Positions 1 to 59,363 of a stretch of 59,363 nucleotides of DNA are shown one piece after another. The stretch comes from Deltaproteobacteria bacterium (GTDB taxonomy: Bacteria; Desulfobacterota; Dissulfuribacteria; Dissulfuribacterales; UBA5754), in contig JAINCN010000034.1 of the NCBI GenBank assembly GCA_036574075.1, positions 1-59,363 on the forward strand, written 5' to 3'. The position numbers and the translations under genes are program-made. Each line of letters opens with the position of its first letter. Position 1 is the stretch's first letter. The notes below the pieces were generated by a model, which was not told where the DNA came from, did not search any database, and was given only the letters and a program-made list of their open reading frames with translations.

Positions 1-102
1 CTTTCTTAAGGCATCAGCCACACGAGGGGCATGATCGCCTATCCCCTTGAAAGGGCTGTCAAGGTGGAGATCTGCGGCATGGATGAAGGTGAACGGGCGC
101 AT
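1..102 (-). CDS. DNA repair exonuclease of the SbcD/YhaO metallophosphoesterase type, 5' end only
   Basis: Only the first 34 codons lie in the window; the gene runs off the left edge. The ATG start is at 102 and the protein opens with FTFIHAADLHLDSPF, the beta-strand plus D-x-H motif that carries the first metal ligands of calcineurin-like phosphoesterases in the SbcD/Mre11/YhaO group. Family members are Mn-dependent DNA nucleases, usually encoded beside an SMC-like partner such as SbcC or YhaN, which would lie outside this window. The rest of the active site cannot be checked. The gene is divergent from the glycosyltransferase at 755. Confidence 0.75.
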   Translation of the reverse strand, partial: MRPFTFIHAADLHLDSPFKGIGDHAPRVADALRK

Positions 103-273
103 GTCTGATGAGATTTTAGTGATATTGTCTTGATTATATGCTATAAGCCGTTTTACGCATCCTTGAATCCATGATCCGGAGATCGGGGGGGTCATTCTGT
201 GCGGAAATGATCCTCCGTTCACCGATGAAATCGCAATGTCGGATATTGATAGATTCTGTGCATCTAAAAAAGG

Positions 274-447
274 CCTGAATCCGTGGGCCTACGGCCGGGG
301 TATTTGTTCCGTGCGGCAAATAGTCCTCGTCCATGGGGGCAGATTTGCCGACGGCGCCCGTCCATGGGCGCCTCACTCCACAAATACCCCGGCCGTAGGC
401 TTATGCTGTGAAATCGAAAGGTTGAGTGCATATCTCACGGATTCAGG
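274..447 (+). repeat. 174-bp palindromic repeat element, copy 1 (subfamily A)
   Basis: The ends are CCTGAATCCGTGGG and CTCACGGATTCAGG, near-perfect 14-bp inverted repeats. Inside, 287-307 and 380-400 form a perfect 21-bp stem. This stem encloses hairpin A (315-349, GGCAAAT/ATTTGCC plus inner pairs) and hairpin B (353-372, GGCGCCC/GGGCGCC), both with loop GTCCAT. A roughly 35-nt A/T-rich arm follows before the right terminus. There is no plausible ORF. It lies between divergent genes. Confidence 0.9.
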
Positions 448-610
448 GAAAAGACCAAACGGGGTTACAGGCCAACGGGACAAAACCGATGCACCATGCC
501 TCTTTCTTTATCTCCTGCGATCACCTCCCTTGCTCGTCCAGATAGCAGGACCTCGTCTGGAGGGGACGAATCCGCCAGACCTTCACATACAAGGTTTATA
601 TCATCTGTCC

Positions 611-624
611 TTGACTTAGATCAA
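611..624. promoter_or_regulatory. FNR/CRP-type half-matched operator
   Basis: TTGACTTAGATCAA differs at one position from the FNR-type consensus TTGAT-N4-ATCAA. It lies in the 650-bp divergent spacer, about 130 bp before the GTG of the glycosyltransferase at 755. Apart from the repeat copy at 274-447 I see nothing else convincing in this spacer. The site is a motif match only. Confidence 0.3.
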
Positions 625-754
625 ATTGTAGGGGCCGCTTCGGCCCTTCCCTCGCTCCAGTGATTGCTCCCCGTGCCTTTCGGAGGCATAGTAGGCTTGT
701 GTCAGATCCGTCTCTTAAGAATGACGGATATCCTTTCCCCGGGAGTCTTGCCCC

Positions 755-1780
755 GTGCGCATCCTTATCGTCACCGACGCGTGGACCCCGCAGGTGAACG
801 GCGTTGTGAGGACCCTCTCTTCCACCATCCAAGAGCTTGAACGCATGGGGCATGAGGTCAAGGTCATTGAACCCGGAGGGTTTCCCAGCATTCCCTGCCC
901 CACGTACCCCGAGATCCGGCTCGCCCTCGCCTCGCCCCGGCAGGTCCATCGGATGATAACCATGATTCGGCCTGACGCCGTCCACGTAGCCACGGAAGGC
1001 CCGCTGGGCATTGCAGCCCGCATAGGGTGCGCACGGGCCGGCATCCCTTTCACTACCTCTTTTGCGACCCGATTCCCGGACTACATCCATGCCCGGTTCA
1101 GGATCCCGCCCACCTTCACGTTCAAGCTCCTGCGCTGGTTCCACTCCCCTTCCCAAGCGGTCATGGTGGCGACTGAGGCCCTTCGCCTGGAGCTCGAGGG
1201 TCAAGGCATGCGAAACGTCGTCCTTTGGGGCCGAGGGGTGGACACGGAACTCTTCCGCCCGAGGACCAAGGCCTTTCTGGATGCCCCGCGCCCCATCCTA
1301 CTCTACGTGGGCAGGGTCGCCGTAGAAAAGAACATCACCGCGTTTCTCGACCTTCCGTTAAAGGGCACGAAATACGTGGTGGGAGACGGACCGCAGCTTC
1401 ACAAGCTCAAAAGGTCATACCCGGATGTCCGGTTCGTGGGAGCGCGGCACGGAGAGGAGCTCGCGCGATACTACGCAGCGGCAGACGTCTTGGTAATGCC
1501 GAGCCTGACCGAGACCTTTGGGCTCGTCATGCTCGAGGCCCTCGCTTCTGGGGTCCCGGTGGCGGCCTACCCGGCCCAGGGCCCAAAGGCCGTATTGGGG
1601 GACTCGGGGGCCGGATGCCTGGACAATGACCTTGCCCGCGCAGTAGAGCAGGCCATCACCATTCCACCAGAGCGATGCCGCGAACATGCCAAGCGCTATT
1701 CCTGGGAGGCGGTCACCCGGAGATTCATTGCAAACCTGGCCCCGGTAGGACCCAGGCAAGCGGCATCGGCTATTTTCTGA
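755..1780 (+). CDS. Family 4 glycosyltransferase (MgtA/SQD2-like)
   Basis: 341 residues in GT-B fold. The N-terminal half opens with MRILIVTDAWTPQVNGVVRT, the typical acceptor-domain start with the NGV glycine loop. The C-terminal half has GRVAVEKNI (donor-domain start) and the E-x7-E region SLTETFGLVMLEA, followed by SGVPVAA. Relatives transfer mannose, glucose or sulfoquinovose to lipid acceptors at the inner face of the cytoplasmic membrane; the acceptor here cannot be named. The start is GTG, chosen because the conserved N-terminus begins there. Its 3' end overlaps convergent ydbL by 11 bp. Confidence 0.85.
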   Translation: MRILIVTDAWTPQVNGVVRTLSSTIQELERMGHEVKVIEPGGFPSIPCPTYPEIRLALASPRQVHRMITMIRPDAVHVATEGPLGIAARIGCARAGIPFTTSFATRFPDYIHARFRIPPTFTFKLLRWFHSPSQAVMVATEALRLELEGQGMRNVVLWGRGVDTELFRPRTKAFLDAPRPILLYVGRVAVEKNITAFLDLPLKGTKYVVGDGPQLHKLKRSYPDVRFVGARHGEELARYYAAADVLVMPSLTETFGLVMLEALASGVPVAAYPAQGPKAVLGDSGAGCLDNDLARAVEQAITIPPERCREHAKRYSWEAVTRRFIANLAPVGPRQAASAIF

Positions 1781-2108
1781 TCCACCTGCCGTCAGGTGTC
1801 CGAATGAAGCTCCCTTGCGCAGTGCGCGCGATGGCCTTCTCTCCCGCAAGCACCGCCACCTGCTCAACAGTGATGCCGTTTTTGCGGGCGATGTCCTCAT
1901 AAGCAGCGCGTCGCTTCTTGTTGATGTCAGCGACGAGCGCCACTACCTCAGGCGTGGCCTTTACCACTCCGAGGTAGCCGTCTGGCTGCTCTCCCACCAG
2001 ACCTTGGGCCTTGGCCTGTTCCAGATCAAGGGCGTAAACAATGGCAGGGGTCACCCAGACACCAATGGCGAGAAACATTATGAGAAGGATCTCTCCTGCG
2101 AACTTCAT
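1770..2108 (-). CDS. ydbL: YdbL family periplasmic protein (DUF1318)
   Basis: 112 residues. The start is the ATG at 2108, preceded by a good AGGAGA; an upstream ATG would add 14 residues before the signal peptide. Residues 1-26 are a clear signal peptide ending near VYA. The mature part carries the YdbL signature ALDLEQAKAQGLVGEQPDGYLG and VKATPEV, then AYEDIARKNGITVEQVAVLAGEKA. In E. coli YdbL assists the YdbH-YnbE bridge that moves phospholipid from inner to outer membrane. It is the last gene of a ydbH-ynbE-ydbL cluster in the same order as in E. coli. Confidence 0.88.
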   Translation of the reverse strand: MKFAGEILLIMFLAIGVWVTPAIVYALDLEQAKAQGLVGEQPDGYLGVVKATPEVVALVADINKKRRAAYEDIARKNGITVEQVAVLAGEKAIARTAQGSFIRTPDGRWIRK

Positions 2109-2238
2109 GATCTGTCTCCTTCCAACATCCATGGAATGTACATCCGGCATTGCGATTTAACCGGATCAGGCTGGCGGTCAGGGTGTTTGTGGGCGAAACA
2201 AAGGCCCCCAAAAGGTCGCCGACCCACTCCAGCCCTTG

Positions 2239-2424
2239 CTAAAAGAGGTCGCCTTGCTCCTTGAACAACGTATCGAGTTCCTTATCCACCTTGAGGCGGA
2301 TCTCGTGGTCGATCTTGACATTCAGATTGATGGTGATCGGCTCTTTGGGCGCCTCCAGGGCCACCCTGGGCGAACAACTGGTGATGGCCACCAGGACGGC
2401 GGCAAGCAGGGCACAATATATCAT
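2239..2424 (-). CDS. ynbE: YnbE-like outer-membrane lipoprotein
   Basis: About 61 residues from the ATG at 2424, which has a GGAG eight bases upstream. The N-terminus is a lipoprotein signal with lipobox ITSC. The mature part EPITINLNVKIDHEIRLKVD is the hallmark of YnbE, which augments a beta-strand at the C-terminus of YdbH to complete the periplasmic lipid bridge. It starts 20 bp after ydbH ends and is followed by ydbL, so the three are probably co-transcribed. Confidence 0.87.
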   Translation of the reverse strand: MIYCALLAAVLVAITSCSPRVALEAPKEPITINLNVKIDHEIRLKVDKELDTLFKEQGDLF

Positions 2425-2444
2425 GAAAGGACTCCCTGGATGTC

Positions 2445-4724
2445 TCAAGGTTTTGTACGCCGCAACACACCTTCAGTAACCTCCTGGCCCATGCGCAGAC
2501 AGCGCAAAAGATCAAAAAGGTTTTCCCGATGTGTGTAGTTAAGGACCACGGGGATATTTCCCCGAGATGGATTGTAACCCTTGACGGTGAATCGTGCATC
2601 GACCCAACCGTCGGGCGGCATGTCCATCCGGGCCTCGAGTGATTCGACATGGAGGGTGCTCAAGGTGTCAAGGGCGACCCTCAGGGCCGCGTTGGCTTCG
2701 GCCATTTCCCACGCACCCGTCCCCGGGGGGATGCGCAAGGTCAGCGGACCTTTGTTTCGAAACCAGGCCTTTCTGACGGCCACCCCCTGCGCATCCACCC
2801 GGACCGGCACCTCTCCTTCGAGACGGCCGGCAAGCTCCACCACGGGCCGTTCCTGAAGGAAAGCAAACTGGGATAGATCGATGTCAGCGGCCTCAATCGT
2901 CTCGAAATCCCTTGCCGGATAGGTCAGACGGGCCCCGGAAAACGTCCCGCCCAGGGCACTCGCTCTCAGCCCGTTCAATTCCCATCGACCATCCACATAG
3001 CTCCAGCTGCCCGCTATGTCGGTGATGTCCCTGCCAAGCCCCACGCGACTTATGGAAAAAGGCCGGGTTCCTGTCAGCCGAAGTCTTCCCTGTGAAAAAT
3101 CCATTCGACCCGCCAGGAAAACGCCTTGGATGCTGATTCCACCCATGTCGAAAGAGCCGTCCTCAAGCCGAAAATCGACCGCAACCTCACATGATGCGCC
3201 CAACTTCCACGTGCCCTCTGCACCCAGCGACCCGGACCGCGCGATGATATTCAGCCCCTGGGCCATGCCTGTGACTACTGGGGACTGGAGATTGAATGCT
3301 CCCCTGGGCTCAGGGCCGTCGAGGCGGGCTGAAACCTGCGCGCGCGTCCCCCACATAGGGACATAGAGGGCCATGTCCCCCTTCATTCCGTCAAGTTTCA
3401 GCTCCCCTTTTACTGATGGCAGGATCCATCGCGGGGACAAGACGCCCGAGGCGTTGAGCTCAAGACGCCCCTTGAGACCATCCGTTCCGAGGTGCACCTC
3501 GGTGAGAGGCCGCATGTTCACCGGACGGACCAGGATATTGCCGATGAGCCCCTCCTCCAATGCAATCCGTCCTCCGGTGGAAAAGACCATGGATTCACCT
3601 TCCAGACGCCACGGCAGATGAAGGGAGATCCCGCCGCCCTTCGCGAATGGCCAGAGACCGCCTTGCGCATGAAGTACGCCGCTCCAGGCGGCTGCTTCCC
3701 GCTGAAAGGTGAGGGTGCCGTCAAACGGCCGTCCGTGCACATGGCCTTTGAGCCCTGCCGTACCGTGCCGGTCCGGCCCGAGCAGGCCCGAGGCCGGAAG
3801 CTCGAGTACAAGGGCCGAATCCGGTCCGATTGCGGAAAGGTTGGCCGTCCCGGCCTTCCGAACCACCAAGGAACCTGCGCCAAGGCCCACCTCGCCTTCC
3901 CACCTGGCCTCGATGTCGAGCCGGCCCTTCGGACCTTCAGCCGCCAGATCGACCCGTATCTCCTCTACGGCATCGAATGTCTTAGAGGCCGCAAATACGT
4001 GTCCGGCCCGGACCGTCCAGCCTCCGGCAAACCCCACTGGAGAGACCAATGCACCACGTACCCGCCAGCCTCCTGCATCCAGGTCCATCTCCATATCCGC
4101 ATCTGCCGCAGCCCCTCCTTCGACCCTTCCGGCACCCCGAAGCGCGAGGGCCATGCGCCCGGTCCACCCATCGCGATGGAACCGCCCGCTCCCTGTAAAC
4201 ACGGCTTGCCCCGACATGTGTGCATGCACCTCAGCAAGGGAAAAGACACCATCCACCTGCCACCCTCCGCCTTCAAGATCCATCTGGGCATCCAGACGCC
4301 CTCCCTGCTGCTCTGCATGAAGACCCCACCTCCCTCCTCCCTGATGGATATTTATTGCGAGCGGCGGCACGGAGGGCAGGAATAATTGCCCTATGGAGAC
4401 GTCCATGGGAGGAAGATACGAGAGTCGATCAAGGACCTTTCCCCAATCCACATCGCCCCCACTCGGACTGGAACGCCCTTCCAGGGCCTTCAGTTCCCAG
4501 CGAAGTGGATAGAGACCCGTGAGCCGAAGCCCTTCTGCTCGAACAAGGACGCGATCGCCCTCCATCCATTCCAAGACCCCGATAGCCGGCCCGTCCTGCC
4601 AGAAAGGACGTTCAACCCGAATCGGAAGCGTTTTGGACAGGAACCATAGCGCCATAATCGGCAAGAAAGGGAGGATAAGCAGCAAAAACCGCCAGGGCCG
4701 GCGTGATTTTTTGTGAACGAACAC
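2445..4724 (-). CDS. ydbH: YdbH-like AsmA-superfamily intermembrane phospholipid transport protein
   Basis: About 759 residues from a GTG at 4724 preceded by AAGG; a farther ATG at 4793 would overlap the upstream ubiB-like gene by 41 bp. One N-terminal membrane helix (FLLLILPFLPIMALWFL) is followed by a long beta-rich periplasmic region with repeated L-x-G/V-x-G strands, as expected for a hydrophobic-groove bridge of the AsmA/TamB/YhdP/YdbH type. The C-terminus ends in YNPSRGNIPVVLNYTHRENL, the YdbH-typical terminal strand. Proposed role: anterograde phospholipid flow to the outer membrane, with YnbE at the distal end and YdbL as helper. Family identity rests on architecture and neighbours. 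Confidence 0.85.
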   Translation of the reverse strand: MFVHKKSRRPWRFLLLILPFLPIMALWFLSKTLPIRVERPFWQDGPAIGVLEWMEGDRVLVRAEGLRLTGLYPLRWELKALEGRSSPSGGDVDWGKVLDRLSYLPPMDVSIGQLFLPSVPPLAINIHQGGGRWGLHAEQQGGRLDAQMDLEGGGWQVDGVFSLAEVHAHMSGQAVFTGSGRFHRDGWTGRMALALRGAGRVEGGAAADADMEMDLDAGGWRVRGALVSPVGFAGGWTVRAGHVFAASKTFDAVEEIRVDLAAEGPKGRLDIEARWEGEVGLGAGSLVVRKAGTANLSAIGPDSALVLELPASGLLGPDRHGTAGLKGHVHGRPFDGTLTFQREAAAWSGVLHAQGGLWPFAKGGGISLHLPWRLEGESMVFSTGGRIALEEGLIGNILVRPVNMRPLTEVHLGTDGLKGRLELNASGVLSPRWILPSVKGELKLDGMKGDMALYVPMWGTRAQVSARLDGPEPRGAFNLQSPVVTGMAQGLNIIARSGSLGAEGTWKLGASCEVAVDFRLEDGSFDMGGISIQGVFLAGRMDFSQGRLRLTGTRPFSISRVGLGRDITDIAGSWSYVDGRWELNGLRASALGGTFSGARLTYPARDFETIEAADIDLSQFAFLQERPVVELAGRLEGEVPVRVDAQGVAVRKAWFRNKGPLTLRIPPGTGAWEMAEANAALRVALDTLSTLHVESLEARMDMPPDGWVDARFTVKGYNPSRGNIPVVLNYTHRENLFDLLRCLRMGQEVTEGVLRRTKP

Positions 4725-4752
4725 CTGAAAAACCCTTGGCCCGCAGGACCGG

Positions 4753-6303
4753 TCACCGGATGGCCGAAAGCAGCCGGATCGATCCCAGAACAAAGAGTGC
4801 CGATGCCCACGCCTTTGCGTACGGTATCCCGAGGGCGAGGAGGAAAAAGGCGCACATGATGATAAGGATCCCGGACACCAGGGGCCGGAGAGATGCCCTC
4901 ACCCAGTCCGAGACGATCTCCAGGGTCTCGGGGGAGATCCGAATATATTGATTACCATCGCTCAGATTCGCTAGAAGGGTCTTTGCTCGGTGGACCGTCA
5001 GGGGAAGGTCCATGGCCTCTTGGAGTGCGGCATGTACGAGGCTGGTCTCAGCCCCAAGCGCCCTTGGAAGATTCTTCACAAGGATAGGGAGGATGTCCTT
5101 CACCCCGTTGAAATTTTCTTTATAGACGGTTCCGAGTCCCTCTACCAGGGAGCTTGCCCGGGTCACATAGACCACCTCAGGGGGGAGCTTGAATGGAAAG
5201 ATCCGCATGGATGCGAGGACCTCGAAGGCGAGCTCCTGCATGGATGCAGAGGTAAGGTGCTCGCTCGAAAAGATGTCGAACATGCGTTCGGAAAACTCGT
5301 ACATGACCGCATCCGGGGCAGAGGCCGAGACCACGCCGAGCCTCTTGCAGGCGGCGATATAGCGCTCATAGTCCCGTTCGTGGGCGGATTTTGCCATCTC
5401 GATCATGGCGATACGCGTCCCGCTCGAGATCCTCTTCACCATGCCGAAATCGAGGAAGACCAGGGTCCCGTCCTCGCGGACGAGGATGTTTCCGGGATGG
5501 GGATCAGAGTGGAAAAAACCTCGTATGAGCATCTGCTCCGTATAGAACAGTACGAGGCGCCGGACGATCTCCTCCCCCGAAATCCCAAGGCGTTCCACGG
5601 CCTCCCTGTCATCTATCCTCACTCCCTGCTCAAAGGTCATGACGAGGACATGGGAGTTGGAGTACTCTTCATAAAAGCCGGGAAAGGCGATTCCCTCACA
5701 TTGATATTCTTTGCGAAATTTTTTGAGATTCTCGAGTTCTATCTGGAGATCCGCCTCACGGACGATCATGGCTGAGAACTCGGAGATGACCGCGTCGATG
5801 GAGTTTCGCGTCTGGTTGGAGAGAAAGGGACGCAAGACGTAAAGGATGGCTGAGAGTATGGAGATGTCATCCTGGATGAGCCTTTCCACCCCCCAACGCC
5901 GAAGCTTTACAGCGACCTCGGTGCCGTCTGCAAGAAAGGCCCGATGGACCTGGCCGATGGTGGCGCTTGCTATGGGCGTTTCTTCAAAGGACCTAAAGGG
6001 CGGGGTCTTGCCGAACGCAGCCTTCATGGAGGCCTTCAGGGCCCGCTCGTCCATGGCTGGGAGCTCGTCATGGACCTTCCGGAGCTCACAAAGGTAGTCC
6101 TCGGTAAAAAAATCTGCGCGGGTGGCAAGGACCTGGGCAAGCTTGATAAAGCTCACCCCCAGGGAAAGTATCTCCTCCCTAAAGGGTACAGGGGCAAGGG
6201 GACGCAGGAAAAAGAGGCTCTTTTTCCTGCGTATAAGGAGAAAGACCGTGACAAGGAGGCGAAGGACCCTCCAGACCCGAAAAGGGTTCCAGCGCCGGGG
6301 CAT
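4753..6303 (-). CDS. ABC1/UbiB/AarF-type atypical kinase
   Basis: 516 residues. UbiB-family landmarks are present in order: SFIKLAQVLATRADF (the KxGQ motif, here with Ala for Gly), PIASATIGQVHRAF (A-rich loop plus QVH), EVAVKLRRWG (catalytic Lys strand), FFHSDPHPGNILV and VFLDFGMV (metal-binding Asp). Two C-terminal membrane helices end the protein, typical for UbiB. Relatives act as ATPases in ubiquinone/isoprenoid lipid metabolism or lipid homeostasis. The ATG overlaps the stop of the phasin-like gene (TGATG), so the pair is translationally coupled. Placement before ydbH suggests a membrane-lipid role; substrate unknown. Confidence 0.88.
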   Translation of the reverse strand: MPRRWNPFRVWRVLRLLVTVFLLIRRKKSLFFLRPLAPVPFREEILSLGVSFIKLAQVLATRADFFTEDYLCELRKVHDELPAMDERALKASMKAAFGKTPPFRSFEETPIASATIGQVHRAFLADGTEVAVKLRRWGVERLIQDDISILSAILYVLRPFLSNQTRNSIDAVISEFSAMIVREADLQIELENLKKFRKEYQCEGIAFPGFYEEYSNSHVLVMTFEQGVRIDDREAVERLGISGEEIVRRLVLFYTEQMLIRGFFHSDPHPGNILVREDGTLVFLDFGMVKRISSGTRIAMIEMAKSAHERDYERYIAACKRLGVVSASAPDAVMYEFSERMFDIFSSEHLTSASMQELAFEVLASMRIFPFKLPPEVVYVTRASSLVEGLGTVYKENFNGVKDILPILVKNLPRALGAETSLVHAALQEAMDLPLTVHRAKTLLANLSDGNQYIRISPETLEIVSDWVRASLRPLVSGILIIMCAFFLLALGIPYAKAWASALFVLGSIRLLSAIR

Positions 6304-6575
6304 CAGGCTCCTTTGAGGGTTGCCTTCAGATCCTCGAAATCCTTTTTCGTAGCAAGACCGAGCTCGCTGACCTCATCCCGGAACCAGGTACGGAACTCAT
6401 CCGTGCGGCCAGCAAACTCCTTTTCCGCCCGCTCCCTGGCCCTTTCGATGAACCTTTCTAGCTCGGCCCGGCCTTCCTTGCCCTTGCCGACGATGCGGTC
6501 AAACTCCTTTTCAAAGCGATCCTTGGCGAGGAGAAGTGACCCGATACCTGCATACATCACATCCTGAATCTTCAT
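6303..6575 (-). CDS. Phasin-like coiled-coil protein
   Basis: 90 residues, with CAGGAGGTC upstream of the ATG. A short hydrophobic opening (DVMYAGIGSLLLAKDRFEK) is followed by a charged amphipathic helix rich in Glu, Arg and Lys, as in the small phasin / PHA-granule-associated proteins that often precede ubiB-like genes. Relatives coat granules or bind membranes; here the role is not known. It is the first gene of a leftward operon with the UbiB-like kinase and probably ydbH-ynbE-ydbL. An alternative is a generic coiled-coil accessory to UbiB. Confidence 0.7.
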   Translation of the reverse strand: MKIQDVMYAGIGSLLLAKDRFEKEFDRIVGKGKEGRAELERFIERARERAEKEFAGRTDEFRTWFRDEVSELGLATKKDFEDLKATLKGA

Positions 6576-6611
6576 GGATGACCTCCTGAAGGCGAAACGC
6601 CACTACAACAA

Positions 6612-6640
6612 AACTTATGACCGACCTTCTTTTCTGTCAA
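6612..6640 (-). promoter_or_regulatory. Sigma-70-type promoter of the phasin-ubiB-ydbH operon
   Basis: On the minus strand TTGACA (6640-6635) is followed after 17 bp by TAAGTT (6617-6612), about 37 bp before the ATG of the phasin-like gene. The -35 box is perfect and the -10 box is moderate. Confidence 0.55.
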
Positions 6641-6940
6641 CCGGGCTGATTGAAGACCTTCGTGGTTCACTTATGTATGCGTCTTTTTCGTGTCTTTGGC
6701 GAAAAAATCATTATAATGCCGATGAAAAGACCCGATCTGCCTTGTGCATGGCATACGTCTACGGACGCCACCCCTGAGGGTGTGCCTGCGGCAGTGCAAA
6801 CGGATGATCTGCCGATTAGTGCGCTGCATCCTTCTCCCATTCGGAGCACGCTAACCATGCATAGTTCCTCATGATTTGCGCGCCCTGCACTCGCGCTTTT
6901 TGAGCGGCATCACATCTCGGGATTTTTAGCGCGATCAGTC
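6641..6940. other. Intergenic spacer before msbA
   Basis: About 300 bp of divergent spacer. An isolated TATAAT-like box occurs near 6713 but has no good -35 at normal spacing. No ORF, hairpin terminator or repeat copy was recognised. Confidence 0.4.
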
Positions 6941-8731
6941 GTGAAACGTGAATTGACCTATCGGGCCGTCCAGGAGGCATTTTCCGCCAGGCGCCCGGAC
7001 CAAAAAGTCTGGATCCTCGCCCGCCCCTATGCACCCCGGCTCATCGCTGCCGTTATGATGAGCCTCGTGATATCAGGGCTCAACGGGGCTATAGCCTGGC
7101 TCATCAAACCGGCCATGGATCTCGTCTTTATCGAGCGCAGGCATGAATTTCTCATTTATCTTCCCACTGGCGCCTTCGCCCTCTATGCCCTGCGGGGAGG
7201 GGCAGACGCAGTCCAGTCCTATCTCATGCAGACAGCGGCCTTTAAGATGGTTCGGGACCTGAGAAACGTCCTTTTCACCACCATCCTCGACATGCCGGCC
7301 TCGGAGATCGCCCGGAGGCGATCTGGCGACTTTGTCTCCCGCATCATCAATGATATCACCATCTTCTCCCGAATCCTCTCCGACAGCTCCAAAACCATAC
7401 TCGTCCAGGTCCCGTCCATGATAGTACTTACGGGAGTTGCCATCTATCGGAGATGGGATCTGGCACTCCTGAGCTTTACTCTCCTTCCCTTCATCGCCCT
7501 TATAACCAGATTTCTGAGCAAGTACGCACGGAGAAAACGCCGCGAGGTCCAAGGAGTCCTCTCTGTCCTCACCCATCGAATCCAGGAGGCGGTCACCGGC
7601 ATCAAGGTCGTCAAGATCTTCGGCATGCAGGGTGTCAAGTCCCACCAGTTCCAAAGGGAAAACCTTATCCACTACAGGAAAAGTGCCAGGCTCGTAAGGC
7701 TCAAGGAGATGAGCCAGTACGCCTCCGAGATCCTTGCCGGAATTGCCGTGGCCCTGATCCTCGGCTACGGAGGTCGCCTCGTCATCGCTGGGGAGATCAC
7801 CTCAGGGGATTTCTTCTCCATCCTCACCGCCATCATCATGGCCTTCACACCCATGAAAAAGCTGGGGAGCTCCTATACAGCCCTTGTGGAGGCCCTCGGT
7901 GTCTTAGACCGGATAGAGGAGTTCTTTGCCATACCCATCGAACCCTCGGATGGAAAACGCGTACCGAAGCTCGTGGATGGAATCAGATTTGACAGGGTCT
8001 CCTTCCACTATCCAGGCCACATCGAGGACGTGCTCCGCGAGGTCACGTTCACCATCCCTCGGGGACGGATCACCGCGATTGTAGGCCAGAGCGGGGCAGG
8101 GAAGAGCACCCTCGCCGATCTCATCCCCCGCTTTCTCGACCCCACCTCGGGCCAGATCACCTGGAATGGCATCTCCCTGTCCGATCTTGACCTTTTAGAA
8201 CTCCGACGATCCATCGCGGTCGTGAGCCAAGACATCATCCTCTTCAGCGACACGGTCCGGGAAAACATCTCGGCAGGCCGACCCGAGGCGACCTTTGAGG
8301 AGATTGAGAGGGCGGCACGTGCGGCCCAGGCCCACGACTTCATCCAAAAACTTCCTGATGGCTATGACACGGTCCTAACAGAACGTGGGCTCAATCTCTC
8401 CGGGGGCCAGCGGCAGAGGATCGCCATTGCACGGGCCATCCTCAAGGACCCAGAGCTCCTCATCCTCGACGAGGCCACGAGCGCCCTTGACACCGTCTCG
8501 GAAAAGGCCGTTCAGGAGGCACTATCCCGCGCAACGACCAACAGGACGACACTCGTTATTGCACACAGACTGAGCACCATCGTGGAAGCGGACCAGATCG
8601 TCGTCATGGACCGGGGACGCATCATCGCCACCGGGACCCATGAAGAACTCCTCGAACGGGATCCCATTTACCGCGAGATGTATGCCACATGGAAAGACAG
8701 GGAAGAAACACGCGTTTCGATCGCATCCTGA
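6941..8731 (+). CDS. msbA: MsbA-type lipid A/lipid flippase ABC transporter
   Basis: 596 residues, a fused half-transporter: about six membrane helices in residues 30-310, then an ATPase domain with Walker A GQSGAGKST (about 381), signature LSGGQRQRIAIAR (about 485), Walker B LLILDEATSALD (about 506) and H-loop IAHRLST. The protein would homodimerise in the inner membrane and flip lipid A-core or another lipid to the periplasmic leaflet. The start is GTG with a weak ribosome site, so an alternative start is possible. It overlaps the next gene by 43 bp, and the run msbA-GT9-GT4 supports an LPS-assembly operon. Confidence 0.88.
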   Translation: MKRELTYRAVQEAFSARRPDQKVWILARPYAPRLIAAVMMSLVISGLNGAIAWLIKPAMDLVFIERRHEFLIYLPTGAFALYALRGGADAVQSYLMQTAAFKMVRDLRNVLFTTILDMPASEIARRRSGDFVSRIINDITIFSRILSDSSKTILVQVPSMIVLTGVAIYRRWDLALLSFTLLPFIALITRFLSKYARRKRREVQGVLSVLTHRIQEAVTGIKVVKIFGMQGVKSHQFQRENLIHYRKSARLVRLKEMSQYASEILAGIAVALILGYGGRLVIAGEITSGDFFSILTAIIMAFTPMKKLGSSYTALVEALGVLDRIEEFFAIPIEPSDGKRVPKLVDGIRFDRVSFHYPGHIEDVLREVTFTIPRGRITAIVGQSGAGKSTLADLIPRFLDPTSGQITWNGISLSDLDLLELRRSIAVVSQDIILFSDTVRENISAGRPEATFEEIERAARAAQAHDFIQKLPDGYDTVLTERGLNLSGGQRQRIAIARAILKDPELLILDEATSALDTVSEKAVQEALSRATTNRTTLVIAHRLSTIVEADQIVVMDRGRIIATGTHEELLERDPIYREMYATWKDREETRVSIAS

Positions 8732-9747
8732 TCGTCAAACCGAGCGCCATGGGGGACGTGGTCATGGCGACGATGCTCATACCGGCCATCGCATCCGCAT
8801 TCCCTTTCGCCCGCATCTCCTGGCTCGTGGATCCTGCCTATGCCACCCTTCTCACTCCGAATCCACGAATCCACGAGGTGATCCCCTGGTCGAAAGGCGA
8901 GTGGGAAGGACACATGAAACGCGGAAAGGTCGCACGTCTCGTCCGTGATGTCATCCTTTTCGGAAAAGGCCTCCGAGGGCGCCGTTTCGACCTTGCCATT
9001 GATGCCCAGGGGCTCTCAAGAAGCCGGTTTCTCGCGTGGCTGAGCGGCGCTACCGAGCGCATCGGCATCGCATCCCGCGAACCAGGAGACTTTTTCATGA
9101 CACATATCGTCCCCAGGGACCGATCCGACACGCGCATCGGGTCCGAATATCGTGAGATCCTCGCATACCTCGGGATCCCATCAAAAGATCCTCGCATGGA
9201 TCTTTATGTGGATGGCCTGGCCGAAGTACGGGCACAGGAACTCCTTGGGACAGACGACACATCTGATCGTTTCGCCGTCCTCGCCCCCTTCACGACCCGG
9301 CCCCAGAAGCACTGGATCGCCAGTCGTTGGGTCGAGGTAACCCGTGTCCTCGAAGCATGGGGACTCGGATCCGTCATCCTGGGAGGCCCCGGAGACCGTG
9401 AGGAGGGAGAAAGGATCCGATTGGAGGCGGGCGGCAGGGTCGTCAACCTCGCCGGAAAGGCGCGACTTGCCGAAAGTGTGGCTATCGTCGCCAAATCCTC
9501 CATCGTGATCGGCGTGGATACAGGGCTCACACACATGGGGACGGCCTTCGAAAGACCCACCGTCGCCATCTTTGGTTCCACCTGTCCGTACCTGGACGCT
9601 GGCACCCGGCTAACGACCGTCCTTACTGCCCGTCTCCCCTGCTCTCCATGCAGAAGGCGCCCCACGTGCAACGGAAGCCACCCCTGCATGGAGGCCGTTA
9701 CCGTGGACCATGTCTTGTCCGCGGCGCAAGAACTCCTTTCCCGTTAG
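8689..9747 (+). CDS. Glycosyltransferase family 9 (heptosyltransferase-like)
   Basis: 352 residues. The N-terminus has FDRILIVKPSAMGDVVMATM, the GT9 GDV motif. The donor half has APFTTRPQKHWIASRW and VDTGLTHMGTAFERPTVAIFGST. A late Cys cluster (CSPC, CNGSHPCM) is common in this family. GT9 enzymes add ADP-heptose to LPS inner core in the cytoplasm. The start ATG lies inside msbA, giving a 43-bp overlap and implying coupling. Whether it is a WaaC, WaaF or another heptosyltransferase cannot be told. Confidence 0.86.
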   Translation: MERQGRNTRFDRILIVKPSAMGDVVMATMLIPAIASAFPFARISWLVDPAYATLLTPNPRIHEVIPWSKGEWEGHMKRGKVARLVRDVILFGKGLRGRRFDLAIDAQGLSRSRFLAWLSGATERIGIASREPGDFFMTHIVPRDRSDTRIGSEYREILAYLGIPSKDPRMDLYVDGLAEVRAQELLGTDDTSDRFAVLAPFTTRPQKHWIASRWVEVTRVLEAWGLGSVILGGPGDREEGERIRLEAGGRVVNLAGKARLAESVAIVAKSSIVIGVDTGLTHMGTAFERPTVAIFGSTCPYLDAGTRLTTVLTARLPCSPCRRRPTCNGSHPCMEAVTVDHVLSAAQELLSR

Positions 9748-9759
9748 GGATCGACAGGC

Positions 9760-10860
9760 ATGCGCATCCTCCATATCGAGGCGGGAAGACACCTGTACGG
9801 CGGCGCGCTCCAGGTCCTTTATCTCCTAACGGGTCTTTCCAGCCGAGGGATCCAATCCCATCTCGTCGCTCCTCGGAAAAGCGCCATCGCCGAGCAGGCT
9901 CGTGGCGTGGCAGACAAGGTCCATGAGATCCCCATCCATGGGGAACTGGATCCCTTGCTTCCCATCCGCCTCTATTCCATACTGCGACAGGATCGGCCGG
10001 ATCTGGTCCATGTCCACAGCAGAAGGGGAGTGGATCTCTGGGGTGGATTGGCGGCACGGAGCCTGGGTATCCCGGCCGTTGTCACCCGCCGTGTGGATAA
10101 CCCGGAGCGACCCATCCTGGCCCGCGCAAAATACAGACTCTATGAAAGGGTCATCACCATATCCGAAGGGATCCGTCACGTGGTCCTCGCAGCCGGTGTC
10201 CCGGCCTCGAAGGTCATCTGTGTGAGAAGCGCCCTTGCTGGGGATTGGGGAGGTCCATGTGAACGAAAGTGGTTCCGGGATGCCTTTTCCATTCGGGACG
10301 GAGAGCTGGCGATCGGAACCATAGCCCAGTTTATCCCGAGAAAGGGACATCACATACTTCTGAAGGCCGCAAAAAGGATACTCGATCACTTTCCGGACAC
10401 CGTCTTTCTCTTCTTGGGAAAAGGTCCTCTTGCAAAGGAAATCAAAGAGACATCCATGGCCTTGGGGTTCGGAGACCGAATCCGTTTCCTGGGATTCCGA
10501 AACGACCTTTCCCGCATCCTTCCCTGCCTTGACCTCGTGGTCCACCCCGCCCTTATGGAAGGGCTCGGTGTCTCTCTCATCCAGGCGGCTGCGTGCGGGG
10601 TGCCGATTGTCGCGACCCGTGTAGGTGGGATTCCCGAGATCGTCAGGGATGGAGACAACGGGATCCTTGTACCGCCGGGAGACTCGGTCGCCCTTGAAGA
10701 GGCGGTGATACGCCTGCTCGAGGACAGGTCGGCCAGGCAGAGGCTTGGACACCACGGGCGTCTCCTCGTCGAGAAAGAATTCGGCCTCGACCATATGGTC
10801 GAAGGGAATCTCCGGATCTATCGGGAGATTCTCGCAACAAACAGGAGAAAAGTCTGCTAA
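9760..10860 (+). CDS. Family 4 glycosyltransferase (LPS/lipid glycan type)
   Basis: 366 residues, GT-B. The opening HIEAGRHLYGGALQVLYLL carries the glycine-rich acceptor loop. The donor domain has GTIAQFIPRKGHHILLKA and ALMEGLGVSLIQAAACGVPIVAT, then VGGIPEIVRDGDNGILVPPGD. The second Glu of the usual E-x7-E is Gln here (EGLGVSLIQ). It follows the GT9 gene by 12 bp and probably adds a sugar to the LPS core. The last gene of this rightward run, it is followed by a repeat copy rather than an obvious terminator. Confidence 0.83.
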   Translation: MRILHIEAGRHLYGGALQVLYLLTGLSSRGIQSHLVAPRKSAIAEQARGVADKVHEIPIHGELDPLLPIRLYSILRQDRPDLVHVHSRRGVDLWGGLAARSLGIPAVVTRRVDNPERPILARAKYRLYERVITISEGIRHVVLAAGVPASKVICVRSALAGDWGGPCERKWFRDAFSIRDGELAIGTIAQFIPRKGHHILLKAAKRILDHFPDTVFLFLGKGPLAKEIKETSMALGFGDRIRFLGFRNDLSRILPCLDLVVHPALMEGLGVSLIQAAACGVPIVATRVGGIPEIVRDGDNGILVPPGDSVALEEAVIRLLEDRSARQRLGHHGRLLVEKEFGLDHMVEGNLRIYREILATNRRKVC

Positions 10861-10934
10861 GACCCATGGTAACACCCGATTCTCGCGGAGTTACGCCGAA
10901 TCTCCTTCGCACATGCCATGTACGCTGGCTATTC

Positions 10935-11108
10935 CCTGAATCCGTGAGATATGAACTTAACTTGGCAATTTTTCACAATAAGCCGACGTTCGGGGTATTT
11001 GTGGAGTGAGGCGCCCATGGACGGGCGCCGTCGGCAAATCTGCCCCCATGGACGGGGGCTATTTGCCGCACGGAACAAATACCCCGAACGTCGGCTCACG
11101 GATTCAGG
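10935..11108 (-). repeat. 174-bp palindromic repeat element, copy 2 (subfamily B, reversed)
   Basis: The full-length copy is in the opposite orientation to copy 1. Termini are CCTGAATCCGTGAG and CTCACGGATTCAGG, perfect 14-bp inverted repeats. The long stem reads GCCGACGTTCGGGG on one arm and CCCCGAACGTCGGC on the other, so both sides differ together from copy 1. Both inner hairpins keep the ATGGAC loop (GTCCAT on the other strand). It lies between convergent genes; a partial terminus-like sequence (CCTGAATCCCTGGGA) sits about 45 bp further right. Confidence 0.9.
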
Positions 11109-11167
11109 TATTCCTCAATCCTCAGGATTTGCGCACCCATAGATCTCTATCTCCTGAATCCCTGGGA

Positions 11168-11872
11168 TCAGCCCTTCATTAGGGAATCGAGAATGCCCCA
11201 GACCTCGCGGGTAAGGTCCTCCTTTGACCGCTTCCTGCCGTTGGAATCCGAAGTTGGAATAGGGTAACCGATCCTCACATGAATGGGCCCAGGCATGGCA
11301 AATATCCTGCCTTTGGGAAGTACTTTCCAGCTCCCGATGATGGCCACCGGAACTACAGGGCATCCGGCCTTTATGGCCACCACCGTGGCGCCAGGCTTGA
11401 AGGGACCGAGCCGTCCATGCGAACTTCTTGTACCCTCAGGGAAAACGACGACAGAAGTCCCGGAAGAGATCCTGCTTGCAGCCTCCTGAAGGCTTTTAAG
11501 GGCCTCCCGGCCTCCAGACCTGTCAACGGAGATGTAGCCCGTCTTGCGCATGGCAAGCCCTAGGAGGGGTATCCGGAAGAGCTCTTTCTTGACGAGAAAA
11601 CGGAACTGGATGGGAATGGCACGATAGAGAACAGGGATATCCAGCTGGCTTGCGTGATTGCACGCAAAGACCACAGGGAGATCCCGGGGAATATTCTCCT
11701 TTCCCTCAACGGTGAGACGGACTCCTGCAGACCAAAGGACGATAGCGGCCCATATCCGACCAATTCTATGGGCAAAATCCCCTGATCCTGTAAGCAGGGA
11801 TAAAATTATGGCTACCGGGGCAAGCAGACAAAACGAAACGGTGGAAATGATAGGAAATGCCAGCCTGCGCAT
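11168..11872 (-). CDS. plsC: 1-acyl-sn-glycerol-3-phosphate acyltransferase (PlsC family)
   Basis: 234 residues. An N-terminal membrane helix is followed by motif I CNHASQLDI (the NHxSxxD catalytic dyad), then RSGGREALKSL, motif III VVFPEGTRSSHG and motif IV CPVVPVAIIGSW. These fit LPA acyltransferases that convert lysophosphatidic acid to phosphatidic acid at the inner membrane. Some relatives acylate other lysolipids, so substrate is inferred. It is divergent from rplU. Confidence 0.87.
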   Translation of the reverse strand: MRRLAFPIISTVSFCLLAPVAIILSLLTGSGDFAHRIGRIWAAIVLWSAGVRLTVEGKENIPRDLPVVFACNHASQLDIPVLYRAIPIQFRFLVKKELFRIPLLGLAMRKTGYISVDRSGGREALKSLQEAASRISSGTSVVVFPEGTRSSHGRLGPFKPGATVVAIKAGCPVVPVAIIGSWKVLPKGRIFAMPGPIHVRIGYPIPTSDSNGRKRSKEDLTREVWGILDSLMKG

Positions 11873-11993
11873 GGATCACATGTACCTCATCCCGCAATGG
11901 CGCTCAAGGGAATTGGGAAAGGATCCCTTGACACAGAAGTCCTTATCCGAGTAAAAAAACATGTTCCATACAAATGAAAAAAGAGAGGGTTAC

Positions 11994-12305
11994 ATGTACG
12001 CGATCATTAAGACCGGTGGCAAACAATATCCTGTGTCGGTCGGCGACGTCCTTAGGGTCGAAAAGCTGGACGCATCCGAAGGAGACGAAATCACACTGAG
12101 CGATGTCCTCCTCGTGTCCTCGCCTGATTCCATCCTGATCGGGTCACCTCAAGTCCCCAACGCCTCAGTCCGGGCAAGGATCCTTGGTCACGGAAAGGCG
12201 GACAAGGTCGTCATCATGAAAAAGAAACGGCGAACCGGCTATAAGGTGAAAAGGGGTCATCGCCAACCCTATACCACCATCGAGATCCAGGAAGTGCGCG
12301 TATAG
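11994..12305 (+). CDS. rplU: 50S ribosomal protein L21
   Basis: 103 residues, beginning [20 protein letters not shown], with GAGAGGG just upstream; an upstream in-frame ATG at 11961 would add 11 non-conserved residues. The C-terminal [18 protein letters not shown] is the conserved rRNA-binding tail. L21 binds 23S rRNA in the large subunit. It is 14 bp from rpmA, the near-universal rplU-rpmA pair. No obg gene follows. Confidence 0.97.
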
Positions 12306-12319
12306 GAGGTCAATGGATC

Positions 12320-12571
12320 ATGGCACATAAAAAGGCAGGCGGCAGTTCAAGAAATGGAAGGGACAGTGTCGGGCAAAGGCTTGGAGTCAAGCGTTTTGGC
12401 GGACAGACCGTTCGCGCTGGAAACATCCTCGTCAGGCAACGCGGGACCCGGTTTCATCCCGGACAAAATTGCGGCATGGGCAGGGACCATACCCTCTTTT
12501 CCCTGATCGACGGAACCGTGCGATTCGAAACGAGCAAAGCGAGAAAGATCGTAAGCGTCTATCCCGCGTAA
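12320..12571 (+). CDS. rpmA: 50S ribosomal protein L27
   Basis: 83 residues starting [16 protein letters not shown], the flexible tail that reaches the peptidyl-transferase centre, then [21 protein letters not shown] and [15 protein letters not shown]. The protein begins directly with the mature tail and shows no cleavable Firmicute-type extension. A bidirectional terminator follows. Confidence 0.97.
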
Positions 12572-12637
12572 CAAATCCTTTTCCCCACAAACGACTCGGG
12601 GAATAACCCCCTGGCCAAAAGGTCGGAATTATGGAAT

Positions 12638-12674
12638 AAAAAAGGCTGTGAAGTTGATCTTCACAGCCTTTTTT
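12638..12674. terminator. Bidirectional rho-independent terminator
   Basis: AAAAAAGGCTGTGAAG and CTTCACAGCCTTTTTT form a 16-bp stem with a 5-nt loop. The A-run on the left and T-run on the right let it end both rpmA (rightward) and atpE (leftward). Confidence 0.92.
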
Positions 12675-12704
12675 CTTGAATGAAATAATCTCTGCTGCTA
12701 CAGA

Positions 12705-13076
12705 TTAAAGTCCAAAGATCTTCATGAGCTGCGGAAGCAGCGGGTTTGCATACAGCACAATAAGGGCGATAACGAGGGCGTAAATGGTGAGTGACTCGAT
12801 AAGGGCAAGACCGATGAACATCGTAACGGTCAGCTTACCAGCCATCTCGGGGTTACGCGCAGTCCCCTCAAGGCAGCCCTGCGCACAATGCCCCATGCCG
12901 ATGCCACAACCATGTGCGGCGATTCCGACCGCCAGGCCGGCTGCGAGAAGTGAGGCAGCCATCAACATGCCCACATGACCACCCTTTTCCACATCGCCGT
13001 CAGCAGCCATTGCAAGACCAGCGCATCCAACAACCATGACCAGAGACAAAACCGAGACAAGAGACCACTTCTTCAC
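12705..13076 (-). CDS. atpE: ATP synthase subunit c
   Basis: 123 residues, longer than the usual 75-90. Residues 1-24 look like a cleavable leader (ending AMA), then a short hydrophilic stretch and two membrane helices joined by the polar loop ARNPE. Helix 2 carries the ion-binding Glu in GLALIESLTIY. Helix 1 has Met where Na-coupled c subunits carry Gln, so proton coupling is more likely. Helix 1 is unusually Cys/His-rich (HGCGIGMGHCAQGC). GTG start with GGAGGG upstream. Last gene of the F0 cluster atpZ-atpI-atpB-atpE. Confidence 0.93.
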   Translation of the reverse strand: MKKWSLVSVLSLVMVVGCAGLAMAADGDVEKGGHVGMLMAASLLAAGLAVGIAAHGCGIGMGHCAQGCLEGTARNPEMAGKLTVTMFIGLALIESLTIYALVIALIVLYANPLLPQLMKIFGL

Positions 13077-13121
13077 TTTCTGTTCCCTCCTGAGGATATA
13101 GATTTTGGTCTTCTTCGCGAG

Positions 13122-13838
13122 TTAGTGTCCACTCGACATCGCATCAACCGAATAGACTACGGAAAGCATCATGAAAATGAACGCCTGGATGAGACACACG
13201 AGCACGCCGAGAAACATGATGGGAAGCGGCGCGAGATAAGGGCCGGCAATCATGAGAAGAAGCCCGAGAAGGATCTCCTTGGAGACCATGTTCCCAAAAA
13301 GTCGTATGGACAGAGAAATGATCCTTCCGATATGGCTAAAGATCTCGATGGGGAACATGACAGGGGCCATGGCCGGCACCGGGCCCATGAAGTGCTTGAT
13401 ATACTTGATTCCGTGAAACCGTATTCCGAGGGCGTGATACGTAAAGATGGAGATGGCGGTACAGCCGAGGGTGATGTTGAGATTGGCCGTCGGGGACATG
13501 AAACCGGGAATCAGGCCTAAATAGTTTGCGATGAGGATGTACAGGGCGAAGGTCGCGATCATAGGGAAAATGATCCGTGTCTTTTCCCTGTCATGAGTCT
13601 GCTCGGTGATAAAGTCTTCAAGGCCGCCCACGTAGGCCTCCATCAAGTTTTGAACGCCGCGAGGGATCATCTCCATTCGGGAGGTGGCCATCTTTGCGAG
13701 CACGATGCAAATAAGCATCGCGAGGTAGCTGTACTGCATGTGTGGGGCCAGGATCTTTGCCAGGACCGTATCCCCGCCATGCGCAGGAAGCCCCAATGCG
13801 TCAAGGAGAAGACTCAAAAATAGAAGTGGATGTTCCAT
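13122..13838 (-). CDS. atpB: ATP synthase subunit a
   Basis: About 238 residues from the ATG at 13838, preceded by AAGGAGG; the reading frame continues further upstream but without conservation. Multiple membrane helices are present, with the essential Arg in ISLSIRLFGNMVS and the C-terminal QAFIFMMLSVVY typical of subunit a. It forms the half channels that deliver ions to the c-ring. The gene lies 2 bp after atpI. Confidence 0.95.
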   Translation of the reverse strand: MEHPLLFLSLLLDALGLPAHGGDTVLAKILAPHMQYSYLAMLICIVLAKMATSRMEMIPRGVQNLMEAYVGGLEDFITEQTHDREKTRIIFPMIATFALYILIANYLGLIPGFMSPTANLNITLGCTAISIFTYHALGIRFHGIKYIKHFMGPVPAMAPVMFPIEIFSHIGRIISLSIRLFGNMVSKEILLGLLLMIAGPYLAPLPIMFLGVLVCLIQAFIFMMLSVVYSVDAMSSGH

Positions 13839-13840
13839 GC

Positions 13841-14248
13841 CTACACAGCCTCCTTCGTACGTGCCCGGTTCACGAGGACCGCGGCCACGAGGATATAGAA
13901 ATTTACAACAGTAACGGAAAGCCCAATAAACAAGCCGACCGGCGAGACATACTCGGAAAGGACGAGCAGAGAGGCACTCACTGCGAGAGTTACAGCCCCC
14001 AATCGCACGGCAAGGCCACCATAGTAAGCGAATAGGGTCCGCATGCGGACAACGCGCCAACAGTCACGCTCAAGTCCAATGCAGTTCACGGTTGCAACCA
14101 CCGCCCCTACCAAAATGCCGCAGGCCATGCGGGGCGAGGCCACAATCAGCGCTCCGAAAACGAGAATGGACGTCAGGAAAAGATTCGCGGCCCGAAAGGC
14201 CAGCATAAAGGTTTCATCGAGATCCCCTCGAAGTACCTTGCGAATCAC
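13841..14248 (-). CDS. atpI: ATP synthase subunit I (AtpI/UncI)
   Basis: 135 residues with four predicted membrane helices, including GALIVASPRMACGILVGAVV and GLFIGLSVTVVNFYILVAAV. Position between atpZ and atpB fits the AtpI family, thought to help c-ring assembly. The start overlaps the stop of atpZ by 4 bp. Confidence 0.8.
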   Translation of the reverse strand: MIRKVLRGDLDETFMLAFRAANLFLTSILVFGALIVASPRMACGILVGAVVATVNCIGLERDCWRVVRMRTLFAYYGGLAVRLGAVTLAVSASLLVLSEYVSPVGLFIGLSVTVVNFYILVAAVLVNRARTKEAV

Positions 14249-14508
14249 GCTTTTCCTCCTTTTCTTTTTTCCCCTTCTCCCTCAAACCTCTTGGTGAGCA
14301 GTAGAAAATTCTTGACCCCGCCCCCAAGCCCGAAAAGAAAACATATTATGGTGAGCCAGGGATATGTCTTCTTTTCAAAAAGCCATGTATCGAGATAATA
14401 ACCTGTAATAACACCCGCAAACACGGAAAAAACAATTGATAGGGCAATGGTTGTGGCAGTGCTCAAATTTCGAAACAGAAATGTGAGCTCTTCTTTTATA
14501 GTACCCAT
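14245..14508 (-). CDS. atpZ: AtpZ/AtpI-type small membrane protein
   Basis: 87 residues with two membrane helices separated by GYYLDTWLFEKKTYPWLT, the DxWxxTxPW-like signature of AtpZ proteins. Relatives pair with AtpI, proposed to move Mg2+ or help c-ring assembly. First gene of the leftward F0 cluster and separated from it by no gap. Confidence 0.8.
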   Translation of the reverse strand: MGTIKEELTFLFRNLSTATTIALSIVFSVFAGVITGYYLDTWLFEKKTYPWLTIICFLFGLGGGVKNFLLLTKRFEGEGEKRKGGKA

Positions 14509-14636
14509 GCCCAGGCTTCAACAGCACACACACTGTAGATTTTTTGGCCAGCCCTGTGTTCGAACTCCTTTTGCGAAAAGTGAATAACCATTCAGTTCGA
14601 ATGTGATTACCACAGCCATCACAGTCTGTCAATTGT

Positions 14637-14835
14637 CCGAATCCATGAGCCAGCTGCCGGACTGCTTGGAAAGCGTGGTGCACATGGATGGGCGCATCGG
14701 CCAATCGGCCCCCATGGACTGAGCCCATTTGCCCTGTCTGCCGTGCCAGAACAGGCAGGCGCACGTAACAAAGCATTGTGGGTGCCGGATTATCCTGTTA
14801 AATCGCAAAGTTGTATTCATATCTCATGGATTCAT
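14637..14835 (+). repeat. Diverged ~199-bp relative of the palindromic repeat (copy 3)
   Basis: Ends CCGAATCCATGAG and CTCATGGATTCA mirror the termini of the 174-bp family with a matching substitution on both sides. The interior keeps CCCCCATGGACTG and a TTCATAT arm, but the long stem and the GTATTTGT block are lost and extra sequence (including CCTGTCTGCC/GGCAGGC-like arms) is present. It lies in the 427-bp gap between atpZ and hemL; nothing else was recognised there. Confidence 0.6.
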
Positions 14836-14935
14836 TCAGCACAATGATAGGCCATGCCTGAATGCGTCCGGGATGTGATCGCAAAACATTATATAAATCA
14901 ATTGGTTGCGTGTATCACCTTGAGAGAGGAATCGT

Positions 14936-16231
14936 TTATTCAGCAAGTGCGCGAAAAACACTTTCGGCGGCATCGAGAGTGTCCTCGATGGAATCCTGGG
15001 TGTGCGCAAGGGAAACAAAAGCCGCCTCAAACTGGGACGGAGCAAGCGCCACACCTTTTCCCAGCATCAGCCGGTAAAATTTCGCATACTGTTCCGTATT
15101 CGATTGCAGGGCCTCCTGAAAATTCGTGATAGGACCCGTATGGCCGAAAAAACATGTCATCATGGACCCAACCCGTTGAATCCGGCAGGAAATACCTGCT
15201 TGAGCGGCACGTTCCGACAGACCTTCCTCCAGCATTCGGGCGCGATCCTCCAGTGTTTCGTAGATACCGGGCCGAGAAAGCACGGAAAGTGTGGCAAGAC
15301 CTGCTGCTGTGGCAAGGGGGTTTCCGGATAGCGTTCCTGCTTGATAGACAGGTCCAACCGGTGCGATCTGCTCCATGATCTCCTTCCTTCCTCCATAAGC
15401 CCCGACAGGCAGTCCTCCACCGATGATCTTGCCAAGGCAGGTCAGGTCTGGCATGACATCGAAACGTGCCTGTGCTCCCCCGAGCCCAAGGCGGAAACCC
15501 GTTATCACCTCGTCGAAGATGAGAAGTATCCCCCTTTCCTGCGTGAGTCTGCGGAGGAGGGGCAGAAATCCATCTTTCGGGGGCACGACACCCATATTCG
15601 CAGGCACAGGCTCGACAATCACAGCGGCTATATCGTCCCCTTGCCGGTCAATGATCTCACGCAAGGCCTGAGGATCATTGAAGGGGACGGCGATCGTCAG
15701 GGACGCGATCTCCTCAGGGACACCGGGGCTTCCGGGTATGCCAAGAGTGGCGACGCCGGAGCCCGCCTTGACGAGAAAGGAATCGGCATGTCCATGGTAG
15801 CACCCGTCGAATTTGAGGATCTTTTTGCGCCCCGTATATCCTCGGGCGAGGCGGATGGCACTCATCGTGGCCTCGGTCCCGGAATTGACGAGCCTTACCT
15901 GTTCGATGGATGGCACGCATTCACAGATCATTCTGGCGAGTTCGACCTCTCGCCATGTGGGCGCACCGAAACTCGTCCCGCCTTCGAGCGCTGCTTTTAC
16001 TGCTGCCACGACCTCGGGATGGGCATGGCCCAAGATCATGGGACCCCAGGAGCAGACGTAATCGATGTAACCTTTTCCATCCACATCGAATATGAACGGC
16101 CCGTCGGCCCTGTCCATGAAGACCGGATCACAGCCCACTGATCGACATGCACGGACCGGACTGTTGACACCGCCTGGGATCACCGTGCAGGCCTCACGAA
16201 AATACGCAGATGAGAGGGTATTTTTGTGCAC
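14936..16231 (-). CDS. hemL: Glutamate-1-semialdehyde 2,1-aminomutase
   Basis: 431 residues. PLP-dependent class III aminotransferase fold with [38 protein letters not shown] and the PLP lysine in [18 protein letters not shown]-terminal [10 protein letters not shown] is diagnostic for HemL rather than other class III enzymes. It makes 5-aminolevulinate in the C5 heme pathway. Start chosen at the conserved N-terminus; divergent from the beta-CASP gene. Confidence 0.95.
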
Positions 16232-16340
16232 AAAAGGCTCCTTATAGATAGTATTATGCAGGAAACTACTCCATCTTCCAAGGCGATTTCAACGCCAACA
16301 GCCCCATCAATCCATACGGCAAACCTTGAGGAGAAATCCC

Positions 16341-17750
16341 ATGGCAACCATAACCTTTTTCGGTGCCGCCGGAACAGTCACTGGCTCATGTCACCTCCTG
16401 AGCTCTGGAGATGAAAGATATCTCATGGACTGCGGACAGTTTCAAGGCCCGTGGGAGATCGAAAAGCTCAATTACGAGCATTTACCTTTCATGGATCAAG
16501 GCATTTCAGGGCTCATTCTCAGCCATGGCCACCTGGACCACTGCGGGCGCATCCCAGTGCTTTCACGAAGCGGATTCACCGGCTCCATCTATTGCACCCC
16601 TCCGACTCGTGATATCGCACGCCTGATTCTCCTCGACTCGGCCCACGTGCACAAGGAGGAATACGACTGGAAGAGGCGCAGGCTCACCCGTTCCGGAATA
16701 GATGTCGCATCCCCCCTCTATACGACCGAAGACGTCTATTACTGTCTGGATCGTTTCGATCGAACTATCCGTTATGGAGAAACCATCAGGCTGTCGCAAA
16801 AAATGGACCTGACCTTCCATGCCTTGAATGCGGGCCACATACTTGGAGCCGCCCAGATCACGATCGACTATCCCGGCGAGAAAGGCAAGAAAAAACGGCT
16901 CCTGTTCACCGGAGACATGGGAGACGGAGGACGCCCCGTTGTTCCCGATCCCGACAGGCCAGAAAGACCCGTGGATGTGCTCCTGATGGAGGCGACTTAT
17001 GGAGACCGGGAACACCGCTCGTACGAGGCGTCCGTACGCGAATTCGAAGAGGTGATCCTCGAGACGATCAGGAATAAGGGGACCGTTCTCATCCCATCCT
17101 ACGCATTGGAACGTACCCAGGAAGTCCTTTTCCACCTGAAAAAGATGCATGAAAGGGGGCTCATGACGAGCGATGTACCCGTATTCCTGAATAGTCCCCT
17201 CGCCATCGACATGACCCGCCTCTACCACCGGCATCGTTCCTTCTGTCGGAAGTCCATCGCCGACGAGATGGAAAGGGGGGGCTCTCCGTTCGTGTTCCCC
17301 GGCCTGCATCTTACAGAAACTGTCGAGGAATCCCAGTCTATTCACCACGTTCCTGACCCCAAAATCATCATCGCTGGAAGCGGCATGATGACTGGCGGAC
17401 GGATCAATCACCCCCTCAAACACTATCTCTGGCGCGAAACAACCAGCCTCGTGATCGTCGGATACCAGGCCGAGGGGACCCTCGGCAGGAAGATCGTCGA
17501 TGGAGCGGACACGGTCAGGATCTTCGGGGAGACAGTGGCCGTGCGGGCACGGATCCACACAATCAACGGATTTTCCGCGCACGCGGGCCGGAGCTCCCTC
17601 GTGGAGTTTGCGCGCAAGGCAGACCCGGAACTTGTGATCCTTGTCCATGGCGAACAAAAGGCCCTATCAGGCCTTGCGGCTGCAATGGAAAAGGAGATCC
17701 CGCGGGCCCGCATTCTGGTCCCGAAACTCGGAGATAAGGTCGAGATTTAG
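16341..17750 (+). CDS. Metallo-beta-lactamase/beta-CASP RNA-processing exonuclease family protein
   Basis: 469 residues from the ATG at 16341, with GAGGAG upstream. [16 protein letters not shown] opens the fold, then [12 protein letters not shown] (HxHxDH zinc site), [19 protein letters not shown], the beta-CASP segment ending in [11 protein letters not shown], and [10 protein letters not shown] with HGE (beta-CASP motifs A-C). Relatives are RNases of the CPSF73/YsiA-type or mRNA 3'-end-like nucleases. Its 3' end overlaps tyrS by 4 bp, tail to tail. Confidence 0.9.
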
Positions 17751-18967
17751 AGATCGGCGCGCAGGATCCGCAGATAACGAAGCTTTCCGATCTTCAGGAC
17801 GACCGGGGAGGCTGGAAGGGAGAGAGTCTCTGATGTGACCTTGACGCCGTCCGCAGATATAGCGCCCTGGGAAATGAGCCGATGGACCTCTGAGGAACTC
17901 TTCGCCATACCGGCATCCTTCAGAAAGCGGGGAAGATAGATCTCCTCCTGGCCGACCGGGATTTGAACCTCGGGCACGTCCTGAGGGATCTCGTGGCGGC
18001 TGAACTGGGCAGAAAAATGCTCCTTTGCCTGCAGGGCGGATTTGGTTCCGTGATATCTGGCCACGATTTCACACGCAAGGTCGGCCTTGACATCCCGTGG
18101 GTGACGCCTGCCAGAAGAGACCTCTTCCCTGAGTTTCGTGATACTGTCCAGAGGAAGGTCACTCAAAAGTTCGTAATAACGAAACATGAGATCGTCTGAT
18201 ATGGACATGATCTTTCCGAACATGTCATCGGGAGGATCGGATATGCCCACATAGTTACCGAGGGACTTGCTCATCTTCTGGACGCCGTCAAGCCCTTCGA
18301 GGAGGGGCATGGTGATGACGACCTGGGGCTCCTGTCCATATTCCCGTTGGATATCACGCCCCACGAGGAGATTGAAGGTCTGGTCCGTACCACCGAGCTC
18401 GACGTCCGCCCGGAGTGCGACAGAATCATACCCCTGTATTAGAGGATAGATGAATTCATGGATGGCAATAGGCCTCTGGGAATGGAAACGCTTCTTGAAA
18501 TCGTCCCGTTCAAGGATCCGGGCAACCGTATATTTGGCGCAGAGGCGGATCATGTCGATGGATCGCATGTCCTTCATCCAGTGGCTGTTGAACACGATCT
18601 CGGTCCTTGATGGATCGAGGATGCGAAAGATCTGGTCCTTGTACGTCCGGGCGTTCTCGAGGACCTGTTCTTCCGTCAAGGGAGGGCGTGTATCTGACTT
18701 GCCGGTGGGATCTCCGATAAGCCCTGTAAAATCACCGATGAGGAACAAGACCTGATGGCCGAGGTCCTGGAAGTGCTTCATCTTCTGGATGAGGACGGTA
18801 TGACCAAGATGTAAGTCCGGGGCCGTGGGATCAAATCCAGCCTTTATGCGAAGCGGTCTTTCCTCCTTTATGGACCTTTCGAGCTTGGCGCGAAGTTCTT
18901 CCAGATCGACGATTTCGACAGCCCCACGTGTGATGATCTCCATTGCCTTTACGAGATCCTTTTCCAT
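17747..18967 (-). CDS. tyrS: Tyrosyl-tRNA synthetase
   Basis: 406 residues from the ATG at 18967 (GGGGG just upstream). Class I motifs: DLHLGHT (HIGH equivalent, about residue 54) and [21 protein letters not shown] and [14 protein letters not shown] are TyrS-typical. The C-terminus is an S4-like RNA-binding domain ([23 protein letters not shown]). It follows rny with a 41-bp gap. Confidence 0.96.
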
Positions 18968-19008
18968 GCATTCCCCCTTCACGTTCATCTGAATCCCTCT
19001 ACAGTACC

Positions 19009-20568
19009 CTATTTCGCATAATCGACAGCCCTGACCTCCCGAATGACTGTTACTTTGATCTGTCCTGGATAGCTGAGCTCGCTTTCGATCTTCTTTACGG
19101 CGTCCCTGCAGATGATGGCCGCCTCCTCATCCGAGACCTTTTCGCTCTGGACGATGATCCGTACCTCCCGGCCGGCCTGAATGGCAAAGGATTTCTGGAC
19201 CCCTGGAAGGGATGTTGTAACCGCCTCCAGATCCGCCAGGCGCTTGACGTAGGACTCGAGAAGCTCCCTGCGCGCTCCGGGCCGCGCTCCGGACAGGGCA
19301 TCCGCCGCCTGCACGAGCACAGCAAGAATGCTTTCCGGCTTGATATCCTCATGATGGGCGGCTATCGCGTGCACTATATCGGGGTGTTCGCCAAATTTCT
19401 TTGCGATGTCCGCACCTATGAGGGCATGAGGACCTTCGACCTCGTGATCCACCGCCTTCCCGATGTCATGGAGGAGACCGGCGCGCTTCGCCTTTTTGAC
19501 GTTTATTTTCAATTCGGATGCCATGACCCCGCACAAAAAGGCGACCTCCAGGGAATGCTGCAGGATATTCTGTGCATAACTCGTGCGATAACGCAGCTTT
19601 CCCAAGGTCTTGATAAGTTCGGGATGCATCCCATGCACTCCCACGTCGAATGCAGCCCGCTCCCCCGCCTCCTTGATGGCGGCATCCACTTCCATCTCCG
19701 CCTTTTTCACCATTTCTTCTATGCGGGCAGGATGGATCCGCCCATCGGAGACAAGACGTTCAAGGGCGATGCGAGCCACTTCCCGCCGAACCGGATTGAA
19801 TCCAGACAGGATCACGGCCTCTGGTGTGTCATCAATGATCAGATCCATACCGGTAGCGGCTTCAAGCGCCCGAATGTTTCGTCCCTCCCGTCCTATGATG
19901 CGGCCCTTCATCTCGTCACTGGGCAAGGCCACGACGGATACAGTCTTCTCAGCAACGTATTCACCCGCATATCGGTTGATGGCAAGGGAAATGATCTCCT
20001 TGGCCTTTTTGTCGGCCTCTTCTTTCGTCTCAGCCTCTATCTTTTTGAGAAGCTTGCCCGCTTCGAAACGGACTTCCTGCTCCAAACTTTTGAGAAGGTA
20101 CGATTTGGCTTCTTCGGTCGTCATGCCCGCGATCCGCTCGAGGGTCGATTGCTGAAGAGAGATGATTCTGGAAAGTTCCTGCTCTCTTTCCTGGATTCTT
20201 TTCTCGAGCTGAGAAAGCTCGCGGGAGCGCTCGCGTATCTCGATCTCTTTTTGGTTAAAAAGTTCTTCCTTGCGCTCGATTTGTTCTTCCTTCTGGAGAA
20301 GCCTTTTCTCAAAGGCCTGAAGCTCCCCCTTTTGTTCCTTGATATCCCTTTCCGCCTCGCGCTTGAACCGATACACTTCCTCCTGGCCTTGAAGACGCGC
20401 CTCCTGACGAATCCGATTGGCCTCGGCCTCGGCCTCCCTGCGCATGGACTCGATCTCTTGGCGATGAAGACACACAAGATCGCGTGCCTTTCTTTGCAGG
20501 ACCCAATAGACGACGCCTCCGGACGCAAGCCCAGAGACAAGGATCATGATGATTGTGAAGATTTCCAT
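19009..20568 (-). CDS. rny: Ribonuclease Y
   Basis: 519 residues from the ATG at 20568, preceded by GGAGGAG. One N-terminal membrane helix, a long coiled coil (about residues 30-200, rich in Glu/Arg/Lys), a KH domain ([17 protein letters not shown]) and an HD domain ([19 protein letters not shown]). This is the normal RNase Y order; the enzyme is a membrane-attached endoribonuclease that starts mRNA decay. 41 bp separate it from tyrS. The opposite strand carries a long open frame that is only a shadow. Confidence 0.96.
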
Positions 20569-20977
20569 GGAGCATCTCCTCCGCCCACAGGCATGCGGAC
20601 CGCGCTGTCTGAGCTTGGAGATGACGAGGCCGTTCAAAAAGACGATGTCAAGGATGACACCTTGCCATCATCCCTGAATCAGGGGATGAGATATTTCATA
20701 TGGAGGGCTGGATTCGCCGACTTTAAGCGCTTTCGACCTCGTTGTCGAATGATCGCCAAGAAACTATCCCGCAAAACCCGCCACGGGCGTTCCCATATCC
20801 ATTCAGGGTCCGTGCAAGATCACCTAAAAGCAGGCCTTTCATCTCGGGAGATTTCAGCCCCCCGAACGCATCACCCTGGTCAGCCTTCTGCCTTCTCGCC
20901 ACATATATTCTCATCCGGCCGTGCATCCCAGGCCTAAATACACACCTGCGCATCCAACCGCATGGGCATTGTTCAAA

Positions 20978-21157
20978 GGATCCCCCGCTGTGCCGTGTCG
21001 ATCCGCCTATTGAACCTGAGAATCTCAGGTGGGAGTCAAGTCTGAATCTCCGGGTCAGGGCAGTGATCCCCGTCCACTCGATTCAGATATATGACCCCCT
21101 TGTACGGGGTGTTGGCTCAATACACATCAATCGATCACAAACACCGCAGGGGAATTT
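20978..21157 (-). ncRNA. ssrS: 6S RNA
   Basis: About 180 nt on the minus strand between zapA and rny, the same zapA-then-ssrS order as in enterobacteria. The 5' end CCCCTGCGGTGT pairs with the 3' end ACACGGCACAGCGGGGG in a closing stem of about 12 pairs with one mismatch. Further in, ATTGAGCC pairs with GGTTCAAT, and CTGAATC pairs with GATTCAG in the apical arm. ACCTGAG-ATT-CTCAGGT forms the small hairpin often seen on the 3' side of the central bubble. A strong promoter lies directly upstream. 6S RNA binds sigma-70 RNA polymerase. The exact ends are estimates. Confidence 0.85.
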
Positions 21158-21163
21158 TTTTCT

Positions 21164-21191
21164 ATTATACCATGTTCGCGAAAGTCTTCAA
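21164..21191 (-). promoter_or_regulatory. Sigma-70 promoter of the 6S RNA
   Basis: On the minus strand TTGAAG (21191-21186), a 16-bp spacer, then a perfect TATAAT (21169-21164). Expected transcription start is about 7 bases downstream, at the beginning of the closing stem. A repeat copy ends 10 bp upstream of the -35 box. Confidence 0.8.
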
Positions 21192-21200
21192 AAGAAAACC

Positions 21201-21374
21201 CCGAATCCGTGAGCCAATGTTAGGGGTATTTGTTCCATGCGGAAAATGGCCCCCATCCGTGGGGGCAGATTTGCCGTTCGTGCCCCGTCCATGGTCGCCT
21301 CCGTCCATAAACACCCCCGGCCGAAGGTTTATTTGTAAAATCAAATGGTTGACTACAGATCTTCAGGATACAGG
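21201..21374 (+). repeat. 174-bp palindromic repeat element, copy 4 (subfamily A, eroded)
   Basis: Same 174-bp length as copies 1, 2 and 5. The left end CCGAATCCGTGAG is good; the right end (CTTCAGGATACAGG) is decayed. GGGGTATTTGTTCC, the GGGGGCAGATTTGCC half of hairpin A and the AAATCAAATGGTTGACT arm identify subfamily A. The left half of the long stem is largely lost. Confidence 0.8.
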
Positions 21375-21489
21375 ATAAAAAATTTCGTTTGGGGAAACAG
21401 GGGTGAGGACGTCACGATTTCGCAGGACAGTAAACGTGCAGTGCATAATTTGGATTCATGCAACCGACTCTAAAAAACGGTATGACACC

Positions 21490-21777
21490 CTATTTCCCTT
21501 CGTCATCTTTGATGACCGAATCGATGTATGCGATAAGGCCAGCGGTCACGGATGCATGTTTTTCCTCGATAAAATTCAGCTTCTGTCTTAGTTTCAAGAC
21601 TTCGTGGGCTATGTTCAGGATCATGAGGACCTGAATCCTGTGTGGCGGTAGGCCATGGCCCTGTTCCATAGCCTCACGAGCCTTTTCATGTACAAACTCT
21701 ATGACAGATTCTAGATCATCTTGGGAGTTCTCAGACCTAAGCTCGTATGTATTGCCGAAAAGATTCAGTGTTGCCAT
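21490..21777 (-). CDS. zapA: Cell division protein ZapA
   Basis: 95 residues. N-terminal beta-hairpin MATLNLFGNTYELRS, then a long helix ending in a coiled coil, with HRIQVLMILNIAHEVLKLRQKL at its core. ZapA cross-links FtsZ protofilaments at the division ring. It lies upstream of the 6S RNA in the same direction and 110 bp after the ZapB-like gene. Confidence 0.88.
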   Translation of the reverse strand: MATLNLFGNTYELRSENSQDDLESVIEFVHEKAREAMEQGHGLPPHRIQVLMILNIAHEVLKLRQKLNFIEEKHASVTAGLIAYIDSVIKDDEGK

Positions 21778-21887
21778 GCTTCACACGTACAATGCCCCCA
21801 AAAAGCACGATCTAGATTACCGCTAATAATTTTGAGACGGTTACAAGCTTCACAGCAAAAAGGCGATGTCTGAAATACGCGGTAAGA

Positions 21888-22169
21888 TCATTCTGCAGGA
21901 AAAAGCTGGGCCTTTTCTGCTTCCTCGCGTGGGAGGCCATAATTTTCAGGTTCGACCTCATTGATTTTCTCGATGAGAGAGGTCACTCGCTGTAATATGG
22001 ATTCACGTTCTGAACGGAATCGGTCAAGCTCGCCTTCGAGCAACGCGATACGATTTTTTTTATCCTCGTTCAAGCGAAGAAGTTCATTCCGGTCATCCCT
22101 GACCTTCTGAAAGGCCTCGATAAGTTTAAAAATACGTTCCTCGAGGTTCTGTAGTTCCTTATCTTCCAT
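21888..22169 (-). CDS. ZapB-like coiled-coil cell division protein
   Basis: 93 residues from the ATG at 22169 (MEDKELQNLEERIF), with AAGGAATAGG upstream. The frame stays open upstream only because it runs through repeat copy 5; those residues are not real protein. The product is almost wholly coiled coil with heptads of Leu/Ile and no catalytic motif, ending in a short acidic tail. Being next to zapA, it is probably the ZapB-like partner; sequence alone cannot prove this. Confidence 0.7.
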   Translation of the reverse strand: MEDKELQNLEERIFKLIEAFQKVRDDRNELLRLNEDKKNRIALLEGELDRFRSERESILQRVTSLIEKINEVEPENYGLPREEAEKAQLFPAE

Positions 22170-22198
22170 AGTACCTATTCCTTTCCTTATGTTGAGTA

Positions 22199-22372
22199 CC
22201 TGAATCCGTGAGCCTACGGCCGGGGTATTTGTTTCGTGCAGCAAATAGCCCCTGTCCATAGGGGCAGATTTGCCGTTCGAGCCCCATCCGTGGGCGCCTC
22301 CATCCACAAATACTCCGGCCGTAGGCTTATGCTGTGAAATCAAATGATTAACTGCATATCTCACGGATTCAA
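22199..22372 (+). repeat. 174-bp palindromic repeat element, copy 5 (subfamily A)
   Basis: Near-intact copy: left terminus CCTGAATCCGTGAG, right terminus CTCACGGATTCA. Long stem CCTACGGCCGGGG against CTCCGGCCGTAGG with one change. It lies between the stop of glmU (5 bp away) and the start of the ZapB-like gene, so leftward read-through transcripts would contain it as RNA. Confidence 0.88.
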
Positions 22373-22376
22373 AGGT

Positions 22377-23381
22377 TTATTCAGTAAACTCAATTTTGCC
22401 AGGTGTGCCGATTGAACAATTATGTAGGACGGTTCTCGCAGGTACTTCGCACCCATCGCCGACATGGACATTTTCGAGATGGACATATGGACCGATGCGG
22501 ACCCCCTCGCCGATAGTGGTTCCTTGGGCAAGAACGCTGTGGGCCCCTACCACTACATCACGTGAGAGCCTTACGGTCTTGTCAATATAACAAGTCCTTC
22601 TGAGTTGAAAAGTTACCCCCTGTTCCATCCAGTATTCCTGGATTCTTTCAAGCATTACCTCCTCGGCGAGGGAGAGATCCTTTCGAGAGTTGACCCCAAG
22701 CGCTTCCATTTCCTGAGCAACACAAAATGCGTTCACGCAGAGCCCCTGAATGCGCCCTATTTTTACGATGTCAGTGAGATAGTACTCTCTTTGGCTGTTT
22801 TGAGAATCTACTTTGTCGATTAGGCCAAAAAGGACTTGGGATTTTACTGCATAAACACCTGTATTTACTTCTTTTATCATCTGCACGATATCATCGGCAT
22901 CCTTTTCCTCGACAATGCCGACAAATCGACCTTCACCTGGTGGTTCTCGAAGGATCCTCCCATATCCTCGGGGATCAGAAACAAGGACACTGAGGACGGA
23001 AATATCTCCCCCAGTTCTGAGATGCAGACCCAGGAACTTTTCTATGGTGGACGACCTAATAAGGGGTGTATCACCACAAATGATGAGCACATGGCCCTGG
23101 TGACCTGAAAGGGCATCACGTGCACAACCAACGGCGTGGGCCGTACCCATCTGCTCTTCTTGGTGAGCAGTGAGGGTGCCGAATTTCCTACATAGCTCAC
23201 ATACAGAATCTTTACCAAATCCGGTTACGACGACGATAGGAGAAAGCTCTAAGGACCTGAGATTTTCCAGAACGTAGGCGAGAATGGGGATACCCAAAAT
23301 CTCGTGCATCACTTTTGGTATAGCAGACTTCATCCGGGTGCCTTTACCTGCGGCCAAAACAATCGCAGCAATATTTTTCAA
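22377..23381 (-). CDS. glmU: UDP-GlcNAc pyrophosphorylase (GlmU N-terminal domain) with shortened beta-helix
   Basis: 334 residues against about 450 for bifunctional GlmU. The uridyltransferase domain is complete: AAIVLAAGKGTRMKS, HQEEQMGTAHAV, ICGDTPLI, EVNTGVYAV and the YYLTDIV helix. After a linker only four or five left-handed beta-helix coils follow (VRLSRDVVVGAHSVLAQGTTIGEG...), ending at the stop beside repeat copy 5. The acetyltransferase active site normally lies beyond this point, so GlcN-1-P acetylation must be done elsewhere. The stop is clean and no frameshifted continuation is visible. Confidence 0.85.
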   Translation of the reverse strand: MKNIAAIVLAAGKGTRMKSAIPKVMHEILGIPILAYVLENLRSLELSPIVVVTGFGKDSVCELCRKFGTLTAHQEEQMGTAHAVGCARDALSGHQGHVLIICGDTPLIRSSTIEKFLGLHLRTGGDISVLSVLVSDPRGYGRILREPPGEGRFVGIVEEKDADDIVQMIKEVNTGVYAVKSQVLFGLIDKVDSQNSQREYYLTDIVKIGRIQGLCVNAFCVAQEMEALGVNSRKDLSLAEEVMLERIQEYWMEQGVTFQLRRTCYIDKTVRLSRDVVVGAHSVLAQGTTIGEGVRIGPYVHLENVHVGDGCEVPARTVLHNCSIGTPGKIEFTE

Positions 23382-23393
23382 GAAACCACCTCA

Positions 23394-23424
23394 TAAAAAA
23401 AGGCAAGCATGCGCTTGCCTTTGA
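23394..23424 (-). terminator. Rho-independent terminator of the F1 ATP synthase operon
   Basis: AGGCAAGC/GCTTGCCT stem (23401-23420) with a 4-nt loop and, on the minus strand, a run of seven T. It lies 24 bp after atpC and just before glmU. Confidence 0.85.
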
Positions 23425-23447
23425 ATTCGTACTGATAACAATCAGCG

Positions 23448-23867
23448 CTAATGCACTGATTGTCCAGCGACACGTAACCTCGTCAATGCACGCGCAAGCG
23501 CTGCCTGGGCACGAGCCAAATCGATCTTCTCGCGCGAGGTTTGCGCCTCCTGAATCCTGCGCTCAGCGCGTTCCTTGGCCCTTAATGCCCTCTCTACGTC
23601 TATCTCCGTCGAGACCTCTGCGGATTCTGAAAGGACTGACATACGATTATTGGATATCTCGCAAAAACCCCCGTTCACAGCAAGCCTCACAGTCGTACCG
23701 TCCTTCGTGTATCGAAGCTCTCCGATCTTGAGCGAAGAGAGTAAGGCTGTGTGGTTAGCCATGACACCGAATGTCCCGTCACTACCAGGGACTGTCACCA
23801 AATCCACCTGGTCACTCACGACCAGTTTCATGGGAGTTACAATATCCAGCTGGATCTTGTTGGCCAT
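23448..23867 (-). CDS. atpC: ATP synthase epsilon subunit
   Basis: 139 residues. N-terminal beta sandwich (IQLDIVTPMKLVVSDQVDLV, PGSDGTFGVMANHTALLSSL) and C-terminal helical hairpin with the ALARALTRLRVA end. It regulates F1 and couples it to the c-ring. Last gene of the F1 operon, followed by a terminator. Confidence 0.95.
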   Translation of the reverse strand: MANKIQLDIVTPMKLVVSDQVDLVTVPGSDGTFGVMANHTALLSSLKIGELRYTKDGTTVRLAVNGGFCEISNNRMSVLSESAEVSTEIDVERALRAKERAERRIQEAQTSREKIDLARAQAALARALTRLRVAGQSVH

Positions 23868-23920
23868 TTTCTTTCCTCAGTATTTTTTCTTGTGTTTTTG
23901 AGACACAAGACCATCGTTTC

Positions 23921-25342
<1,422 letters not shown>

Positions 25343-25351
25343 CTATTCTTA

Positions 25352-26227
25352 TCAACCCTTTAGGGCTTCAGCACCACCTACAATATCCATCAGCTCCTTT
25401 GTAATCGCTGCCTGGCGGGCTTTATTATAAGTCATGGTCAAACTGACGATCATATCCTTGCACGCACGCGATGCTTTATCCATGGCGGTCATGCGCGCAG
25501 CCTGCTCACTGGCTGCGGTTTCGAGCATGCCATGCATGATCTGGACGTTAACGTACATGGGCATAAGCTGATTTAGTATCTGCTCAGGATCTGGTTCATA
25601 GGTATAAACCGGCTTTTGCGCATGCTCGCTTGTCTCTTCCAAGCCCTCAGAGGATATAGGTAAAAGTTTTTTTAATGTTGGCCTTTGTGTGATGACATTT
25701 ATAAATCTCCCATAAAGGAGCTGAACTTCATCCACTACTCCATCGACAAAATAGCGAATAATCTCCTGACCAACCTGCCGCGCATTGAACATCTGGACAG
25801 TTCCCATAATGCCAACGCTCTGAGTCAATATTTCATACCGGCTTTTACGGAAATAGTTTGCACCTTTCCTTCCGATGCATGCAAATTTTACAGATCGTCC
25901 CTGTTCTGTCTGTGCCTTTGCGTACTTTTCAGCTGTTGCTATGAGATTCGTGTTAAAGGAACCGCATAGCCCCCTATCTGATGTTACAAGCAGGATAAGA
26001 ATATTTCGCACAGGGCGCACTGCCATGAGTGGAAAGGCGGACGGATTTGCTGTCCTGGAGAGATCGCCCATAACAGAAGCAAACTTCTCTGCATATGGAC
26101 GAAATGACTCCATTCTCACCTGCGCACCACGCAACTTCGCAGCAGCGACCATGTTCATGGCCTTTGTTATCTGCTGAGTTTTCTTTATCGAAGATATCTT
26201 GTTTTTTATATCGCGGTATCCAGGCAT
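25352..26227 (-). CDS. atpG: ATP synthase gamma subunit
   Basis: 291 residues. N-terminal helix RDIKNKISSIKKTQQITKAM and C-terminal helix DKASRACKDMIVSLTMTYNKARQAAITKEL form the rotor coiled coil; VTSDRGLCGSFN is the conserved Rossmann-like signature. Placed between atpA and atpD as usual. Confidence 0.97.
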   Translation of the reverse strand: MPGYRDIKNKISSIKKTQQITKAMNMVAAAKLRGAQVRMESFRPYAEKFASVMGDLSRTANPSAFPLMAVRPVRNILILLVTSDRGLCGSFNTNLIATAEKYAKAQTEQGRSVKFACIGRKGANYFRKSRYEILTQSVGIMGTVQMFNARQVGQEIIRYFVDGVVDEVQLLYGRFINVITQRPTLKKLLPISSEGLEETSEHAQKPVYTYEPDPEQILNQLMPMYVNVQIMHGMLETAASEQAARMTAMDKASRACKDMIVSLTMTYNKARQAAITKELMDIVGGAEALKG

Positions 26228-26243
26228 CGATCGCGTCCTTTAA

Positions 26244-27767
26244 TTAGATGTTGCGTGTCGATTTGAACTCTTTTACGCACTCCTGAATGGCCGTTCTCAT
26301 TAGCTTGTCAAGATCATCACTAATCTCTTTCTTTTCATTGAGTTCACTGAAAATTTGGGGATATTTCTTTTCAATGTATGAATAAAGCTCCTGCTCGAAG
26401 GCACCAAGACTGCTTACGGGAAGTTCATCAAGAAGCCCGCGTGTCCCTGCAAAGAGGATTGTCACCTGTTTGTGCATGGGAAGAGGTTGATACTGAGGCT
26501 GTTTGAGGATCTCAACCAGACGTTCACCTCGGTGGAGCTGCTGTTGAGTCGCCTTGTCGAGATCGCTTCCGAACTGGGCAAAGGCGGCCAGCTCTCTATA
26601 CTGGGCCAAGTCCAGCCTGAGGGTACCAGCAACCTGCTTCATGGCCTTCACTTGAGCCGCACCTCCGACCCGGGAGACCGACAGACCGACGTTGATGGCG
26701 GGCCGATAGCCTGCGAAAAAGAGGCGCGGGTCCAGATATATCTGACCGTCCGTTATGGAGATGACGTTTGTGGGGATGAAGGCCGAAACGTCACCTTGCT
26801 GGGTCTCTATGATGGGAAGGGCGGTGAGGCTTCCAGCGCCAAGTTCATCGTTCAACTTTGCCGCCCTCTCGAGGAGTCGAGAGTGGTTGTAGAAAATGTC
26901 ACCTGGATATGCCTCTCGTCCAGGAGGCCGTCTGAGGAGGAGGGACAACTCGCGGTAAGAGACGGCCTGTTTGGACAAATCATCATAGATGATCAGAGCG
27001 TGCTTTCCATTATCCCGGAAATACTCTCCCATCGCACACCCGGCATACGCCGAAATGTACTGAAGTGATGCCGGCTCACTCGCACACGACGAAACAATGG
27101 TCGTGTATTCAAGGGCTCCGTATTTCCGAAGGGCCTCGACGACAAGGGCAACCGTGGATTGCTTTTGTCCTGTAGCGACATATATGCAATAGACATCCGT
27201 CTCTTTCTGTGCGAGGATGGCATCCACTGCGATAGCCGTTTTCCCGATCTGACGGTCACCAATTATGAGTTCCCGCTGCCCCCTCCCAACCGGAGTCATG
27301 GCATCGATGGCCTTGAGCCCGGTATAGCATGGTTCGTGAACAGGTTTTCGAGCAATGACGCCGGGCGCCACCATCTCAATACGCCGGAACTCCGTTGCAT
27401 TGATGGGTCCCTTGCCGTCGATGGGATTCCCGAGGGCATCGACAACACGGCCAAGCAGGGCCTCCCCGACAGGGACCTGCGCGATACGGCCGGTCCTTTT
27501 CACAAGGTCACCCTCTTTGATCTTTTCAGTGCTCCCCATAACCGCCACACCCACGTTGTCCTGCTCCAGGTTAAGGGCGATTCCCATGACGCCCCCCGGA
27601 AACTCGACCAGCTCCATGGCCATGCAGTTACGGATACCATAGACACGGGCGACGTTGTCTCCAACAGACAGGACCGTACCCGTCTCGGCCAAGTCTATCT
27701 GTTTTTCATAGCCCTGAATCTGCTTTTTTATGATATCACTGATTTCCGCTGCGCTGATCTGTGCCAT
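26244..27767 (-). CDS. atpA: ATP synthase alpha subunit
   Basis: 507 residues with the P-loop [29 protein letters not shown] and [27 protein letters not shown]-terminal [22 protein letters not shown] is typical. Non-catalytic nucleotide-binding subunit of F1. ATG overlaps the atpH stop by 1 base. Confidence 0.98.
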
Positions 27768-28318
27768 TATCGTGCCTCACCTCTCTCTATGGATTGTTTA
27801 AGGGCCTGTAACTGACTTCGTATGCTTCCGTCCCACACGGTATCACCAATGCGCACGATGATTCCTCCTATGATCTCGGGGTCTTCCTGCACCTGCACAA
27901 CGACCTGCTTGCCAGCGACTTTCGCAAGAAGCTCCCTGACCTTTTCCGACAGATCATCCGGGAGGGGGACGGCCGTTTTGACTATCGCCTTTACCACCCC
28001 TTTCTCATCGTCAACAAACTCCTGAAATGCGTCGATTATCTGGCGGAAGTAATGTACGCGCCTTCGTTCGATGAGGAGACCCAGAAATGTCTCCAGCGCC
28101 CCTGACATCTCAAATGCCTTGGCAATCTCTTCCGTCACCGCCTTTTTGATATCGGGAGGATAAATGGGATTGGAGAGGGCCTGCTCTATATCTGGATTCT
28201 CACGAAAAAAGGCATCCAGAGCAACCACTTTCTCACGTATTGCATCCAGCTCCCCAAGTTCCTTGCCCAAATTGAATAGGGCTCGTGCATATCTTCGTGC
28301 AAGTACTATGCTTGTCAA
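27767..28318 (-). CDS. atpH: ATP synthase delta subunit
   Basis: 183 residues. N-terminal helical bundle [19 protein letters not shown]-terminal [25 protein letters not shown] is the conserved delta signature. It joins the peripheral stalk to F1. Overlaps atpF by 4 bp and atpA by 1 bp. Confidence 0.96.
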
Positions 28319-29004
28319 TGCTTGGTCACCACCCTTTCGAGATATTCGCCAATCAGACGATGCTGATCCTCAATGGTGATATTCTTCCTAATCAGTTCTT
28401 CAGCCATGCGCGAGGCCATCTCGGCTACCTCGAACTGGAGCTGGGCCCGGGCTTTTGCTAGCTCCTGGGCGACATAAAGCTCCGCCTGGGCCTTGACGCG
28501 CTCGGCTGCTTCTTTTGCCTGCGCTATGATCTTTTCCTTTTCCGCCTGCCCTTGCTCGACGAAGGTGGCCAGTATGCGCTGCGCCTCTGCCTCCAGGCCT
28601 GAAAGCCTCTTTTCGTACTCAGCGTATTTGCGTTCCGCGTCCCTCTTTTTCGCCTCAAGTTCCTCGAATGAGGCCCGAATGGACTCGGTCCTTCCGCGCA
28701 GGGCCTCGGAGATGGGCTTTCGGAGATATTTCACAAGGACAACCACGAGGATACTAAAATTGAGGCAGTGCCAGATGAAATTCATCACCTGACTTTTGGT
28801 GACGCCATGATGGGCGCCGTGTTCTTCCATGTCGCCCGCATGTTCGCCATGGGCTTCTTGTGCGGTGGCTGCCGCAGGGCTTTCGCTGGCAGGAGCATGC
28901 TCAGAAGCCATCACCAACCCCACACCTACGACACAAAGACTAAAAAAAAGACACACCATCCATCCGGCATGCCAGCTAATCATGGATCTCTTGTTCGAGC
29001 GCAT
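28315..29004 (-). CDS. atpF: ATP synthase subunit b with His-rich N-terminal extension
   Basis: 229 residues, longer than the usual ~160. It begins with a signal-peptide-like segment (MVCLFFSLCVVGVGLVMA), then a 35-residue Glu/His-rich stretch (EAHGEHAGDMEEHGAHHG) that would lie in the periplasm, then the normal b-subunit membrane helix and FIWHCLNFSILVVVLVKYLRKP motif, and a long coiled coil. Peripheral stalk with b'. The extension is common in deltaproteobacterial b subunits by my recollection. Overlaps b' by 1 bp and atpH by 4 bp. Confidence 0.93.
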   Translation of the reverse strand: MRSNKRSMISWHAGWMVCLFFSLCVVGVGLVMASEHAPASESPAAATAQEAHGEHAGDMEEHGAHHGVTKSQVMNFIWHCLNFSILVVVLVKYLRKPISEALRGRTESIRASFEELEAKKRDAERKYAEYEKRLSGLEAEAQRILATFVEQGQAEKEKIIAQAKEAAERVKAQAELYVAQELAKARAQLQFEVAEMASRMAEELIRKNITIEDQHRLIGEYLERVVTKH

Positions 29005-29429
29005 CAGAGACTCCTCCCCAGGATCTTTTCAGCCATGGTTTTCGCAAAACCCTCCGTCATACCGGCAAGGTCCTTGCGGGCGGCATCAATGGCAGATGTT
29101 ATCTCTGCCATGAGCTGCTGTTTTTTCCCTTCGGCTTCCTTAGAGCCTTCTGCGAGAAGGCGTCGCTCCTCCACCCGGCCCTCTTCCTTGAGCCTTTCCT
29201 TCTCCTGCGCGCCGGCCTTTCGGGCGTCAGCAAGCCTTTTCTGGAAATCTTCCACGAGTTGGGTTGCGTTGCGCTCGAAGCGCTCAACGTCCCCCCGAAG
29301 CCCGGAAAGGCGCGCTTCCCTCTCCTCAAGCATCCTGCGCATGGGCTTGTAAAGCATCGAATTGAGAATCGCCATGAGAATGAGAACTGCGACGATCTCA
29401 ACAAAGAGGGATATGTCCAGATCTATCAT
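29004..29429 (-). CDS. atpF': ATP synthase subunit b'
   Basis: 141 residues from the ATG at 29429, with GGGAGGGGAGA just upstream; a farther in-frame ATG at 29510 falls in the inverted-repeat element and is unlikely. One N-terminal membrane helix (FVEIVAVLILMAILNSMLYKPMRRML) is followed by a coiled coil. Forms a heterodimeric stalk with AtpF. First gene of the F1 operon. Confidence 0.92.
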   Translation of the reverse strand: MIDLDISLFVEIVAVLILMAILNSMLYKPMRRMLEEREARLSGLRGDVERFERNATQLVEDFQKRLADARKAGAQEKERLKEEGRVEERRLLAEGSKEAEGKKQQLMAEITSAIDAARKDLAGMTEGFAKTMAEKILGRSL

Positions 29430-29452
29430 GCTTATCTCCCCTCCCCGTTTAA

Positions 29453-29602
29453 TTAAGGGAACCTCAAAGAATGGCCCTTTCGCCCGATGGCTGCGTTGCT
29501 CGTAGGTCAAAAATGCTCACATACAAGAAGTACGCCCAGCTTTTGGATATCCCGCGCCTTGCCATCGAACGAAATTCTTCATTTCTTAAGGGTTTCCTTT
29601 AA
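29453..29602. repeat. ~150-bp imperfect inverted repeat in the atp operon leader
   Basis: Left arm TTAAGGGAACCTCAAAGAAT and right arm ending GGGTTTCCTTTAA pair imperfectly; GATGGC/GCCATC and AAAGAAT/ATTCTT continue the pairing inward. The middle holds GCGTTGCTCG and AAGAAGTACGCCC, resembling long inverted repeats I associate with deltaproteobacterial genomes. It sits in the 5' leader of atpF'. Confidence 0.55.
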
Positions 29603-29631
29603 TGAATCTTCATTCATTTATAATCTTTTTG

Positions 29632-29660
29632 CTCTTACCTTATTTCATTGGACCTGTCAA
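29632..29660 (-). promoter_or_regulatory. Candidate promoter of the F1 ATP synthase operon
   Basis: Minus strand: TTGACA (29660-29655), 17-bp spacer, TAAGAG (29637-29632). The -35 box is perfect, the -10 box weak. It would give a leader of about 200 nt containing the inverted repeat. The -35 overlaps the last codons of queE, so read-through from queE is also possible. Confidence 0.45.
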
Positions 29661-30328
29661 CAGAGGCAGTGACCGCGAATACCTTCTTGCCTCTCTCCCC
29701 AAATGATCTTGTGGAGCTGGACCTGAAAACGGACAGGCAGCCTGTCATCGAGAATCCAATGCGCCAAAATCATTGGAGAAAGCATCGAAATAACAGGGGA
29801 AAAGAGCACCTGGGCGCGCCTGTGCAATCCTGTATACAGGACCTCTTCGCGTGCCCATTCGTAATCTTCACGTGACACAAGAACGAACTTCACCTGATCC
29901 CCTTTCGTCAAATTTCCTACGTTAAGCGCATTCCAACGTTCAGACATGCCGCTTCCCGGGGTCTTGCGATCAAGGACCTTCACAACGCCGGAAGGCACCC
30001 CTTCCAAGGAAAGGCTTCCGTTTGTCTCGAGAATGACCCGTGCCCCCTCGGCCAAGAGGGCTTCCATGAGGTTGATGGAGCCCTCCTGGAGCAGTGGTTC
30101 ACCTCCCGTGACCAGCACACGGGAAACTTGGGCCTTTCTCCACTCTTCAATGAGATCTGCCACACTCCGCTCTTCCCCGCCCTGATACGCATAACGAGTA
30201 TCGCAATAAGTACACCGGAGGTTGCATCCAGCAAGGCGGATGAAAAAACAAGGCCATCCTATATCATCCCCTTCACCCTGGATGCTCAGGAAGGTCTCTG
30301 TAACACGAAGTACCTCTTTACTTTCCAT
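29657..30328 (-). CDS. queE: 7-carboxy-7-deazaguanine synthase
   Basis: About 223 residues from the ATG at 30328 (a GTG four codons upstream is possible). Radical SAM enzyme with CNLRCTYCDT (CX3CX2C), preceded by ETFLSIQGEGDDIGWPCFFIRLAGC, and VTGGEPLLQ plus ETNGSL. It converts 6-carboxytetrahydropterin to CDG in queuosine/preQ0 synthesis. queD lies 220 bp upstream in the same direction with repeat copy 6 between them. Confidence 0.94.
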   Translation of the reverse strand: MESKEVLRVTETFLSIQGEGDDIGWPCFFIRLAGCNLRCTYCDTRYAYQGGEERSVADLIEEWRKAQVSRVLVTGGEPLLQEGSINLMEALLAEGARVILETNGSLSLEGVPSGVVKVLDRKTPGSGMSERWNALNVGNLTKGDQVKFVLVSREDYEWAREEVLYTGLHRRAQVLFSPVISMLSPMILAHWILDDRLPVRFQVQLHKIIWGERQEGIRGHCLC

Positions 30329-30353
30329 CCCCGATCGCACCTAAAAAATCCTT

Positions 30354-30506
30354 CCTGAATCCCTGGGCCGACGGCCGAGGTATTTGCGTCCATGGGGGCA
30401 GATTTGCCGTTCGAGCCCCATCCGTGGGCGCCTCCATCCACAAATACCCCGAACGCCGGCTTATTTTGAAAAATGCTAAGTTAAGTTCATATCTCACGGA
30501 TTCAGG
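30354..30506 (+). repeat. Palindromic repeat element, copy 6 (153 bp, subfamily B, internal deletion)
   Basis: Termini CCTGAATCCCTGGG and CTCACGGATTCAGG. Relative to the 174-bp form it lacks about 21 bp, namely the first half of hairpin A (TTCCGTGCGGCAAATAG). The right part has the GTTAAGTTCATAT arm of subfamily B. The long stem is mismatched (GCCGACGGCC against GAACGCCGGC), suggesting exchange or decay. It separates queD from queE. Confidence 0.87.
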
Positions 30507-30548
30507 CAGTTAAATGGCCGATATCTGCGCTGAATCCTGTCACCGGCA

Positions 30549-30920
30549 TCATTCCCAATATGTGACGCCCGATCGAGGCGTTTCGCTGACGGTCACGCGG
30601 GAGACGGACACATCTGGCCGATGAGCAAGGGCATCTTGCACCCTCCTGAAAATATGGGCTGCGATCAGTTCCGAGGAAGGGTTCTTCTCCCGAAATTCAT
30701 CGATCTCATTGAGGTTCTTGTGGTCGAGGTCGTCGAGGACCTGCGATACAGCCTTTTTGAGGTCCCGGAAATCGATCCCCATGCCGATACTGTCAAGACG
30801 CTCCGTTCGGACCGCAACCTCCACACCCCAATTGTGACCGTGCAGACGTTCACAGTTTCCCGGATAGTTTCTCAGGTAATGGGCGGCGGAGAACTCCATT
30901 TTCACAAAGATCTCATACAT
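30549..30920 (-). CDS. queD: 6-carboxy-5,6,7,8-tetrahydropterin synthase
   Basis: 123 residues from the ATG at 30920, preceded by AGGAGG; the frame extends upstream into yggS and is not used. Zinc histidines in FSAAHYL and CERLHGHNWGVEV, and the catalytic ...DHKNLNEI region, are typical of the 6-pyruvoyl-tetrahydropterin synthase/QueD fold. It supplies the substrate of QueE. It starts just inside the stop region of yggS (4-bp gap). Confidence 0.94.
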   Translation of the reverse strand: MYEIFVKMEFSAAHYLRNYPGNCERLHGHNWGVEVAVRTERLDSIGMGIDFRDLKKAVSQVLDDLDHKNLNEIDEFREKNPSSELIAAHIFRRVQDALAHRPDVSVSRVTVSETPRSGVTYWE

Positions 30921-30924
30921 CACA

Positions 30925-31632
30925 TTATACCTCCTGTCTCGGAATGCGCGGCCCGAAAAGGGCGGTGCCGATCCTGACGACCGTGGCGCCTTCCTCAATG
31001 GCGACCTCAAAATCATGGGACATGCCCATGGAAAGCTCGGTGAGCGGACACGTCAGCCGCCCGAGATCGTTCATGCGGTCCCGTAATTCCCTGAGGGCGC
31101 GAAACCACCCCCTCGCATCCTCCGGGTCTTCGGAAAAAGGGGGGATCGCCATGAGGCCCCGAATCGCAACAGACCCGAAGCGTTTCGACTTCTCCAGAAA
31201 TACAGGCAGGTCTTCCGGCAGGATCCCGCCCTTCGAGGCCTCATGTCCCACGTTTATCTGAAGGAAGACGGGCATGACACGTCCCATTTCTTTAGAGACC
31301 CTGTCTATCGCTTCGAAAAGCCGCAGGTCGTCTACGGACTGGATGTATGAAAAGGACTCACACACACGGCGCACCTTATTCTTCTGAAGACGGCCGATGA
31401 AGTGCCATTCGCCGTTCTGGGATGCCTCACCAAGATCCTCCCGTTTCAAAAGGGCCTCCTGCAGGTAATTCTCCCCGAAAAGGCGTTGGCCCAGATCCAT
31501 GGCCTCCCGAATGGTTGCAGCGGACACTCCTTTCGTAACAGCAAGGATCCGGACGTCCTCTGGAGAGCGCCCTGCCCGAAGGGCCGCCTGCGCGACCCGG
31601 CTTCTCACATCGTGTAAACGCTGCTCAAGCAT
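30925..31632 (-). CDS. yggS: YggS family PLP homeostasis protein
   Basis: 235 residues, single TIM-barrel domain. PLP lysine in ILAVTKGVS, then FGENYLQEAL, WHFIGRLQKNKVR, SVDDLRLFEAIDR and LSMGMSHDFEVAIEEGATVVRIGTALFG. Regulates cellular PLP level. Overlaps maf by 8 bp. Confidence 0.95.
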   Translation of the reverse strand: MLEQRLHDVRSRVAQAALRAGRSPEDVRILAVTKGVSAATIREAMDLGQRLFGENYLQEALLKREDLGEASQNGEWHFIGRLQKNKVRRVCESFSYIQSVDDLRLFEAIDRVSKEMGRVMPVFLQINVGHEASKGGILPEDLPVFLEKSKRFGSVAIRGLMAIPPFSEDPEDARGWFRALRELRDRMNDLGRLTCPLTELSMGMSHDFEVAIEEGATVVRIGTALFGPRIPRQEV

Positions 31633-32272
31633 CCCCTAGCCCCCCTTCATGAGACCTGGGTGTAATGGCCCCGACCCTTTTGAGGACGGAAACGAGCTCG
31701 CATAGAGGCAGGCCCACCACGTTCGTATAAGAACCCTCGATCCTCTCTACGAGAAAGGCCCCGGCTCCCTGGATCGCATAGCTTCCGGCCTTGTCCATGG
31801 GCTCACCGCCATCCACGTAGGACCCGATGACGGCCTCATCCACAGGGGCGATCCACACACCGGTCGTCACCGAAAAGTCCTCGGCAGGCCCCAGCCCATC
31901 CGGGGGAAGAATGCAACACACGGTCACGACCTCGTGACGTCTGCCTGCAAGACGTCGAAGGGTCTCCCGGGCATCGTAGGCATCCCGGGGTTTTCCAATG
32001 ATCTGCCCATCGAAAACCACAACAGTATCCGCCCCGATGACTAGGGAATCAGGATACAAACGGGAGACATCATGGACCTTTTCCCAGGCCGTTCGGCGGG
32101 CGTATCTCTCTGGAGACTCTCCAACCCGGGGCTCGGGCTCCCTGCCTTGGGAAGGCGCGACCACAACATCGATTCCCAAACCGAAGAGGAGCGAACGACG
32201 GCGGGGGGAGGCGGAGGCGAGGACTATGGGGATGGCAGCCTGAAAAGGGCCCGAGCGTTTGTACTCGTGCAT
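31625..32272 (-). CDS. maf: Maf/YceF/YhdE nucleoside triphosphate pyrophosphatase
   Basis: 215 residues. VLASASPRRRSLLFGLG and GADTVVVFDGQIIGKP are the Maf signatures; GSYAIQGAGAFLVERIEGSYTNVVGLP ends the active site. It hydrolyses modified or canonical NTPs. Slightly long N-terminus before the conserved motif, so the start could be later. Overlaps tatD by 49 bp at its 5' end. Confidence 0.92.
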   Translation of the reverse strand: MHEYKRSGPFQAAIPIVLASASPRRRSLLFGLGIDVVVAPSQGREPEPRVGESPERYARRTAWEKVHDVSRLYPDSLVIGADTVVVFDGQIIGKPRDAYDARETLRRLAGRRHEVVTVCCILPPDGLGPAEDFSVTTGVWIAPVDEAVIGSYVDGGEPMDKAGSYAIQGAGAFLVERIEGSYTNVVGLPLCELVSVLKRVGAITPRSHEGGLGDA

Positions 32273-33033
32273 GATGCCACTTCCTCTAAAGAAATGTTCC
32301 TGATCCGTGCAATCGCCTCGGCCACGAGGACAACCCGTGCTGGCTCATTGGGACGGCCCCGAAAAGGGATGGGACTCAGATATGGGGAATCCGTCTCGAT
32401 GAGCAGTCGGTCGAGAGGGACGTAAGCCACTACGCTCCGTAGGATGTCGGCCTTGGGAAATGTCACGATACCGGTGATGGAAAGATAAAAACCGAGGTCC
32501 AATACCCTGCGGGCAAGGTCCACGTCCCCGGAATAACAATGGAAGACCCCTGTAAGACCCTCTACTCGAGGCTGGATGCAGGCGAGGATATCATCGTGGG
32601 CCTCCCGATCATGGATCACGACAGGAAGACCGGCTCTGCGGGCCAGATCCACCAGGTAGATGAAGACCTCCTGCTGGATATACCTGGGAGAGAATTCCTT
32701 GGCATAGTCAAGGCCGATCTCCCCAATGGCAACCACCTTGGGATGATGCAGCAGTCCCTCCAGGGCGGAGAAATCATCGGAAGTGACATGTGCGGCATCG
32801 TGCGGATGGATCCCCACTGCAGCATAGACATTTTCGAAATCCTCTGCGATGGCCACGGCCCTGCGGGAACTATGCGCATCGATACCGATAGTCACCATCT
32901 GGACCACGCCGGCATCCTCTGCGCGCTCGATTACCTCGTCCGGGCCCCTCGAGAGGGGAGGAAGATCGAGATGGACATGAGTATCGACGAAATAGGGGCG
33001 AACGGCCCCTTTGTCACGAAGGGCATTGCCCAT
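32224..33033 (-). CDS. tatD: TatD family deoxyribonuclease/hydrolase
   Basis: 269 residues from the ATG at 33033 (GGAG about 10 bases upstream). Metal ligands in FVDTHVHLDL, GIHPHDA, AIGEIGLDYAKE, VIHDREAH, HCYSGD and IETDSPYLSP, all in order. 3'-5' DNase/RNase family. The start overlaps the 3' end of the histidine kinase by 20 bp. Confidence 0.94.
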   Translation of the reverse strand: MGNALRDKGAVRPYFVDTHVHLDLPPLSRGPDEVIERAEDAGVVQMVTIGIDAHSSRRAVAIAEDFENVYAAVGIHPHDAAHVTSDDFSALEGLLHHPKVVAIGEIGLDYAKEFSPRYIQQEVFIYLVDLARRAGLPVVIHDREAHDDILACIQPRVEGLTGVFHCYSGDVDLARRVLDLGFYLSITGIVTFPKADILRSVVAYVPLDRLLIETDSPYLSPIPFRGRPNEPARVVLVAEAIARIRNISLEEVASCTSTNARALFRLPSP

Positions 33034-34462
33034 CCGGAAGACATATCTCCACAGTCGTGCCTCCAAATCTGTTACGCGCAAGGGTCAGATGCCCATCGTG
33101 GAGCTCTACAACCCTTTTTGCAAGGGTGAGACCGATTCCCATTCCTTGGGTCTTCGTGGTGAAAAAGGGCTCGTCGACCCGATGGAGATGTCCTTTCGCG
33201 ATCCCAAGACCAGTATCCGTGATCTGGATCACGGTTCTGTCCTTCACTTGACTCACTGAAACGGTGAGGAGCCCTCCCTCCGGCATGGCCTCTATGGCGT
33301 TCTTGAAAAGATGGATGAGGGCCTGCTGAAATAGCGTGGCATCCAGGTCGAGTACGAGGTCCTTTTTCAGCATGCATACATGGCGGGTGATCCCATGCCG
33401 TTCGAGCTCTGACTGCAAGAGGATCAGACAGGCATCTATCAGTGGATACAGGGAAACCGCCTCCCGATGGAGGACGGTAGATGCGCTCGAAAAGGCAAAA
33501 AGCTCGGCAAGGACACCTTCAAGACGCCGTATCTCATTTACGATGATCTCCGCGTGTCCCTTGAGCTCCGGATCCACGAGTTTTTTTCGAAGGAGATTTG
33601 CCACACCTCCGATGCACGTCAAGGGATTGCGAAGTTCGTGCAGAAGCTGGTCGGACATCCTGCCAAGCAGGGCGCGTCTTTCGGCCTCCATGAGGAGGTC
33701 TTGTTTTTCCTCGAGCGCAATTGCAAGCCGCTCCTGGGAACCGAGACGCTCTTCGAGATGGCTGCATGACCTGGCCTTGAAAATCGCTATGGACGCAAGG
33801 GCTGCAAATACCTGGAGCGATTCCACATCATCCTGGGTAATGGGGCGCCGGGTCACAAAATTGTCAGCGAGTATGACCCCATACCTCTCCACGTCGGTAT
33901 GCAGGGGCACGACAACGAATTCGCCAAGACCAAGACCGTCCCATAAATCCGCCGGCTCTCCCGACCATCCCTGGCGGTCTCCATCAGTGACCACGCACAC
34001 GCTCATATCTTCGAATGCCCGCACGAGAGGATGGGAGCGGTCATCGAGGGAGACACGGATCCGCCTCACCAATTGGGACAAGTAGTGATGGCTGTCACGC
34101 GCCGCTTTTACGCTCTCGGCCAGGATCTCCTGGAGGGTGAGGCCACGAGAGGCGATCTCGGACCAGATGCGGTAGGCATCCTCCTTGCTGGATGGCCCTA
34201 CCGCCATGTAACCTTCCAGCAATTTCCCTTCGGAATCCGGACGAAAGAGGATAGCCCGATTGAATCCAAACCCTTCGCCTGCCGTGACCCCCACAAGCAC
34301 GGCCTGAAGGATGGCATCCAGGTCATTCGTCATAAGAAACGTGGTATTGAGGCGAGAGACGACCTCGCGGAGACAATGTATATGTCGTGATACTGTTTGG
34401 GCAGAATGTGCCACGCTTGTCACACTATCACTCGTATTATCTATGGATGGATAAGGATTCAT
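33014..34462 (-). CDS. GAF-domain sensor histidine kinase
   Basis: 482 residues from the ATG at 34462; a farther in-frame ATG at 34543 lies in the AT-rich promoter area. N-terminal GAF-like sensor (about residues 30-220, GFNRAILFRP ... YGVILADNF), a coiled-coil linker, H-box LLHELRNPLTCIGG (about 274), N-box HLFKNAIEAMPEGG, G1 DTGLGIAKG and G2 GMGIGLTLAKRVVELHDGH. Soluble, no membrane helices. No response regulator is adjacent; the sigma-54 activator at 37.4 kb has no receiver domain. Confidence 0.9.
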   Translation of the reverse strand: MNPYPSIDNTSDSVTSVAHSAQTVSRHIHCLREVVSRLNTTFLMTNDLDAILQAVLVGVTAGEGFGFNRAILFRPDSEGKLLEGYMAVGPSSKEDAYRIWSEIASRGLTLQEILAESVKAARDSHHYLSQLVRRIRVSLDDRSHPLVRAFEDMSVCVVTDGDRQGWSGEPADLWDGLGLGEFVVVPLHTDVERYGVILADNFVTRRPITQDDVESLQVFAALASIAIFKARSCSHLEERLGSQERLAIALEEKQDLLMEAERRALLGRMSDQLLHELRNPLTCIGGVANLLRKKLVDPELKGHAEIIVNEIRRLEGVLAELFAFSSASTVLHREAVSLYPLIDACLILLQSELERHGITRHVCMLKKDLVLDLDATLFQQALIHLFKNAIEAMPEGGLLTVSVSQVKDRTVIQITDTGLGIAKGHLHRVDEPFFTTKTQGMGIGLTLAKRVVELHDGHLTLARNRFGGTTVEICLPDGQCPS

Positions 34463-34586
34463 GGCTCTTATCGGCGGACAGAAGGAAACATCCTCCCACT
34501 TGACAGGATAATTTTCTAATATAACATGTTTTACATATAACATCCCTCACAGGGATAAAAAATCACTTAAAGGAGGGTATCACACA

Positions 34587-34838
34587 ATGCGCGTCAGGAT
34601 TCTCTCAATTCTTTGTGCCATGGTCCTTTCCGTCGGCATGTCCGGCGTCTCCATTGCCGGCGGCAAGTGCAAGGGCGAGGTCAAGTCGATCGAGGGTAAC
34701 ACCCTCGTCATCAATTGCCAGGGCGGCGAGGAGATGAAGGTCACAGTGGATAACCCTGGTGATTACAAGGCAGGCGATAAGGTCGAAGCTGCTGACGGCA
34801 AAGTAAAGAAGGCCAAAAAGAAGGTCGAAGGCTGCTAA
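34587..34838 (+). CDS. Small secreted protein of unknown function
   Basis: 83 residues with AGGAGG seven bases before the ATG. Residues 1-25 are a clear signal peptide ending SIAGG. The mature part has a GEVKSIEGNTLVINC strand, as in small beta-barrel domains, then a Lys-rich tail (KVKKAKKKVEGC) and three Cys. The upstream 60 bp contain a TTGACA and two TATAAC boxes, but spacing is not standard. A strong terminator follows, so it is monocistronic. Function not recognised. Confidence 0.75.
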   Translation: MRVRILSILCAMVLSVGMSGVSIAGGKCKGEVKSIEGNTLVINCQGGEEMKVTVDNPGDYKAGDKVEAADGKVKKAKKKVEGC

Positions 34839-34862
34839 TAGCCTAAAACTCGCTAGACTTCT

Positions 34863-34900
34863 GGGGGGAAAGGGATGACCTTTCCCCCTTTTTCTTTTTT
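34863..34900 (+). terminator. Rho-independent terminator
   Basis: GGGGGAAAGG and CCTTTCCCCC form a 10-bp stem with a 5-nt loop, followed by a T-rich run (TTTTTCTTTTTT). It ends the small secreted-protein gene and also lies just past the 3' end of rpe. Confidence 0.9.
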
Positions 34901-34913
34901 TTCTTTTTTCCCC

Positions 34914-35576
34914 TCACCTTTTGCTGGCCAAGGCCTTCAAACGCTTAATGGCGTCTACGTAATCTCCGGCCCCGAGGATCGCGGAACCTGCGACACATAC
35001 GTCTGCGCCGGCTTTTGCCACCTCTTGAATGGTCTCGGAGGAGATCCCCCCATCCACCTCGATGGAAACCCCTAATCCCCTTCGGAAGATCATCTCCTTG
35101 ACGGCGCGGATCTTTGCTATTGAAGAGGGGATAAACCTCTGGCCTCCGAAACCCGGGTTGACGCCCATTATGAGCACGAAATCCAGGTCATCAAGAATGT
35201 ATTCGAGAGTGAGGGGAGAAGTGCCAGGGTTGAGAACGGCGCCTGCTAAGGCCCCCAGATCCCGAATCCGGAGAAGGGTACGGTGGATATGGATACAGGT
35301 CTCCACATGAACGGAGATCCATGAGGCACCCGCCTCGGCAAAGGCCTCGAGATACCGGTCTGGGTCCTCGATCATGAGATGCACGTCGAGGGGGAGATCC
35401 GTGACCTTTCGAATGGAGGAGACGACCGAGGGACCGATAGTGATGTTCGGGACGAATCTCCCATCCATCACATCCACATGGATGACATCGGCACCGGCTG
35501 CCTCCAGCGCCCGCACCTCGTCCCCGAGCCTGCTAAAATCCGCCGACAGGATGGATGGGGCAATTCGCATGGACAT
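34914..35576 (-). CDS. rpe: Ribulose-phosphate 3-epimerase
   Basis: 220 residues from ATG 35576 (a second ATG two codons later is equally possible). Motifs APSILSADFSRLGDEV, IHVDVMDGRFVPN, VDVHLMI (here LDVHLMIED), LIMGVNPGFGGQRF and EVDGGI carry the metal and catalytic residues. Pentose phosphate/Calvin cycle enzyme. The start follows the stop of the upstream hypothetical gene by 1 bp. Confidence 0.96.
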   Translation of the reverse strand: MSMRIAPSILSADFSRLGDEVRALEAAGADVIHVDVMDGRFVPNITIGPSVVSSIRKVTDLPLDVHLMIEDPDRYLEAFAEAGASWISVHVETCIHIHRTLLRIRDLGALAGAVLNPGTSPLTLEYILDDLDFVLIMGVNPGFGGQRFIPSSIAKIRAVKEMIFRRGLGVSIEVDGGISSETIQEVAKAGADVCVAGSAILGAGDYVDAIKRLKALASKR

Positions 35577-35577
35577 G

Positions 35578-36021
35578 TCAACGTTTCTCCATATGATCCG
35601 AAAGGCTGACGACGCGCCTCCCGCCGGACGGACGGGGCTTGGGAGGATTATCGTCCTCCAGCGGCCCCTCAGGGGGAGAAGCAAGACCACTGTGGGGGAC
35701 AGATGCCGCGAGCAGGGAACGGTACTGTTCCGCAAGCCCGGGGTTTAGGTCCTTGCCATAGATGAAACAGGAGATGTGACTCCTCTGGATACGCACTGCC
35801 GACATTGTAAAAACGGAAAGGACATGGGGCCGAACCACCGCCCCCTTGGCCTGATCGAAAACGACGGTGCATGGGAAATAAAGATCGAGGAATGCGGCCT
35901 TTTCAAGGGCGAAAAGGGCGGTCTCTGTCTGCTGATTGTAACGGATCTCTCCGAGGAGAAATCCGAGACCGCTCACCTCAATGAGAACTATCTCCCTCGC
36001 GTTCTGCCTCAGTTGCACTGG
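35578..36021 (-). CDS. Hypothetical protein between pcnB and rpe
   Basis: About 147 residues from a GTG at 36021 that has GGAGGAG eight bases upstream; it overlaps the 3' end of pcnB by 44 bp. The frame stays open further into pcnB. The N-terminal half is beta-rich and hydrophobic (EIVLIEVSGLGFLLGEIRYN, FLDLYFPCTVVFDQAKG); the C-terminal third is Pro/Ser-rich and probably disordered. Family not recognised. Translational overlaps on both sides suggest it is made with PcnB and Rpe. Confidence 0.65.
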   Translation of the reverse strand, partial: PVQLRQNAREIVLIEVSGLGFLLGEIRYNQQTETALFALEKAAFLDLYFPCTVVFDQAKGAVVRPHVLSVFTMSAVRIQRSHISCFIYGKDLNPGLAEQYRSLLAASVPHSGLASPPEGPLEDDNPPKPRPSGGRRVVSLSDHMEKR

Positions 36022-37402
36022 GCCTGCTCCTCCTTTTTCTTCCTCTTCCTCTTCGCCGCGGTGACCTGTCATCCCTATCAGGCTGGGCGAGATGGGGATC
36101 CGGGCCGATGCCTGGAAGCCCACGCGCCTCCTGAACCGCATTAAACAACCGGACTGTATCCTGAAACGTCGGCTTGTTCCAGACCCTCTTAGGCCAGCTG
36201 CCCTTTTTCATGCACAGATCGAGGGGAAAAAGATTGGCCAGGATGAGGGAGGCCCGGTCCCTGACCGCCTTCTTGAAGTCGTAAGGAAAAATAAGTGCGT
36301 TCAAGAGTTCCCGCACCTGAGCAGTGGGCCAACGGAGCCTGTCTGTTCGAAGGGCATCCCATTCGGACTTTACCTCGAGAGCGGGATAGGCGAAAAGGGC
36401 GAGAAGAAAGGACTCGTCCACCGGCGATCCGCTCGAGATCATCGTATCCACATGGGCGAAAAGGGCAAGAAGGAGACGCACCGTTTCTTCCGCTCCGGAT
36501 CCATCGAGGGCATGGGCGTAACCTGGAAAGATGACATGAAAAAGCCCGCTCTTGAGCATGAGTTCCGCCCAGGCACGAGAGGCCCCTGACTGTATGTCCT
36601 TGAGCCATTCGTCGCGGATCCGAGGGGTAGCGCACATACAGATCTTCTGGCCGTTTCGAAGGATCGCGTCCCAGGTCTTGGGCTCGATCACAAATCCGCA
36701 ACGGGCCGCATGCCGGATCGCCCGCATCATGCGCACGGGATCCCGAGAAAAACGCCTGTCCGGTTCACCAATGACACGGATCACGCCGGCATTGAGATCG
36801 GCCATGCCCCCGACGTGGTCGATCACGCTGAAATCAGCGATGTTGTAAAAAAGTCCGTTGATCGTAAGGTCCCGACGAAAGGCGTCCTCCTGCGGGGAAC
36901 CATAGACGTCATTTTCGAGCCGGTCGTCCTGGAGGCACTCCACATCCTCTTCGGCGCGTCTTCTGAAGGTCGAGACCTCGATCACCTTTCCTCCGCGAAA
37001 GTATACATGGACGAGCCGGAAACGCTTTCCGATGATCCTGCTGTGGGCAAAGATCTTCCGAATCTCCTCTGGACGCGCGTTTGTCCCCACGTCAAAGTCC
37101 TTGGGGCGTTTGCCCAAAAGGAGGTCGCGCACGCTCCCTCCCACGAGATAGGCGATAAACCCGTGATCTTTGAGTCTGTATAGGACCTTGAGCGCCTCCC
37201 GGTCGATGTCCTTTCTGCTAATGGGGTGCTCAGACCGGGGTATGATGAGAGGAAGACCCTCATCAAAGGGCTGGCGGCCTGCATGTTCAGATGCCCGTGT
37301 GGGAAGGCATTCTCCGTCGGCATTATCCCCGCTAAAATAGGTCCGGCACGAGGAATTCTCCTTGTCAACACCCTGATTTTCTACGCTTTTCCAATTCTTC
37401 AT
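35978..37402 (-). CDS. pcnB: Poly(A) polymerase I (PcnB-type CCA-adding superfamily)
   Basis: 474 residues. Nucleotidyltransferase core AYLVGGSVRDLLLGKRPKDFDVGT and RIIGKRFRLVHVYF, then RRDLTINGLFYN and DPVRMMRAIRHAARCGF. The RIIGKRFRL motif and basic C-terminal tail (RRRGRGRKRRSR) favour PcnB over CCA-adding enzyme. It adds 3' poly(A) tails that speed RNA decay. The first 50 residues before the fold are not conserved-looking, so the true start may be downstream. Confidence 0.9.
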   Translation of the reverse strand: MKNWKSVENQGVDKENSSCRTYFSGDNADGECLPTRASEHAGRQPFDEGLPLIIPRSEHPISRKDIDREALKVLYRLKDHGFIAYLVGGSVRDLLLGKRPKDFDVGTNARPEEIRKIFAHSRIIGKRFRLVHVYFRGGKVIEVSTFRRRAEEDVECLQDDRLENDVYGSPQEDAFRRDLTINGLFYNIADFSVIDHVGGMADLNAGVIRVIGEPDRRFSRDPVRMMRAIRHAARCGFVIEPKTWDAILRNGQKICMCATPRIRDEWLKDIQSGASRAWAELMLKSGLFHVIFPGYAHALDGSGAEETVRLLLALFAHVDTMISSGSPVDESFLLALFAYPALEVKSEWDALRTDRLRWPTAQVRELLNALIFPYDFKKAVRDRASLILANLFPLDLCMKKGSWPKRVWNKPTFQDTVRLFNAVQEARGLPGIGPDPHLAQPDRDDRSPRRRGRGRKRRSRPSATEAEREGDSSH

Positions 37403-37419
37403 GGTAGGAAAGGACAGGG

Positions 37420-39060
<1,641 letters not shown>

Positions 39061-39291
39061 GATTGCGCAAGATGGAAAAACTTCTGGATGGAGTCTCTGG
39101 GGTTAGGACTTCTGTCAACCTATCTTATATGCCTTTCCTCCAAAGGCAAGAGAAAATGGTCAGATGATGGATGGCCTTCGATGGGTGGGCATGTTCTCCT
39201 CGGCACGTTTGATGATCCCACGGACCAGCCGATTTTCAGGCTACCCACGATTCGAGCAAGGCTTTACTTCTCTCCGTCCAATAGCTATTTT

Positions 39292-39434
39292 CTTCCGTGC
39301 GGCAAATAGCCCCCGTCCATGGGGGCGGATTTGCCGTTCGAGCCCCGTCCATGGGCGCCTCACTCCACAAATACCCCGGACGTCGGCTTATTGTGAAAAA
39401 TTGCCAAGTTAAGTTCATATCTCACGGATTCAGG
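39292..39434 (+). repeat. Palindromic repeat element, copy 7 (left end lost, subfamily B)
   Basis: 143 bp remain: from TTCCGTGCGGCAAATAG through both hairpins, ACAAATACCCCGGACGTCGGC, the GTTAAGTTCATAT arm and a perfect right terminus CTCACGGATTCAGG. The left terminus and left stem strand (expected at about 39261-39291) are replaced by unrelated sequence. It ends 5 bp before the methyltransferase ATG. Confidence 0.88.
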
Positions 39435-39439
39435 TCATT

Positions 39440-40657
39440 ATGAATGAACGAGCCCAACACATTCACGAAAGAACCCGCTCCAAGATCCTGTTCAACCTCC
39501 GATGGAATACCCCGAATGCAATCCACGAAGACGAATACCTCTTTGAGGTAAATCTATGCCGGGACATCCTCCCGGACCCACTCCTGCGTCAAATCCTGGG
39601 GAAAAAACCGGGGGATCGTATCGAAATCACCTTTCCCCCCGGAACACTCGTCTCCCCCTACGAGAAAGGCCGCCGTTTTACCCTTTCCCGTTCCCAATTT
39701 AGAGGAGATTTCCTCCCGGCGTTTGGCCGTTTCTACCCACAAGGCCTCCTCCGTGACATTCCCGGAGTCTATCCCGAGACGATCACTCCCTTTCGGTGTG
39801 TGGAAACGGGTTCCAAAACCTTTGACGCGGATCTTAACCATCCCTTTGCCCTCCATTCGGCAACGCTTTCGGCCACAGTCCTTGCTGTTCAGGAGTTCGA
39901 CGACTCCCGAGGAGGAGCACTCCAAGATTTAATGGCGCTCCTTTGCGACGGACCGGGGATGCAGGCACGGTGGGAAGGTCGCCCCACGGACTTCTTTAGG
40001 GACGCTGACGCTGTTTTCCGGCGTGACGACGAAAACCCAGACATCGCCTTTTATACCGAACCCCGCCTTGTAACCCACCTCGATGACCAGGCGCTCAAAA
40101 ATGTCCAGAAGCTTTATGGGCGTCTCCTTCAACCGGGATCGAAGGTCCTCGACCTAATGTCGAGTTGGAAATCCCATATCCCGGACGGACTTAAACTCGA
40201 TGCCCTTGTGGGTATCGGCCTGAATGATCAGGAGATGGAGGCCAACTCCCAACTCACAGCCCATACCGTGCATGATTTGAACCAGGACCCACAGATACCC
40301 TATGAGGATGGCAGCTTCGATGCGGTTATCTGCACTGTTTCTGTCGAATACCTGACCAGGCCGCTCGATGTATTTTCAGAAGTGGCGCGTGTCCTGCGCC
40401 CGCATGGCTTATTCGTCCTTACCTTCTCGCATCGATGGTTCCCCCCGAAGGTCATCTCCCTCTGGCGGGATCTTCATCCGTTTGAACGGGTCGGTCTCGT
40501 CACTGAATATTTTCTAAGGACAAACCGATTCTCGAATCTCACCACACTGAGCATCAGGGGCTGGCCCCGTCCCGAGCATGACCGATACTATCCACGCCTC
40601 AAGGACTCTGATCCTGTTTTTGCCGTGTGGGGTCGTACTCACAGAGGGACCACATGA
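39440..40657 (+). CDS. SAM-dependent methyltransferase (type 11) with N-terminal extra domain
   Basis: 405 residues. Residues about 200-330 are a class I methyltransferase: GSKVLDLMSSWKSHIP (motif I, altered), DLNQDPQIPYEDGSFDAVICTVSVEYL and VARVLRPHGLFVLTFSHR. The first ~160 residues contain a region (LGKKPGDRIEITFPPGTLV...HPFALHSATLSATVLAVQE) that may be an FKBP/SlyD-like or other small beta domain. Substrate unknown. The only upstream purine stretch is the terminal GGATTCAGG of repeat copy 7, so the repeat supplies its 5' leader. It is followed after 103 bp by a photolyase gene. Confidence 0.8.
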   Translation: MNERAQHIHERTRSKILFNLRWNTPNAIHEDEYLFEVNLCRDILPDPLLRQILGKKPGDRIEITFPPGTLVSPYEKGRRFTLSRSQFRGDFLPAFGRFYPQGLLRDIPGVYPETITPFRCVETGSKTFDADLNHPFALHSATLSATVLAVQEFDDSRGGALQDLMALLCDGPGMQARWEGRPTDFFRDADAVFRRDDENPDIAFYTEPRLVTHLDDQALKNVQKLYGRLLQPGSKVLDLMSSWKSHIPDGLKLDALVGIGLNDQEMEANSQLTAHTVHDLNQDPQIPYEDGSFDAVICTVSVEYLTRPLDVFSEVARVLRPHGLFVLTFSHRWFPPKVISLWRDLHPFERVGLVTEYFLRTNRFSNLTTLSIRGWPRPEHDRYYPRLKDSDPVFAVWGRTHRGTT

Positions 40658-40760
40658 ATCTCATCACATTTTTCGAGACCTCTTTCAGAACCGAGTCCTT
40701 GCCATAGCCGATGGGAAGAGGAGGGTCAAAAGGGGCTGGCACGCATCCTGACTAAAGGCC

Positions 40761-42197
40761 ATGTCCCAGACACCTGACATCCAGAAAGAACGTATCTCAC
40801 TCCTAAACTCCGCCCCCTTGGCAACCGGGGCCTATGTGCTCTACTGGATGCAGGCCTCTCAAAGGGTCACCCAGAACCACGCACTCGAGTACGCAATCCG
40901 AAAGGCCAACGAGCTCAACCAATCCCTCGTGGTCTTCTTTGGGGTCACGGACCGTTTCCCTGAGGCCAACCTCCGGCACTATGCCTTCATGCTACAGGGA
41001 ATCGCAGAGACGGCGCAAAGGCTGCGGGACCGGGGCATACTTTTCGTCTTGAGAAAGACGGATCCGGAAAAGGGGGCTCTGGAACTTGCCGGACGGGCGT
41101 CCCTTGTGGTGGTAGATAGAGGATATCTCCGCATCCAAAAAACGTGGAGGAGATTTCTTGCCGAAAGGGCGCTGTGTCCGGTCATCCAGGTGGAAAGCGA
41201 TGTGGTCGTGCCGGTCGAAACCGCCTCTAAAAAGGAGGAATACGCCGCTGCCACCCTGCGTCCCAAAATCTTACGGCTCCTGCCTTACTTTCTTCGCCCA
41301 GTCGAGGAGACGCTCCTGAAACGCACCTCGCTCGGCATGGATCTAGAGACCATGGACGCCACAAACACCGAAGGGATCCTTGAAGGCCTTGAGATCGACC
41401 GCAGTGTCCAGCGTGTAGATCGATTCTTCATAGGTGGAGAATCAGAGGCTCAACGGCGACTTGCCGATTTCATTGCCACGAGACTCGAAGACTACGCAGA
41501 GGCACGAAACGATCCAACCAGACGCGTGTGCTCGGACCTCAGCCCCTACCTACATTTCGGCCAGATATCCCCCCTCGAAATCGCCCTTTCGGTCCTCAGG
41601 GCAGAGGTCCCGGAAAGACGCTCCATAGACATGTTCATCGAAGAGCTGATCATCCGCCGGGAACTCGCCATGAACTTCGTCCACTTTTCACCTGACTATG
41701 ACTCTTTCGCCTGCCTTCCCACCTGGGCCAGGGACACACTTAACAAGCACCGGTCAGACGGTGCAGGTCCGCTGTACTCGCGGGAGACATTCGAGAAGGC
41801 CGCGACTGACGACCCATACTGGAATGCGGCGCAGAAAGAAATGCTCGTCACGGGAAAAATGCACGGATACATGCGGATGTACTGGGGTAAAAAGATCCTC
41901 GAGTGGTCCCGTACTCCGGATGAGGCATTTGAAACGGCGCTCATCCTCAACAACAGATACGAACTCGACGGTAGGGATCCGAATGGATTCGCTGGTGTGG
42001 CCTGGTGTTTCGGCAAACACGACAGACCGTGGCCTGAAAGGCCGGTTTTCGGAACGGTCCGCAGCATGACGGCCTCGGGACTCAGAAAAAAATTTCCCAT
42101 TGACACCTATGTCCGCCTCGTGGAAGACCTGGCGACAGGGGGAAAACGTCCGTCCTCCGGGGATCTCTTCTCCAGCCAAGGGGAAAAATCCTTATAA
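40761..42197 (+). CDS. phrB: Class II CPD photolyase
   Basis: 478 residues. Class II signatures: YVLYWMQASQRVTQNHAL near the N-terminus, YLHFGQISPLEIA, and the FAD-binding region MHGYMRMYWGKKILEW plus LNNRYELDGRDPNGFAGVAWCFGKHDRPW. It repairs cyclobutane dimers using light. Presence in an otherwise anaerobe-like gene set suggests exposure to surface or shallow sites, which is an inference. Confidence 0.92.
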   Translation: MSQTPDIQKERISLLNSAPLATGAYVLYWMQASQRVTQNHALEYAIRKANELNQSLVVFFGVTDRFPEANLRHYAFMLQGIAETAQRLRDRGILFVLRKTDPEKGALELAGRASLVVVDRGYLRIQKTWRRFLAERALCPVIQVESDVVVPVETASKKEEYAAATLRPKILRLLPYFLRPVEETLLKRTSLGMDLETMDATNTEGILEGLEIDRSVQRVDRFFIGGESEAQRRLADFIATRLEDYAEARNDPTRRVCSDLSPYLHFGQISPLEIALSVLRAEVPERRSIDMFIEELIIRRELAMNFVHFSPDYDSFACLPTWARDTLNKHRSDGAGPLYSRETFEKAATDDPYWNAAQKEMLVTGKMHGYMRMYWGKKILEWSRTPDEAFETALILNNRYELDGRDPNGFAGVAWCFGKHDRPWPERPVFGTVRSMTASGLRKKFPIDTYVRLVEDLATGGKRPSSGDLFSSQGEKSL

Positions 42198-42247
42198 CGC
42201 AGGTTTCCGGTCCCCTTTTAAGGCATGTCGCGGCATGGGGGTTCCCT

Positions 42248-43282
42248 TCAGTCCCACAGGCCAGGTTGTGGAGGCATCTCCCCTTTGCCTGCTTCAGTCT
42301 CCTCATCTGCCCCCTCTCCAGGAAGCCTAAGGCCTGGAAGGAAGAGATACCGATCGAGCATCTTCTGGAAATCCGTCCATGAGCGCCGGCCGGCAGGCAA
42401 GGTCTTCTTGAGTCCGGCGAGGAAGTTGAGCTTGGCGTCGAGATCGTCTATGAGGTGGAGCACCAGGGCCTCCTCAGTCATAGGGAGGACGGGGGAGCCG
42501 AATTCCCGCTGCCCGTGGTGGCTGAGGATGAGGTGCTTCAAGGCCGAGATCCTCTCGCCCGCCCCTGGAGCATCCTCCAGAAGCGGGCAGAATCCCTCCA
42601 CGATCGTCAGCCCGATGGCGATGTGGCCAAGGAGTCGCCCCCTGTCCGTATAATCTATGGGAGGGGCGTCGTATCGGAGTTCGTCGATCTTTCCAATGTC
42701 GTGGAGGATGGCCCCGGTCACGAGGAGATCCCGGTCGATCTGGGGATAGAGACGGCTTACCTGAACGGCGTTCCTGGCAACCGAAACGCTGTGCTCGAGA
42801 AGCCCCCCGATGTAAGCGTGGTGCATCCTCTTGGCCGCAGGGGCGACGCGAAAGGCGGCGGCGATCCTACGATCTCGAAAGATGAACCCGAGAAGCCCGG
42901 AAAGAACAGGATCCTTCACGCCCTTCATAAACCTCTGGAACTCGCTCCACAGGGCATCCGGATCCGCAGGCGTCACTGGAAGGAAAAAACCAGGATCCGG
43001 GACCTCAACCTTCCTGAGGACACTGAGTTTCACCTGAAGGCTCTCGCGGAAAATCTGCGCCTCGCCCTTGATAAATACGGCATCCCCTGTCTCGAAAAGA
43101 CCTGCGAACCCGGCCGCGTTTTCCCACAGACGGCCCTCGATCCGGCCTGACCTGTCCGAGAGTGTGAGGGCCAGGTAAGGGATCCCGTTTTTTGTGTCCA
43201 GCAACCTTTTCTGCTCCACGAAAAAGATCCCCTCAATGGAGGCCCCAGGGGTGATGTCCGAGACAAAGTGCCCCTTTTCCAT
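42248..43282 (-). CDS. YhaM-like HD-domain 3'-5' exoribonuclease
   Basis: 344 residues from the ATG at 43282, 10 bp after nadE. N-terminal OB-fold (GIFFVEQKRLLDTKNGIPYLALTLSDRSGRIEGRLW) and an HD domain (HHAYIGGLLEHSVSVARNA, GAILHDIGKIDEL, HLILSHHGQREFGSPVLP, LIDDLDAKLN). This OB-HD order is typical of YhaM 3'-5' exonucleases. Confidence 0.9.
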   Translation of the reverse strand: MEKGHFVSDITPGASIEGIFFVEQKRLLDTKNGIPYLALTLSDRSGRIEGRLWENAAGFAGLFETGDAVFIKGEAQIFRESLQVKLSVLRKVEVPDPGFFLPVTPADPDALWSEFQRFMKGVKDPVLSGLLGFIFRDRRIAAAFRVAPAAKRMHHAYIGGLLEHSVSVARNAVQVSRLYPQIDRDLLVTGAILHDIGKIDELRYDAPPIDYTDRGRLLGHIAIGLTIVEGFCPLLEDAPGAGERISALKHLILSHHGQREFGSPVLPMTEEALVLHLIDDLDAKLNFLAGLKKTLPAGRRSWTDFQKMLDRYLFLPGLRLPGEGADEETEAGKGEMPPQPGLWD

Positions 43283-43292
43283 GGATGCGACC

Positions 43293-44930
43293 CTACCACC
43301 GGTAGGCATGGGCAAGTGGGTAGCGCCTGCCGTACCCAAAGGCCTTGGTGGTCACCTTGGGGCCGAGGGGGGCCTGGAGCCTCTTGTACTCGCTACGGGC
43401 GATCATGGAGAGGATTCGGGCCACGAGCGCCGGATCGTAGCCCCTGGAGATGATCTCCTCCCGGGATGCGTTTTGTTCGATATGGAGCTCCAGAACCGCG
43501 TCGAGGATGTCGTAGGGCGGAAGATCATCCTGATCCTTCTGGTCCGGGCGGAGTTCCGCTGACGGTGGGCGGGTGATGATCCTCTCAGGGATCCCTGACC
43601 CGGTTGCGTTCAGGTGGCGCGCGATCCGATAGACCATGGTCTTCGGGACGTCCGAGATGAGGGCATAACCACCGCTGAGATCACCGTACAGCGTACAGTA
43701 CCCGACCGCGAGCTCGCTCTTGTTTCCGGTGCTCAGAACGAGATGGCCGAATTTGTTGGAGATCGCCATGAGGAGGTTACCTCGGATGCGGGCCTGGATG
43801 TTTTCCTCTGTGCTATCGGGCTTACACCCGACAAAGACAGGGGCAAGGGTCTCCAGATACCCCTTGAATAGCCCTTCAATAGGGATCGTCAAAAGCTCGA
43901 TGCCGAGATTTTCGGCAAGCTGGGTGGCGTCCAGAATGCTCTCCCTGGATGTATAGGGCGAGGGCATGATGACCCCGAGGACATTTTCCCGTCCGATGGC
44001 CCGGGCGGCAATCGCGGCCGTCACCGCCGAATCCACGCCCCCGCTGAGTCCGAGGACCGCCTTTTTGAATCCGCATCGTCTCATGTAGTCACAAAGGCTG
44101 AGGGAGAGGGCCTTGATGAGGACCTCCTCGTCGGATTCGACATCAGGCCCCAGATCCCCGTCACCTGTTTCAAGATCTGAAACCACAAGGGACTCGGCAA
44201 AAGAGGACGCACGGGCGATCACCCGCCCGTCAGAGGCCACTACCAGGGAATGCCCATCAAAAACAAGGCTGTCCTGACCGCCGACGGCATTCACGTACAC
44301 AAAAGGAACTCCATATTTGCCCGCAAGGTGGGAAAATATCCTCTCCCGGAGGCGGGGTTTTTCGAGTTCAAACGGAGAGGCGGCGATATTGACCAGGAGA
44401 TCTGCCCCCTTGCTGACAAGCTCACCCACCGGGTCCACCCGGTAACGGCCCTGCGAGACGAGATCCGGGTCGTTCCAGGCGTCCTCGCAGATGGTGATGC
44501 CGATGGAGCGGCCCCGGAAGGTCACGGGCGCGGACGGAGGCCCGGGCTCGAAATAGCGGGTTTCATCAAAGACGTCGTACGTAGGCAGGAGCTGCTTGTG
44601 GATCTCGGCGAGGATCCGCCCATCCTCGAAAAGGACGGCTGTATTGTAAAGCGGCTTGCCGAAGTCCTCCTTCCTGGGTGTGGCGACCCCGCAAATGACC
44701 CCGATACCCCTCACCTTCGAGACGAAAGACTCAAGGGCCTTGATGCCTTCCTGTACGAACTGCCCATGCTCGAGGAAATCCTTGGGAGGGTAGCCGGAGA
44801 GGGCGAGCTCGGGAAAGACGATGAGATCGCACCCTTGCGCCGCTGCCGCCACCGCGCAATCCACAAAATGGACGACGTTCTCCTGAAAGCCCCCGATAGT
44901 CGGGTTCACCTGAGCGAGGGCGATCTTCAT
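43293..44930 (-). CDS. nadE: Glutamine-dependent NAD+ synthetase
   Basis: 545 residues. N-terminal nitrilase-like glutaminase with catalytic Glu (FPELALSGYPP), Lys (HKQLLPTYDVFDETRYF) and Cys (ITICEDAWN); C-terminal synthetase with LGLSGGVDSAVTAAI, STGNKSELAVGYCTLYGD and the TRPPSAELRPDQKDQDDLPPY C-terminal signature. Both halves are complete, so ammonia is channelled within one polypeptide. It follows the sufB-like gene by 7 bp. Confidence 0.96.
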   Translation of the reverse strand: MKIALAQVNPTIGGFQENVVHFVDCAVAAAAQGCDLIVFPELALSGYPPKDFLEHGQFVQEGIKALESFVSKVRGIGVICGVATPRKEDFGKPLYNTAVLFEDGRILAEIHKQLLPTYDVFDETRYFEPGPPSAPVTFRGRSIGITICEDAWNDPDLVSQGRYRVDPVGELVSKGADLLVNIAASPFELEKPRLRERIFSHLAGKYGVPFVYVNAVGGQDSLVFDGHSLVVASDGRVIARASSFAESLVVSDLETGDGDLGPDVESDEEVLIKALSLSLCDYMRRCGFKKAVLGLSGGVDSAVTAAIAARAIGRENVLGVIMPSPYTSRESILDATQLAENLGIELLTIPIEGLFKGYLETLAPVFVGCKPDSTEENIQARIRGNLLMAISNKFGHLVLSTGNKSELAVGYCTLYGDLSGGYALISDVPKTMVYRIARHLNATGSGIPERIITRPPSAELRPDQKDQDDLPPYDILDAVLELHIEQNASREEIISRGYDPALVARILSMIARSEYKRLQAPLGPKVTTKAFGYGRRYPLAHAYRW

Positions 44931-44937
44931 GGCGAGA

Positions 44938-46149
44938 CTACATCCCCAGGCGGGTCTCTTCCACGATCGACTGGAGTTCTCGATCCAGCTCCGGCGGAAG
45001 GCCCTCGATTCTGACGTTCAGAAAACCCCGGACGATGGTGGACGTGGCCTCTTCCTCACTGAGCCCCCGGGCCATGAGGTATTCGATCTCTTCCCGGGCG
45101 ATTCGGCCGACAGCGGCCTCGTGGGACATGTCCACGTCAGCGACATGGGCCTCGAGCTCCGGGATGGCATGGATAACGCCCTGTTCCGCCAGGATGAGCC
45201 CCTGGCACTCGAGATGGGCCTTCACCTTTGGGGCGCGTCCGATGAGGTGCCCACGGGCTGTGACCTTTCCCCCAGACGAGATGGTCCTGGAGATGATCTC
45301 GGCACGGCTCCCAGGTGCATCGAGAAAGACTCGGGCCCCGGTGTCGAGCAAAGTACCCTCGGGGGCTACGAGCACGGAATGGAACCGGGCGAGGGCGTTT
45401 CTACCGGCAAGGATCGCAAAGGGATAGGTCTGAACAGACTTCACCCCCTTGAGCGAGATATAGTTGGAGAGAAAAATCCCATCCTCCTCCACACGGATAC
45501 CGGTCCTGGGACGGACATGGACCTCCTCGCCCCAGTTGTGGATCATGGTGAAGACGAGCTTCGCACCCTTTTTTACATAAAACTCTGAGATCCCGATGTG
45601 AAGGCCTGTAGTGAGGTCAGGATGGGTGGCGCATCCGGTAATGATATGGAGTTCGGAGCCCTCCTCGGCCACCACCACGTTGTGGACGCGCTGGGCTACG
45701 TTCTCGTTTCGGATGTAAAGGCACGCCTGGACGGGATAGACGACCCTTTCGCCTGGAAGGGCGCGGATGAAATATCCGTTGTCGAGGTGGGCAGCCGTCT
45801 CCTTCGTAAAGACGTCCTTGTCTCTCTCGATGAGCCCCCAGAGATAACCCTTTAGGCCGTCGTACCTTTTCATCGCCTCGGTTATGGGGAGAAGCTCAAC
45901 CCCAGAGGCCGTACACTCGCACTGGGCGACGTTGCAGTTCGACTGGATGAAGGTCCCGGACCGCGTGGAGCCTTTGAGATCAATCCCCACCTGGCGCAAT
46001 CTTCCCAGCTCGTTCTCCCCGAAAGGTTCCACGCCGAAACCGACATCAGAGGCAGGGACGAAGCGATCGAGCAACGCCCGATCCTCAGGGGCCACGCAAG
46101 GATCTGGATCACTGGGGTCTTTCACAGGATTCGCTGGATGTTTCGGCAT
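44938..46149 (-). CDS. SufB/SufD-family scaffold protein (SmsB-like)
   Basis: 403 residues from the ATG at 46149 (an ATG three codons earlier is possible), overlapping sufC by 28 bp. The product has the right-handed beta-helix of SufB/SufD (GSELHIITGCATHPDLTTGLHIGISEFYVKKGAK, SLKGVKSVQTYPFAIL) and C-terminal DMSHEAAVGRIAREEIEYLMARGLSEEEA. A CNVAQCEC segment is near residue 75. Only one SufB/D gene is present next to sufC, with no sufS, sufE or sufU, as in the two-gene minimal SUF (SmsCB) modules of anaerobes. Fe-S cluster assembly. Confidence 0.87.
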   Translation of the reverse strand: MPKHPANPVKDPSDPDPCVAPEDRALLDRFVPASDVGFGVEPFGENELGRLRQVGIDLKGSTRSGTFIQSNCNVAQCECTASGVELLPITEAMKRYDGLKGYLWGLIERDKDVFTKETAAHLDNGYFIRALPGERVVYPVQACLYIRNENVAQRVHNVVVAEEGSELHIITGCATHPDLTTGLHIGISEFYVKKGAKLVFTMIHNWGEEVHVRPRTGIRVEEDGIFLSNYISLKGVKSVQTYPFAILAGRNALARFHSVLVAPEGTLLDTGARVFLDAPGSRAEIISRTISSGGKVTARGHLIGRAPKVKAHLECQGLILAEQGVIHAIPELEAHVADVDMSHEAAVGRIAREEIEYLMARGLSEEEATSTIVRGFLNVRIEGLPPELDRELQSIVEETRLGM

Positions 46150-46865
46150 CGCGCGCACTCCTCATATCCGTATTTCTGGATCGCCTCAAAGATCTCTACG
46201 GGGTTTCCGTGGCAATAGATCTGGCCGTTGAGCATCACGTGCCCCTTGTCCGCTGCGAGATAGTTCAGGATAAACCCCGTATGTGTGATGATGAGACCCG
46301 ATTTTTTCCTTCCCTTGTGCACATCCTTCTGAAGAAGCTTCTTGATCATCTCGCCGATCACATGGAGGTTCTCGATATCCACTCCTGATTCGGGTTCGTC
46401 GAGGAGAGTGAGATCGGGGTCCTGGGCAAGGAGCTGGAGGAGTTCCGATTTCTTTATCTCCCCGCCTGAAAAACCGAGATTCACCTCCCGGTCGAGAAAG
46501 TGATCGAAGCCCCAGACGCGCGCCAGCCTGGCCGCCTCCTCCCGGGAGATGCGGGAAAAGGCGAGCATGTCCACGAGCTTCACCCCTCTGAGCGTGGGCG
46601 GCCTCTGGAAGGAAAGGCCCAGCCCCCGGATGGCCCGCTCGTTCGTTGGCAGATGGGTGATGTCCTCTCCCTTGAAAAGGATCCTGCCGTGCTTGACCGT
46701 GTAACCGGAAAAGCCCATCAGTGTCATGAGGAGAGTGGTCTTACCCGACCCGTTCTTGCCAAAAAGGCAGTGTGTCTCGCCCTGCCCGATATGAAGGTTG
46801 ATCCCTTTCAGGACCTCCTGACCCTGGACATCTACCCAGAGATCCTCGACCTGGAGCATGCGCAT
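46122..46865 (-). CDS. sufC: Fe-S assembly ATPase SufC (SmsC-like)
   Basis: 247 residues, soluble ABC ATPase: Walker A FGKNGSGKTTLLMTLMG, Q-loop FQRPPTL, signature FSGGEIKKSELLQLL, Walker B LTLLDEPESGVDIENL and IITHTG switch His. KKSEL and ESGVD are SufC-specific. It energises the adjacent SufB-like scaffold. First gene of a leftward run to nadE and yhaM-like. Confidence 0.94.
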   Translation of the reverse strand: MRMLQVEDLWVDVQGQEVLKGINLHIGQGETHCLFGKNGSGKTTLLMTLMGFSGYTVKHGRILFKGEDITHLPTNERAIRGLGLSFQRPPTLRGVKLVDMLAFSRISREEAARLARVWGFDHFLDREVNLGFSGGEIKKSELLQLLAQDPDLTLLDEPESGVDIENLHVIGEMIKKLLQKDVHKGRKKSGLIITHTGFILNYLAADKGHVMLNGQIYCHGNPVEIFEAIQKYGYEECARCRNIQRIL

Positions 46866-46967
46866 TTATCTCCTGTCCGCAAACGTAAAATGTCTTTTAT
46901 ACATCATCGTCCCCGCCTTGACACGTTTTTTTGATCAGCCGATCGCGCTGCAAAAACCTAACAATCT

Positions 46968-47111
46968 GATCCCGCTCAAAAAGCCCGAGATGCAAGGCGC
47001 AAAATTTTCCAGAAATGAGGAGGGCGAATCACGATTCGCCCCTACAGCGTCAGCCGTATGGACTGGAAAATTGAAGCAACGCCGCGAGAATCGGGCTTTT
47101 TCAGCAGGATC
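46968..47111. repeat. 144-bp inverted repeat between sufC and mlaE
   Basis: Outer arms GATCCCGCTCAAAAAGCCCGA and TCGGGCTTTTTCAGCAGGATC pair with three mismatches. Nested inside are AATTTTCCAG/CTGGAAAATT (perfect), GGCGC/GCGGCG-like pairs and a central hairpin GGGCGAATC-AC-GATTCGCCC. No ORF. It could act as a transcription barrier between the divergent operons or be a MITE-like element. Distinct in sequence from the 174-bp family. Confidence 0.8.
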
Positions 47112-47175
47112 ATCCGCCTGGAACGACCCGTTGATATGCTCCTCCTATCGTGATAATTTTTTAAACTTTGAGATC

Positions 47176-47979
47176 ATGAAAACGATGCCCATGGAAAATA
47201 TCTGCGAGAGGCTCGGGGAGCACGCCCTCTACTACGTCAATTATGCCGGAAGACTTGGTATTTTTCTGTTTCTCTGCCTGACGAGCATCCTCGCCCCCCC
47301 CTATAAGATCCGGCCTGTCATCCAGCAGATTCATTTTATCGGGGCCAAATCCCTCTTCGTCATCGTCTTTACCGGTGCCTTCACAGGCATGGTCCTCGGG
47401 CTCCAGGGATATTACAGCCTGAGGCAATTCGGATCTGAAAGCGCCCTCGGATCCGCGGTCGCTCTGAGCCTCATTCGGGAGCTCGGCCCTGTCCTTACGG
47501 CACTCATGGTCACAGGACGGGCAGGAAGCGCGATCTGCGCGGAGATAGGGATCATGCGTAATTCCGAGCAGATCGACGCCCTTGAGTGCATGGCCATCGA
47601 CCCATACAAGTTTCTCATGGCCCCCAAATTCCTGGCCGCCATCTTTTCGCTCCCCCTCCTGACAAGTTTTTTCGACGTCATTGGGATATTCGGGGGGTTT
47701 CTCATCGGCGTCAAGCTCCTTGGAGTCAATGAGGGCGCCTACTTTTCCGGCATGTACAAAAGCGTAGTGTGGGATGACGTATATATGGGAATCGTGAAAT
47801 CCCTGTGCTTCGCCGTTATCATCGTCTGGATCTGTGCAGGCAAGGGTTTCTACCTCCATCTCGAGCGCTCTGGCGGATTCGGCGCCGAGGGGGTCAGCCG
47901 TGCGACGACCAACGCAGTGGTCCTTTCCTCAGTTGCGATCCTCGTCTGGGACTATCTCATCACCGCCATACTACTCTAA
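47176..47979 (+). CDS. mlaE: MlaE-type lipid transport permease
   Basis: 267 residues from the ATG at 47176 (ribosome site weak; ATGs at 47185 and 47191 are alternatives; the frame is open upstream but there it runs into the inverted repeat). Five or six membrane helices, the family signature GMVLGLQGYYSLRQFG, VTGRAGSAICAEIGIMRNSEQIDALECM and DPYKFLMAPKF. Inner-membrane permease of the Mla phospholipid ABC system. First gene of a rightward operon mlaE-F-D-C, cNMP protein, mlaA. Confidence 0.94.
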   Translation: MKTMPMENICERLGEHALYYVNYAGRLGIFLFLCLTSILAPPYKIRPVIQQIHFIGAKSLFVIVFTGAFTGMVLGLQGYYSLRQFGSESALGSAVALSLIRELGPVLTALMVTGRAGSAICAEIGIMRNSEQIDALECMAIDPYKFLMAPKFLAAIFSLPLLTSFFDVIGIFGGFLIGVKLLGVNEGAYFSGMYKSVVWDDVYMGIVKSLCFAVIIVWICAGKGFYLHLERSGGFGAEGVSRATTNAVVLSSVAILVWDYLITAILL

Positions 47980-48001
47980 ACAGCTTCCGTTCACGTGCCT
48001 G

Positions 48002-48778
48002 ATGCCAGAGCAAAACGTCGTCATAGAACTCAGGGGGGTCGACAAATCATTCGGCCGACAGAAGGTCCTCGACCAGGTAAACATCGTGATCCCCGAGGGA
48101 AAGACCACCGTCATCGTAGGGGCGAGCGGCCAGGGTAAGTCCGTCCTGCTGAAACACATGCTCGGGCTCATCCGTGCCGACAGGGGGGAGGTCCTCGTCC
48201 TTGGGCGTGACATCGCCCGCATGAGCAACCGGGAACTCAGGGACACACGGACCCGTTTCGGTGTCCTCTTTCAAGGTGCGGCCCTCCTCGACTCCATAAC
48301 GGTCTTCGACAATGTCGCACTCCCTTTGAGGGAGCGCACCCGGCTCACTGCAACGGAAATCAGGAAACGGGTCCGGGAAAAACTCGAACTCATGGGCCTG
48401 GTGGACGTTGACGAAAAATATCCCGCTCAACTGAGCGGTGGGATGAAGAAAAGGGTGGGACTTGCACGGGCACTCATTTTAGAGCCCAAAATCGTCTTTC
48501 TCGACGAGCCAACGACTGGCCTCGATGTCAAGATGAGCAAAGAGATCTACCGTCTCATCCACACGACACAGGAAAGGCTTGGATTCACGGCCGTCATCGT
48601 GAGTCACGATGTCCCAAAGATCTTCAAGCTCGCAGATTACATCGCCCTCATGGCCGCATCTCGAATCCAGGGCTGCCTTACACCCGTCGAATTCCAGCTC
48701 TCGGACAACCCGTACATACGTGATTTTGTCCAAGAGACCATGGGAGAGATCTACACGTCAGGAGAACGAGTTACATGA
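48002..48778 (+). CDS. mlaF: MlaF-type lipid transport ATPase
   Basis: 258 residues from the ATG at 48002; the frame extends into mlaE but without conservation. Walker A VGASGQGKSVLLKHMLG, Q-loop LFQGAALLDSITVFDN, signature LSGGMKKRVGLARAL, Walker B IVFLDEPTTGLD and switch VIVSHDV. MlaF energises MlaE. Overlaps mlaD by 4 bp. Confidence 0.94.
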   Translation: MPEQNVVIELRGVDKSFGRQKVLDQVNIVIPEGKTTVIVGASGQGKSVLLKHMLGLIRADRGEVLVLGRDIARMSNRELRDTRTRFGVLFQGAALLDSITVFDNVALPLRERTRLTATEIRKRVREKLELMGLVDVDEKYPAQLSGGMKKRVGLARALILEPKIVFLDEPTTGLDVKMSKEIYRLIHTTQERLGFTAVIVSHDVPKIFKLADYIALMAASRIQGCLTPVEFQLSDNPYIRDFVQETMGEIYTSGERVT

Positions 48779-49221
48779 AGAAATTCAGCGTGGAAACCGC
48801 TGTCGGGGCCTTCCTGATCGCCGGATTTGCAAGCTTTGCCTATCTTGCGGTGAGACTCGGCGATCTCCCATTTTTCTCAGGCGATACATATACGATCACG
48901 GCCGCCTTCACCAATGTCTCCGGCCTCAAGGAGGGCGCCGACGTGGTCCTTGCCGGTGTCACCGTGGGAAAGGTCACGAGAATCACCTTGGACCCCAAAA
49001 ATTATGAAGCCGTCGTCTCCATGTCCATCCACAACGGGATAAGACTCCAAGACGATGCCATCGCAAGCATCAAGACCTCCGGGATCATCGGAGACAAATA
49101 CGTCGAACTAAAGCCGGGCGCATCGGAAACAATCCTCACCAACGGGGGATCGATCTTCGACACAGAGTCTTCCATAGATATAGAAGAACTGGTGAGCAAA
49201 TATATTTTCGAAAAAAAATGA
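48775..49221 (+). CDS. mlaD: MlaD-type MCE-domain protein
   Basis: 148 residues. One N-terminal membrane helix then a single MCE domain: FTNVSGLKEGADVVLAGVTVGKV and TSGIIGDKYVELKPG. MlaD forms the periplasmic hexameric ring on the MlaFE transporter. ATG overlaps the mlaF stop (ATGA). Confidence 0.94.
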   Translation: MKKFSVETAVGAFLIAGFASFAYLAVRLGDLPFFSGDTYTITAAFTNVSGLKEGADVVLAGVTVGKVTRITLDPKNYEAVVSMSIHNGIRLQDDAIASIKTSGIIGDKYVELKPGASETILTNGGSIFDTESSIDIEELVSKYIFEKK

Positions 49222-49237
49222 TCGAGAGGCCATAACC

Positions 49238-49858
49238 ATGAAAACGAACAAAAAACCGCGTCTGATCCTTTCCGTCTTCCTCGCCGTCCTTTTCGCATTG
49301 GCAACCAATCTGGCAGCAGCAAACGCTCCTCTCCCCATAGTCAAATCGTCCGTGGATGCGATCATAGCCGTACTGAAGGAAAACGGCCTTGACCGGGAGC
49401 AAAAAAGGGAGAAGATACGGTCCATCGTGCAGGAACGATTTGATTTCATTGAGATGTCCAAACGGATCCTCGGGACGAACTGGGGAACCCTCTCTCCTGG
49501 GGATCAGAACGCCTTTGTGGACCGTTTGAAGAGGCTTCTCGAGGCCTCATACGTCAACAAGATCGAGTCCTATACGGACGAGAAGGTCGTTTTTGGAGAC
49601 GAGATCATCAAGGGACGTTACGCAAAAGTGGAGTCCAAGGCCATCACAAAAACAGCGGACATCCCGATCGATTACGTCCTGATTCAAAAAGACGGCGAAT
49701 GGTTCGTATATGACGTCATCATCGAAAACGTGAGTCTCATCAGCAATTACCGCTCAACCTATAACGAAATCATCAAAAAAAGCGGGTTCGCTCACCTCAT
49801 AGAGGAGATGGACTCCAAGATCCAGGAATTGAAAAACTCTCCGAACCCCAAGGGTTGA
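49238..49858 (+). CDS. mlaC: MlaC-type periplasmic phospholipid shuttle
   Basis: 206 residues. Signal peptide ending near AAANA, then PIVKSSVDAIIAVLKENG, VQERFDFIEMSKRILGTNWGTLSPGDQNAFVDRLKRLLEASYVNKIESY and VDYVLIQKDGEWFVYDVIIENVSLISNYRSTYNEIIKKSGF. These are the MlaC/Ttg2D signatures; the protein carries phospholipids across the periplasm between MlaA and MlaFED. Confidence 0.93.
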   Translation: MKTNKKPRLILSVFLAVLFALATNLAAANAPLPIVKSSVDAIIAVLKENGLDREQKREKIRSIVQERFDFIEMSKRILGTNWGTLSPGDQNAFVDRLKRLLEASYVNKIESYTDEKVVFGDEIIKGRYAKVESKAITKTADIPIDYVLIQKDGEWFVYDVIIENVSLISNYRSTYNEIIKKSGFAHLIEEMDSKIQELKNSPNPKG

Positions 49859-49860
49859 CC

Positions 49861-50316
49861 ATGGACAGACGATTGAGGGATCTCCTCGGGCCGGCCCTCA
49901 ACCTTGAGGCAAAAGACCTCGACCTGTTGGCAGGCTTTTTGATTTACAAAAAGCTCAATCCGGGCGAGGCCTTATTCAAGGAGGGAGAAAGCGGGGATTT
50001 CGCCGCCTTCATTCTGGATGGGGTGGTGCAGGTCAAAAAGGAGACGGAATTTCCGGGAAAATATTTCGTCCTTGCCATACTTTCCCGTGGTGAGGCAGTG
50101 GGTGAATTCCCCCTCACGAATGGTCGCACCCCCATTTACCGCAGCGCATCGGTTGAAGCACTCAAAAAGACGGAACTTGCCATCCTTGGCAAAAAGGAGT
50201 TCGATTCTCTATGCATAGGCCATCCACAGATTGCCGTCAGGCTCCTGCGTAGGCTTCTCGAGTACGCCTGTCTCAGGCTTCAGGGCGCGAATCAAAGGAT
50301 GGCGGCAGTGTTTTAG
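49861..50316 (+). CDS. Cyclic-nucleotide-binding domain protein inside the mla operon
   Basis: 151 residues from the ATG at 49861, 2 bp after mlaC. A cNMP-binding (Crp-like) beta-barrel: FKEGESGDFAAFILDGVVQVKKE, VLAILSRGEAVGEFPLTNGRTPIYRSASVEAL and KKEFDSLCIGHPQIAVRLLRRL. There is no HTH after it, so it is not a transcription factor by itself. Position between mlaC and mlaA suggests it tunes lipid transport or anchors a regulator. Ligand unknown; the usual PBC R-S contact (RSASV) is partly preserved. Confidence 0.85.
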   Translation: MDRRLRDLLGPALNLEAKDLDLLAGFLIYKKLNPGEALFKEGESGDFAAFILDGVVQVKKETEFPGKYFVLAILSRGEAVGEFPLTNGRTPIYRSASVEALKKTELAILGKKEFDSLCIGHPQIAVRLLRRLLEYACLRLQGANQRMAAVF

Positions 50317-50384
50317 AAAATCAGGTTGCATGCCGATAATGTCAGAAATGGCATCCATGTCTTGCCACAGAAGGAGATTGCGCG

Positions 50385-51152
50385 ATGAGTAAAACCACAC
50401 CCATCCTCCTGACCCTCCTCATCACCACTCTGACAAGTCAGACTTCGTTAGGGATGGACACTTCATCCCTCCGTTATGCTCAGACACAGCAAAATATCCA
50501 GGACGTCGATGCGGTGGAAGAGGAACCGTTCGCCCTCGATTCGGTGACCATAAGCGACCCCATCGAGCCCGTCAACCGATTCATGTTCGCCTTTAACGAC
50601 CGATTTTATTTCTATGTCCTCAAACCTGTGGCCCAGACATACAAATTCATCCTCCCCCAACAGGCCAGGATATGCGTCTCCAATTTCTTTTCGAACCTCT
50701 TCACCCCAATCCGTTTGACAAACTGCCTCCTCCAGGGCAAGCTCAATGATGCATCCAACGAGTTTGAGCGATTTTGCCTGAACTCGATATACGGAGTCCT
50801 CGGATTTTTCGACCCCGCCGAGAAATACTGGGACATCAAGCTCCAGAGAGAGGATTTCGGACAGACGCTCGCTCGTTATGGAGCGGGAAGCGGATTCTAT
50901 ATCGTCTGGCCCATTCTGGGTCCTTCCTCATTCAGGGACTCTATCGGGGATGTGGCGGATATACTTGTCAACCCTGTCTACTATGCGACCAATAACTGGT
51001 ATGAGTTTGCCGCGGTTGACGGTGCACGCATCGTCAATTACACATCTCTTCACATCGGCGAGTATGAGGACATTAAAAAGGAATCCATCGATCCCTATCT
51101 CACGATCCGGGATGCCTATGCCCAGTATCGCAAAGGTTTGATAGAGAATTAA
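50385..51152 (+). CDS. mlaA: MlaA/VacJ-family outer-membrane lipid asymmetry protein
   Basis: 255 residues. N-terminal signal (ILLTLLITTLTSQTSLG), then the MlaA signatures DPIEPVNRFMFAFNDRFYFYVLKPVAQTY, NFFSNLFTPIRLTNCLLQGKL, DFGQTLARYGAGSGFYIVWPILGPSSFRDS and DPYLTIRDAYAQYRKG. MlaA pulls phospholipids from the outer leaflet. No lipobox cysteine is visible in the signal region, unlike the lipoprotein MlaA of enterobacteria. Last gene of the operon; the base composition falls soon after it. Confidence 0.93.
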   Translation: MSKTTPILLTLLITTLTSQTSLGMDTSSLRYAQTQQNIQDVDAVEEEPFALDSVTISDPIEPVNRFMFAFNDRFYFYVLKPVAQTYKFILPQQARICVSNFFSNLFTPIRLTNCLLQGKLNDASNEFERFCLNSIYGVLGFFDPAEKYWDIKLQREDFGQTLARYGAGSGFYIVWPILGPSSFRDSIGDVADILVNPVYYATNNWYEFAAVDGARIVNYTSLHIGEYEDIKKESIDPYLTIRDAYAQYRKGLIEN

Positions 51153-51348
51153 AAAATACCTGGATCCGCCATCGAAATTACGATACGTGCGCCTCCAAGG
51201 CAAAACCGTCCATGTCGAGCGGGACATGGCCCGTGTCTCAGATTTCCGGCAAAAGCTCACGGATCCGGGGAGGAGCTAAAATCAAAAAAGGACAGGCATT
51301 TCTTTCTCTCAATGAAGAGATCAAGCGCTGTGCAAAGAGGGTATGTAT

Positions 51349-52092
51349 ATGTCAAATGTTGAAGTACGTGGTTATTCAGAACGCGGAATGATTAATGCCC
51401 TTTGCTATGAAATAATGTATTCAAATAACAGCATCAAACTTCTAAAAGATTTTTTGGAGTTATGCACTTTCCCATTCTCAACACCAAATTTCGAGAATAT
51501 TCAGAATGGTAAAATTTGTATTGAACAGTCATTTTCTAATTTTGGTGACTTAGACCTTCTTATTCTGCTTGACGGAAATCCACGACAAGCCGTTCTTTTG
51601 GAAGCTAAAGTCAAAACATACCAATCGAATATTTGGTCCATTTCTTCAGAATGGAATGATTTTAAACAATTATGTGATGATCTTAGCAAAAATACGAACA
51701 TGAATAAGCACACATCTAATCTATTCGTTCAATTATATCGTAAAATGAGGCTTATTGAGAAGGTTAAAAACGTTGATAAGGGATTATCACCGGATATTTT
51801 TAGTTCACGATGGAGTCTTGGGGAAAATGCTATTGTAAGAAAGGCTTCTGATGAACTTGCTTCTTATACTTCTAAAGTTTGGTTTGTAGCATTAGTTCCA
51901 GATTCAGAACAAAACATTAAGCTGTTCATCAGCAATGAAATTCGTGTACCCCCTAATAACCTCCCAGATTGGGATACTTCAACTTTTGGCTATTTAACCT
52001 GGGAGGTGCTACATAATCATTGCAAGCGATATAATGATGATTGGAAATTTATGCTTGCTAATTTTGAGTATAATGCTGGGCAGATTTATTAA
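51349..52092 (+). CDS. PD-(D/E)XK nuclease-like protein, AT-rich
   Basis: 247 residues from the ATG at 51349 (GAGGG eight bases upstream; an ATG two codons earlier is too close to it). The motif GDLDLLILLDGNPRQAVLLEAKV fits the D...ExK core of restriction-endonuclease-like nucleases. Otherwise no family recognised. It is markedly AT-rich compared with all preceding genes, so probably acquired. After the stop, the +2 frame (52077-52280) reads on as LLKQLLQNTLRPFPPGSEVIWKN... with an internal stop, which may be a frameshifted C-terminal part. Likely a defence or selfish-element nuclease; function unproven. Confidence 0.6.
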   Translation: MSNVEVRGYSERGMINALCYEIMYSNNSIKLLKDFLELCTFPFSTPNFENIQNGKICIEQSFSNFGDLDLLILLDGNPRQAVLLEAKVKTYQSNIWSISSEWNDFKQLCDDLSKNTNMNKHTSNLFVQLYRKMRLIEKVKNVDKGLSPDIFSSRWSLGENAIVRKASDELASYTSKVWFVALVPDSEQNIKLFISNEIRVPPNNLPDWDTSTFGYLTWEVLHNHCKRYNDDWKFMLANFEYNAGQIY

Positions 52093-52280
52093 AACAACTA
52101 CTTCAAAATACGCTTCGTCCATTTCCTCCTGGTTCTGAAGTCATATGGAAAAATGCTTTGGGTGAGGAACAAGTAGTAACCATAAAAAATCGTGGCACAC
52201 AAAATAGCCGTATTATTTTGTAGAATGGTAGTGAACTAGTTGTTCCTAATAGTCAATTAATTCGATTCGCAAACAAGTAA
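52077..52280 (+). pseudogene. Possible frameshifted C-terminal remnant of the nuclease-like gene
   Basis: In a different frame from the gene above, starting in its last 16 bases: WADLLKQLLQNTLRPFPPGS, then GEEQVVTIKNRGTQNSRIIL, one TAG, then NGSELVVPNSQLIRFANK. The composition looks like protein (charged, with small beta-domain character). It could be the true tail lost to a frameshift or part of a separate small gene. The rest of the gap to 52463 shows nothing I can name. Confidence 0.35.
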
Positions 52281-52463
52281 ACAAGCATCTAGTACATGCC
52301 CACCTTTCGACGCAGCCACTGGTCTATTTCGGGTAGAAGCAGTGCATCAAGCCCCGTAGAAATTCACCAAGCCTTTCAAAGTGGTGTTTCAGCATCAGCT
52401 GATGCGGAGATAACTGAGGATAAATAGCAGCTAATTTCGGGATATAGTTTTCGATCTCCAGAA

Positions 52464-53438
52464 TTAGAATGGGATCTCAGGATCCAATCCTGGTATCCCT
52501 CTTTTTTTGTTCCTTCTGACGAATGAATTCAAGTCTTTTCCCACCTCTTGGGCCAAGCTCTTTGGGGTGACAACCTGAAAAGATGGAAACCATTGATAAA
52601 GCCAGTGCTTGAATCCGTTTACACCTCGCACCGTAAAATGTACCTCGAGCCAGCCATCATCATGTTCCCGGCACCTTTGGTTCTTCATCCATTTGTGGCT
52701 TAAAAAATACTGCTTCACCTCTGGGGCGAAGTGGACAATTACCTCTTGGGGAGTTTCATCTACATAGGGTCCAAAGGCCTCCTGGATCTCATCCGCTGTG
52801 GAGACCTCCTTTCGAGGAACGAAGAAGCGATCTGTAAGTTGCCATGCGCGGATCTTGTGCAGAGCAAAGGTGCGCTGTCGTTCTTTAGTTCGGCACCAGG
52901 TATGCACATACCAGAATTGCCCCGTAAAAAACACGAAATAGGGTTCGACTTCACGCTCCTCCGCTGTCTCTCCAGGCTTACGCTCATATACGATTTTCAC
53001 CACTCGGTAATCCATGATAGCTGAAGAGAGGTCCTTTAGAAGATCCAATAGATCGATCGGGTTATACAGGCCTTGAACTGCAAACACTGTGGTAAAGTCA
53101 GTATATCTCGGGCGGGCCATTATTTTATTCTCTATTTGATTAAGCGTAAAGGCCGCGGCCTGCCCCAGCAGGGGTTCGAGAAACCTTTTGGCGAGTGTTA
53201 ACACTAAGGTCTCTTTTGTGTCCAAAAGGGCCCGGCTTAGGCTGAAGTTCGAGGTAAAAGCGTAGGTGCCACGGTCTTTGTCATAGTAAATAGGAAAATC
53301 GGCATCCATTAAGGAATTTATATAGTGGTAAACAGTTCGATCACTGATCTCAAGCTCTTTGGCTAATTCTGACACCCTCACTCGCTCTCGCCGATCAAGT
53401 TTGTTCAGTATAAAGAGCAATCGATCGAATTTGTTCAT
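52464..53438 (-). CDS. WYL-domain transcriptional regulator
   Basis: 324 residues from the ATG at 53438, just after a GGGGGG. HTH at the N-terminus (ERVRVSELAKELEISDRTVYHYINSLMDA), then the WYL domain with FVFFTGQFWYVHTWCRTK, RTFALHKIRA and a C-terminal WCX extension. WYL proteins often regulate CRISPR-Cas and other defence genes. It is divergent from the AAA+ ATPase at 53637 and probably controls that promoter. Confidence 0.9.
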   Translation of the reverse strand: MNKFDRLLFILNKLDRRERVRVSELAKELEISDRTVYHYINSLMDADFPIYYDKDRGTYAFTSNFSLSRALLDTKETLVLTLAKRFLEPLLGQAAAFTLNQIENKIMARPRYTDFTTVFAVQGLYNPIDLLDLLKDLSSAIMDYRVVKIVYERKPGETAEEREVEPYFVFFTGQFWYVHTWCRTKERQRTFALHKIRAWQLTDRFFVPRKEVSTADEIQEAFGPYVDETPQEVIVHFAPEVKQYFLSHKWMKNQRCREHDDGWLEVHFTVRGVNGFKHWLYQWFPSFQVVTPKSLAQEVGKDLNSFVRRNKKRGIPGLDPEIPF

Positions 53439-53564
53439 GGCATACCCCCCTGAGGGTAATGTAAATGATTTAGGGTAGAAAGCGGATATCCACCACATCA
53501 TCCACAAAGTGCTCCACAGTCAAAAATACCATGGCAATACCTCTCACTCGATCTGAAACTTTAC

Positions 53565-53580
53565 TGACATAAGGGTGTCA
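53565..53580. promoter_or_regulatory. Candidate operator (inverted repeat) in the WYL/AAA divergent promoter
   Basis: TGACATAAGGGTGTCA contains the perfect arms TGACA and TGTCA with 6 bp between them. It lies 57 bp before the TTG start of the ATPase gene and 127 bp from the WYL start, a sensible place for WYL binding. Confidence 0.35.
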
Positions 53581-53636
53581 CCATTGTATCTGTATATTAA
53601 AGAGGTGGGAAGTCATCAAAACACGGAGGCGACATA

Positions 53637-55385
53637 TTGGAAAAAATCTTTTTTGAAAACGGACTTGTAGCCTACTGGATCGCGAAACTGGCACTTATTT
53701 GCAGAAACCGTATGGAATTGACGCTTAAGGAAAAGCCATGGCACTCAGATTATCGCAGTAATCACTGGTTAGGGCTACTTTTACCATACTTCGAGCGCAA
53801 GAAAAAAACTTTTCTTATCAATGATGAAGCAGAGGGGCATCATGTAAATGTGCGAGCCTTTTTCGAGGGTCTTTACGAGCTTTTACCAGATTTTAAGGCC
53901 GGGTCCTCTTCCTATGACCCAGTATTAAAGGAGAATTTGGAAATATTTTCCGAGGCATTGGGGCTTGAAGAAAAGGAAAAAAATTTTCTCACATTCGTCG
54001 TCTTGAGTGCAACTGACCCCCAATTTGAGCATTTCTTGGGGGAAATAGGAGAAATGCCTCTTAATTCGGCACTGCGCTGTCTCGCCCGGCTTTTTGAGTT
54101 GCCCTTAGGGGATTTCTATCAGATTCTCACTTCAGGGCATCTGGTCTCTGGCAATATCCTTACTGCAGAGATCTGGCGAAGTGGGAAGGTAAGCCTGAAC
54201 AACCTTTTTGAAATAGACGATCTTCTGTTTTACCGGCTCTTTATTCGACATAGGGACCGTTGGGAATTTTTTTCTAATTACTTCCGCCGGGCTTCCTCAT
54301 CTGTTCTCCCTCTGGAAAGATTTTCGCATCTTTCTGAGTTAGGAATTCTCACTGGGTATCTTGAACAAGTCCTTTTGGAGAAGCGCCCAGGGGTTAATGT
54401 ACTCCTCTATGGGCCTCCGGGAACAGGAAAGACCGAGCTTGCCAAGGCCTTAGCTGCCCATCTCAGAGCAGATCTTTTTGAGGTGGCCTTTCTCAAACCG
54501 AGTTTCGGAGCCTTAACGCCTGCTGAGCGCCTCGCGGCACTCTTCGTTGCCCAGAGACTCCTATCCTCTAACAAAGAGCGGTCATTTATCCTTGTTGACG
54601 AGGCTGAAGACATTATGGTCAAGGAGAACTATTTAGGCCTTTTAATGAAAATAAATGCCGTCCCACCGAGCAAAATCCAGCTCAATCATTTCTTAGGAAG
54701 CAATCAGCTTCCAGTAATCTGGATCGTAAATACCTTATCACCCAGGCCGCGTGTGTGGTGGCTACCATTAACTCTATGGAACCCGAGCGCGACATGGAAA
54801 AGGTCATTTCCTCTACACTACAGGTTATGGAGAAAAACCCTATCTCAGTCCGTAAAAATGTCCCCAACACCCCCCTTCAACGCACAGGTCCTGAACACCA
54901 GCCCGTGCATCGAGGAGATCTATGCCTTGACAAACAGTAGCTATCCTGCCCGACTTCTTTTTTACGGCCCTTCTGGAAGCGGAAAAACTGAGCTTGCACA
55001 CCGTATAGCTGAACGGATGGGGCGACCTCTGCTCGTGCGTAATGCCTCGGATCTTTTCTCTTCCTATGTAGGCAAGACGGAACGGGCTATTACAGATATG
55101 TTTCGTGAAGCTGAAAACAAGGAGGCAGTTCTTTTACTTGATGAGGTAGACACCTTTTTGCACACGCGGCGTGAGGCCCGATACTCCTGGGAAATTACCT
55201 GGGTCAACGAGATGCTCATCAGTAAGGAGAGATACCAGGGGTGTCTCATCTGTACCACCAATCATGTCGAAATACTGGATGATGCCACGGCACGGCGCTT
55301 TGACCTTAAGGTGGAATTTCGTCCTATGGATCCAGCACGGGCGTAGCAGCTTTTCATGACCATCTTTAGGGATGCAGCAAATGAG
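53637..55385 (+). pseudogene. Two-module AAA+ ATPase, decayed
   Basis: TTG start with GGAGG upstream. Residues 1-230 are an unnamed helical region; the first AAA module has GPPGTGKTEL (about 258) and FILVDEAED (about 318). After VIWIVN (about 54730) the frame turns into W-rich nonsense; the +2 frame reads sensibly as YLITQAACVVATINSMEPER to about 54885, then the first frame resumes at FNAQVLNTSP. So there is at least one indel pair and probably a deletion of the Arg-finger region. Module two is intact: GPSGSGKTEL, LLLDEVDTFL, then RRFDLKVEF. A TAG at 55344 is followed in frame by QLFMTIFRDAA, showing the protein once continued. It then runs into cas1 sequence. Next to a WYL regulator. Confidence 0.75.
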
Positions 55386-56188
55386 GGACACAGACAGCGC
55401 CTTTTAACAATCGTTCTTGGCAAGCTCAGAAACCAGAAGACAATTCTTGGCAGGATACAAAAAAACAAAAAAACTTGACCTTGGGGAGCCAATCGCAAAA
55501 ATTTCAAATATTTTTGACCATGTTCAAAAGGCAGAAAGCATAGATGAGGCGAGAGGTTATGAAGGCAGGGCAGCAGCTATTTATTTCCCTGCATGGGCAC
55601 AGGGCATAAAGGCAGAAGGAATCAGTTTTACCTCACGCCAAAGGAGACCCCCACGCGACCCTGTCAATGGGCTTTTAAGCCTTGGATATACCTTTTTGCT
55701 CCACACAATAGGCAGGCCAGTAGATATTGCCGGGCTTGATCCATATCTCGACATCCTGCACACAGTAGATTATGGAAGACCAAGCCTTGTGCTTGACCTT
55801 ATGGAAGAGTGGAGGCCTGCCTTGATAGACTCTCTCGTTATGAGCGTTTTCAAACTTGGAGTGCTTACAAAAGACGACTTCAGGGAGGAACAGGCAACAG
55901 CAGATGAAGACACAACATGAGTTTAACAAGAAAGCGCAACAGAGAACTCAACAGAAGGTTCTGATGAACCAGCTCAGACTGGGTTGAACCTGTCTGCTGT
56001 TTGACTGACTAATGCTGGCTGGCGCAAGTTTGTTGGGCAGTATGAGCGCCGTATGGCGGAAGAAGTAACCATCTCATATAGATAGGATGCAGCGAACCTA
56101 TCGTGACACAATCATTGCGCAGATCAGACATTTTGTGCAGCATGTAAAGAGTGATGCTGCTCAATACATACCATTTCCGATAAAATGA
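55386..56188 (+). pseudogene. cas1: Broken cas1 (CRISPR integrase)
   Basis: Cas1 sequence is recognisable in pieces. GKLRNQKTILGRIQKNKK runs in the ATPase frame; a shift in the A-run near 55465 leads to GYEGRAAAIYFPAW (metal Glu), RRPPRDPVNGLLSLGYTFLL and ILHTVDYGRPSLVLDLMEE (metal His and Asp). That frame stops at 55920. Further on LTNAGWRKFVGQYERRMAEEV follows a TGA, and after another shift MQRTYRDTIIAQIRHFVQ to YIPFP ends the protein. The N-terminal domain is missing. The three metal ligands survive but at least three lesions (two frameshifts and a nonsense codon) preclude a full product, unless they are sequencing errors. Confidence 0.85.
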
Positions 56189-56191
56189 CCT

Positions 56192-56470
56192 ATGTTCTGC
56201 TTCATCTCTTACGACATTTCAAGCAATAAACGCAGAAGGGCTGCCATGAAACTGCTTTTAAATTATGGCACAAGACTTCAAAAAAGCGTATATGAATGCA
56301 GGATCACAAAAGAGCAGCTTGATGAGTTGAAAGATGGTCTTAAAGCCATTGTCGAACACTGTAGCGAAAGGCTTCGATTCTGGGAAATATGCAAAAACTG
56401 TTCTGAAAATTCCAACATGCAGGGATGGGTGGACTTCAGCTATGAAGAAGAGACATTTTGGATAGTATGA
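56192..56470 (+). CDS. cas2: CRISPR-associated Cas2, first copy
   Basis: 92 residues, usual length. Ferredoxin-like fold with CFISYDISSNKRRRAAMKLL (first strand with catalytic Asp), YGTRLQKSVYECRIT and a C-terminal strand. Four Cys in the second half (CSERLRFWEICKNC). It lies 4 bp after the cas1 remnant and overlaps the second Cas2 by 4 bp (ATGA), so the two are coupled. No obvious damage. Confidence 0.9.
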   Translation: MFCFISYDISSNKRRRAAMKLLLNYGTRLQKSVYECRITKEQLDELKDGLKAIVEHCSERLRFWEICKNCSENSNMQGWVDFSYEEETFWIV

Positions 56471-56775
56471 CAGGGGCAAAAATGGCACAAAACAAGAGCT
56501 ATTACAGCATAACCTATGATATCGCAGATGTCAAAAGGCTTGCAAAAATTGCAAAAATCATGGTCAACTACACTCAAAGGGTACTTTACAGGGTATTAGA
56601 AGGAGAGCTTACACCTGAACAGGAAAAACAGGTCAAGGAAAAGGTGGCTAAAGTCATGGAGCTAATGGAAGACAGTGTGATCTACTTCAAGCTTTGCACT
56701 GAATGCGTGGCAAAAATAACATCATCAGGCAAAAAGATACCTGTTCAGACAGATCAGGCTTTTATTGTTGTATGA
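56467..56775 (+). CDS. CRISPR-associated Cas2, second copy
   Basis: 102 residues from the ATG at 56467 that overlaps the stop of the first cas2; an ATG at 56482 is an alternative. YYSITYDIADVKRLAKIAKIM and YTQRVLYRVLEGELTPEQ match the Cas2 fold with its Asp strand and dimer helix. It is clearly different in sequence from the first copy, so not a recent duplication. Tandem cas2 genes occur in some type III/I loci. Confidence 0.82.
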   Translation: MTGAKMAQNKSYYSITYDIADVKRLAKIAKIMVNYTQRVLYRVLEGELTPEQEKQVKEKVAKVMELMEDSVIYFKLCTECVAKITSSGKKIPVQTDQAFIVV

Positions 56776-57092
56776 CAGATTTATTCATATACTTTTGTTG
56801 AACTATGCAGTAAAATGCTCTTTGAAAATTTCATACTACCAATTATTCAATGGGCAAATAACGCAGCAGTTAGACCTCTGCGATAACCATACGCTTTGCA
56901 AACATATTATAACACCTTGATTTTATTATTTTCTTATAAGTTCATAAAATGGTTATCGCACACGATAAATCAATAAAATCAATAAACAACAAAAGCATGT
57001 TTACTTTTTTTATTGCTCAACGTGTAATACGCAAGTGGTTAGCAAAAACCATATTGCAATCATTCGTTTTTATGTTCAAAAAAGAAGAGTGT
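56776..57092. promoter_or_regulatory. AT-rich CRISPR leader-like region
   Basis: About 317 bp of A/T-rich sequence between the second cas2 and the first repeat. It contains a perfect 12-bp inverted repeat: TGCGATAACCAT (56879-56890) and ATGGTTATCGCA (56949-56960), 58 bp apart. No ORF. Position and composition fit a leader; the polarity is uncertain because the repeats are degenerate at both ends. Confidence 0.5.
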
Positions 57093-57356
57093 ATTAGAAT
57101 CACTTGACCCGGTTTGAGGGGATTACGTCATAACTTTTTCTCCTTTCCTTTCTTGATTTTTATGGTCATTAGAATCACTTGACCCGATTAGAGGAGATTA
57201 CGACGCAAATCTTGCTTTAAACTCCCCCTTAAATACAGCAAGTATTAGAATCAATTGACCCGATTAGAGGAGTTGACGACCCATCTGCAGCAACAATAAA
57301 TAAATTAGTACCGTCTGCCATTAGAATCACTTGAACCGAGCGGTTTATGAGGCTCA
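57093..57356. CRISPR. Short degenerate CRISPR array, truncated
   Basis: Four units start at 57093, 57168, 57244 and 57320 (spacing 75, 76, 76). The 37-bp repeats share ATTAGAATCACTTGACCCG, and copies 2 and 3 end in ACGAC. Spacers are 38-39 bp and unrelated. Copy 1 has about six changes and copy 4 only its first ~19 bp, after which sequence becomes response-regulator coding (from about 57339). Regular spacing, size and position beside cas1/cas2 support CRISPR. An alternative is tandem transposon-end repeats. Confidence 0.72.
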
Positions 57357-57900
57357 AAACGAATTGGTGGGTGTAGATATGGCAAAAAATATCATCCGGA
57401 TGTGGTACTTATGGATATGCAGATGGCGGTAATGTTTGGCTACAAAGCCACAAGGCTTCTAAAAGACGACCCGGATACGACAGATATAACAATAATAGCC
57501 CTAACCGTATCTGTTATGGGGGATAGAGGGGAGGATGTGAGGGCGATGTGCGACGGATACTTGCAAAAGCCGATTGCGTCTAATGTTTTGGTATCGGAGC
57601 TTGCTAGATTTTTGCCGCATGAGTTTGTATCCAAACCGTCCACCCCCAAAAAGGGTATTTTTAGTTTTGAGGCTTCCGAGGCGGATATGATAAGGGGACT
57701 TTTGAAAGCGGTGTGGTTAAAAGCTAGTAGGCTAAAATCAAACGACGAGATAGAGGAACTTGCTAGACGCTCAAAGAGACGGCAAAGCAGATATCCCTAG
57801 AGACTTTGATGGGTCATGCAACGCTCTGCTGGAGGCGTGCAAGAACTTTAGGTCAAAAGATATTCATAGGCTTTTTGATAGTTTCGAAGAGATAATATAG
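57339..57900 (+). pseudogene. Response-regulator receiver domain, 5'-truncated and frameshifted
   Basis: Reading VYEAQNELVGVDMAK (57343 on), then a shift in the A-run near 57385 to YHPDVVLMDMQMAVMFGYKA (phospho-Asp in LMDMQ) and TIIALTVSVMGD ... GYLQKPI. After about 57780 another shift leads to RDFDGSCNALLEACKNFRSK and a stop at 57900. The N-terminal half of the receiver is absent. Codon use is AT-richer and unlike the 1-51 kb part. Confidence 0.75.
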
Positions 57901-57901
57901 T

Positions 57902-58051
57902 AAAAAAACGGCGAACTTTTTTGGGGTCGATTCCACAATCATCCCGCAACTATCCAAAAAGGGGAATATAGAGGGTTATACGGCGATTTGGCACGATAAA
58001 ACCGATAGAAAAAAGCTGCAAGAGCAAGAGGACGTTAACCTAGCGCCCTGA
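57902..58051 (+). pseudogene. PAS/PAC-domain fragment
   Basis: About 49 residues without a start: FFGVDSTIIPQLSKKGNIEG and YTAIWHDKTDRKKLQEQED. The IxGYxAIxxDxTxRKxLE pattern is the end of a PAC motif, as found between PAS sensor and kinase or GGDEF. Its 3' end overlaps the convergent EAL gene by 17 bp. Remnant of a larger sensor. Confidence 0.5.
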
Positions 58052-59087
58052 TAGGCTCCGCCGTAGGCTTGCCCCAAAAGTACCCCTGAGCCAAATGGGC
58101 GTCGCTCTCTTGTACCCACTCCGCCTCTGGCAACGTCTCCACCCCTTCGGCTAGCACCATAATACCGTGGTCGTTGGCTACGTTTATGAGGGCTTTGAAA
58201 ATAGATTGCTTGAGAGGATCTTTGTCTATATTTGTGATTATCTCTCTGTCTATTTTGATGATGTCGGGCCTTATGCTTGAGAGCAAACCAAGGGAGGAGT
58301 AACCGCTACCTATGTCGTCAAGAGCTACCATAAAACCGTGGATTTTGTAAAATTCAAGAATTCCTTTGAGGTGCTCGGTATCTAACACCTTCTCCGTCTC
58401 CACAACTTCAAAGACTATGTTTTTTGGGTCAAACTCTAGTTGTTTAGCCCATCTGATCGTATCCAAAAGGCAGTAGTTAGGGTTGTAGATTACGGTCGGT
58501 ATAAAGTTTATAAACACTTTTTTGTCTATTTTCTTTTCCGCCGCAGTCCTAAGAGCGGTCTCTCTAGCGGCTCTATCCAGATAAAAGAGCATATCTCCAC
58601 GTCTGGCGATGTCTATTATCGAGCCGGGGGGGATGATGGACCCGTCGTCTTTGACGCCTCTAAGCAATGCCTCATATCCGTATATCATTGATGTTTGCAA
58701 ATCCACAATCGGCTGAAAATATGAGGTAAACGCTTTTTTGCGGATTATATCGGCTATCTCAGAAGATTTGCAAACGGCGCAGATTTGGGATAGAGTCTTT
58801 ACCGCCTTCATTTGAGAGAGGGTAAGAGGCTCTTTGGAGTCTCTAAGTAGCGACATTATCCCCTCTTGTTCCGCATCGCTCCATCCGCACCCTTCGCAAA
58901 TTGCACAGACATCTTTTTTTGCCTCTTGTAGCTTGATTCTTATGGCGTCATCTTCGCTTGCTACCTCAAATCCTAGATTTTGTATTTTCTCTTTTGCCTC
59001 TTTGATTACCCTCTGGTCGTAAAAAAAGAGGACAAACTCGTCCTTTCCGCAAAAAATATCGTCTAGGTGCTTGCATTTACAATTCAT
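58035..59087 (-). CDS. EAL-domain cyclic-di-GMP phosphodiesterase
   Basis: 350 residues. The N-terminal ~110 residues are Cys-rich (CKCKHLDD, CAICEGCGW, CAVC) and may bind metal or be a sensor. The EAL domain has YGYEALLRG, NFIPTVIY, FEVVETEKV, ALDDIGSGYSS, IKIDREI, AEGVET and QGYFWGKP, so the metal and general-base residues are present and hydrolysis of c-di-GMP is likely. A stop of an upstream gene fragment lies 2 bp before the start. Codon usage suggests a source different from the main chromosome. Confidence 0.88.
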   Translation of the reverse strand: MNCKCKHLDDIFCGKDEFVLFFYDQRVIKEAKEKIQNLGFEVASEDDAIRIKLQEAKKDVCAICEGCGWSDAEQEGIMSLLRDSKEPLTLSQMKAVKTLSQICAVCKSSEIADIIRKKAFTSYFQPIVDLQTSMIYGYEALLRGVKDDGSIIPPGSIIDIARRGDMLFYLDRAARETALRTAAEKKIDKKVFINFIPTVIYNPNYCLLDTIRWAKQLEFDPKNIVFEVVETEKVLDTEHLKGILEFYKIHGFMVALDDIGSGYSSLGLLSSIRPDIIKIDREIITNIDKDPLKQSIFKALINVANDHGIMVLAEGVETLPEAEWVQESDAHLAQGYFWGKPTAEPIRALG

Positions 59088-59089
59088 AT

Positions 59090-59190
59090 TTACTCTCCCA
59101 AAAATACTTTTTTGTACTCTTCATAATCTAACTTTGTGCTCCCTATCTCTTTGAGAAATTCAAGTACCCCTGTGCCTACGCCTCGGATTT
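59090..59190 (-). pseudogene. 3' fragment of a gene upstream of the EAL gene
   Basis: About 32 residues ending EFLKEIGSTKLDYEEYKK and VFLGE before a stop at 59090. The upstream part is cut off near 59190, probably at the insertion sequence. No family can be named. Confidence 0.45.
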
Positions 59191-59216
59191 AAAAAATTCG
59201 TCAAAACAAGTTACGG

Positions 59217-59363
59217 TTACATCTTATATTTTGTCCATCTGTCATGTCCCGAGAGATCATAGACCGTTTTGGTGAAGAGTTCCGGTTTCATTTCCTGCCA
59301 TTTTTTGAGTGCCTGTACCGGGGTGATATGACCGAGTGCCTTTTGGGGGATCTGGTGGTTATA
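59217..59363 (-). mobile_element. IS481-type transposase, 3' end only
   Basis: 48 residues run in from the right edge: YNHQIPQKALGHITPVQALK then KWQEMKPELFTKTVYDLSGH, ending at a stop at 59217. The YNHxxPHxALG-like sequence followed by TP is the end of an rve-type integrase core, best matched by IS481-family transposases. The IS end is probably just beyond the stop, near 59190. Confidence 0.75.

Follow-up and report, generated by a model that had tools for sequence, protein, structure and literature searches.

What places one loop sequence in two hairpins of a single repeated element, and does anything have to read it there? The question is raised by a repeat at positions 274–447 of a 59,363-nucleotide stretch of Deltaproteobacteria bacterium DNA (the whole of which is called the window here). 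The first-pass annotation took the repeated loop to suggest a contact with two sites, such as REP/RAYT recognition or a dimer-binding RNA. A structured mobile family whose members have two hairpins with one loop is indeed present; REP/RAYT recognition was unsupported, and the dimer-binding RNA remained a weak lead.

Two hairpins in a repeated element

The plus-strand repeat at 274–447 is a complete 174-bp MITE copy with a short left arm and a long right arm, and it can be aligned end to end with dozens of other copies. Inverted-repeat ends, CCTGAATCCGTGRG, bound it, and the 14-bp TIR CCTGAATCCGTGAG stands at both termini: the left TIR, CCTGAATCCGTGGG, occupies 274–287 on the plus strand, and its inverted partner occupies 434–447 on the minus strand (CTCACGGATTCAGG when read on the plus strand). 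A 21-bp outer stem, formed by 287–307 (5' arm) and 380–400 (3' arm) of the plus strand, encloses hairpins A (314–350) and B, giving a three-way junction. Hairpin B is exactly 353–372, GGCGCCC-GTCCAT-GGGCGCC, as first annotated, with its loop at 360–365; the GTCCAT hexaloop of hairpin A lies at 329–334, which confirms that both loops have the same sequence. The fold is very stable (z = -8.5 as DNA and -10 as RNA), with none of 200 shuffles equally stable. Since GTCCAT is frequent in the window (69 seen versus 35 expected), the hexamer alone says little; what counts is that both loops of a repeated element carry it.

The window has seven copies of the element. The second (10935–11108, minus strand) is flanked by the 5-bp target duplication TATTC and, like the seventh (39289–39434, plus strand; left end missing, right TIR at 39421–39434), carries GTCCAT in both loops, as had been noted. 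A decayed and rearranged copy occupies 14636–14836 on the minus strand, with its core at 14650–14733. The earlier observation that the loop recurs partly in three further plus-strand copies can be made more precise: those at 21200–21374 and 22199–22373 each have one GTCCAT and one ATCCGT (loops A and B, respectively, in the latter), and the copy at 30354–30506 lacks the 5' arm of hairpin A. The copy at 21200–21374 is diverged, and its fold is no longer significant (z = -1.25); a 6S RNA gene (20978–21155, minus strand; Rfam RF00013, E 3.7e-13) lies 45 bp from it. Elsewhere in the window, at 57092–57339, ATTAGAATCACTTGACCCG occurs as four direct repeats spaced 75–76 bp apart.

A palindromic MITE family

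TIR ends with at most one mismatch occur at 405 sites in the genome (1.99 Mb, 66 contigs), versus none for the reversed control. An unbiased 459-kb sample held 47 cores, which extrapolates to about 200 copies per genome. The elements are 140–206 bp long and lack a transposase gene. Among 34 copies with paired ends, exact 5-bp flanking duplications were found in 10 (shuffled mean 0.42) and 6-bp duplications in four more; the duplicated targets are 78% AT in a genome that is 42% AT. Predicted coding sequence, called for this count with a simple hexamer model, fills about 89% of the sample, yet 44 of the 47 sampled copies fall outside any predicted gene. The congener G001 supplies an empty site: it has CAGATATCATGTTCAG with a single ATCAT where the genome studied here (G000) has ATCAT-MITE-ATCAT (C25:3345-3512), and another insert lies a few bases beyond the empty site. 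The G001 locus equivalent to the window copy at 10935–11108 likewise lacks the element, with diverged flanks. Taken together, the TIRs, the AT-rich 5-bp duplications, the intergenic placement and the empty site in the congener identify the element as a palindromic MITE by the hallmarks set out for such elements (PMC10969869); the family is new, its kind ordinary. Some copies in G001 are identical to sequences of Deltaproteobacteria bacterium UBA5754. The element was not matched in plasmids or viral contigs, and Rfam gave no gathering-score match, the one match over the element being at chance level (E 1.6).

The family exists in several forms. Copy L103 is a 206-bp full palindrome whose arms, about 67 nt each, flank the two hairpins. 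Relative to this copy, the common 174-bp form is missing 33 nt from one arm; in UBA5754 there are also forms with both arms short. UBA5754 further has the three-way-junction core under other ends, CAGGG.TCCGTCAAAGTCA inverted repeats (L057, L061-L064), and in L064 the core lies in the opposite orientation with respect to these ends. Two copies (L053:1501-1696 and L031:807-951) have a CCTGCCTGTC..GACAGGC palindrome at the foot of hairpin A, at the same insertion point, which is possibly another small repeat family.

Across the structure, double-change cells number 72 versus 23 in shuffled data, nearly all of them in the outer stem, where eight of the 21 pairs have changed on both sides among copies. 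Covariation in hairpin A is almost nil (one of 14 pairs), and in about half of the copies a TTCG subtype disrupts three pairs of hairpin B. Correction of one inverted arm against the other could also produce the outer-stem covariation, which therefore need not mean selection on an RNA.

Source and conservation of the common loop

The stems of the two hairpins had been described as different. Their tips are not identical, but the 18-nt tip of A (GCCCCC-GTCCAT-GGGGGC) and that of B (GCGCCC-GTCCAT-GGGCGC) agree at 16 positions, and the two mismatches together make one compensatory flip from C-G to G-C. As good a tip match arose in only three of 20000 shuffles and in three of 20000 random GC hairpins. 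Near-identity with a single compensatory flip makes duplication of a hairpin tip, A from B or B from A, the simplest reading of why the two loops are alike, though convergence or arm-to-arm conversion could also have given tips this similar. The twin tips have a visible consequence: in three sampled copies the stretch between the two GTCCATGGG repeats has been deleted, leaving one hairpin.

Alignment of the loops gave a middling result. Among 62 selected copies from the two genomes, GTCCAT is present in loop A of 45 and in loop B of 52, and almost all the remaining loops read RTCCRT, so that T, C, C and T (TCC-T) are nearly invariant. In the unbiased sample of 47 copies GTCCAT is present in 27 A loops and 23 B loops, old copies lack the loop motif, and loop conservation falls below that of stem A and somewhat above that of the junction. 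The mean minority-base fraction is 0.085 and 0.109 for the two loops, compared with 0.158 for the junction, 0.117 for the outer stem and 0.039 for stem A. The loops thus vary less than the junction, but they rank only 45th and 50th among 100 six-column windows over all copies. They are conserved about like an average stretch of the element, with only TCC-T nearly invariant in both, a pattern that is compatible with a function. The R positions, where the loops vary, are CpG sites or would-be CpG sites; CpG decay is nevertheless probably not the whole cause of loop variation, because most other CpGs in the element change less.

These features are consistent with the following history. The family probably began as a palindrome of about 206 bp, with arms of about 67 bp flanking two short hairpins as its core, and a 33-nt loss from one arm would have given the common 174-bp form. 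The tip of hairpin B would be a diverged duplicate of that of hairpin A, or the reverse, and the loop sequence would have been carried along as a few master copies were recently amplified. A DDE-type transposase acting in trans would recognise the TIRs. As a whole, this account of a trans-mobilised palindrome with a duplicated tip and a loop that hitchhikes with amplification seems to us likely. Nothing in the analysis shows that a protein contact with the loop is needed.

Candidate mobilisers, loop readers and relatives

No autonomous transposon bearing the TIR was found in the genome, in the congener or in about 300 genomes of the phylum. An IS1380-type enzyme as mobiliser is only a guess. 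The C-terminal remnant of an IS1380-type transposase directly adjoins a 62-bp partial element end (L031:1500-1858, G000:C47); despite this remnant, IS1380 was set aside as the parent, as the IS1380-type loci of the order lack the TIR. DDE_Tnp_1 (IS4-like) transposases are absent from both genomes. Two pairs of TIRs 1–2 kb apart (C9:22433 and C6:20453) flank apparent host genes, with no transposase recognised, and single TIR matches in other genomes (L078, L079) had no adjacent transposase in the ORF lists read. The same TIR ends are present across families of the phylum: G303, from another family, has a 162-bp MITE (L086, L092, L094) with an identical TIR, CCTGAATCCGTGAGCC, and 5-bp duplications around an unrelated core that lacks the two hairpins. 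From this comparison of sequences, the hairpin loops appear not to be needed for mobility by this TIR system in general.

The G303 element bears directly on whether the loops might be internal sites for the TIR-binding transposase, through an RTCCRTGRG motif common to loops and TIR. The variant loop B, ATCCGTG, does agree with the TIR over 7 nt (as good in 72 of 20000 shuffles), TCC-T is nearly invariant in the loops, and the second terminal type in UBA5754 likewise includes ATCCGT. However, the consensus loop matches the TIR over only 4 nt, which is not above shuffles, CpG decay may account for the two variable R positions, and the G303 MITE has the identical TIR and 5-bp target duplications but neither hairpin; such internal sites are therefore unlikely. 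We regard as extremely improbable the other DNA-level possibility, that the elements are REP-like palindromes moved by a RAYT (Y1/HUH) transposase reading hairpin loops in single-stranded DNA. The hairpins are strong in DNA folding, and the search for an HUH transposase gene that the first-pass annotation called for did turn up two Y1_Tnp genes in the genome, but no element copy falls in the roughly 1.5 kb around either, and no TIR is near them. Nor is a GTAG tag fixed in the alignments, where GTAG turns up solely within the outer stem and varies there, and a unit of 140–206 bp bounded by TIRs and 5-bp target duplications does not fit; to our knowledge, HUH transposition makes no 5-bp target duplications. 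The possibility thus fails on the ends and duplications, the want of a fixed tag and the absence of copies at the Y1 genes, and the duplications speak instead for a DDE-type enzyme. One Y1 (RAYT-type) gene, a 343-aa frame at L033:1400-2520 (G000:C51), is bounded by its own long inverted repeats of about 20 bp, GACGTTGTTAGTTTAGTTAG and CTAACTAAACTAACAACGTC, and resembles the TIR-flanked Y1 genes (TIRYTs) described in PMC3733652. The REP features used for comparison come from the same source: the likeness consists of repeated intergenic hairpins and Y1 transposase genes in the genome, whereas the element shows none of the further REP traits, namely a length of 20–40 bp, a GTAG (or CGTC) tag and frequent location next to RAYTs (PMC3733652).

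Were the minus strand transcribed, the loops could instead be read in RNA, and two ANGGAX hexaloops would make a candidate twin site for a CsrA dimer, in an mRNA element or a decoy. An ANGGAX hexaloop on a stem is the high-affinity Csr/Rsm consensus, and the minus-strand loops, AUGGAC in form and A[U/C]GGA[C/U] across copies, vary only at its free N and X (PMC4005645). Both hexaloops formed in the minus-strand RNA folds of two of the three copies tested, and the genome has csrA, with the next frame read as fliW. But hairpin A of the window copy folds differently on the minus strand, the core is oriented 13:13 relative to tandem genes and so shows no strand preference, wobble patterns show no clear strand asymmetry once two subtype-defining pairs are set aside, old copies have lost ANGGAX, and the match is to a motif chosen post hoc. 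The Csr/Rsm reading is accordingly unlikely, and a transcribed twin site of this kind highly doubtful. A bolder version holds that the core is a functional module under two sets of transposon ends, whose minus-strand hexaloops would bridge a CsrA dimer, with about 200 copies forming a CsrA sink or regulon; its prospects are slimmer still. The csrA-fliW pair is itself followed directly by a decayed copy (L122:2200-2380, G000:C30). A cis-acting RNA element of the ERIC/Correia type, retained because it alters mRNA stability or termination, would suit the very stable fold, the intergenic placement and the close approach of some copies to a gene, within a few bases; it is very improbable, as tandem, divergent and convergent gaps host copies at 26:11:6, near the general gap make-up of 90:46:27, again with no strand preference.

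The palindromic MITE is most readily placed beside other bacterial MITEs. Like Chunjie of Geobacter uraniireducens, QMITE2 of Coxiella and the Correia element, it is shorter than 500 bp, intergenic and strongly folded, with TIRs, direct repeats in young copies, and full and decayed copies side by side (PMC10969869). It differs from these, as compared by description, in reaching about 200 copies in 2 Mb and in its three-way-junction core with two near-identical tips, and also in having several arm forms and a second set of ends in the congener. ERIC and RU-1 of enterobacteria are likewise imperfect palindromes, of 127–200 bp, in intergenic DNA (PMC2759123), but the element's TIRs and target duplications are plain, and the likeness is drawn from descriptions. 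CsrB/RsmZ-type RNAs share the twin ANGGAX hexaloops on stems with the element's minus strand only; the element is a dispersed repeat rather than an RNA gene, has no Rfam gathering-score match and is known from DNA alone.

The family adds a well-resolved, high-copy MITE to a little-studied Desulfobacterota-type lineage. It also documents, arm by arm, the evolution of a palindromic element, in compensatory changes in the arms, forms of different arm length, deletion between twin tips and a second type of ends. If it were true that the minus-strand hairpins bind CsrA, the family would be a transposon that spreads sites for a global RNA regulator.
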